Source of the DNA: Sulfurovum sp.
GTDB lineage: Bacteria > Campylobacterota > Campylobacteria > Campylobacterales > Sulfurovaceae
Reading direction: 5' to 3'
Assembly (NCBI GenBank): GCA_012329065.1
Contig: JAAXPZ010000052.1
Location: 1-33,039 of the forward strand
DNA: 33,039 nt
A program made the position numbers and the translations under genes. Each line of letters opens with the position of its first letter. Within the stretch, counting starts at the first letter, position 1. The notes below the pieces were generated by a model. The model worked only from the letters and a program-made list of their open reading frames with translations. It was not told where the DNA came from and made no database searches. Of this stretch, positions 1 to 33,039 are shown one piece after another.

Positions 1-2
1 AA

Positions 3-116
3 ATATTTGATAAGGAAGACAGTGACTTGATGTTTTTTTCAAAAATTAAACAAGAAATAGAAATACTCTTAAAAATACCAGTACAGGAATTACCTATAGA
101 AGAAATAATTCGTTAA
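3..116 (+). CDS. 3' end of a truncated unknown gene (cut by window edge)
   Basis: An open frame runs from the window edge to a TAA at 114-116 and gives the last 37 residues of a protein. The tail is charged and hydrophobic in a helical pattern (FFSKIKQEIEILLKIPVQEL). It faintly recalls the end of a minimal nucleotidyltransferase (MNT) antitoxin-type protein, but this is only a guess from pattern. The next short ORF begins 13 bases downstream on the same strand, so the two may be co-transcribed. Function cannot be assigned from this fragment. Confidence 0.45.
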   Translation: MFDKEDSDLMFFSKIKQEIEILLKIPVQELPIEEIIR

Positions 117-129
117 ATAGAAAATACAA

Positions 130-306
130 ATGGGAATATATTTACCAACAACAACCTGCTTAATAGAAGAAAGCGAAATACCAGAATTTAACACAGAAAA
201 ATACAAGCAGGTACATATAACTCAAAACTATCTATGCAAGACCGCTACTTTTGAAAAAGTAGCACAAGAACTTCATAAAAAGAAAAATTACTTCAATTTT
301 AGATAA
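130..306 (+). CDS. Small hypothetical protein (58 aa)
   Basis: ATG at 130 to TAA at 304-306 encodes 58 residues starting MGIYLPTTTCLIEESEIPEF. It has no signal peptide or membrane segment, and is rich in Lys, Glu and Asn with two cysteines (residues 10 and 36). No clear Shine-Dalgarno sequence precedes the ATG, which weakens the call. It lies 13 bases after the truncated gene and 31 bases before the CPBP protease gene, which has its own good ribosome site. It could be the partner of the upstream gene or a remnant. Not recognised as any family. Confidence 0.35.
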   Translation: MGIYLPTTTCLIEESEIPEFNTEKYKQVHITQNYLCKTATFEKVAQELHKKKNYFNFR

Positions 307-337
307 AATAAGCATAAGTAAACTATGAGGAGAACTA

Positions 338-1120
338 ATGTTAAATTTATTAAGAAGAAATCCATTATTATCAGCTCTGCTTATTGTATTGATGTATGGA
401 CTTTGGTTTGTTGTCCCGATGTTTTTTATGGAGGTTGACCCTAAAGCTCATGGAGCAGAAGGTATCGACGGAGTCATGAAGGAGGGAGTACCTGAACTCA
501 TCACAGCTTCGGTACTGGTAGTATTGGTCACGCTTCTAGGATGGTGGAAAAAGATAGGTTTTTGTGCTATCAAGCCAGGAAGTATAAAGTTTATCATACC
601 TATTGTCTTACTTATAATGCTTATGTTAGGTGCTTCTTTCTACTCTGACACGTCTGATACATGGTTTCTAGGTTTCCACTCTCCCACACAACTTTCACTG
701 ATGATTGGGACTATGCTCTTGTTGGGTTTTGTGGAGGAGGGTGTCTTTAGAGGGGTACTTCTTTATGGCTTAAACAGCAAGTTCGCAGCACTCTATGCAG
801 TATTTGTATCTTCACTTATTTTTGGGCTATTTCACTTTGTCAATCTCGCTACAGGTGCAGACTTAGTATCAACAACCTATCAGGTTATACATGCATTTTC
901 TATGGGCTTTTTGTATGCTGCTTTGCGTTTGGCATTGGGGGCTATCTGGCCACTTATTATTTTGCATGGATTGTGGGATTTTAGTGTGTTTGTCATGCAA
1001 ACAGCTATGCCTTCGCATGATGTTGTACAAGGAAATTTTTCCGTAGTCTCAGGGGCTATGATGGCCATACCTGCACTTACCTATGGTATTTTTGTGTATT
1101 GGAGATGGAGTAAAAGATAA
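338..1120 (+). CDS. CPBP family intramembrane glutamic endopeptidase
   Basis: This is a 260-residue polytopic inner-membrane protein of the CPBP (CAAX protease / Abi) family. The three family motifs are present: EEGVFRG with E133, E134 and R138; an FxxxH motif with H166 (FGLFHF); and a third motif with H210 and D214 (LHGLWDF). These residues form the intramembrane active site in Rce1-type enzymes. Six or more hydrophobic segments are visible. The ATG at 338 follows a strong GGAG ribosome site at 328-331. CPBP proteins act in bacteriocin self-immunity, protein processing or membrane stress; nothing nearby decides which. The gene stands alone and faces a leftward gene group across a hairpin. 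Confidence 0.85.
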   Translation: MLNLLRRNPLLSALLIVLMYGLWFVVPMFFMEVDPKAHGAEGIDGVMKEGVPELITASVLVVLVTLLGWWKKIGFCAIKPGSIKFIIPIVLLIMLMLGASFYSDTSDTWFLGFHSPTQLSLMIGTMLLLGFVEEGVFRGVLLYGLNSKFAALYAVFVSSLIFGLFHFVNLATGADLVSTTYQVIHAFSMGFLYAALRLALGAIWPLIILHGLWDFSVFVMQTAMPSHDVVQGNFSVVSGAMMAIPALTYGIFVYWRWSKR

Positions 1121-1173
1121 TGTGGTTTGTGATTAAAATTGGCAATTGAAAAATAGTTTAAAGGTATATGACT

Positions 1174-1205
1174 CATCATACATATGTTTAAATATATGTA
1201 TGATG
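1174..1205. terminator. 12-bp inverted repeat between convergent genes
   Basis: CATCATACATAT (1174-1185) and ATATGTATGATG (1194-1205) are perfect reverse complements around an 8-base AT loop. The repeat lies between the ends of the rightward protease gene (1120) and the leftward GlsB-like gene (1234), where a bidirectional terminator would be expected. The stem is AT-rich and has no long T run on either side, so it may work poorly as an intrinsic terminator and could be a binding site instead. Confidence 0.5.
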
Positions 1206-1233
1206 CGTATCGTGTATTTGAAAGTATATGTGG

Positions 1234-1491
1234 TTAAAGAATCTTTTTAATAAGACCTATGACAAAAAGTAATACGATAGCTCCAATAGTTGCAGTAAAT
1301 ATAGAATTTACTAAACCAGTACCTATAGATATGCCAAGTTGACCAAAGAGCCACCCTCCAACAAATGCACCAACGATACCGATGATGATATCACCAATAA
1401 GTCCAAAACCTCCACCTTTCATGATGAGACCTGCTAGCCATCCTGCAACAGCTCCAATAGCTAATATAATAAGTAATGCTGTAATATCCAT
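1234..1491 (-). CDS. GlsB/YeaQ/YmgE family stress-response membrane protein
   Basis: An 85-residue, very hydrophobic, glycine-rich protein of the transglycosylase-associated family. Three predicted membrane helices alternate with GWLAGLIMKGGGFGLIGD and GIVGAFVGGWLFG, the glycine pattern typical of GlsB/YeaQ proteins. The start at 1491 (MDITALL) is chosen over an in-frame ATG 16 codons upstream, because an AGGA ribosome site lies directly before it and the extra residues would spoil the first helix. It is the last gene of a leftward group behind the YcgJ-like gene and oleate hydratase. The family is linked to general and acid or envelope stress; the biochemical role is unknown. Confidence 0.85.
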   Translation of the reverse strand: MDITALLIILAIGAVAGWLAGLIMKGGGFGLIGDIIIGIVGAFVGGWLFGQLGISIGTGLVNSIFTATIGAIVLLFVIGLIKKIL

Positions 1492-1511
1492 AGTAAATCC
1501 TTTTTTATGTT

Positions 1512-1850
1512 TTATTTTGCAAAGAGTATGTTGGTCCAATGCTTATCTGCATTATCGTCCCACTTACTTTTTTTACAAATCTTTTTCTTTGTGTCACAAT
1601 CTAGACCATTTGAAAATGTGAAAGATGTTAGGTCCATATCTTTTTGATTGTCAGTTACTTTATTGAACCTGTCTAGAGCTTTTTGACCCAGATACTCTTT
1701 TGTGTACGCTAGTGAGATACCGTAAGAGTCTACGCAAAAGTGTGCCTTTTTGTCACAAATGATACCTTTGTCTGGAGAATATACCGAAGATGCTGAAGCC
1801 ATAGTGGCAAAACCTAAAAATGTTGTAACGATGAGTAATGTTTTTTTCAT
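1512..1850 (-). CDS. YcgJ / Fels-1 prophage-like secreted protein
   Basis: A 112-residue protein with a clear Sec signal peptide (MKKTLLIVTTFLGFATMASA, cleavage near residue 20). The mature part has four cysteines, two near GIICDKKAHFCVDSYGIS and two near GLDCDTKKKIC, suggesting two disulfides in the periplasm. The pattern (VYSPDKGIICDKK..FCVDSYGISLAYTKEYLG) matches my recollection of the YcgJ / Fels-1 family found in enterobacteria and prophages. The function of that family is unknown. It sits 21 bases after oleate hydratase and 20 bases before the GlsB-like gene, so the three are probably one transcript. Confidence 0.65.
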   Translation of the reverse strand: MKKTLLIVTTFLGFATMASASSVYSPDKGIICDKKAHFCVDSYGISLAYTKEYLGQKALDRFNKVTDNQKDMDLTSFTFSNGLDCDTKKKICKKSKWDDNADKHWTNILFAK

Positions 1851-1871
1851 ATGATTTTCCTTTTGTTTTAG

Positions 1872-3455
1872 TTATCTATTTATTGCTTTTAGTGCAGCTA
1901 GCAAATACTTTGGGTTATGAGCAGAGTCATACATAGGGTGTACTTCTTTGTCTGACGCAAACAGTCTATAAACTGCCATTTGTGCTGTACGTACTGAGTA
2001 CTCTACTGTAAAGACACAATCTTTTGGGGCTTCTGCAAACTGACCTAAGAAGGCAAAGTTTGTTGCATTTTTGGGTATGACTTCTGGTCTGTCACCTAGT
2101 GTACGAGGCATGAAGAGAGAGTCTACAAAAGGCATGGCCACTGGGATGCAGTTTACTTTTCCTGCTTCGGTTATGGGTTTCATAAGGTCTTGGATTTTGA
2201 GATGATAGTACAACTCTTCTAGCATCTCTGCACCTGTGCATTCAGCCATAGGTTTTTTGATGTGGTTTCCTACTCTGTCTGGGTAGAGTCCATAGCCCCA
2301 AAATATCTTTACACCTTTGGGTTGAGTGGGGAAGTGAGGTTGACGGGCTATGACTATAGACATGAGCCAGTTGGAGTCTGTCATGGTGACTAGTCCTCCT
2401 GTACCGTCTACATTGCCAGAGAAGTTTTCCATGTAGTCATGGAAAGTGCTGTCGTTTATAGTAGCGGTAAAAGAGTACCACTTTTGTAAGTCTATGTTGT
2501 CACAAAAAGGAGAGGGGTTTCCAAAAGTTGGGTCTTTTTGAGCAAGTTTTTTCCATAGTTTCCATGAGCCTGATTCTGCTATGCCTTTGAGTTTAGCAGG
2601 TGTGTCCCACGAGCCGTTGTCTGTACTTTCTGTGATGGAGCCGTTAGTGAAAAATACATAGTCATTTTCACCCAAAGAGATACTGCTTCCATCTTTCATA
2701 TGTAAGGCTGTTGCAGTTTTGGCATTAGCGTTTAAGTCAAAATCTATATCTATAACTTCTTTACCCATTTCAAATGTGACACCTTTTGCCTCGAGGTACC
2801 TTTTCATGGGTCTTACTACGGAGTCGTACTGGTTGTACTTGGTACGCATGACCCCGCCTAGTTCATATAGACCATCTACTAGGTGTATAAAACGTTTCAT
2901 GTAGCGACGCATCTCAGCCAGTGAAGACCAGCGTTGGAAGGCAAACATAGATGTCCAAATGTACCAAAAGTTCGTTTCAAAAAAGTCTGCATCAAACCAG
3001 TCTTCTATGCGGTCATTGCCTAGAGACTCTTCTGAGACAAAGGTAAGTTTGAGAAAGTCAGCCTGTTGTGAAAAGGACAGTCCATAAGAACTCACATCTA
3101 TTTTTTCACCATTTTTTAAGAGTCTTGCTTGACCTTTAGAGACAAAACGTTCATTAAATTCATAAGACTCATCACGCACAGAAACATCTGGGTTTTCAAG
3201 AGAGGGGATATGAGAGAGAAGCTCCCAGTAACACTCATAATGCATCTCGTGCATACGCCCACCACGCACTACATACCCTTTGTCTATGTCGCCAGCACCA
3301 TCTAAAGCTCCACCTAAAATATGGTCTTTTTCTAAGATGATGATGTTTTCTGCCTGCAGGGCAGTGTCTTTTTCTAAATATACAGCTGATGCAAGAGAGG
3401 ATATACCTGAGCCTATAAGATATACTTTTGAGTTACTTTGATTTTCTGTTTTCAT
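1872..3455 (-). CDS. ohyA: Oleate hydratase (FAD-dependent fatty acid hydratase)
   Basis: A 527-residue enzyme of the former myosin-cross-reactive antigen family. It adds water to the cis-9 double bond of unsaturated fatty acids to give 10-hydroxy fatty acids; FAD is a structural cofactor. An N-terminal Rossmann motif (LIGSGISSLASA, residues 13-24) is followed by LEKDHILGGALDG and the family signature region VVRGGRMHEMHYECYWELL near residue 62-80. In most members the signature reads RGGREM and its glutamate is catalytic; here the equivalent residue is M68. The protein is a little shorter than typical members (about 560-590). An AGGA ribosome site precedes the ATG at 3455. It is first in a leftward group with a YcgJ-like and a GlsB-like gene, which suggests a membrane-lipid or fatty-acid stress role. 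Confidence 0.9.
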   Translation of the reverse strand: MKTENQSNSKVYLIGSGISSLASAVYLEKDTALQAENIIILEKDHILGGALDGAGDIDKGYVVRGGRMHEMHYECYWELLSHIPSLENPDVSVRDESYEFNERFVSKGQARLLKNGEKIDVSSYGLSFSQQADFLKLTFVSEESLGNDRIEDWFDADFFETNFWYIWTSMFAFQRWSSLAEMRRYMKRFIHLVDGLYELGGVMRTKYNQYDSVVRPMKRYLEAKGVTFEMGKEVIDIDFDLNANAKTATALHMKDGSSISLGENDYVFFTNGSITESTDNGSWDTPAKLKGIAESGSWKLWKKLAQKDPTFGNPSPFCDNIDLQKWYSFTATINDSTFHDYMENFSGNVDGTGGLVTMTDSNWLMSIVIARQPHFPTQPKGVKIFWGYGLYPDRVGNHIKKPMAECTGAEMLEELYYHLKIQDLMKPITEAGKVNCIPVAMPFVDSLFMPRTLGDRPEVIPKNATNFAFLGQFAEAPKDCVFTVEYSVRTAQMAVYRLFASDKEVHPMYDSAHNPKYLLAALKAINR

Positions 3456-3501
3456 GGAGTTCCTTTATATGGGTTAGTGGAGCCTTGATTGCACATTATT
3501 G

Positions 3502-3530
3502 ATTTATTGAATCTACCAAAAAGATGTCAA
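3502..3530 (-). promoter_or_regulatory. Candidate sigma-70 promoter for the oleate hydratase group
   Basis: On the minus strand a perfect TTGACA (3530-3525) is followed after 17 bases by ATAAAT (3507-3502), about 47 bases upstream of the ohyA ATG. The -35 match and the spacing are good; the -10 is weak. No other promoter-like pair was seen between ohyA and the next gene. Confidence 0.45.
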
Positions 3531-3608
3531 ATTTTATACAACTAAGTATATGTATCATTTACTTTTCATAATAATGACTATCAATCGCTAATTCTAGCAT
3601 CTTTTTGA

Positions 3609-3794
3609 TATACTCTTCTCATAAAACCAAATAAAAATGGGTATTATCATCATGGCGATAATACATATAACAGTGGGCATTACTATCATAAGGGATACCG
3701 TCACCATAGAGGAAAACGCTATACAGCAATCAATGGTACATATGGATATTATACAAGTAGAGAACACTATAATAGATACCGAAATAGAAGATAA
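3609..3794 (+). pseudogene. His/Tyr/Gly-rich protein remnant lacking a start codon
   Basis: One plus-strand frame between a TGA at 3606-3608 and a TAA at 3792-3794 encodes a compositionally striking stretch with many His-Tyr-Gly-Arg clusters, such as GYYHHGDNTYNSGHYYHKGY and RHHRGKRYTAINGTYGYY. This looks like the C-terminal part of a small secreted or metal-binding low-complexity protein. No ATG, GTG or TTG start with a ribosome site is available in the frame, and no signal peptide precedes it in any frame. I read it as a 5'-deleted remnant. Chance cannot be excluded. The opposite-strand ORF here is hydrophobic only because it mirrors these codons. Confidence 0.3.
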
Positions 3795-3829
3795 GATCAA
3801 TTTAAAGTAGGGTGAGGAAAAGTAAAAAA

Positions 3830-4189
3830 ATGATATTTTATAGTATTGGATTTATGGCTGCTTTGTTTACGGCTATTGTAGGGATTGTGAGCATGGCAGA
3901 CTTTTCTTTAGGAGCTTTGGGCTTTTTGTTTTGGGCTGTCTCTCCTTACATTTTTGCTGCTTATCTACTTAAAAAGAGTACAGGAAATGTAGCAGTCACT
4001 TTTACTTCACTTCTGTCTTTAGTCGTAGCTTTGGGTGGAATATCGTTGCTACTATATGCCATGTATATAGAAAAGGATGCACAAAGTGCATTGGCTTTTG
4101 TGGTCATACCAACGTACCAATGGGGACTTCTTTTACTTAGTACATTGGTACTTTATTTAATCAATAAAAAATACAAAGGAACAAAATGA
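3830..4189 (+). CDS. Small four-helix membrane protein, function unknown
   Basis: A 119-residue hydrophobic protein with about four membrane helices (near residues 2-22, 26-45, 54-75 and 91-110) and a short basic C-terminus (NKKYKGTK). The ATG at 3830 is preferred because GAGGA lies at 3814-3818; an in-frame GTG at 3812 would add six residues and has no convincing ribosome site. Its stop overlaps the start of the next lipoprotein gene by four bases (ATGA), so the two are translationally coupled. It is not recognised as a named family. Confidence 0.65.
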   Translation: MIFYSIGFMAALFTAIVGIVSMADFSLGALGFLFWAVSPYIFAAYLLKKSTGNVAVTFTSLLSLVVALGGISLLLYAMYIEKDAQSALAFVVIPTYQWGLLLLSTLVLYLINKKYKGTK

Positions 4190-4455
4190 AGTATCTGATA
4201 GGTGGGTTTCTTGCAGGTTTTATCATGACGGGGTGTGTATCATCTGGCATCGGTAGCATGGGTGGAGGTGAAGCATATGTTTACAAAGGTATAAACTTTG
4301 GCTATGACAGAGATGCCCACTTTAAGAAAGGTGTACATGATGCATGTAGAACAGCAGATGGGTACTATACAAAAAATCATACCTTGTTTCGAGGTAATGA
4401 AAGTTACCGTATAGGCTGGGAAGACGGACGCTTGAAGTGTAAAGGTAGTAAATGA
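4186..4455 (+). CDS. Small lipoprotein, function unknown
   Basis: An 89-residue protein with a lipoprotein signal: a hydrophobic N-terminus ending in MTGC with C17 as the lipidation site. The mature part has two further cysteines (in HDACRTADGYY and RLKCKG) that could form a disulfide, and a GWEDGR motif near the end. It overlaps the upstream membrane-protein gene and the downstream L,D-transpeptidase gene by four bases each, so it is part of a coupled envelope operon. The conserved-looking pattern GxxDACxTAxGxY...GWxDGxxxC is seen in other campylobacterotal small lipoproteins, but I cannot name a function. Confidence 0.7.
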   Translation: MKYLIGGFLAGFIMTGCVSSGIGSMGGGEAYVYKGINFGYDRDAHFKKGVHDACRTADGYYTKNHTLFRGNESYRIGWEDGRLKCKGSK

Positions 4456-5078
4456 TGAAAAGAATATATTTAATAGTCTTCATCGCTGTGATGGGTACAA
4501 GTCTAACTCAGGCAAAAGAGAAAAGAGAGACAGCAGTCTCTAGATTCAAAAAACAAGCTACGACAATCACACCACTAAGTATCACAAAGTTTGAAATTAA
4601 AGACAAAGATGGACATACCAAGATTGTAGATTTAAAAGGCAAAAAGTTTATAGTGGTTTCTGTAAGTGAGCCAGACAGTGAAGGTAAGTCGTACTCTGTG
4701 GATGAAGATGGAACCATTTGGTGGACAGATAAGATAGCATCAGGTGCATACGGTGGGCATGAAACACCAAATGGCATCTTTCATGTACTTTTAAAGCGAC
4801 GTTACCATATGTCGGGGACTCATCCTTCAAAGAGTGGCATAAACAACATGGACTTTGAAATGCTATTTACGCAAAATGGTATAGCCTTACACTTAGGAAA
4901 CCCAAGAGGACTTTCTCACGGATGTATTCATGTAGGAAGAAAAGATGTTGAGGCTATGTTTAGATGGGTGGGTGTAGGTACAAAAGTAGTGATTATGCGT
5001 GGAAATTATGGACAATTTTTGGAGAAAGAGAGAGAATCTTTTCAAGAAGATATAAAAAAATATGATAGAACACATTAA
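4452..5078 (+). CDS. L,D-transpeptidase (YkuD family), periplasmic
   Basis: A 208-residue protein with a Sec signal peptide (MMKRIYLIVFIAVMGTSLTQA). A YkuD catalytic domain spans roughly residues 65-185. The active-site segment is HLGNPRGLSHGCIHV, with H147, S155, H156, G157 and the nucleophile C158. TPNGIFHV near residue 105 matches the usual TPxGxF strand. Such enzymes make 3-3 cross-links in peptidoglycan or attach proteins to it. The residue after SHGCI is His160, where most members have Arg. The gene overlaps the lipoprotein gene before it by four bases and is followed after 10 bases by a PliI-like lysozyme inhibitor, which fits a cell-wall protection operon. Confidence 0.88.
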   Translation: MMKRIYLIVFIAVMGTSLTQAKEKRETAVSRFKKQATTITPLSITKFEIKDKDGHTKIVDLKGKKFIVVSVSEPDSEGKSYSVDEDGTIWWTDKIASGAYGGHETPNGIFHVLLKRRYHMSGTHPSKSGINNMDFEMLFTQNGIALHLGNPRGLSHGCIHVGRKDVEAMFRWVGVGTKVVIMRGNYGQFLEKERESFQEDIKKYDRTH

Positions 5079-5088
5079 AGGATTGGTT

Positions 5089-5454
5089 ATGAAAATGAAT
5101 ATAAAAAAAACAATAACAGTATTGGCTCTGTTGGCTGCAACTGTAGTGTATGCAAATCAGCCTAGTTTCAAACAAACCTTGTCTTTACAAGGCCTTGTAT
5201 TTGATGTCGTGACGATAGGAGAAGGCTCTTTGCGTCAACTCACAATCCAACCTACAGGACTAACAGGGGTCAATGAACTCATAAAACAAGAGATAGATGG
5301 GTCTGTAGTAGGTGCAGAAGTAGCAGATTTAAATCAAGATGGCTTTGCTGAAATTTATGTTTATATCTCTTCTACAGGCAGTGGCGGGTATGGCTCTTTG
5401 GTAGCACATAGCTCAAACTTAAACAAATCGATAACACCTATGCACAGGCATTAA
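5089..5454 (+). CDS. PliI-like periplasmic lysozyme inhibitor, C-terminally shortened
   Basis: A 121-residue precursor with a signal peptide ending in VVYA (residue 19-22). The start at 5089 is chosen because AAAGGA precedes it; an in-frame ATG at 5062 lies inside the transpeptidase gene and lacks a ribosome site. The mature part (SFKQTLSLQGLVFDV, EIDGSVVGAEVADLNQDGFA, EIYVYISSTGSGGYGSLVAH) closely resembles the PliI family of i-type lysozyme inhibitors, including the loop SGSYGS that contacts the enzyme. Known members continue for about 40 more residues (a GYMGHDEF...RRFPIY-type tail). Here the frame stops after KSITPMHRH, so the final strands are missing and function is doubtful. Identification rests on recalled family sequences. 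Confidence 0.6.
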   Translation: MKMNIKKTITVLALLAATVVYANQPSFKQTLSLQGLVFDVVTIGEGSLRQLTIQPTGLTGVNELIKQEIDGSVVGAEVADLNQDGFAEIYVYISSTGSGGYGSLVAHSSNLNKSITPMHRH

Positions 5455-5470
5455 GTAAGAAGGGAAGAAA

Positions 5471-5815
5471 ATGACAAGATTCAGAGTATTGTTGTTATTG
5501 GTAATTGCATTATTGACTCAAGTACATGCAGACTTTAAAAATGAACTTGAAAATACCTATGTACGGGGTATAAACTCTATTTTATTTTTGACCTCAGAGG
5601 ATATAATTAGTGCAGGGTCTTATGAATTTGGATCATCTAGTAGAACTTTAGATACGCACATTTTGCCTTTTACACATCACTTTAAAAGTGATGTAGAGTT
5701 TTATAACTTTTATGTCAACGGAGGTGTAGGTTTTTCTAAGTATAGAGAATCAGATATGACACTACGTTCTAACAGTAGTGATAAAATAAAAAGGATAACA
5801 GATGGAACAGTTTAA
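5471..5815 (+). CDS. Shortened outer-membrane beta-barrel-like protein
   Basis: A 114-residue protein with a signal peptide (MTRFRVLLLLVIALLTQVHA). The mature part has alternating aromatic/hydrophobic strands (HILPFTHHFKSDVEFYNFYV, NGGVGFSKYRES) typical of the first strands of an outer-membrane barrel. It then ends abruptly in DKIKRITDGTV, where a barrel would be expected to continue and finish with an aromatic residue. The last 14 bases overlap the start of the DUF805 gene, in another frame. I infer a gene truncated by a deletion that joined it to the next gene. It may recall solitary autotransporter-like barrel domains, but that is weak. Confidence 0.5.
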   Translation: MTRFRVLLLLVIALLTQVHADFKNELENTYVRGINSILFLTSEDIISAGSYEFGSSSRTLDTHILPFTHHFKSDVEFYNFYVNGGVGFSKYRESDMTLRSNSSDKIKRITDGTV

Positions 5816-6200
5816 GAAGTATTTTGTAGGAACAATTAAAAATAAATATATAAACTTTGATGGCAGAGCAACACGGAGTGAGTATTGGTATTTTGCCTTA
5901 TTTTCTTTTATGATTGTTATAGTGCTGAAGTTGATTGATGCGTATGCCATAAATCCACTATTAGGTGCTACACCTGAAGAAGCAGTGCAAGGTGGCATTT
6001 TACAGGTTATTTTTGTACTGTCTTTACTTTTACCTGCTATTGGAGTAACTGTTAGGCGTTTGCATGACATAGGAAAAAGTGCTTGGTGGTTGCTGTTGGT
6101 CTTGATACCACTCATTGGGGCACTGGTATTACTTTATTTTTATGTGATTGATTCTCAAAAAGGTTCTAATGAATTTGGAGAAAACCCTAAAGGAGAGTAA
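5802..6200 (+). CDS. DUF805 family inner-membrane protein
   Basis: A 132-residue protein with four membrane helices and the DUF805 signatures: YINFDGRATRSEYWYFALF near residues 16-34, VRRLHDIGKSAWWLLLVLIP near residues 83-103, and a C-terminal DSQKGSNEFGENPKG. An AAAAGGAT ribosome site precedes the ATG at 5802. Proteins of this family (YhaH type) are common in proteobacteria, sometimes duplicated, and have no settled function. It closes the envelope operon; what follows is a gene-poor stretch with decayed remnants. Confidence 0.85.
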   Translation: MEQFKKYFVGTIKNKYINFDGRATRSEYWYFALFSFMIVIVLKLIDAYAINPLLGATPEEAVQGGILQVIFVLSLLLPAIGVTVRRLHDIGKSAWWLLLVLIPLIGALVLLYFYVIDSQKGSNEFGENPKGE

Positions 6201-6302
6201 AATCGCAACTTAGGCAACAATAGTCTAGTGCCATTTACCCCCTTAAAAGCCCCTTTAAAACATGACAATAATGGACCCAATAATTCGAAGCACTTAAATT
6301 TC

Positions 6303-6340
6303 ATTTCTTATTCCAAATGATATAATATAAAATAAGAAAT
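6303..6340. repeat. 10-bp inverted repeat enclosing a TATAAT box
   Basis: ATTTCTTATT (6303-6312) and AATAAGAAAT (6331-6340) are perfect reverse complements with 18 AT-rich bases between. TATAAT lies inside at 6321-6326, just before a GAGGAATAAG ribosome-like site and the ATG of the decayed transposase-like ORF at 6355. It may be the operator/promoter of a former mobile element. It is one of the few readable signals in the 6201-6751 stretch, which otherwise holds no intact gene. Confidence 0.35.
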
Positions 6341-6354
6341 ACGAGGAATAAGAT

Positions 6355-6471
6355 ATGAGTGTAAAAAGAAAAAAACTAGTGCAGAGTTGGGGCTATCCCT
6401 TGAGAGCAAAATACCAAATTGGTTTTGGAAGTTTTAGAGGCAGAAGTCACAGTGAAGTTTTGACCCTATAA
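6355..6471 (+). pseudogene. Frameshifted fragment resembling an IS3-type transposase OrfA
   Basis: ATG at 6355 opens a 38-residue frame starting MSVKRKKLVQSWGYPLRAKYQI. If one base is skipped at 6421, the reading continues VLEVLEAEVTV, giving KAKYQI-VLEVLEAEVTV, the beginning of the helix-turn-helix OrfA of IS3-family transposases (compare the usual KxKFQIVLEVLKEEKTV type). After this the similarity stops. I infer a 5' transposase fragment with a +1 frameshift and no remaining body. The match is short, so the identity is tentative. Confidence 0.4.
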
Positions 6472-6502
6472 TTTTATAATTTTGAGCAGTTTCTACTTGT
6501 AC

Positions 6503-6703
6503 TTATCTTTTCATAATATTTGCAAAAAGTTTCTTGGCTTTTTTAGCTTCATCTTTAGCATTTTGTTCTAATCTTTGCATCTCTGTAAAATAATTTAATT
6601 ACAAGCCTCTATAAATTGATGTTGTACCACAATGAGGACAATGGTTGGCTACCTTTCTACCTTTAATGCGAATATAGCCATAAGCATATCGTCCATTTAA
6701 CAA
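6503..6703 (-). pseudogene. Decayed minus-strand remnant with a CxxC zinc-ribbon half
   Basis: On the minus strand, one frame from 6703 to 6503 reads NGRYAYGYIRIKGRKVANHC, then PHCGTTSIYRGL, a stop at 6601-6599, and continues in the same frame with LNYFTEMQRLEQNAKDEAKK and a lysine-rich helix to a second stop at 6505-6503. The single HCPHCG motif looks like half of a zinc ribbon. There is no start codon with a ribosome site, and the frame is interrupted. I take it as a remnant of a mobile or regulatory gene, truncated near 6703 just before the acpP promoter. Identity unknown. Confidence 0.3.
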
Positions 6704-6711
6704 TCTTTAGA

Positions 6712-6717
6712 TATACT
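6712..6717 (+). promoter_or_regulatory. Candidate -10 element of the acpP operon
   Basis: TATACT at 6712-6717 lies 35 bases upstream of the acpP ATG and 18-19 bases upstream of its AGGAG site. The region has no good -35 hexamer, which is common for campylobacterotal sigma-70 promoters. This is inference from position and sequence only. Confidence 0.35.
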
Positions 6718-6751
6718 CTGAACCATATAAACTAAAATACAGGAGTAGTAA

Positions 6752-6979
6752 ATGGCAATTATGGATGATGTAAAAGAGGTAGTAGCTGAGCAGTTGAATG
6801 TAAGTGCTGACGAGATCAAAGAGGAGTCTAAGTTTGTTGAGGATCTTGGAGCAGATAGCTTGGATGTCGTTGAGCTCGTAATGGCACTTGAGGAGAAATT
6901 TGATATAGAGATTCCTGATGAGGATGCAGAGAAAATCGCTACAGTATCGGACGCTATTAAATTTATCGAATCCGTATAA
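6752..6979 (+). CDS. acpP: Acyl carrier protein
   Basis: A 75-residue, strongly acidic protein with the phosphopantetheine attachment motif GADSLD, the serine being S36, and the usual helix pattern ending in [13 protein letters not shown]. It carries growing acyl chains as thioesters for fatty acid synthesis in the cytoplasm. Length and motif are exactly those of bacterial AcpP. AGGAG precedes the ATG. It is the first gene of the rightward fatty-acid group, followed by fabF after a structured 126-base leader and then accA. Confidence 0.97.
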
Positions 6980-6981
6980 AG

Positions 6982-7029
6982 CTTGTATCCCCTCTCAAAA
7001 AGCGGGGTGCCAGTCGATCGAAATACAAG
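6982..7029 (+). repeat. Nested hairpin after acpP
   Basis: CTTGTAT (6982-6988) pairs with ATACAAG (7023-7029), and inside it CCCC (6989-6992) pairs with GGGG (7004-7007). It starts two bases after the acpP stop codon. No T run follows, so it looks like an mRNA processing or stability element that could set the high acpP to fabF ratio rather than a full terminator. Confidence 0.45.
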
Positions 7030-7045
7030 TACTCTAAGGAGTGTT

Positions 7046-7096
7046 TATATTTCTATTTCTGAATAATAGGCATGGCAATAGCCTAAAGAAAATATA
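7046..7096 (+). promoter_or_regulatory. Possible stem-loop at the fabF ribosome site
   Basis: TATATTT (7046-7052) can pair with AAATATA (7090-7096), and TAGGC (7067-7071) with GCCTA (7081-7085). The right arm ends directly against the fabF Shine-Dalgarno AGGAG (7096-7100). Folding could therefore influence fabF translation, which starts at the weaker GTG codon. Pairing is seen in sequence; the regulatory role is inference. Confidence 0.3.
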
Positions 7097-7105
7097 GGAG
7101 TTTCT

Positions 7106-8329
7106 GTGATAAGAGTAGTTATAACAGGCTTAGGCATGATAAATGGTGTAGGACATGACAAAGATAGTGCTTTTGATGCAATAATAGCAGGTGAGTGCGG
7201 TGTTGATACTATTAGGCTATTTGACCCAGAACAGTTTTCAGTAAAAATAGTTTCTGAGGTCAAAGATTTCGACCCTTCAACCGTCATGAATAAGAAAGAG
7301 ATCAAAAAGGCCGACAGATTTATACAGCTAGGACTTAAAGCCTCGATGGAAGCTATGGAAGACGCAGATTTTGATAATAGTGTAGATCGGGAAAGATTCG
7401 GTATCAGTAGTGCATCAGGCATAGGTGGACTACCAGCTATCGAGAAGAATTCTGTTATCTGCAATACTAGAGGCCCAAGAAGAATCTCTCCATTCTTTAT
7501 CCCTTCTGCATTGGTCAATATGTTAGGCGGATTTATATCGATTTATCAAGACCTGAAGGGTCCTAACCTATCTTCAGTTACTGCTTGCGCTGCGGGTACT
7601 CATGCCATAGGTGAAGCAGCGAAAACTATTATGATAGGCGGTGCAGATAAAATGTTAGTTGTTGGTGCTGAGTCTGCTGTTTGTGGTGCTGGCATAGGGG
7701 GATTTGCTGCGATGAAAGCACTCTCTACTCGCAACGACGATCCCAAAACAGCTTCTCGTCCCTTTGATAAAGATAGAGATGGATTTGTTATGGGTGAGGG
7801 AGCAGGAGCACTCGTGCTTGAAAGCTTAGAATCAGCCCAGTCTAGAGGAGCCAAAATCTACGCAGAGCTTGTAGGTTTTGGCGAAAGTGGTGATGCAAAT
7901 CATATCACAACACCTACTATGGATGGACCATTGCGTGCCATGAGGGCAGCATACAAAATGGCAGGTGAACCAAAAATAGATTATGTTAATGCACACGGTA
8001 CCTCCACTCCTATCAATGATAAAAATGAAACAGATGCTCTCAAAGAGCTTTTTGGGGGCAAGGATAACTGCCCTCCTGTGAGTTCTACTAAGGGACAAAT
8101 AGGACATTGTTTGGGTGCAGCTGGCTCCATGGAGGCAATTATTGCCATTATGGCGATGGATAGAGGGGTGATACCTCCTACTATTAATTATATTACTCCA
8201 GATGAAAATTGTGATTTAGATTATGTACCTAATGTCTCCAGAAAAGCTGAGATGCATGCAGTGATGAGTAATTCATTTGGCTTTGGTGGAACCAATGGTG
8301 TAGTGATCTTCAAGAAATTTAAAGCATAG
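7106..8329 (+). CDS. fabF: 3-oxoacyl-ACP synthase II (KAS II)
   Basis: A 407-residue condensing enzyme that extends acyl-ACP with malonyl-ACP during fatty acid elongation and helps control unsaturated chain length. The catalytic Cys-His-His set is visible: C161 in VTACAAGTHAIGEA, H296 in VNAHGTSTPINDKNE and H333 in KGQIGHCLGAAGSMEA. FGFGGTNGVVIF near the end is the usual terminal motif. The start is GTG at 7106 with AGGAG five bases upstream. It follows acpP and precedes accA by nine bases, so the group provides carrier, condensing enzyme and a carboxylase subunit. Confidence 0.96.
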   Translation: MIRVVITGLGMINGVGHDKDSAFDAIIAGECGVDTIRLFDPEQFSVKIVSEVKDFDPSTVMNKKEIKKADRFIQLGLKASMEAMEDADFDNSVDRERFGISSASGIGGLPAIEKNSVICNTRGPRRISPFFIPSALVNMLGGFISIYQDLKGPNLSSVTACAAGTHAIGEAAKTIMIGGADKMLVVGAESAVCGAGIGGFAAMKALSTRNDDPKTASRPFDKDRDGFVMGEGAGALVLESLESAQSRGAKIYAELVGFGESGDANHITTPTMDGPLRAMRAAYKMAGEPKIDYVNAHGTSTPINDKNETDALKELFGGKDNCPPVSSTKGQIGHCLGAAGSMEAIIAIMAMDRGVIPPTINYITPDENCDLDYVPNVSRKAEMHAVMSNSFGFGGTNGVVIFKKFKA

Positions 8330-8338
8330 GGGTATCAA

Positions 8339-9277
8339 ATGCAAAACTACCTTGACTTTGAAAAGCCACTTGAGGTCATCTACAAAGATATAGAATCAGC
8401 TAAAGCCAGAGGTAACGACGAAGTAGTGCTTGCACTTGGAAAAGAGTTAGAAAAAGATGTGGCTAAGATATTTGGATCACTAAGCGACTATCAGAAGTTG
8501 CAATTGGCACGACACCTAGACCGTCCTTATGCACTAGACTATATCAGACTTTTAATGGAAGACGCTCAAGAGATACATGGAGATAGAACTTTCAAAGATG
8601 ATGCACCGATACTTTGTTATCTGGGCTGGATAGACGGTCAAAGAACCGTACTTATTGGCGAACAAAAGGGACGAGGAGTTAAAAATAAAATAAAGAGAAA
8701 TTTTGGTATGCCAAATCCAGAAGGCTATCGCAAAGCACTAAGAGCTGTAAGGCTTGCAGAGAAGTTTGATATTCCAGTTTTGATGCTTGTGGATACCCCA
8801 GGTGCTTACCCTGGGCTTGGGGCTGAGGAGAGAGGACAGAGTGAAGCAATCGCCAGAAACCTTTTAGAGTTCTCTAGAGCAAAAGTCCCACTGATATCTG
8901 TAGTCATAGGTGAAGGTGGATCTGGTGGGGCATTGGCAATAGGTGTTGCAGATAGATTTGCGATGATGCGATATTCTGTCTTTTCTGTAATCTCCCCAGA
9001 GGGTTGTTCTGCGATACTTTGGAATGACCCATCCAAAGTTGAGCAGGCTACTAAAGCACTGAAAATAACACCTGACTCACTACTAGAGCATGGCTTGATC
9101 GACGATATTATTAAAGAACCTCTTAAAGGTGCACACCGTGATAAAAAAGCGGCAGCAGAAGCCCTAAAAGTATATTATCTAAAGTCTGTTTATGAACTCA
9201 GAGAGTTAAGCAAAGATGAAATGCTCCAGAAGCGATATGAGAAGCTTACTGCTCCTGGCGCTTTTAAAGAGGACTAG
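8339..9277 (+). CDS. accA: Acetyl-CoA carboxylase, carboxyltransferase alpha subunit
   Basis: A 312-residue protein that forms the carboxyltransferase with AccD and moves the carboxyl group from biotin to acetyl-CoA, giving malonyl-CoA. Family segments are clear: [20 protein letters not shown] (residues 81-100), [20 protein letters not shown] (121-140), [21 protein letters not shown] (152-172) and the oxyanion-hole region [16 protein letters not shown] (191-206). Length is typical. The ATG at 8339 lies nine bases after fabF, in the same operon. AccD is not in this window. Confidence 0.96.
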
Positions 9278-9283
9278 ACACTT

Positions 9284-9889
9284 TTGTTCGCTTCATTTGT
9301 CTCATGGGTTGTTGCTACGGTAGAGAGTTGGGGGTACTTTGGTATTTTTGCTGCGATGTTTCTTGAGAGCTCTTTTTTTCCATTTCCCAGTGAAGTGGTC
9401 ATGATTCCTGCAGGGTACTTGGCATTCCAAGAGAAGATGCATATAGTCCCAGCTGTCTTGGCTGGTATATCAGGCTCACTTGGCGGAGCTTTATTCAATT
9501 ATTTCTTAGCAGCTAAATATGGTCGTTCATTTTTGATAAAGTATGGCAAATACCTTTTGCTGAAGCCAAAATCATTAGAGAAACTTGAGGGATTTTTTGA
9601 CAAACATGGAGAAATATCTACTTTTAATGGCAGACTCATTCCTGGCATTAGACAGTATATTTCTATGCCAGCAGGACTTGCGAAGATGAATTTAGCCAAA
9701 TTCTCCCTCTATACCTCTTTGGGTGCTGGCATATGGGTGACTATATTAGCTTTGCTTGGTTATTATTTGGGTGCAAATGAAGAAAAAGTAGGTGTATATC
9801 TGAAAGATGTTACCATTATGGCACTTGTATTTATTGTAGGGCTTAGCTTGTTTTATTACTTAAGATATAAACACAAAGGTTCTTTGTGA
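9284..9889 (+). CDS. DedA family membrane protein
   Basis: A 201-residue inner-membrane protein of the DedA (SNARE-associated / VTT) superfamily. Signatures are the re-entrant loop FLESSFFPFPSEVVMIPAG (residues 26-44) and GRLIPGIRQYISMPAGLAKM (116-135) with the functionally important arginine and proline. Family members include undecaprenyl-phosphate and phospholipid flippases. The start is TTG at 9284, seven bases after accA, with GAGGA at 9269-9273 inside the accA end; no nearer ATG or GTG fits. The stop overlaps the coaX start by four bases (GTGA). Confidence 0.88.
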   Translation: MFASFVSWVVATVESWGYFGIFAAMFLESSFFPFPSEVVMIPAGYLAFQEKMHIVPAVLAGISGSLGGALFNYFLAAKYGRSFLIKYGKYLLLKPKSLEKLEGFFDKHGEISTFNGRLIPGIRQYISMPAGLAKMNLAKFSLYTSLGAGIWVTILALLGYYLGANEEKVGVYLKDVTIMALVFIVGLSLFYYLRYKHKGSL

Positions 9890-10524
9890 TACTGGCAGAT
9901 ATCGGCAACAGACATGTGCATATATGTAGTGACGAAGCTGTGGAGCACCTTTTGCCAGATGAGGCCATAAAGAAATATGGAGATAAAGCAGCCTATTATA
10001 TCAGTGTTAAAAAGGCATACAACGATATGTTGGCAGCACTAGATGATTGGACAGATATCTCTGATTCTATTTATATCGAGGGCGAATATAAAGGTATGGG
10101 TGTAGATCGCAAGGCACTTTGCTTAAGCCGTGATAGTGGTATATTTGTAGATGCTGGTTCTGCTATCACTGTGGATAGGGTGATAGATGGTATTTATGAT
10201 GGAGGTTTTATCATGCCAGGAATCCATACCTACACTAAAGCTTTTGCAGATATTTCGCTGATACTAGATCATAAACTTGATAAAGATATAGCGTTAGAAG
10301 AACTTCCCAAAAGTACACAAGGAAGTGTAAGTTTTGGGACAGTATCTCCTGTTATTGCTATAATAGAAAAGATAAGAGCTGACCTGCCTGTTTATTTTAC
10401 GGGCGGTGATGGTGAGTGGTTGTCTGGATATTTCAAGGATGCCATTTTTGATGAGAGACTTCTGTTCGATGGAATGAGAAAAACAGTGAAAGGTTTGAAA
10501 TATGCTAACAATCGCACTCCCTAA
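9886..10524 (+). CDS. coaX: Type III pantothenate kinase
   Basis: A 212-residue cytoplasmic kinase that phosphorylates pantothenate in the first step of coenzyme A synthesis. The ASKHA-fold motifs are present: the phosphate-binding DIGN at residues 5-8, GMGVDR at 70-75, the catalytic-aspartate segment VDAGSAITVD at 88-97, and GGFIMPG at 106-112. The protein is shorter than the usual 240-260 residues, as in other campylobacterotal CoaX. It starts at GTG overlapping the dedA stop and overlaps hisG by 23 bases. Its place downstream of acpP-fabF-accA makes sense, because CoA supplies the ACP prosthetic group. Confidence 0.9.
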   Translation: MILADIGNRHVHICSDEAVEHLLPDEAIKKYGDKAAYYISVKKAYNDMLAALDDWTDISDSIYIEGEYKGMGVDRKALCLSRDSGIFVDAGSAITVDRVIDGIYDGGFIMPGIHTYTKAFADISLILDHKLDKDIALEELPKSTQGSVSFGTVSPVIAIIEKIRADLPVYFTGGDGEWLSGYFKDAIFDERLLFDGMRKTVKGLKYANNRTP

Positions 10525-11122
10525 AGGAAGAATAGCAGAGGAGACTCTGGAGATATTTACACATATTTTTGGAGGAGAGTTTGAGTTTGAGAGTAGAAAG
10601 CTGATACTTGATATTGGTGAATTCAGATTTTTAAATGTACGCAATCAGGATGTGCCCACTTATGTAGAGCATGGTGCAGCTGACATAGGTGTGGTAGGAT
10701 TAGATGTAATTACAGAAAAAGAGCTGGATATAGTCAATCTTCTCGATATGCAACTAGGTAAATGCAAAGTATCTATAGGCATCAAAAATGAAGATGAACT
10801 TGACTGGAGTAAGCCCAATATCAAAGTGGCTACCAAAATGGTCAATATCACAAGGGACTACTTTTCACAAAAGGCGGTAGGGGTGGAGATAATCAAGCTC
10901 TACGGCTCTATCGAGCTGGCACCACTTGTGGGCTTGTCAGATGTCATTGTCGATATAGTAGATACTGGCAATACTATGAGAGAAAACGGCTTAAAAGTAG
11001 CGGAAGATATCATGGAGTCATCTGCTTACTTGATTGCCAACAAAAACAGTTTTTATGCTAAAAAAGATGAGATACTTTCACTTTATGAAAAAATAAAGAT
11101 GGCTGTGGAGAGTCGTAACTAA
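10502..11122 (+). CDS. hisG: ATP phosphoribosyltransferase, short-form catalytic subunit
   Basis: A 206-residue enzyme catalysing the first step of histidine synthesis (ATP plus PRPP). N-terminal LTIALPKGRIAEETLEIF, the segment YVEHGAADIGVVGLDVI, and the PRPP-binding IVDIVDTGNTMRENGL are diagnostic. The C-terminal regulatory ACT-like domain of long-form HisG is absent, so this is the short HisG, which in known systems needs HisZ as partner; no hisZ lies in the window. The ATG at 10502 is inside the coaX 3' end, indicating translational coupling. The gene may carry histidine control out of a classic his operon. Confidence 0.95.
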   Translation: MLTIALPKGRIAEETLEIFTHIFGGEFEFESRKLILDIGEFRFLNVRNQDVPTYVEHGAADIGVVGLDVITEKELDIVNLLDMQLGKCKVSIGIKNEDELDWSKPNIKVATKMVNITRDYFSQKAVGVEIIKLYGSIELAPLVGLSDVIVDIVDTGNTMRENGLKVAEDIMESSAYLIANKNSFYAKKDEILSLYEKIKMAVESRN

Positions 11123-11141
11123 TATTTACAAAGGGTAGCCT

Positions 11142-11843
11142 GTGTCAAATAAAACAGAAGCTCTGGATCTATATGCTAAAATAGAAGATATGCTGCACAA
11201 TAGCGAGGCAATATCCTCACTTTATTCGTTATATCTAAAGAAGTTGGATAAAATAGAATTTGATTCATTTTTGGATGTAGGCTGTGGTTCTGGAGGTTTT
11301 TTAGAATTAATCCAGAGTGTGTTTTCTCCTAAGACAATCAAAGGAATCGACCTTAGTCCAGTTATGGTATCTCGGACTACGGAGAGAGGTATAGATGCAG
11401 AGGTTGTCGGTCTGTGCGATTTACATGAAAGCTATGATGTGATTACTGCGGTATTTGATATGCTAAACTATCTTGACAAAGCTGAACTTGATAAATTTAC
11501 GAGCTCTGTCTTAAACAGTCTCAATGACGGAGGATATTTTATATGCGACATCAATACGGAGTACGGTTTTGATCAAATCGCAAGTGGCAGTTTTACAGCA
11601 GAGGACGAGAAGCAATATCTGATTATTGATAGTTATTATGACAATGCTATTTATAGTTCATACTTTACACTTTTTGAAAAAGTGGGGAATCTTTATCGTA
11701 GGTCAGATGAGAAAATAGTTCAATACCTGCATATTGTTGATGAAATCTCTGAAAATAATAGCCTTAGACTTATTTCCAGAGATTTTGTAACCCTTTATGG
11801 GGATGAGGCAGATAAAATATTACTAATTTTTAAGAAGGAGTAA
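11142..11843 (+). CDS. Class I SAM-dependent methyltransferase
   Basis: A 233-residue Rossmann-type methyltransferase. Motif I FLDVGCGSGGFLELI (residues 43-57) binds S-adenosylmethionine, followed by an acidic GIDLSPVMV (motif II) and DVITAVFDMLNYL (motif IV region). The substrate cannot be read from the sequence; small-molecule methyltransferases of this type are common. The start is GTG at 11142 with AAAGGG six bases upstream, 19 bases after hisG. It is probably the penultimate gene of the acpP-to-Sel1 transcript. Confidence 0.8.
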   Translation: MSNKTEALDLYAKIEDMLHNSEAISSLYSLYLKKLDKIEFDSFLDVGCGSGGFLELIQSVFSPKTIKGIDLSPVMVSRTTERGIDAEVVGLCDLHESYDVITAVFDMLNYLDKAELDKFTSSVLNSLNDGGYFICDINTEYGFDQIASGSFTAEDEKQYLIIDSYYDNAIYSSYFTLFEKVGNLYRRSDEKIVQYLHIVDEISENNSLRLISRDFVTLYGDEADKILLIFKKE

Positions 11844-11846
11844 GTA

Positions 11847-12233
11847 ATGAAATATATAATTTTAGTTCCAGTAGTGTTGATTTTTGTAGCTTGTGCACCA
11901 GCAGCCAATAGTGCCACATCATCTAACAATAGAGTCAAGTCAGGATCTTGCAATTCTGGAGTAAGCTGTCAAAATATTGGCTTGTCCCTTGCAAGTAGAT
12001 ATAAGTATAAAGAAGCAAGTAAGTATTTTAAAAGAGCTTGTGAATATGGCGCAAGTGAAGGATGCAATAATCTAGCATTTCAATATGCCAATGCAGAGGG
12101 ACTTAAGCAGAGCTATACGCTTGCCTATAAGTACTGGGGTATGGCATGCGACATGGGCAATAGCTCTGCTTGTGCAAATCTTCAACTTGCCAAAGATAAA
12201 GTCGAAGAATTACGGAATAAAAAAGGCAGGTAA
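11847..12233 (+). CDS. Cysteine-rich Sel1-repeat lipoprotein (Hcp type)
   Basis: A 128-residue lipoprotein: hydrophobic N-terminus ending in FVAC with C16 as the lipidated cysteine. The mature part carries Sel1-like alpha/alpha repeats of about 36 residues with paired cysteines, such as YFKRACEYGASEGCNNLAFQ and YWGMACDMGNSSACANLQLA. This disulfide-stabilised pattern is that of Helicobacter cysteine-rich proteins (Hcp). Such proteins serve as binding scaffolds in the periplasm. The ATG lies three bases after the methyltransferase stop. Its own stop abuts, with no gap, the stop of the leftward gene at 12234. Confidence 0.8.
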   Translation: MKYIILVPVVLIFVACAPAANSATSSNNRVKSGSCNSGVSCQNIGLSLASRYKYKEASKYFKRACEYGASEGCNNLAFQYANAEGLKQSYTLAYKYWGMACDMGNSSACANLQLAKDKVEELRNKKGR

Positions 12234-12764
12234 CTAGAGTAGTTTGCCTAGTTCATCAACACTTGAGGCTTCAGTAACTTTAGTTGCTCTTCTATTGTCC
12301 AAAGTCATAACGATAATTTTTGTTTCATCTTTGCCATCTTTGAGTTGTTTTGCCATCTCTTTGTCGTAAATAAGAACCATGCTGTAGCTACTCTTTTTTA
12401 GACCCGGCAGTATAAATGTATTTCTGATTACAGTTGGTGCTGTGCTCACATCAGCAATGACAAGCGCATTTTTGCTACTCAAAAAATCCTCTGTTTTGCC
12501 GTCCATGAATTCTTTCATGAGATGACCAGTATCTTTGCTGAAAATAAATATCAGTTTTTGGGTAGTAGTCGGAAGTTTGCTTACTTTATCAAATTGATCA
12601 GGCAGGATAAAATCTATAGTTGACCCTATGCCAAAACTTTTGTCACTTGGTGCGATAGTCAGAGAGTATTTGCTGGCATCATAGTTGCTTGTGCCATTGA
12701 TTCCAAACAGTACACCAGCTACTATCACAATAAGAGCTATAAGCCCTAATAATATTTTTTTCAT
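12234..12764 (-). CDS. Membrane-anchored hypothetical protein
   Basis: A 176-residue protein with one N-terminal helix (KKILLGLIALIVIVAGVLFG) acting as anchor or uncleaved signal, and a soluble periplasmic domain with alternating strands and helices (KLIFIFSKDTGHLMKEFM, NALVIADVSTAP, SYSMVLIYDKEMAKQL, TKIIVMTLDN). The alternation suggests an alpha/beta, perhaps thioredoxin-like, fold but there is no CxxC. The start at 12764 is preferred to an ATG 16 codons upstream because AGGAATAC precedes it and the signal then begins properly. It lies downstream of the DUF779/ALDH pair on the same strand but 73 bases away. Not recognised. Confidence 0.6.
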   Translation of the reverse strand: MKKILLGLIALIVIVAGVLFGINGTSNYDASKYSLTIAPSDKSFGIGSTIDFILPDQFDKVSKLPTTTQKLIFIFSKDTGHLMKEFMDGKTEDFLSSKNALVIADVSTAPTVIRNTFILPGLKKSSYSMVLIYDKEMAKQLKDGKDETKIIVMTLDNRRATKVTEASSVDELGKLL

Positions 12765-12837
12765 TTGTCTGTATTCCTTTTTTTCTGTGTTATTGTTGTG
12801 AATTTTACACAAAAGGGATTAATGAAAAATAAATGAA

Positions 12838-13212
12838 CTATTCTGGATATTCAATGGGCAGTAAATCTTGCGCCTCTTCTCCAGTAAATAGCCTTGAGAT
12901 TGCCATAAATCGAAATCCAAGAGGTATTTCTAGAGAGAAACTGGAGCCTCTTCCCTCTGTGATATCTATGGTTGTGTGAGTATTTTTTGTATATTCGAAC
13001 TGATCTTCTGCCATATAATATGGACAGCCATGAATCTCTCCTATTTTTATATCCCTACTTCCTAGTAGCATGTCACCTTTTGCAAAACACATAGGGGCAG
13101 ATCCATCACAACATCCGCCACTTTGGTGAAAAATCAATTCTCCATGCTTTTTGCGGAGTCTATCGATTAAGTCCTTGGCTTTATCTGTGACAGCTACTCT
13201 GTTATACGCCAT
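12838..13212 (-). CDS. DUF779 family protein, aldehyde dehydrogenase partner
   Basis: A 124-residue protein of the DUF779 family. The characteristic FHQSGGCCDGSAPMCF (residues 28-43) has three cysteines suited to metal or redox chemistry, followed by the typical GCPYYMAEDQFEYTKNTHTTIDITEGRGSSFSLE. DUF779 genes are known to accompany acetaldehyde-type aldehyde dehydrogenase genes, as here. The biochemical role is unknown. Its ATG overlaps the stop of the dehydrogenase gene by one base (TAATG), so translation is coupled. Confidence 0.85.
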   Translation of the reverse strand: MAYNRVAVTDKAKDLIDRLRKKHGELIFHQSGGCCDGSAPMCFAKGDMLLGSRDIKIGEIHGCPYYMAEDQFEYTKNTHTTIDITEGRGSSFSLEIPLGFRFMAISRLFTGEEAQDLLPIEYPE

Positions 13213-14708
13213 TAAAAGAACCCTAAGGCATTTTTATCAAATGATTGTAGTATATTTTTAGTATGACGATAGTTGTTAAGCATCATCATGTGAGTCTCTC
13301 TCCCGATACCTGATTTTTTGTAGCCTCCAAATGATGCATGTGATGGATATAGATGGTAGCAGTTTGCCCATATTCTGCCCGCTTCAATACCTCTAGACAT
13401 CTTATGTAGTTGGTGTACATCTCTTGACCATACGCCAGCTCCTAGCCCGTATAGTGTATCATTGGCGATCTCGAGTGCCTCATCTTCATCTTTGAATGTA
13501 GCGACACTCAGTACTGGACCAAATATCTCTTCTTGAAATATACGCATTTTATTGTGTCCTTTAAACACTGTCGGCTTGACATAAAAACCATCAGGGTGAG
13601 CGGGATTTTCAAACTTATCACCACCTATAAGTAGCTCTGCACCCTCTTGTTTGCCTATATCTATATAGTGCAGTATTTTTTCAAACTGATCTTTTGAGGC
13701 TTGAGCACCCATCATTGTATCGGTCTCCATAGGGTCACCAAGTTTGATTGCTTCTATTCTTTTGAGGCACTTTTCCATAAATTTATCATAGATGCTTTCT
13801 TGGATAAGAGCTCTTGATGGGCATGTGCAGACTTCACCTTGATTGAATGCGAACAACACAAGTCCCTCTATTGTTTTATCCAAGAATGCGTCATCTTTAT
13901 CCATGACGCTTTCGAAAAAGACATTTGGAGATTTACCCCCAAGTTCCAATGTCACTGGTATGATATTCTCAGCAGCATACTGCATGATGAGTCTTCCTGT
14001 CGTGGTCTCTCCTGTGAAGCCCACTTTTCTGATATTGGGGTGAGTTGCTAGTGGCTTACCCGCTTCAGGTCCAAATCCATTGACTATGTTAATTACACCT
14101 GCGGGGACTACATCTTTGATTAGCTCTGCCCACTCCATAACGGATACTGGTGTTTGTTCTGCTGGCTTGAGCACCACCGCGTTACCCGCTGCGATAGCAG
14201 GTGCTACCTTCCATGCCATCATCAGTAATGGAAAATTCCATGGTATGATTTGTGCAACAACTCCAAGCGGCTCATGTACCTCCATGGATACAGTGTTCGA
14301 ATCTAAGTCAGTGATACTTCCTGATTCTGCACGAATCACACTGGCAAAGTATCTAAAGTGATCTATCGCTAGTGGCAAATCGGCATTTAGAGTTTCCCTA
14401 ACTGCTTTTCCATTATCCCAAGACTCTATTACTGCTAGTTTTTCAAGATTTGCCTCCATCACATCTGCAATTTTGCTTAGCACCGCACTTCTCTCTGTGG
14501 TTGAAGTTTTGCCCCAGCTTTCAAAAGCTTGCCAGCCAGCCTCAACTGCGAGCTCAATATCTTTACGATTTGATTGGGCTATCATGCCCATAGATTTATT
14601 GTCAATCGGAGAAGTATTTTCAAAATAATTACCATCTGTGGGTGAAATCCACTCACCAGCTATGAAATTATCGTATTTCTCTTTAAATATCGGTCTTTCA
14701 TATGTCAT
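13212..14708 (-). CDS. NAD(P)-dependent aldehyde dehydrogenase (acetaldehyde/AldB type)
   Basis: A 498-residue enzyme oxidising aldehydes to acids. Active-site residues are present: N158 in IIPWNFPLLM, the general base E255 in TLELGGKSPN, and the nucleophile C294 in NQGEVCTCPSRAL. FTGETTTG near residue 231 is the nucleotide-binding loop. The close YHLYPSHASFGGYKKSGIGRE ending and a DUF779 partner point to the AldB/ExaC group acting on acetaldehyde and similar short aldehydes. AGGATAAATT before the ATG at 14708 is a good ribosome site. The gene is the first of a leftward pair, with its promoter in the 200-base gap shared with moeA. Confidence 0.92.
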   Translation of the reverse strand: MTYERPIFKEKYDNFIAGEWISPTDGNYFENTSPIDNKSMGMIAQSNRKDIELAVEAGWQAFESWGKTSTTERSAVLSKIADVMEANLEKLAVIESWDNGKAVRETLNADLPLAIDHFRYFASVIRAESGSITDLDSNTVSMEVHEPLGVVAQIIPWNFPLLMMAWKVAPAIAAGNAVVLKPAEQTPVSVMEWAELIKDVVPAGVINIVNGFGPEAGKPLATHPNIRKVGFTGETTTGRLIMQYAAENIIPVTLELGGKSPNVFFESVMDKDDAFLDKTIEGLVLFAFNQGEVCTCPSRALIQESIYDKFMEKCLKRIEAIKLGDPMETDTMMGAQASKDQFEKILHYIDIGKQEGAELLIGGDKFENPAHPDGFYVKPTVFKGHNKMRIFQEEIFGPVLSVATFKDEDEALEIANDTLYGLGAGVWSRDVHQLHKMSRGIEAGRIWANCYHLYPSHASFGGYKKSGIGRETHMMMLNNYRHTKNILQSFDKNALGFF

Positions 14709-14733
14709 AATTTATCCTTTGTTAGCACTTTAT

Positions 14734-14750
14734 GTGATTTATTGTATCAC
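14734..14750. promoter_or_regulatory. Palindrome in the aldehyde dehydrogenase promoter region
   Basis: GTGAT (14734-14738) and ATCAC (14746-14750) form an inverted repeat separated by seven bases, 26-42 bases upstream of the aldehyde dehydrogenase ATG, next to AT-rich -10-like sequence on the minus strand (TATTAT, TACAAT). It resembles the site of a CRP/FNR-type dimeric regulator, but its spacing differs from the E. coli CRP and FNR consensus. The remaining 14751-14908 stretch holds only AT-rich promoter-like sequence. Confidence 0.3.
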
Positions 14751-14908
14751 TATAATAGTATATGAACAAAAATAATGTAACAAAAGTAAGAATATATAAA
14801 CTTTTTAATTTTATAGTGAGTATATTAGTAACATCATGTAATTATTTAAATTTTTTGATACAATCCATAAATTCATAGAAGAATATTTCTAGGAAATAGG
14901 AGAAACTT

Positions 14909-16120
14909 GTGAAAAAATTGGATATTTTTGGATTTGATGAGGCTTTAGATATGGCATTGAGTAGAACTATGTCAACATTATCAACAGAGGTTGTTATGCT
15001 TGACCAGGTTCTTGGGCGTGTGTTGGCAGTAGATATAGAATGTCAAAAAAATCTTCCTTCTTTTGATAACTCAGCCATGGATGGGTTTGCTTTTAAATAT
15101 TCAGATGTAGGCACTAAGCTCTCTATTGCTAATACTATTTTTGCTGGCGATAGTCCAGAGCCTATGCTCGGAGATAAGGAGTGCTATAAGATAATGACTG
15201 GTGCTAAGGTGCCATCTGATGCTGATACTATTATCCCTATAGAGGACTGTGTAGAGGTATCAGCAGATTTTGTTACGATCGCAAAAGATATTAAAAAAGG
15301 TAATGCTCTTAGAGTGATGGGCGAAGAGCAAAGAAGAGGATCTGTTCTTATAAAAAGTGGAGAGCATCTTAAGTTTCCACATATAGCTATGCTCTCAGCA
15401 CAAGGCATAGTAACAGTTAAGGTGTTTAGGGAGTTAAGTATAGCAGTGCTTTCAACAGGTGATGAGATCAGAGAACCATGGCAAAATGCCAGTGAGGATG
15501 AGATATATAATGCCAATGCTTTTGGCGTAACAGCACTACTAGGGCAGCATGGCTTTAGTCCAAACTACATAGGCTCTATGGCAGACGATTTAGAAAAATG
15601 TAAAGAGCAGATAAGTAGATTAAAAACATATGATGTGATTATCACAACAGGTGGGATCAGCATGGGAGAGGCCGATTTTCTAGAGGAGGCATTTATGGCA
15701 AATGGGCTGGAAAAGTTTTTCCATGGAGTCAATGTCAAGCCAGGTCGCCCAACCATGATGGGTAAGATAAAACACGGTAGTGGCAGCACTACAGTAATGG
15801 CAATGCCAGGCAATCCCATGACAGCACTACTCAGTATCTTTTTGCTTTCTATTCCTGTGCTTCGCAAGATGCAAGGAGAGGGTAATCCTAAACATACAAT
15901 TTCCAAGGCTACCATCTCACAGTCACTTCGTCTTAAGGCAACTCGTAGCAATTTAGTTTTGGGTAGACTAGAACAGGGGGTCTTTCATGTAATTGGTGAT
16001 AATAAAATCGGTTCGGGTATGCTTACACCTTTGATGGAAGCCAATGCAGTAGCGATTTTTGTTGAAGGCATTGCTGAGGTCTCAGAGGGGAGTATTGTCA
16101 AAGTTGTGATTTTTTTCTAG
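14909..16120 (+). CDS. moeA: Molybdopterin molybdotransferase
   Basis: A 403-residue enzyme that inserts molybdate into adenylylated molybdopterin to complete the molybdenum cofactor. Motifs in order: LPSFDNSAMDGFA (residues 49-61), MTGAKVPSDADTIIPIEDC (96-114), STGDEI (182-187), TTGGISMGEADF (246-257), VKPGRPTMMG and MPGNPMTALL. The four-domain length is typical. It starts at GTG 14909 after AGGAG; TACAAT at 14861-14866 is a likely -10. The gene is monocistronic here and ends at a hairpin shared with sodN. It implies molybdoenzymes such as nitrate or polysulfide reductases elsewhere in the genome. Confidence 0.95.
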   Translation: MKKLDIFGFDEALDMALSRTMSTLSTEVVMLDQVLGRVLAVDIECQKNLPSFDNSAMDGFAFKYSDVGTKLSIANTIFAGDSPEPMLGDKECYKIMTGAKVPSDADTIIPIEDCVEVSADFVTIAKDIKKGNALRVMGEEQRRGSVLIKSGEHLKFPHIAMLSAQGIVTVKVFRELSIAVLSTGDEIREPWQNASEDEIYNANAFGVTALLGQHGFSPNYIGSMADDLEKCKEQISRLKTYDVIITTGGISMGEADFLEEAFMANGLEKFFHGVNVKPGRPTMMGKIKHGSGSTTVMAMPGNPMTALLSIFLLSIPVLRKMQGEGNPKHTISKATISQSLRLKATRSNLVLGRLEQGVFHVIGDNKIGSGMLTPLMEANAVAIFVEGIAEVSEGSIVKVVIFF

Positions 16121-16134
16121 GGCATAAAGATATC

Positions 16135-16162
16135 CAGATAGTCAGCAAATACCAACTATCTG
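16135..16162. terminator. Bidirectional hairpin between moeA and sodN
   Basis: CAGATAGT (16135-16142) and ACTATCTG (16155-16162) form a perfect 8-bp stem with a 12-base loop, placed 14 bases after moeA and 12 bases before the end of the convergent sodN gene. Position and symmetry fit a terminator shared by both genes; T runs are weak. Confidence 0.6.
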
Positions 16163-16173
16163 ATTAGTATTAA

Positions 16174-16617
16174 TTATTTGTAGTAAGCAGAGAGAGCTTC
16201 TACACTTTTTCTTAGTGCTTCGACATAAGAGGCATCTGCATGTTGCTTAGCCTGCATAGCCGCAATAATGACTGCATGGTGTTTTGCTAATCGTTCAGCA
16301 TAGTCTTTTTGGCTTGGTTTTACGCGTTGTGTCAAAAAATAGTCAGAGATTGTAGAGATAATCTTTTGTGAGTGCTGCTCTTTGTTTGTCACCCATCTAA
16401 CTATTTGATTGAGGGATTGTGCATCTTTTTTCCCTGCAAGCTCATTGATCAGTTTTATGGATTTCTCCACGGTTGTAACATCTTCAAGCATAGCTTTCAC
16501 TCGGGCAGCATCGTCATATATACCGCATGGAATCTGGCAGTGTGCAGATATTTGCATAGGCAACAAAAGCCCTAGACCTAAAAACATTGCGACAATGAAT
16601 TTTTTTGTTCGTATCAT
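16174..16617 (-). CDS. sodN: Periplasmic nickel superoxide dismutase
   Basis: A 147-residue protein that converts superoxide to oxygen and hydrogen peroxide at a nickel site. A classic Sec signal peptide (MIRTKKFIVAMFLGLGLLLP then MQISA) is followed at once by HCQIPCGIYDD, the nickel hook: H26, C27 and C31 become His1, Cys2 and Cys6 after cleavage behind A25. The 122-residue mature part is close to the 117 residues of Streptomyces NiSOD. The four-helix body is visible, with WVTNKEQHSQKI near its middle. No SodX-type peptidase gene is adjacent, so signal peptidase I probably makes the free N-terminus. AGGAG precedes the ATG. Confidence 0.9.
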   Translation of the reverse strand: MIRTKKFIVAMFLGLGLLLPMQISAHCQIPCGIYDDAARVKAMLEDVTTVEKSIKLINELAGKKDAQSLNQIVRWVTNKEQHSQKIISTISDYFLTQRVKPSQKDYAERLAKHHAVIIAAMQAKQHADASYVEALRKSVEALSAYYK

Positions 16618-16647
16618 AGTACATCTCCTTGTTTATGTGATGTAATT

Positions 16648-16653
16648 ATTGTA
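16648..16653 (-). promoter_or_regulatory. Candidate -10 element for sodN
   Basis: On the minus strand TACAAT (16653-16648) within a TATATATACAAT tract lies about 31 bases upstream of the sodN ATG. A weak CCTTA/TAAGG hairpin (16664-16682) just upstream may end transcription of the preceding membrane-protein gene. Both are inferred from sequence alone. Confidence 0.3.
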
Positions 16654-16718
16654 TATATATTATCCTTAGAGATAGCATAAGGTTATGAAAGTGGTTATTA
16701 TTAAACCCGAATTAAGGC

Positions 16719-17282
16719 TTATGCTTTTTTAGCAAAACTCTTAAGTATAAGTGAAATAATTATAACTTCTAAACATAATAATAAAAAATGTAAATAGTAG
16801 ACTTTTTCCTGATTTTCTATAATATTCCACTGTTCGATAATCTTATAGAATACCCATGAACCTCCCATGCCTATAAGATATCCGAGTTGCTTGGCAGTAT
16901 CTAGGGAGGTCAACAGGATGTCTTTTTGTATTATAAGAGTTTCAGCTCGAATTAAATAGGAGCCAAAAACAAATGTGATCTGGTAGCCTGCATAGACCAG
17001 TAGGGCTGTCTGATAAGTATATGGAAACAGAAGGAAGTATATAATTGCCCCCATTAGCACCAGTTCCACGAGTAGACTTATACGATAAAACCATGGGATA
17101 TTCAATATATGATGGTATAGCCGTGCGACTACCAGCATCCCTACGGCGAGGGCTATACCGCCTACAGAGTAGAGAGATGGTTTGAGTGGGCCATAAATGG
17201 TAAATATCGCTCCCACACTCAAGCCTAAAAATAGGGAATTGAAAAATTTATATCGTATAAACCAATCGATATTTAGTGTCAT
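16719..17282 (-). CDS. Six-helix inner-membrane protein, MFS-like half
   Basis: A 187-residue, very hydrophobic protein with about six membrane helices and few charged loops. The segment near residues 120-150 (ILLTSLDTAKQLGYLIGMGG) is amphipathic and could be a cytoplasmic loop leading to a transport-type helix. Its size and layout suggest half of a major-facilitator-type carrier, but no diagnostic motif is present. The start at 17282 is chosen because GGAG lies just upstream, rather than an ATG seven codons further up. It follows the TonB-dependent receptor gene on the same strand, separated by a hairpin, so a functional link to uptake is possible but unproven. Confidence 0.55.
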   Translation of the reverse strand: MTLNIDWFIRYKFFNSLFLGLSVGAIFTIYGPLKPSLYSVGGIALAVGMLVVARLYHHILNIPWFYRISLLVELVLMGAIIYFLLFPYTYQTALLVYAGYQITFVFGSYLIRAETLIIQKDILLTSLDTAKQLGYLIGMGGSWVFYKIIEQWNIIENQEKVYYLHFLLLCLEVIIISLILKSFAKKA

Positions 17283-17344
17283 AAAAACTCCTGTTGGATG
17301 CATGTTATTCTGAATTAGATTCGGGAACCAAGTGTCTATGAATA

Positions 17345-17369
17345 TCTTTCCGTATCAAGTATGGAAAGA
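17345..17369 (-). terminator. Hairpin downstream of the TonB receptor gene
   Basis: TCTTTCC (17345-17351) and GGAAAGA (17363-17369) form a 7-bp stem with an 11-base loop, five bases beyond the receptor stop codon. It probably ends or attenuates the receptor transcript before the membrane-protein gene. Confidence 0.5.
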
Positions 17370-17373
17370 CAAT

Positions 17374-19227
17374 TTAAAATCTATATTCTATTGTAGCATA
17401 TATGCTCCTACCCTCTGTACTGTAACTTTTGACAGTTTCGTATTTTTTGTCAAAGATATTTTTTGCAGCCACTGAGAGCTTGAAGTTGTCACTTAGTTTT
17501 GTACTGTATGTCAGGTCAGCAGTAGTGTAGCTGTCAAGCGTGGTATCTGTTGCAGGAAAAACACTATAGTCAAGATCCCTTCGTTTCCCCGCATAGTTGG
17601 CTACAATCCCTATATGTGTATCCTCTGCAAAATAGTAGTCAAGATATACAGTTATGCTGTTTTTAGGGATTCTTTGCATGTCTTTGCCATTATCGTCTTG
17701 GAAATCTATCATATGTGTCAAAGAAGCACCAGCTACAAATCCACTCTCTCCAAAGCTATATTCTCCATTAAGCTCTACTCCTGTGATTTTGACTCCATCA
17801 CCGTTATTGAAATAGCTTGTGCTAAAAGTAGCAGGGTCATATTTGGAGTCTATCTTATTCTTTATTTTGTTACTAAAATAGCTAATATTTAGTAGTTTTT
17901 TATACCCAAAGGAGAGTTCATATCCTTGAATGCTCTCTGGCTTGAGTGTGCTTATAGAATTGCTAAACTGAAACAAGCTTGGAGCCTTGTAGCCAGTGTA
18001 AATATTGATAGAACCATGAAGTCCATCTATGGCTATGCATTCTCTTTTGATGCCAAATCTATAGGTAGTTTTGTTTTCAAATTTGTCAAAACGGTCATAT
18101 CTTAGTGTAGCGTTAAAAGTAGTTTTGGCTCCTAAGATCTGATCTACTGTATGTGTGTAGTTGGCATATGTAGCAGTGTTTTTGAATGACTCATTAGAAG
18201 TGGTAGCTCCGTTGTCTGTATTAGCTTTGTTGATGCTGTGTTCAGTGCCTACTGAGAGCGATTGTAAAGGTGAAAAATCATAATTACTGACTATAGAATA
18301 GTTTGTATTTGAGCCATCTGTATCGTAGCTCCATGGTCCCCAAGCACCAGAGCCTTCTAGCTGTCTTTTGATATCTCTACGACTTATTTTTGCATTGACA
18401 CTAAGAGTATCTTTTTTGTATTTGTATGTGAAAGTAAATATTTTTTGATCACTGTCACCTTTGGAGATATTATCATCCGCATTGCTAGGGCCATCAAAGT
18501 CATATGTACCATTATAGCTATGAAAAAACAATGAAGCACTGCCATAGTTGCCTATTTTTAGGGATGCTTTTATGTTTATATTTTTATTTCTGTAGCTATC
18601 TTGTTCTGCATCAGATGGCAGTATGGCAGAGATACTGTCTGTATCGAGAAGATTCCCAGCAATATAGATAGAACCGTCACCAAAAATTTTAGAGAGTGTA
18701 AAGCCGATAGCTTTTGTGCCATAAGATCCAGCCTTTAGTTTGATACTTCCTTTATCTTTGATTCCGTCTTTAGTTATGATATTTACTGTACCTGCTGCTG
18801 CTCCAGCCCCCCATATGCCACTTTGAGCACCTTTGACTACTTCTATTCTCTGGATAGAATCAATAGATATATGCTCCAGCGATGAAGCTACAGATGGTTG
18901 TGTATAGTCGGTCAATGCTACGCCATCTAACAATATTAAAAGATTATCACTTTTTAATCCTCTGATAAATATAGAGCTTGTCTGTCCTGCTCCTCCATTT
19001 GATGCAAAAGAAAACCCCGCTATACGACTCAATGCTTCTGATACACTCTGGTATCCTCGCTCTTCAATCTCCTCATTTGTAATAACAGTGACATTTGCTG
19101 TAGTTTTACTGATATTTTGCGGCAACTTTGTAGTAGATGTTACAAGCACTTCTGCTAGCTCTATCTCTGCAAGTATAGGACTTGAGATTAGGGTGGCTAT
19201 AGTGACGCTATATATTATTTTTTTCAT
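17374..19227 (-). CDS. TonB-dependent outer-membrane receptor (BtuB-like)
   Basis: A 617-residue receptor. Signal peptide MKKIIYSVTIATLISSPILA; a TonB-box-like EVLVTST follows near residues 26-32. The plug domain (about 40-155) shows VTVITNEEIEERGYQSVSEA, SIFIRGLKSDNLLILLDGV, and RIEVVKGAQSGIWGAGAAAG with TVNIIT. The rest forms a 22-strand barrel and ends YATIEYRF with the terminal phenylalanine required for assembly. The length and plug are closest to vitamin B12 or small siderophore receptors (BtuB type); the ligand cannot be read. GGAATAAA precedes the ATG. No ABC transporter or TonB genes are adjacent. Confidence 0.9.
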   Translation of the reverse strand: MKKIIYSVTIATLISSPILAEIELAEVLVTSTTKLPQNISKTTANVTVITNEEIEERGYQSVSEALSRIAGFSFASNGGAGQTSSIFIRGLKSDNLLILLDGVALTDYTQPSVASSLEHISIDSIQRIEVVKGAQSGIWGAGAAAGTVNIITKDGIKDKGSIKLKAGSYGTKAIGFTLSKIFGDGSIYIAGNLLDTDSISAILPSDAEQDSYRNKNINIKASLKIGNYGSASLFFHSYNGTYDFDGPSNADDNISKGDSDQKIFTFTYKYKKDTLSVNAKISRRDIKRQLEGSGAWGPWSYDTDGSNTNYSIVSNYDFSPLQSLSVGTEHSINKANTDNGATTSNESFKNTATYANYTHTVDQILGAKTTFNATLRYDRFDKFENKTTYRFGIKRECIAIDGLHGSINIYTGYKAPSLFQFSNSISTLKPESIQGYELSFGYKKLLNISYFSNKIKNKIDSKYDPATFSTSYFNNGDGVKITGVELNGEYSFGESGFVAGASLTHMIDFQDDNGKDMQRIPKNSITVYLDYYFAEDTHIGIVANYAGKRRDLDYSVFPATDTTLDSYTTADLTYSTKLSDNFKLSVAAKNIFDKKYETVKSYSTEGRSIYATIEYRF

Positions 19228-19304
19228 TTTATTCCTTGTTTTTCGTAGGCTGTGTTTGCTAATGCGGCAATTGGTAAATAGTGTGTTGATGCTATAAGTC
19301 TATT

Positions 19305-19455
19305 GGTATGGGTTGTTTTTATGCTGGTGGTGCAGTCTTGCGAGGTAGGGGAGAGAATGCTATCTTGTGATATTTATAGCTACTATCGAGCCGACAAAGT
19401 TTGTGTAGTGTCGAATACATAGCGATGATAGCAAGCGAAAAGTATCGCTTTTTGT
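19305..19455 (+). ncRNA. Candidate structured small RNA ending in an intrinsic terminator
   Basis: The plus strand has a TATAAG -10-like box after TGC (19293-19298), then GCTAT/ATAGC (19359-19363, 19376-19380). A stem with one mismatch and one wobble pairs GCTACTATCG (19379-19388) with CGATGATAGC (19423-19432) and encloses CGACA/TGTCG (19392-19396, 19409-19413). The terminator AAGCGA/TCGCTT (19433-19438, 19445-19450) with a T run follows. No plus-strand gene precedes it that would need a terminator. This covers most of the 19228-19549 gap. No known riboswitch or sRNA family was recognised; the call is inference from foldable repeats. Confidence 0.3.
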
Positions 19456-19474
19456 TGCCTTTGAGATGTTTCAT
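19319..19474 (-). CDS. Possible small ORF (51 aa) upstream of the TonB receptor
   Basis: On the minus strand ATG at 19474 opens a 51-residue frame (MKHLKGNKKRYFSLAIIAMY, then STLHKLCRLD and a C-terminus SPLPRKTAPPA) ending at 19319, 91 bases before the receptor start. It has a basic N-terminus and a short hydrophobic segment, and ends in a proline-rich tail. No Shine-Dalgarno site precedes the ATG, and the DNA is highly structured, so it competes with the small-RNA reading of the same stretch. Not recognised as a family. Confidence 0.25.
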   Translation of the reverse strand: MKHLKGNKKRYFSLAIIAMYSTLHKLCRLDSSYKYHKIAFSPLPRKTAPPA

Positions 19475-19509
19475 GAAGACTATTTTACTTGATATTAGAT
19501 AAATATCTG

Positions 19510-19515
19510 TATAAT
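19510..19515 (+). promoter_or_regulatory. Candidate -10 element for dapD
   Basis: TATAAT at 19510-19515 preceded directly by TG lies 34 bases upstream of the dapD ATG. TTGATA at 19489-19494 could be a -35, but its 15-base spacing is short. A start of transcription near 19522 would give a short leader containing the AGGAG site. Confidence 0.45.
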
Positions 19516-19549
19516 TAGCATAAATAATTTACCATATAGGAGCATTTGA

Positions 19550-20743
19550 ATGGCAATAAATACAGTTGCAAATACAGATGAGTTTAAAAAACTAGTAGAA
19601 GAGACAAAAGCAATAGAGGGATACAGGGAGCCGATAGCTTTTGGTATAGCCAGAGTAGATAGAGGACAACTCAATGTAGAATCGGTACTTCAGGCAAACT
19701 ATGCAGTAGTAAACTGGAATGAAAACTTTGGCTCAGCTGCTGTTTTTATCAGGTCACTGATAGAGGCTGGTGCAGATGTAGATTTCTCAGGTGATGAGTT
19801 TGTTATTACAATCAATGATAGATTTGTTGATAATGCCATGGCGGCATTTGCTCCATATTTGGTAGAAGCAACAGGTGATGCACATCGTAATGTACAGGTG
19901 GTCAAAGCATTGGCAAATCAAGAGGATATTGGCAAAGATTATAGAATTTGTTTTCTATTCTCTGATAGTGCAGCAAAAAGTGTAGAAGCAGTATACCTAA
20001 AGCTAAACGCCTTATCTCTTGCCAAGGTGCCGTTGAGAGGGATAGTCCTTGATGGTGCTTTTGGTGTATTGCCCAATGTTGCATGGGTTACTAGCAGGCC
20101 TTTCGAGCTGAACTATCTAAGAGAAAACGAGATAGAGATGAAGATCAACGGAACCTATCCAAATATCGACAGCGTGGACAAATTTCCTAGGTACCTCCAG
20201 CATGTCATACCTGCTGACAATACTCGAATACTCGATAGCAGTAAAGTTCGTATGGGTGCACAGCTGGCTCCAGGCACCACTGTTATGCCAGGAGCAAGCT
20301 ATATCAACTTTAACGCAGGCACACTAGGGCCAGTGATGGTAGAGGGACGGATATCCAGTTCAGCGATTGTCGGAAGCGGATCAGATGTAGGTGGTGGAGC
20401 AAGTATCCTTGGAGTTCTTAGCGGGACAGATGGCAATCCTATCTCTATAGGTGAAAATACACTACTAGGAGCCAACTCAGTGACAGGGCTTCCTCTGGGG
20501 AATGCTTGTATCTTAGATGCTGGCATCACGATATTGGAAGGCACCAAGATAATAATCTCATCAGAAGAGCTTGAGAAGATAAAAGCTGCCAATCCAGAGG
20601 CGAAACTGGATAGTAAAGATATATTTAAAGCTGTAGAGCTTCAAGGGCTTGATGGTATTCACTATAGACAAAATTCGCTTACTGGTGAAATCATTGCTAG
20701 AAGAAGTACTAGAGAAGTAAAACTCAATACAGAGTTGCATTAA
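19550..20743 (+). CDS. dapD: Tetrahydrodipicolinate N-succinyltransferase (campylobacterotal form)
   Basis: A 397-residue enzyme of lysine and meso-diaminopimelate synthesis that succinylates tetrahydrodipicolinate using succinyl-CoA. The C-terminal third forms a left-handed beta helix from hexapeptide repeats (VMPGASYINFNAGTLGPVMV, SIGENTLLGANSVTGLPLG, GITILEGTKI). The long N-terminal half distinguishes this form from the 275-residue E. coli DapD and is typical of Helicobacter and Campylobacter. AGGAG lies 10 bases before the ATG. It heads a rightward run through lptB; the next gene overlaps its stop by one base. Confidence 0.9.
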   Translation: MAINTVANTDEFKKLVEETKAIEGYREPIAFGIARVDRGQLNVESVLQANYAVVNWNENFGSAAVFIRSLIEAGADVDFSGDEFVITINDRFVDNAMAAFAPYLVEATGDAHRNVQVVKALANQEDIGKDYRICFLFSDSAAKSVEAVYLKLNALSLAKVPLRGIVLDGAFGVLPNVAWVTSRPFELNYLRENEIEMKINGTYPNIDSVDKFPRYLQHVIPADNTRILDSSKVRMGAQLAPGTTVMPGASYINFNAGTLGPVMVEGRISSSAIVGSGSDVGGGASILGVLSGTDGNPISIGENTLLGANSVTGLPLGNACILDAGITILEGTKIIISSEELEKIKAANPEAKLDSKDIFKAVELQGLDGIHYRQNSLTGEIIARRSTREVKLNTELH

Positions 20744-20976
20744 TGAATGAAGAAAATGTTGTAGAGAGAGTATGCTTGCTTGCTATGATGAAAAAAGAGC
20801 CAGAAGAGACGCTCTGGGAAATACAAAAAATGTTGGTTGATACTGGTATGTTTGAGATAAAAGAGTGCAAGCAGGTATTTAAGATGCTGGAGCATGAACA
20901 GTATATTTTCAATGATTCTCTCACAATGAAAGGTATACTTGAAGCTAAAGAGGCAGAAAAGATGTTTAAGCAATGA
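20743..20976 (+). CDS. Small hypothetical protein coupled to dapD
   Basis: A 77-residue charged helical protein (MNEENVVERVCLLAMMKKEP, then IQKMLVDTGMFEIKECKQVF and a C-terminal AKEAEKMFKQ). The layout of short helices with a turn at MLEHEQYIFNDSLTMKG resembles a small winged-helix domain, but this is only a pattern impression. Its ATG overlaps the dapD stop (TAATG), so it is translated with dapD. No catalytic or metal motifs are present. The gene is probably real because of the coupling and the codon pattern; function unknown. Confidence 0.6.
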   Translation: MNEENVVERVCLLAMMKKEPEETLWEIQKMLVDTGMFEIKECKQVFKMLEHEQYIFNDSLTMKGILEAKEAEKMFKQ

Positions 20977-21045
20977 TGCTTCAGCAGGTTCAGCAATCAT
21001 ATATGGATATGCCCAACGGGCTTGATGAGGATAATAGGAGAAAAG

Positions 21046-21291
21046 ATGCGTGTAGATAAGTGGCTCTCATCTGTAAATGTAGTAAAGAGGAGAACTGTTG
21101 CAACTGATATGCTCAAGTCTGGTGTAGTTTTCGTCAACGGTATGAAAGCTAAAGCATCAAAAGATCTCAAGATTGGAGATAAGGTGACAATCGAGTATCT
21201 CAAGGGTGCTAAGCATTATGAAGTGCTACAGATTCCTAAAACAAAGTCAATATCAAAGAGCCAAAAAGATGAGTTCGTAAAGGAATTGTAG
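21046..21291 (+). CDS. S4 domain RNA-binding protein (Hsp15/RqcP-like)
   Basis: An 81-residue protein that is almost entirely one S4 domain: MRVDKWLSSVNVVKRRTVAT, GVVFVNGMKAKASKDLKIGD and KVTIEYLKGAKHYEVLQIPK. Small single S4 proteins bind structured RNA; relatives include Hsp15 and RqcP, which act on stalled 50S subunits. The start at 21046 is chosen because AGGAG lies at 21036-21040 and the S4 fold begins there; an ATG eight codons upstream would add residues without a fold. It lies two bases before trpD. Confidence 0.85.
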   Translation: MRVDKWLSSVNVVKRRTVATDMLKSGVVFVNGMKAKASKDLKIGDKVTIEYLKGAKHYEVLQIPKTKSISKSQKDEFVKEL

Positions 21292-21292
21292 G

Positions 21293-22282
21293 GTGGAGAG
21301 AATCATAAATACCAAAGAACAATTTGAAAAGCTATTTAGCAATCAAATGTCAGATAATGAAGCACGACAGCTTCTCGTTGAGCTTTACAAAAAGGGTGAA
21401 AGTGGAGAGGATATAGCAGCAGCAGCTTCTGTGATGCGTGAACATTCGGTTAAGCTACCAATTTCAAACGATATGAGGGATAAAGCAATAGATGTGGTGG
21501 GTACTGGAGGGGACAAAAGCGGTAGTTTTAATATTTCAAGCACAGTATCATTACTATTGGCATCTCTTGGCTGTGTAGTAGCAAAACATGGTAACCGCTC
21601 CATCACATCCAACTCTGGTTCTGCTGATTTACTGGAAGCTCTTGGTGTTAACCTCAGTCTTTCTGTGGAAAATCAGATCAAGATGCTCGAAGAGGTAGAC
21701 TTCGCTTTTATATTTGCGATGAATCATCATCCAGCTATGAAGCATATCATGCCTATCCGCCGATCTATAGAGCATCGTACTATATTTAATCTGTTAGGCC
21801 CTTTGACTAATCCATCTGGAGCTAAGAAGTATCTATTGGGTGTATTTTCTCCCGATTATATCGTTAGGGTTGCAGAAGCATTAATGGCACTTGATGTGAG
21901 GAGAGCTTATGTAGTCAGTAGTGATGATGGAATGGATGAGATTTCCTTGGCGACTACAACACAGTATGTATATATTGAGAATGGTATAATTACTGAGGGA
22001 GTGATAGATCCACAAGAGTGGAGATTTAAGTTGGCAGGAAAAGGGGCAATTTTAGGCGGTGACGCGATAGACAATGCTAAAATAACCCATGCAATATTTG
22101 AAAATAAAGCAACAGATCCCCAAAGAGACATAGTGATTCTCAATGCTGGGTTTGCTTTGTTTGCAGATGGCAGAGCTAGGGATATTCAAGAGGCTTTCGA
22201 GATTGTTAGGGCAGGGCTTGAGAGTGGGATGGCGAAGGTGCATCTGGATAAGATAGTAAAAACTAGTCAGAAGATGGCGTAG
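21293..22282 (+). CDS. trpD: Anthranilate phosphoribosyltransferase
   Basis: A 329-residue enzyme joining anthranilate to PRPP in tryptophan synthesis. Motifs: the PRPP loop VGTGGDKSGSFNIST-type segment (residues 69-83), KHGNRSITSNSGSADLLEALG (98-118), and HPAMKHIMPIRRSIEHRTIFNLLGPLTNP in the middle with the anthranilate-contacting arginine. The start is GTG at 21293, directly behind the S4 gene. No other trp genes are in the window, so trpD is separated from a trp operon here. Confidence 0.95.
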   Translation: MERIINTKEQFEKLFSNQMSDNEARQLLVELYKKGESGEDIAAAASVMREHSVKLPISNDMRDKAIDVVGTGGDKSGSFNISSTVSLLLASLGCVVAKHGNRSITSNSGSADLLEALGVNLSLSVENQIKMLEEVDFAFIFAMNHHPAMKHIMPIRRSIEHRTIFNLLGPLTNPSGAKKYLLGVFSPDYIVRVAEALMALDVRRAYVVSSDDGMDEISLATTTQYVYIENGIITEGVIDPQEWRFKLAGKGAILGGDAIDNAKITHAIFENKATDPQRDIVILNAGFALFADGRARDIQEAFEIVRAGLESGMAKVHLDKIVKTSQKMA

Positions 22283-22311
22283 ATTATAGATTAGTAAAAG
22301 AAGGGATTGTA

Positions 22312-22746
22312 TTGAAAAAGATTACCGCATCACTAGATGAACTCGACAAAGTCGCTAGCTATATGTACGAAAGCATACCTTCAAACGCCATTATCTTCCT
22401 TCGTGGTGATTTGGCTTCAGGCAAGACTACGCTCACTCAAGCTATTGCCAAAGCAAAAGGTATCCACAGTTCGGTCACATCTCCTACTTTTTCACTCCAA
22501 CACTGCTATGGAGAAGGATTATATCATTATGATCTTTATCGTATCAGCCATGACGAGTTTATGCAACTTGGGCTTTTTGAGGAGTTTGAAAAAGATGGTT
22601 GGCATATAATAGAGTGGGGTAGCAATGAGCTAGAGAGTTTTTTGAAGAGCGTTGACTATGATATATATATTGTTGATATAGAGGTAGCTGACGATAGAAG
22701 AAAATACACTATAAAGAGCAGTAATGCACAAACTTCAAGCCAATAA
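22312..22746 (+). CDS. tsaE: tRNA threonylcarbamoyladenosine synthesis ATPase TsaE
   Basis: A 144-residue P-loop ATPase needed with TsaB and TsaD for the t6A modification of tRNAs that read ANN codons. Walker A is [10 protein letters not shown] (residues 32-41), followed by [24 protein letters not shown], the family signature, and a C-terminal [11 protein letters not shown]. The start is TTG at 22312 after AAGGG. The 3' end overlaps lptB by 23 bases, an arrangement also known from related bacteria. Confidence 0.92.
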
Positions 22747-23446
22747 GCTATCTAAAAAGATCAAAAAAATTACTATAGTGAAAGATATTTCTCTAGAAGT
22801 GAACAGCAGTGAAGTAGTAGGGCTATTGGGTCCAAATGGAGCTGGCAAGACCACAACATTTTATATGATATGTGGATTAGCCTCTGCAAGTGATGGAGAA
22901 GTATTGCTAGATGGTGATGATATCACCAAGCTTCCTCTTAGTGCTAGAGCAAGACTAGGAATCGGTTATCTTCCTCAGGAGTCTAGTATCTTCAAGGACT
23001 TAAGTGTAGAGGATAATCTTCTTATAGCAGCAGAGGCAGCAGGCTTAGACAAGACTAGTCAGCACGAACGCATAGAGAAGCTTCTGGAGCTTTTTGGGGT
23101 AGAGCCTATCAGAAAGCGACTTGGCATTCAACTAAGTGGTGGAGAACGCCGAAGAGTTGAGATAGCCAGAGCACTGGTTGCAAAGCCTAAATTTCTACTA
23201 TTAGATGAGCCATTCGCAGGTGTTGATCCTATAGCTGTATCAGATATACAGCAGATTATAAGACAGCTTACTGAGCTAGGTATCGGGGTGCTAATCACTG
23301 ATCACAATGTCAGGGAGACTCTGGATATCTGTGATAGAGCCTATGTACTCAAAGATGGGCAGATACTGGCATCTGGCAGTAGCGAGGATATCGCTACTGA
23401 TGAGAGTGTGAGGAAATTTTATTTGGGAGAGAGTTTTAGTTTTTGA
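22724..23446 (+). CDS. lptB: Lipopolysaccharide export ATPase LptB
   Basis: A 240-residue ABC ATPase that powers LPS extraction from the inner membrane together with LptF, LptG and LptC. Walker [10 protein letters not shown] (residues 36-44), Q-loop [20 protein letters not shown], signature [15 protein letters not shown], Walker [14 protein letters not shown] and the switch [10 protein letters not shown] are all intact. The start ATG at 22724 lies in the end of tsaE. In many campylobacterota rpoN follows lptB; here the transcript instead meets a convergent lipoprotein gene, overlapping it by 11 bases. Confidence 0.94.
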
Positions 23447-23732
23447 CTTCTAGCACTTCGATGACAGCAGGAAAACCAGGACCAACTACTTTTTTTAGAA
23501 GCTTAGCCTTGATTTTTACTGTCTCATTTTGCCTATTGTTTAAGTTAAACTTTTTTGGATTTTGGATTCTATAGATTGTGCCTGTTTTAGAGTCTTCTAT
23601 CCCAAGATATATGTTTCTACTGAAACCCTTCATGTGTATGCCACCCTTAATTTCAAGGATATTGTTGTTTGCTGCATTACTACTACAGCCAAAGCTAAAA
23701 ATAATAGATGCTAGTATAATATATTTTTTCAT
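23436..23732 (-). CDS. Small lipoprotein, function unknown
   Basis: A 98-residue protein with a lipoprotein signal ending SFGC (C16 lipidated). The mature part reads as a compact beta domain ([56 protein letters not shown]), similar in feel to small OB-fold or DUF lipoproteins. The 3' end overlaps the convergent lptB gene by 11 bases. It is nine bases downstream of the large metallopeptidase gene on the same strand, so the two are probably co-transcribed. GGAGG precedes the ATG at 23732. Confidence 0.7.
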
Positions 23733-23741
23733 GCATTCCTC

Positions 23742-25628
23742 CTATTTTACTATCAGTGTAGCTTCTGTATCACTGCTTAATGTCAAATTTATATTTATGT
23801 CACCAGTCAAATCTTCGCCAATCTTGTAGTAGTAGTTTCCTTGAGCTTTGACAGTCCCTTGTATCGTTTTGATTGAAGGCGGGGGATCGTAGTTGAAAAA
23901 GTTTATAGAGCCTAGTTGATAAGTGCTGTTGCCGTAGGCATTTTCTGTGAAATCTCCAGTATTGTATGTAGGTATATTCTGTAGATTTTCATTGTCAGAT
24001 AGTAGTATAGCAATACCCCATTCCCTAAGTAAATCATCGAAGTTTTTTCCTGTGCCATGTACAGATTTCTGGGTAGCGTAAATGATGGCATCTTCATGTT
24101 TTTTACTATTATGCATGATATCTCGCAGAACCTTTGCTCCGCCATAATTTCTTGTTAGGAATGTACCAAATGCATTTACTTTGGAGTAGTCAGATAGGTT
24201 ATTGTTCCAAGCAGTAAGAGAAGATGTGCCATCTTGATTGAAGAGAGAATATCTACCTTGTATATTGCCAACACTTCCAGCGCTTCCATCAGTATGTTCT
24301 ACACCTCTTGGTCCAGCATGTCGAATCTTAGTAGCGATAAGATCTTCTGTAGCTTCTGCTATCATTTCAGCTATCCATACATCATGCCCAGTGTCTTTTA
24401 AGACCATCTTTTGATAAAATTCAATCATATGAACAAACTCATGTGCAAGTGTTGAATAAATCTCTTTTTGCCAGTAGTCACCATCTTCTTCATTGGCAAA
24501 CATCACAGAGTCTATGTAAAACATAATTCTTTTATTGGATCCACTTGTGTCAATATAGTTGTCTTTGCCGTAGAAGTATCCTATGATACCACCATCTGCC
24601 CTATTATCATTGTCTATATCTGTCACAAGAATAGTAACCTCATTATTTTCTGAGATAAGGTTACTAAATTTGATTTTAGCATTAGCTCCCCATTCTTCGC
24701 CAAAAATATTTGTTACCCAGTCGTATATGTCATTATCATTTCCTGTTTTTAGAAAAGTATCAGCAAGACTATCAACCATTTGCTGTGTCACACATTTTGC
24801 CTTACTGCATCCTGCTCCAAAGCTATCGTTTGATACCCAGACATTAAGTGTTTTTGAGCCGTGAACTGTAGAGATATTGGAAACTATTTTTCTAGCTGTT
24901 GCAGTTGTATGCCTGCTTGTGTCAGATTCTAGATAAAAGATTTTTGTATTGCCTACAGTATCGTTTCTTCGTTCAGGTATTGTTTGAAATACTTTGGAGC
25001 TCTTGTTTTGATATCTTTTTATTAGCTTACTAGCATCCCTGTTAAATTTTGATATACGACTTGGCGCATGGAAGATTTTTGGTCTTTGGTTGTTTTGTAT
25101 TGTGGTTAGTTTCTTTTTTGTCGACTGCACGATTTTTGCATTGTGGGAAATAGTAGGATTAGAGTTTTGTGATTTGTGATAGTTGCTTAAAAGTACATAT
25201 AGACTTTTAGGGGTTGTTCCTATTTTAATCATCTTTTGTATATTGCCACTCTTTCCGAGTTGTCCTACATGGTAGTCATCACTGATATGGATAATTTCTA
25301 CTTTGTTTTCTGGATCATTTGGCTGACTATCGATTCCATCTATGATTCCATCGCCATCACTATCTTTTTTCCAATCTTCAATATCAGAACTACCTATTAT
25401 TTTTATGTAATTATTCATTTTGTCTATATTACTACTAGTTACTGACATGATACCTGCATCATGATAATCACCAACAGTAGGCTCTGTATTTGAGTTGCCA
25501 GTGGCATAGCCAGTGATCTTTGCTATGGCGATCTCTTTGCCGCTAAGTCCGCTGCTACCTCCACTGCCACAACCAATAAGTACAAACATAGTAAATACAA
25601 TAGAAAAATATTTAAACCTAAAAGTCAT
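23742..25628 (-). CDS. Lipoprotein zinc metallopeptidase, M30 (hyicolysin)-like
   Basis: A 628-residue surface or periplasmic lipoprotein. Signal and lipobox LIGC (C20) are followed by a serine/glycine linker. DSDGDGIIDGIDSQPNDPEN (about residues 89-108) is a calcium-binding thrombospondin-3-like motif. The zinc site is TLAHEFVHMIEFYQK with H396, E397 and H400, and WIAEMIAEATEDL downstream supplies the likely third ligand E421. This layout matches M30-type peptidases. The start at 25628 is favoured over an ATG 12 codons upstream because AGGACTTTG precedes it and the signal begins there. It forms a unit with the small lipoprotein downstream. Confidence 0.75.
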   Translation of the reverse strand: MTFRFKYFSIVFTMFVLIGCGSGGSSGLSGKEIAIAKITGYATGNSNTEPTVGDYHDAGIMSVTSSNIDKMNNYIKIIGSSDIEDWKKDSDGDGIIDGIDSQPNDPENKVEIIHISDDYHVGQLGKSGNIQKMIKIGTTPKSLYVLLSNYHKSQNSNPTISHNAKIVQSTKKKLTTIQNNQRPKIFHAPSRISKFNRDASKLIKRYQNKSSKVFQTIPERRNDTVGNTKIFYLESDTSRHTTATARKIVSNISTVHGSKTLNVWVSNDSFGAGCSKAKCVTQQMVDSLADTFLKTGNDNDIYDWVTNIFGEEWGANAKIKFSNLISENNEVTILVTDIDNDNRADGGIIGYFYGKDNYIDTSGSNKRIMFYIDSVMFANEEDGDYWQKEIYSTLAHEFVHMIEFYQKMVLKDTGHDVWIAEMIAEATEDLIATKIRHAGPRGVEHTDGSAGSVGNIQGRYSLFNQDGTSSLTAWNNNLSDYSKVNAFGTFLTRNYGGAKVLRDIMHNSKKHEDAIIYATQKSVHGTGKNFDDLLREWGIAILLSDNENLQNIPTYNTGDFTENAYGNSTYQLGSINFFNYDPPPSIKTIQGTVKAQGNYYYKIGEDLTGDININLTLSSDTEATLIVK

Positions 25629-25735
25629 CAAAGTCCTTTGTGCTCCATAAAAATTATGTCGCAAGCATAATCAATAATTGTGAATTGAGTGTATTGTATC
25701 AAAAAATAATAAGTAAAATGTCAAGAGTGCATAAG

Positions 25736-25764
25736 ATGTAAAGACAAAAGTTTTGCCTTTACAT
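25736..25764 (-). terminator. 14-bp hairpin ending the rpsF-ssb-rpsR transcript
   Basis: ATGTAAAGACAAAA (25736-25749) and TTTTGCCTTTACAT (25751-25764) are inverted repeats with one non-Watson-Crick position, which is a G-U pair in minus-strand RNA. It lies 13 bases after the rpsR stop codon. This is the longest perfect-type hairpin in the window and fits a terminator of the ribosomal-protein transcript; the T run is inside the stem rather than after it. Confidence 0.6.
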
Positions 25765-25776
25765 AGAGGATAGTGC

Positions 25777-26040
25777 TTATCTGATGATCTCGAATGGGTT
25801 TTCGACAACTTTCTTTCTGTCGATTACATATGGTATTAGTGCAGTTTGTCTAGCTCTTTTGATGGCTACAGTTACTAGCTCTTGGTGTCTTTTACAGTTG
25901 CCTGTGAGTCTTCTAGGCATGATTTTAAATCTCTCGCTTAGACTAAACTTGAGTGAATTCAACTCTTTGTAGTCGATAAATTCAACTTTTTGTTCGCAGT
26001 ATTTGCAGTATCTTTTTTTAAACTTTCTTCTTTCAGCCAT
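25777..26040 (-). CDS. rpsR: 30S ribosomal protein S18
   Basis: An 87-residue basic protein binding 16S rRNA with S6 on the platform of the small subunit. [11 protein letters not shown] near residues 9-18 and the conserved [23 protein letters not shown] (residues 42-64) are diagnostic. GGAG lies eight bases before the ATG at 26040. It is the last gene of the S6-SSB-S18 group and is 11 bases downstream of ssb. Confidence 0.97.
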
Positions 26041-26051
26041 TGTTTATTCTC

Positions 26052-26531
26052 CTAAAATGGTATTTCATCTTCATCGATGTCTATCTCTGGAACTTGCTGT
26101 GTAGGTGCAGGTGCATTTTGCTGTACTGGTGCTTTGTTTTGAGTTGTGGGCTGGTTGTGATTGCCACCCTGTCCACCTCTGTCGTATCCACCACCCTGCG
26201 CATCATCTTTTCCACCAATCATCTGAAGGTTTTCTACAGTGATTGAGTGTTTGCTTCTTTTTGTTCCATCCTGTGCCGTCCATTGGTCAAGTGTTAGTCT
26301 TCCGTCTACTAAAACCTGTCTGCCTTTGCGTAGATACTGATTGGCTATCTCTGCTGTACGACCAAAAAATGTAAGGTCAACAAACATGACCTCTTCTTTT
26401 TGTTCTCCAGTTTGTGATTTCCACTTTCTATTTACTGCAATACCAGCGTTACCTATGGCGGTACCTCCCTGAGAGTATCGAATCTCAATATCTCTTGTTA
26501 GATTTCCCATTAAAACTACTTTATTGTACAT
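26052..26531 (-). CDS. ssb: Single-stranded DNA-binding protein
   Basis: A 159-residue OB-fold protein. The DNA-binding core spans residues 1-108 (MYNKVVLMGNLTRDIEIRYS, MFVDLTFFGRTAEIANQYLR, KGRQVLVDGRLTLDQW). A flexible Gly/Gln/Pro-rich linker follows, ending in the acidic partner-binding tip DIDEDEIPF. It coats single-stranded DNA and recruits replication and repair proteins. It lies between rpsF and rpsR, the usual bacterial order. Confidence 0.97.
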   Translation of the reverse strand: MYNKVVLMGNLTRDIEIRYSQGGTAIGNAGIAVNRKWKSQTGEQKEEVMFVDLTFFGRTAEIANQYLRKGRQVLVDGRLTLDQWTAQDGTKRSKHSITVENLQMIGGKDDAQGGGYDRGGQGGNHNQPTTQNKAPVQQNAPAPTQQVPEIDIDEDEIPF

Positions 26532-26557
26532 AGATAACTCCTGTGAATTTTATAGGC

Positions 26558-27040
26558 TTATGCCTCTTTGTTTGTTGTAGCTTCTTCTATGGCTTGGGTC
26601 TCCTCTGTCACTGGAGCCTCTTCCACTTCTGTCACTGGAGTTTCCTCTATTGCAGAAGTCTCTTCTGTCACAACTACTTCTTCTTTGGCAGGTGCAGGCG
26701 TATTTTTCTTAGATATCGCTTCAGTTATTTTTGTGAACTGTGCTATATCTTTTTTGTTTGTATACTTAACTGTTAAAAACTTAAGAATCTCTTCATTGAT
26801 CCTCAAAAGTCTCTCTATTTCAGCTATGGCAATACCTAGTGCTTGAAAATAGACAACTGTGTAGTGACCTCTCTCATTTTTCTCTACTGGGTAAGCTAGT
26901 TTTCTCATACCCATATCATCTGTTACAACAATATTTGCATCTTGTGCTATGATGTTGCTTTGGATCTTTTCGATCTCTATTTTTGTCTCTTCGTCCGTTA
27001 AGGTAGGTCTGAGAACAAAAAGTAATTCGTAGTGATTCAT
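26558..27040 (-). CDS. rpsF: 30S ribosomal protein S6 with long acidic tail
   Basis: A 160-residue S6 protein. Core residues 1-100 (MNHYELLFVLRPTLTDEETK, YPVEKNERGHYTVVYFQALG, INEEILKFLTVKY) are typical. Residues from about 112 to the end form an acidic, threonine/glutamate-rich tail built of degenerate units of the type EE(T/A)PVTE. Underlying DNA carries an exact 12-base repeat (CTGTCACTGGAG at 26605-26616 and 26629-26640). In E. coli the S6 tail receives added glutamates through RimK; here acidic length is encoded. AAGGACATAG precedes the ATG. Regulation probably involves the leader hairpin at 27094-27117. Confidence 0.95.
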   Translation of the reverse strand: MNHYELLFVLRPTLTDEETKIEIEKIQSNIIAQDANIVVTDDMGMRKLAYPVEKNERGHYTVVYFQALGIAIAEIERLLRINEEILKFLTVKYTNKKDIAQFTKITEAISKKNTPAPAKEEVVVTEETSAIEETPVTEVEEAPVTEETQAIEEATTNKEA

Positions 27041-27093
27041 CTATGTCCTTTTGGTTTAATAGCCCATTGTATGCAGTTGAGATCAGGTGTGTG

Positions 27094-27117
27094 AATGTTT
27101 AGCCTGCGGATAACATT
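27094..27117 (-). promoter_or_regulatory. Candidate S6:S18 autoregulatory leader hairpin before rpsF
   Basis: In minus-strand RNA AATGTT (27117-27112) pairs with AACATT (27099-27094) around a 12-base loop containing CCG. It lies 54-77 bases upstream of the rpsF ATG. A published S6:S18 binding motif in rpsF leaders is a hairpin with a conserved CCG that imitates the 16S rRNA site. A second small stem (CAGA/TCTG around 27125-27137) lies next to it. The match is by motif and position only. Confidence 0.4.
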
Positions 27118-27185
27118 GAAACAGCAGACCCCATCTGTCCAAAAATGAGCAAGAATTTTGGAACTGTGATAATATCGTAATATTG

Positions 27186-27191
27186 ATTATA
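27186..27191 (-). promoter_or_regulatory. Candidate -10 for the rpsF leader transcript
   Basis: On the minus strand TATAAT (27191-27186) overlaps the holA stop codon, 146-151 bases upstream of the rpsF ATG. A transcript from here would include the CCG hairpin. A second possible -10, TACAAT (27071-27066), would give a short leader without it. Both are sequence matches only. Confidence 0.3.
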
Positions 27192-28164
27192 GGTAACTTT
27201 GCAACCTTATCAGTATCCCGTATAGCAGACTTTCCTTGTCTATACTGCCACCTTTTTTGAGTCGCAATTCAGACTCTAGCAGGTGTTCGTATATCTTTAG
27301 TAGTGAAGCAGTTTTTACTTTGAGTGCTAGTTGGGCTTTTTGTTGCTCTATATGTTTGGGTAATTTGTAGCCTAATATGGCTTTGGAGTCTGGTTGTCCA
27401 TGTATGCGAATGTAGGCATGAAACAGAAAGAGTTGATTGACAAAAAATTGAGTAGAACGCAAGATAGAGTACTCATCCTCTCCTAGCTCTAGAAGTTTGG
27501 AGATGGTATCTATCACTGGCTTTTTGGCAAAAAGATCGAGCAGTAATTGTTCCATCGCCAAAGGTGCTGTGGAGTAAACTAGTCTATCTATGTCTTTGCT
27601 TTGAATTTTGGTGTCCAATATAGCTAACTTATGTAGCTCATTATTACAAAGAGCAAGGTTGTTGTTGAGTATAGTCATGAGGTGAGATAGGGCATAGTGA
27701 TCGATATCGAGCCCGATCGTCTGTGCTTTTTGCTGAAGTACAGCGATACCCTCACTGATATTCGCCTCAAAAAACCGTACCCAAACCCCACCTTTTTTGT
27801 CTGCAAAGGCTGCCTGCATAGAGCGTGCATCTTTGGCTGCACCTGCGTACCCATAGATGAAGTAATTGTCAGGATTTTTGTTTGCCAATGTTACAAGCAC
27901 ATCTAGTTCTTTTTTAGGTATTTTCTTTTCACGCTTCACTACCACAAGATTTGTACCACCAAACAAAGATGTCTGAGAAAGAAAAGCCTTAGCCTGCTCA
28001 AAATTCCACTCATCATGGTAAAGTGAAAGCATACTGTCTTTAGCATTGGTCTTTTTGATGTACATATCTATGTAATGGTCTACTAGGTAGTCATTTTCAC
28101 CATAGAGCAGTACGGCCTTCGGAAAAGCTTGTTTTAATTTTTGGTCAAATTCTCTTTGGTACAT
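27187..28164 (-). CDS. holA: DNA polymerase III delta subunit
   Basis: A 325-residue clamp-loader subunit that opens the beta sliding clamp. The N-terminal LLYGENDYLVDHYIDMYIKK and central YFIYGYAGAAKDARSMQAAF are typical of campylobacterotal HolA, as is the C-terminal helical domain with LALCNNELHKLAIL and SLLYGILIRLQSYL. The ATG at 28164 overlaps the stop of the degenerate methyltransferase gene by one base (TAATG), and no independent Shine-Dalgarno site is evident, so translation appears to be coupled to that gene. holA is essential in bacteria where tested. Confidence 0.88.
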   Translation of the reverse strand: MYQREFDQKLKQAFPKAVLLYGENDYLVDHYIDMYIKKTNAKDSMLSLYHDEWNFEQAKAFLSQTSLFGGTNLVVVKREKKIPKKELDVLVTLANKNPDNYFIYGYAGAAKDARSMQAAFADKKGGVWVRFFEANISEGIAVLQQKAQTIGLDIDHYALSHLMTILNNNLALCNNELHKLAILDTKIQSKDIDRLVYSTAPLAMEQLLLDLFAKKPVIDTISKLLELGEDEYSILRSTQFFVNQLFLFHAYIRIHGQPDSKAILGYKLPKHIEQQKAQLALKVKTASLLKIYEHLLESELRLKKGGSIDKESLLYGILIRLQSYL

Positions 28165-28805
28165 TAAGATGCTACCTTGATGTCTTGTACAGATGCTAAT
28201 CCTAAACTTTTCATGTCTTCCATAATCTTTTGTGCAAGGTAATAACCTCCTGCTTGTATCGTAAATGATGGTTCATCCCAAGAGCGTACACGATTTCGTG
28301 ACATAAACATACTAGAAAATGTTCCTATGACATATTCATGGTTAGCCAATGCACAACTTTCTCCATTAGTATAGTTTTTTTCTTTTGCAGCTAGTGCTGA
28401 GTCTTTTATATCCCAAATCACATCCCTTAAGTATCGCTTATTCTCAAAGCCTGTTGGGAATTCAAACTCCATGTTTAAGTCATCTCTATAACCTATAAAA
28501 AATATTCTTTTTCTATCTTGAGGTACCTTGAAGTCATGGGCATTGAGCATTTTAAATGATAATTTGTATCCTGCTTCACTCCAACTTTGGCATGGAGGCC
28601 CACCGATGATACCAAGTGTTTCTGGTATTTCACTAGAGGGTATTTTAGTAATGCTTCGTCTGTCTAGTTTGGTATGGGGAAAGTTTTTTTCATAAGTTTC
28701 CCAAATGTTTTTGTCGTATTCATTTGCCCAGGTAGTATTAAACCCAGCCTTTTTAAAACCTAAGTCTAAGCCACCTGCACCTGAGAAAAGAGAGATGATG
28801 TTCAT
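28164..28805 (-). pseudogene. Degenerate C5-cytosine methyltransferase with two in-frame internal deletions
   Basis: The 213-residue frame has motif I ([12 protein letters not shown], residues 6-17), the nucleophile loop [12 protein letters not shown] with C72 (motif IV), motif VIII ([14 protein letters not shown], 94-107) and motif IX ([13 protein letters not shown], 175-187). The segment from motif V to VII, including ENV, is missing between G79 and Y80. The segment leading to the GN of motif X is missing between G187 and Y188, where the usual C-terminal helix [11 protein letters not shown] resumes. About 60 and 90 residues are lost relative to a normal 330-350 residue enzyme (estimate). 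It cannot be catalytic. Its ATG and stop each overlap neighbours by one base. Confidence 0.85.
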
Positions 28806-29929
28806 TATGAATTTTCCAATTGAAAAATAAAGTTTTCATAACTGTCTGATTTTGCAAAATTCATATCATATTCTGTATTGCTTATTTTATCAATTCTTAC
28901 AGAGTCAATACCATATTTTAGAAAAGTATCATTTGTAATAAGTTCACCTTCTTTTAGTTTTAAAATATCACGAAGTAACCACTTTCCTAAAGCTTTATTT
29001 GGATTTGACATTAAGGCTTTAGAGCGAGATTGACATAATTTAGCTTGTAGTTTTGTCTTATCAGGTAGGTTTAACGTAAAGTTAATATTTTTTGGTGGAA
29101 AAAAGTGAGGTTTCAATCGATGGAATTTTATAGGTACAGGTATATAAACTTCATCTATATCTCTTGTTCTTCCATTTGCGCTCCACTGATTAAGTCCACT
29201 ATTGTTATATACTTTATGTTTACTGCCATACAAGGGGAGATACGCAGTATCAAGAATACGAGCTTGTGTCATTATTGATTGATTAGAATTAATTAATGAA
29301 TAAAGAGCCTCTAGTGGATCTTCAATAATATTAACATCAAATTCATCTAAAAATTTTAAAGTATTAAACCTTTTCATTAATGTACTTTTTGACAGTGAAA
29401 AGGAGTACTCATGTAAGCCATCATCAAAAGAAATTGAAGATTTTTTTTGTTTAATATTTTTTATAGATTCTAAACAAATTTTATTAGTTTCTTCTTCGTA
29501 AATGAAAAATTTTCCACTATCACGAACTACACAATGATAGATTGATTTTTCTATATCAAATACGTTATTAATAAAGGATAATCGTCCATTTCTTAATTCT
29601 GCAATTTTATGTATTTTTTTTGAAAGAGATAAGTTGTCATAGAGTACTTTGTCTTTATTGAATTCTGCAATTTTTTGAATACTTTTGTCATTTTGACGTA
29701 AATATGTTTTTAGACCTATGCCTAAATTGTCTTTTTGTGCGTCATATGAAACATCACCTCTTGATAAGTCAGATGCATCAAAGGCTTTACAAAACATCTT
29801 TTCAGCAATTCTATAATATAAATATGGCGTATTCGAATCGGAGAATAAATTTGATAAACTACCTATTATTTGTAAGTATTCTTTGTATAGATTTTGATTA
29901 TGTACGGATTGTATATTATAAAAAGACAT
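28805..29929 (-). CDS. Type II restriction endonuclease with B3-like DNA-binding region
   Basis: A 374-residue protein. An N-terminal segment has D59 and D63 followed by GIGLKTYL with K74 ([19 protein letters not shown]), which fits a nuclease core of PD-(D/E)xK type, then a KIAEFN motif at 86-91. Residues from about 240 contain [20 protein letters not shown] (244-263), [35 protein letters not shown] and KWLLRDIL...GIDSVRI. These match my recollection of the B3-like DNA-binding domain of NgoFVII-type restriction enzymes. It lies seven bases after an intact C5 methyltransferase and overlaps the degenerate one, a typical R-M layout. Target sequence not deduced. Base composition is more AT-rich than its neighbours. 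Confidence 0.72.
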
Positions 29930-29936
29930 AAAATTT

Positions 29937-30869
29937 TTAATCCAGTACTTTTTTTATTTCTAATGCAATAGCTTCAATTACAGGAACAGTTACAGAGTTT
30001 CCAACTTGTTTATATAGAGCAGAATTTGCTAATTTTTCAGGAAATTTAAAGGTATTAGGAAAGCCTTGAAATCTTGCACATTCACGTGGTGTAAGTTTAC
30101 GAATATCTTTTTTATCTATTATTAGTGGTACATTGTGTCCACCAGTTCCCATATTTGCTGTGAGAGTGGGACATAATTTACTTTTATTTTCTCTTACATA
30201 GACTCTACGCCACTGATACACAGTGTCTTTATTTTGCATTTCTTCTTTTAGTTGTCCATAATATTTGCTTTTTGTGTAATAAAATTTTTCATCAGCAGTA
30301 TCATCAAACAAGTCTGTAACCTTTTTGGTTAATTTTTTCTCTTTTGGAAAAGTAAATTTTGATGCAGTATTTTTATCTTTAAATGCTACTAAATAAATAC
30401 GTTCTCTATTTTGAGGCACACCACCATATTCACATGAGTTTAAAACTTTGTGTTTAACAGTATATTGTCGCACATCTTCTAGTTCATATAAAATACGTTC
30501 AAATGTTTTACCTTTATCATGTCCTACAAGGTTTTTCACATTTTCTAAAAAAACTACTTGTGGCTGTAATTCATCAATAAAATCTAAAATTCTAAAAAAG
30601 ACATTTCCTCTGTCATCTCTAAAACCTTTTTGATACCCAGCAATAGAAAATGCTTGACAAGGAAAACCTCCCGTTAAAATGTCTATCTTTTCAACTTCGC
30701 TTGGTTGTAAATCATTTAAATCTTTTTCAAAGAGTGTATGTTTGTGATTATGTCTATAGGTGATACAAGCATTTTTGTCTATTTCATTTGCCCAAGAAAT
30801 ATTAAATCCAGCGTTTTTAAAACCAAGTTCTATACCACCAATACCCGCGAATAATCCGCCAACTTTCAT
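29937..30869 (-). CDS. DNA (cytosine-5) methyltransferase, intact
   Basis: A 310-residue enzyme methylating cytosine C5 in DNA. All motifs are present in order: I LFAGIGGIELGF (6-17), IV GGFPCQAFSIAG with nucleophile C71, VI ENVKN with E109, VIII PQNRERIYLVAF (152-163), a target-recognition region about 165-220, IX CPTLTANMGTGGHNVPLI (233-250), and X YKQVGNSVTVPVIEA (286-300). GGGG precedes the ATG at 30869. It heads the R-M cassette, upstream of the endonuclease, with its own promoter. It presumably protects the host and is the only working methyltransferase left in the cassette. Confidence 0.93.
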   Translation of the reverse strand: MKVGGLFAGIGGIELGFKNAGFNISWANEIDKNACITYRHNHKHTLFEKDLNDLQPSEVEKIDILTGGFPCQAFSIAGYQKGFRDDRGNVFFRILDFIDELQPQVVFLENVKNLVGHDKGKTFERILYELEDVRQYTVKHKVLNSCEYGGVPQNRERIYLVAFKDKNTASKFTFPKEKKLTKKVTDLFDDTADEKFYYTKSKYYGQLKEEMQNKDTVYQWRRVYVRENKSKLCPTLTANMGTGGHNVPLIIDKKDIRKLTPRECARFQGFPNTFKFPEKLANSALYKQVGNSVTVPVIEAIALEIKKVLD

Positions 30870-30899
30870 CTGAGCCCCTTAATAATAATGTATTTTAGC

Positions 30900-30905
30900 A
30901 TTATA
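30900..30905 (-). promoter_or_regulatory. Promoter -10 of the restriction-modification cassette
   Basis: A perfect TATAAT on the minus strand (30905-30900), preceded by CAG, lies 31 bases upstream of the methyltransferase ATG and just downstream of the rnr terminator hairpin. No good -35 is present. It would drive the methyltransferase, endonuclease, degenerate methyltransferase and, by read-through, holA. Confidence 0.5.
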
Positions 30906-30913
30906 CTGATTAA

Positions 30914-30937
30914 AAAGATTTAGATGTAAAAATCTTT
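30914..30937 (-). terminator. Intrinsic terminator after rnr
   Basis: In minus-strand RNA AAAGATTT (30937-30930) pairs with AAATCTTT (30921-30914) around an 8-base loop, followed by TTAATC, giving a five-T run with the stem end. It begins 16 bases after the rnr stop codon. It separates rnr from the R-M cassette and holA. Confidence 0.6.
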
Positions 30938-30952
30938 CAAATTGACATATTT

Positions 30953-32920
30953 TTAAAGTTCCATCTCTTCTTTACTCAATTTCTCCACCAATTCAGTCAT
31001 AATCACAGCCTGAGCAATATTCACTTCGCTTATCTTTACCCGTATTTTATCAAAAAGCATGACATTGTCTCCATGTAGATTGACAGTAATACCTTTGATG
31101 TTTCCAAGAAGTACCGCTTTTGCAGATTTTCCTGCTTCAGTGACTTCTGCGTCAAAGACCTCGTTTAGGTGTTGCTCTGCCCATCTGGCAAACTTTCGGT
31201 CTCTAAAATCCCATTCACATTTGGTCGCTTCTCGTTCTAATTCGCTCACTCTAGCACATAATGGCTCTATGTTTCGCAGCAGGTACTCTTGCTCCTGAAT
31301 ATCTTCTAGGAGTTGAGCTTTGATTAGGCGGTGTAGGATTAGGTCGGAGTATCTTCTGATGGGAGAGGTGAAGTGGCTGTAAAACTTAAATCCTAGCCCA
31401 AAATGACCCACATTGAAGGCAGAATAATTTGCCTGTCTGAGTGACTTGATAATCATAGAATCTACCTCAGGTGCAAGATTCATCTTCTCTGCCTCTGCTT
31501 GAATGGCACGAATCAATGATGGGCTATCCTCGTAGTTGTCGACATATAATCCAATCGCCGCTAGTTCACCCAATAACGCTTCTATGCGTGAGAGTTGTGG
31601 TGGTTCATGAATACGAAATATCCCATCTCCAACACCTTTAAATCTTGTGGCGGCAGATTGATTGGCTAGGAGCATGCACTCTTCTATGAGAGAATGTGAT
31701 GCTGTGCCTGTCTCTATTTCTGTACTTTTTAGTAAATGCTCTTGGGTCAATGTCAACCTAGTCTCTTCACTACGAAAATCAAAACCTTTTCTCAGTCTAC
31801 TGTTGTGTAGTTTTTGAGTGACATTATAGAGTGGGATTAGCCAGTTTAGTATGTCGATTATGGCTTGATTGTCACCAGCGTATCTATTGTCAAGTATTTT
31901 GTCCACAGAGTCATAATTGAATCTATACCTTGAGTGGATAATGGCCTCAAAAAATTCCTCTGATATGGGTGTGAACGAATCTCTATCTAGCGCTATCTTT
32001 GCCACAAAAGCAAGTCGGTCAACTGTTGGCTTGAGGGAGCAAATGTTTTCGCTCAGTTCTCTTGGTAACATAGGGAAAGATTTGTGCGGCAGATAGGTAG
32101 TAAAACCTCTCTTTTTTGCTTCTTTGTCAATCTCACAAAAAAACGGCACATAATGGCTTACATCGGCTATGGCGACATAAAGAGTATAGCTTCTTGTGTC
32201 AAAATATATCGCATCATCAAAATCTTTTGCAGTCACTGGGTCGATGGTACAGAAATCCAAATCTCTGAGATCTACCCTGTCTTTATATTCGCTTCCATCC
32301 ACCTCTGATTCTACTTCAAGAGCCTCTTTTATGCATTCGTCTGGGAATTTGTCATGTCGATTATAAAGAGCCAAAGATATTTTCTCATCTACCCTTGGAT
32401 CATCTAGATGTCCAAAAACTTCCAGTACTTTGCTATCTTCTGCATTGACTTTAAGTACAGTACCGATTTTGAATGCTTTTAGATCCATTCCTTCCATTGC
32501 TGCATGTGTTGGTTCTGCAGTTTTGATATTTAGTATAGAGAAGTTTCCTTGTTGATCGCGATGGGTATAAGCTATGATGTGCAGGTGAGCTTTTTCTATC
32601 ACCATCATCACTTTTGCAGATGCTCTGCCTCTGCGGGCTATGATTCGTTTGGCTACTACTATGTCCTCATGACCAGCAGAACCTATATCATCAGGCTCTA
32701 CAAGCAGGTCTCTCTCCTCTTTTCGATGTGCTTCTAGGTATCCTCTGCCATCTTTGCCCATATAGAGTCTTCCAGCACGATAAAGTGAGCCAAGCTTCCA
32801 CAGTCCATCTATCTCTTCAATAGCTTCTAGCATCTTGAGCGACTGAAATATATTTTGGTTCTCTTGCTCTATATCTGAGGGTAGGAAACCGTTGATGAGC
32901 TGAATTGTGAAAGGAGTCAT
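30953..32920 (-). CDS. rnr: Ribonuclease R (RNB family exoribonuclease)
   Basis: A 655-residue 3'-5' exoribonuclease that degrades structured RNA. A cold-shock-like region (about 45-110) precedes the RNB domain. The catalytic metal site is DLDFCTIDPVTAKDFDDAIY (residues 220-239) with D227, D233, D235 and D236. HFGLGFKFYSHFTSPIRRYSDLILHRLI further on is the second conserved stretch. The C-terminal S1 domain is short. The ATG at 32920 has only a weak ribosome site and overlaps the stop of a 28-codon upstream frame. It ends at a terminator; the R-M cassette follows. Confidence 0.92.
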   Translation of the reverse strand: MTPFTIQLINGFLPSDIEQENQNIFQSLKMLEAIEEIDGLWKLGSLYRAGRLYMGKDGRGYLEAHRKEERDLLVEPDDIGSAGHEDIVVAKRIIARRGRASAKVMMVIEKAHLHIIAYTHRDQQGNFSILNIKTAEPTHAAMEGMDLKAFKIGTVLKVNAEDSKVLEVFGHLDDPRVDEKISLALYNRHDKFPDECIKEALEVESEVDGSEYKDRVDLRDLDFCTIDPVTAKDFDDAIYFDTRSYTLYVAIADVSHYVPFFCEIDKEAKKRGFTTYLPHKSFPMLPRELSENICSLKPTVDRLAFVAKIALDRDSFTPISEEFFEAIIHSRYRFNYDSVDKILDNRYAGDNQAIIDILNWLIPLYNVTQKLHNSRLRKGFDFRSEETRLTLTQEHLLKSTEIETGTASHSLIEECMLLANQSAATRFKGVGDGIFRIHEPPQLSRIEALLGELAAIGLYVDNYEDSPSLIRAIQAEAEKMNLAPEVDSMIIKSLRQANYSAFNVGHFGLGFKFYSHFTSPIRRYSDLILHRLIKAQLLEDIQEQEYLLRNIEPLCARVSELEREATKCEWDFRDRKFARWAEQHLNEVFDAEVTEAGKSAKAVLLGNIKGITVNLHGDNVMLFDKIRVKISEVNIAQAVIMTELVEKLSKEEMEL

Positions 32921-33003
32921 GTTTTAAAGCCTGTGCCTTCAAGAGTGAAGAGTATAGGCATGGGTCGAAAGGCAATGTTTTTATTTGTTTGATTGTTTTT
33001 CAT
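32917..33003 (-). CDS. Possible leaderless 28-aa leader ORF overlapping the rnr start
   Basis: ATG at 33003 begins MKNNQTNKNIAFRPMPILFT and ends after 28 residues at a TGA that overlaps the rnr ATG (ATGA). The upstream TATAAT box lies only six bases before this ATG, so a transcript would begin at or next to the start codon. The overlap could couple translation to rnr, which lacks a good Shine-Dalgarno site. It may be chance; no family is recognised. Confidence 0.25.
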   Translation of the reverse strand: MKNNQTNKNIAFRPMPILFTLEGTGFKT

Positions 33004-33009
33004 GAGGAG

Positions 33010-33015
33010 ATTATA
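33010..33015 (-). promoter_or_regulatory. Candidate -10 element for rnr
   Basis: A perfect TATAAT on the minus strand (33015-33010) lies 90 bases upstream of the rnr ATG. It is the best promoter-like box in the gap 32921-33039, which otherwise holds only the short frame described above. Confidence 0.45.
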
Positions 33016-33039
33016 GCTTATTGCAGTTTTAAGTAATAA

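Follow-up and report, generated by a model that had tools for sequence, protein, structure and literature searches.

The closest described systems are the SodX-processed nickel superoxide dismutases (NiSODs) of Streptomyces (PDB 1T6U, 1Q0D) and cyanobacteria, with which the protein reported here has in common an HCxxPCxxY hook, a four-helix bundle and a need for a free His1. PMC8346466 reports sodN from 1,464 species, planctomycetes and verrucomicrobia among them. For cyanobacteria it locates NiSOD in the cytoplasm, and it suggests that strains without sodX may not use NiSOD. A signal-peptide NiSOD as such is already in print: the accessible portion of PMC12537917 (Nat Commun 2025) gives the signal peptide of the Roseiconus lacunae NiSOD as ending in ...ASA with the His appended, and a search with this signal peptide plus His returned many NiSODs. 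The R. lacunae protein (WP_230780104.1) is likewise a PF09055 member with a signal peptide before the His, but it comes from a planctomycete and, in that portion of the paper, serves only as search bait, with SodX left unmentioned. Periplasmic CuZn-SOD (SodC), which is unrelated in fold and metal, would serve the same purpose in the same compartment. Dupont et al. 2008 is said to be the main sodN survey. It lay outside the literature covered, in which no paper devoted to exported NiSODs was found; we therefore make no claim that this class is new to the literature, and only its class-wide separation from SodX-type enzymes and its His-rich C-terminal tail are possibly new.

The protein considered here is encoded in a 33,039-nucleotide stretch of DNA from Sulfurovum sp. 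(contig JAAXPZ010000052.1; the window). Compared with the Streptomyces and cyanobacterial NiSODs, it has a Sec leader and not a short propeptide, has no sodX beside its gene, carries Q3 instead of D3 and one extra residue after the hook, and shows about 13% identity to them in structural alignment.

Gene, leader and predicted fold

The sodN-like gene lies at 16174..16617 on the minus strand and encodes a nickel superoxide dismutase, very probably exported, of 147 aa plus a stop codon. Its ATG start is preceded at a distance of 7 nt by a Shine-Dalgarno-like AAGGAG (16625..16630, minus strand), and the translated product begins MIRTKKFIVAMFLGLGLLLPMQISA and continues with HCQIPCGIYDD. Pfam Sod_Ni (PF09055) matches residues 23-146 at 1.6e-37 and 129.3 bits (cut-off 25), so the open reading frame is not a product of chance. 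A terminator-like stem-loop just 3' of the stop codon (16134..16163, minus strand) is weak, with two terminator-like sites observed in the scanned region against 2.2 expected, and promoter-like sites are no more frequent than in shuffled sequence.

Residues 1-25 (16543..16617, minus strand) form a predicted Sec signal peptide that reads MIRTKK, then FIVAMFLGLGLLLP, then MQISA. The n-region MIRTKK is positive, the 11-residue Kyte-Doolittle mean peaks at 2.69, and the leader ends with S-A at -2/-1 and I at -3, with QISA abutting HCQIPCGIY without a spacer. By the (-3,-1) rule and hydropathy, the sequence features of a Sec and signal peptidase I substrate are present; inspection of the leader found neither a twin arginine nor a lipobox Cys at +1. 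The cut site was predicted from the (-3,-1) rule together with conservation across relatives, which points to cleavage exactly at His26. Such a cut would leave the nickel hook HCQIPCGIY (H1, C2, C6; 16516..16542, minus strand) at the mature end of the protein with a free N-terminus. The first-pass annotation, made from the letters of the window, had proposed a Sec-exported NiSOD at this place without stating a strand. The frame proves to be the exact ORF of a Sod_Ni protein on the minus strand, the His is residue 26 of the precursor as had been said, and export by Sec is supported both by this typical signal peptide and by the leaders of all exported relatives described below.

The predicted mature enzyme of 122 aa (16177..16542, minus strand) was modelled with AlphaFold2 as a four-helix bundle at a mean pLDDT of 93.7 and a pTM of 0.85, with low confidence at the hook. 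The top PDB rows in VIA-align are NiSOD chains (Z 14.6-14.8 over 104-108 residues, 1.6-2.1 A), with the best at Z 14.8 and an rmsd of 2.1 over 108 residues; the next family, FliS, reaches 12.3, and helical bundles generally score high. Foldseek also ranked NiSOD first on the model (E 0.02, probability 1.00). Three features of the Sod_Ni superfamily are present together, namely a profile score above the cut-off, the His1/Cys2/Cys6 hook and the predicted four-helix bundle. A single-sequence search of solved structures with the window protein gave no match at E 0.01, and a profile of 63 mature relatives reaches the Streptomyces NiSOD only at E 0.11. The protein is not filed as TIGR02753 sodN because it scores 50.3 bits against an equivalog cut-off of 90. 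To assign it activity and metal is thus a long extrapolation, since its TIGR02753 score falls below the cut-off and solved NiSODs are reached by sequence only at E values of at least 0.11.

Two NiSOD classes and their distribution

A total of 162 distinct NiSODs was compared, with identical mature sequences merged and near relatives not independent of each other. Classes were set by mature residue 3, with Q or E defining class E (131/162) and D defining class C (31/162), and leaders and sodX neighbours were scored afterwards. Four matches were left out: L013, which is below the Pfam cut-off and has no hook, L231 (hit G966), which has no hook by pattern, and two partial matches at contig ends (G995:C490 and G1032:C317). 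For L067 the start was taken too short, and a longer frame exists. A hydrophobic leader occurs in all 131 class-E proteins (11-residue mean 1.7-3.7) and in none of the 31 class-C proteins (maximum 1.39), and the first eight residues are net positive in 127 of the 131 class-E proteins. Class-C leaders are short, non-hydrophobic propeptides of 9-20 residues (31/31), in which -3 is always A or V and -1 always A. A sodX-like ORF adjoins 30 of the 31 class-C genes, the lone exception lying at a contig end, and none of the 131 class-E genes. The window protein departs from the SodX system on both counts, with no adjacent sodX and a 25-residue leader whose hydropathy of 2.69 compares with 1.39 or less.

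One branch divides class E from class C with an SH-aLRT value of 99 in a tree made without the nine hook residues, although the tree was made quickly from 122 columns, has long branches and counts near relatives many times. H1, C2, P5 and C6 are 100% conserved in both classes (131 proteins in class E, 31 in class C), where R49 and K54 are invariant too. Class E alone has an extra residue after the hook, a nearly invariant R14 and invariant Q46, W50, Y68, Q72, Y81 and H89; Arg47 of the Streptomyces NiSOD chain aligns with His57 of class E.

We consider it probable, at roughly 0.8, that the window protein is a periplasmic NiSOD of a widespread exported class. Its precursor would be exported by Sec, and the signal peptidase LepB would cut after QISA to free His1, which would form the nickel hook with Cys2 and Cys6. 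The enzyme would acquire its nickel outside the cytoplasm and remove superoxide there, alongside and independently of a second NiSOD of the same genome that has a 9-residue propeptide and a SodX-like peptidase. The sequences and their comparison show that the protein belongs to the NiSODs, that it carries a signal peptide, that the cut site is conserved and that SodX is absent both beside the gene and from most exported-only genomes. The conserved site makes cleavage at His26 probable, and the hook and fold suggest nickel as the metal and activity in the periplasm. The invariance of the three hook ligands, P5, R49 and K54 in both classes argues against the main alternative, in which the protein is exported but its hook holds another metal (e.g., copper) or serves periplasmic metal binding, and is not a NiSOD. 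NiSODs are also the best solved matches of the model, and the genome has no other periplasmic SOD of the CuZn type. This alternative is unlikely but deserves some weight, because class E differs from characterised NiSODs (Q/E3 instead of D3, the extra post-hook residue and His57 at Arg47), the window protein falls under the sodN equivalog cut-off, and secreted proteins of other families with an N-terminal His bind Ni or Cu according to the accessible portion of PMC12537917.

The exported form also occurs beyond the window's genome. Sod_Ni matches are present in 9 of 150 sampled genomes of the window's own family, one of them below the cut-off and without a hook. Five of the eight genomes with a real NiSOD have the exported form, and all five also have the short-propeptide kind. 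A phylum sample has Sod_Ni in 5 of 397 genomes, including the window's own; the NiSODs of the remaining four belong to the short-propeptide kind. An alignment of five exported proteins was used to scan the genomes of 84,980 species, and the best 80 of at least 565 stretches come, judged by record title, from Campylobacterota, Desulfobacterota, gamma- and alphaproteobacteria, Neomarinimicrobiota, Verrucomicrobiota and others. Two further samples were not chosen by pattern, with their phylum names inferred from the titles of the centre-genome records: Sod_Ni occurs in 20 of 395 Desulfobacterota genomes, with the exported form in 19 of the 20, and in 46 of 294 Planctomycetota genomes, with the exported form in 33 of 47 proteins read. 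The exported NiSOD is the commonest form in these two samples and not an oddity, and the window NiSOD adds another member to an exported class that is widespread but has been little studied.

Other superoxide dismutases were counted in the same samples. CuZn-SOD is absent from all 150 sampled genomes of the window's own family. Replacement of SodC by the exported NiSOD was considered, and the comparison is uninformative (SodC in 0/20 Desulfobacterota with NiSOD and 4/60 without). Fe/Mn-SOD occurs in 0 of 8 own-family genomes with a hook-bearing NiSOD compared to 41 of 142 others, a difference that is suggestive and not significant (about 0.07, one-sided).

Maturation with and without SodX

A second Sod_Ni gene (G000:C25:22403-22789) lies on contig 25 of the window's genome, which spans 1.94 Mb in 82 contigs and is listed as 100% complete. 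Its 156-aa product shares the fold family and hook ligands of the window protein and differs in having a 9-residue propeptide (MFKIEEVKA), the hook sequence HCDVPCGIYDP and a sodX-like neighbour. This neighbour, a 92-aa ORF that starts directly behind the gene, gives a weak match (33.8 bits) to the NiSOD maturation protease model and also matches Pfam S26/S24. Its S11 and K51 are invariant among its relatives, and we take them to be the Ser and Lys expected of an S26 catalytic dyad. The second NiSOD is presumably cytosolic and matured by this SodX-like peptidase, and both NiSOD systems, exported and SodX-type, are present side by side in one organism. The genome also encodes the signal peptidase I LepB (L005:862-1824, 320 aa, Peptidase_S26 109.5 bits), and neither Fe/Mn-SOD nor CuZn-SOD gave a match in it. 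The first-pass annotation was right that no sodX adjoins the window NiSOD gene, which has moeA on one side and the gene for a 194-aa membrane protein on the other. It missed the second NiSOD, beside which the genome search for sodX found one.

Maturation of exported NiSODs was compared across 50 genomes, reached through 50 of the 80 exported loci, which were hand-picked with near-duplicates and some others omitted and which include several metagenome bins. The exported protein is the sole NiSOD in 42 of them; the remaining eight have a second NiSOD, and in all eight the NiSOD maturation protease model has a match directly behind it. With a profile made from 15 SodX proteins, those eight genomes and the window's genome score 59-134 bits, values that are circular in that some of the profile's sequences came from these nine positives. 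The absence of SodX from the 42 exported-only genomes is informative: the scores there are at most 45 bits and always fall in frames of at least 145 aa. These 42 include the isolates Desulfogranum mediterraneum, Ferrimonas futtsuensis, F. kyonanensis, F. senticii, Desulfospira joergensenii, Cerasicoccus arenae and Desulfosarcina alkanivorans. Because 42 of the 50 genomes have no SodX-like match, signal peptidase alone would suffice for the exported form, and its maturation in this way is well supported by the gene content. The same 42 genomes, which have neither another NiSOD nor a SodX-like match, lend weight to the earlier suggestion that no dedicated protease is involved. They also make it highly improbable that the SodX beside the second NiSOD processes the exported protein too, whether in the cytoplasm or during export. 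The sodX-like gene is present in the genome, and the A/V at -3 and A at -1 that end class-C propeptides mean that the two proteases may share specificity, but the window protein has a full signal peptide, unlike the short propeptides of class C.

The position of the cut is also conserved. The -3/-1 rule holds at the hook in 127 of the 131 class-E proteins and in 48 of the 52 that lie outside the pattern scan; in the 80-locus set, Ala at -1 was built into one of the two search patterns, so its rows are biased for Ala. When -1 is restricted to A, G or S, the rule holds at the hook in 47 of the 52 proteins outside the pattern scan, compared to at most 22 of 52 at other offsets from -8 to +8. Exposure of His1 by signal peptidase, as first proposed, is supported for the 127 and not for four exceptions (L223, L224, L227 and L228), all planctomycete. 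These have plausible signal-peptidase sites, picked by eye, at 3-10 residues before the His and no sodX-like ORF beside the gene, which would imply a second cut or trimming, or an N-terminus other than His. It is very improbable that the leader stays uncut and holds the protein in the inner membrane with His1 unexposed. The leader is hydrophobic enough for a membrane span, but this reading is opposed by the 48/52 and 47/52 counts and by the pointlessness of conserving a hook without a free N-terminus.

Periplasmic maturation by signal peptidase raises the question of how a thiolate site acquires nickel in a compartment that is oxidising and may turn Cys2 and Cys6 into a disulfide. Of the 131 exported proteins, 85 have at least two His residues past the last conserved residue, as against none of the 31 class-C proteins. 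The exported tails often end in PEHKH, and His makes up 24% of tail residues versus 3% of the core (examples are L020, L027, L034, L076, L202 and L208). Their composition suggests that the tail is possibly a nickel-collecting element. The window protein has no His tail and ends ...SAYYK right at the last conserved residue. A broader scenario, which we put forward tentatively and with some doubt, is that exported NiSODs are a separate lineage in which all metal maturation occurs outside the cytoplasm and signal peptidase is the sole maturation protease. The HKH-type tail would gather periplasmic nickel in place of a cytosolic chaperone, the planctomycete branch would add a second cut, and the window protein would have lost the tail and would rely on free periplasmic nickel. 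If exported NiSODs do mature without SodX, a plain export signal has taken the place of a dedicated protease, many genomes annotated as having NiSOD without a maturase have a functional periplasmic SOD, and inferring from a missing sodX that NiSOD is unused would be wrong for the exported class.

Surroundings of the gene in the window

The gene for the 194-aa membrane protein (16719..17303, minus strand), which has no Pfam or NCBIfam match, lies 101 nt upstream of the NiSOD gene and sits between it and a TonB-dependent receptor gene (17374..19227, minus strand). The receptor is nearest to the BtuB (vitamin B12) type, with 256.6 bits for TIGR01779 against a cut-off of 599.7. Both are possible operon partners and could be on one transcript with the NiSOD gene, which moeA adjoins convergently on its other side. 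In the other Sulfurovum-type loci that were read, neither of them adjoins the exported gene. A conserved operon with a nickel transporter or peptidase was sought and rejected: neighbours vary among exported loci, and those that recur do so only in a few related genomes. A plasmid or phage origin was likewise rejected, with no phage match and two plasmid records, both at less than 60% identity.

Several other genes on the minus strand of the window were observed. A full-length MCRA family protein (680.8 bits) is encoded at 1872-3455; this family is known for oleate hydratases. An aldehyde dehydrogenase gene followed by one for a DUF779 protein occupies 12838-14708. A 640-aa protein at 23742-25664 has a lipoprotein-like leader (IGCGS), a Peptidase M30 domain and an HEFVH zinc-site motif. 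The segment at 28164-30869 is a type II restriction-modification locus in which two C5 cytosine methyltransferase genes, one full-length (310 aa) and one of 213 aa that is matched in two pieces, flank the gene for a 374-aa protein whose C-terminal domain is of the NgoFVII restriction enzyme type.
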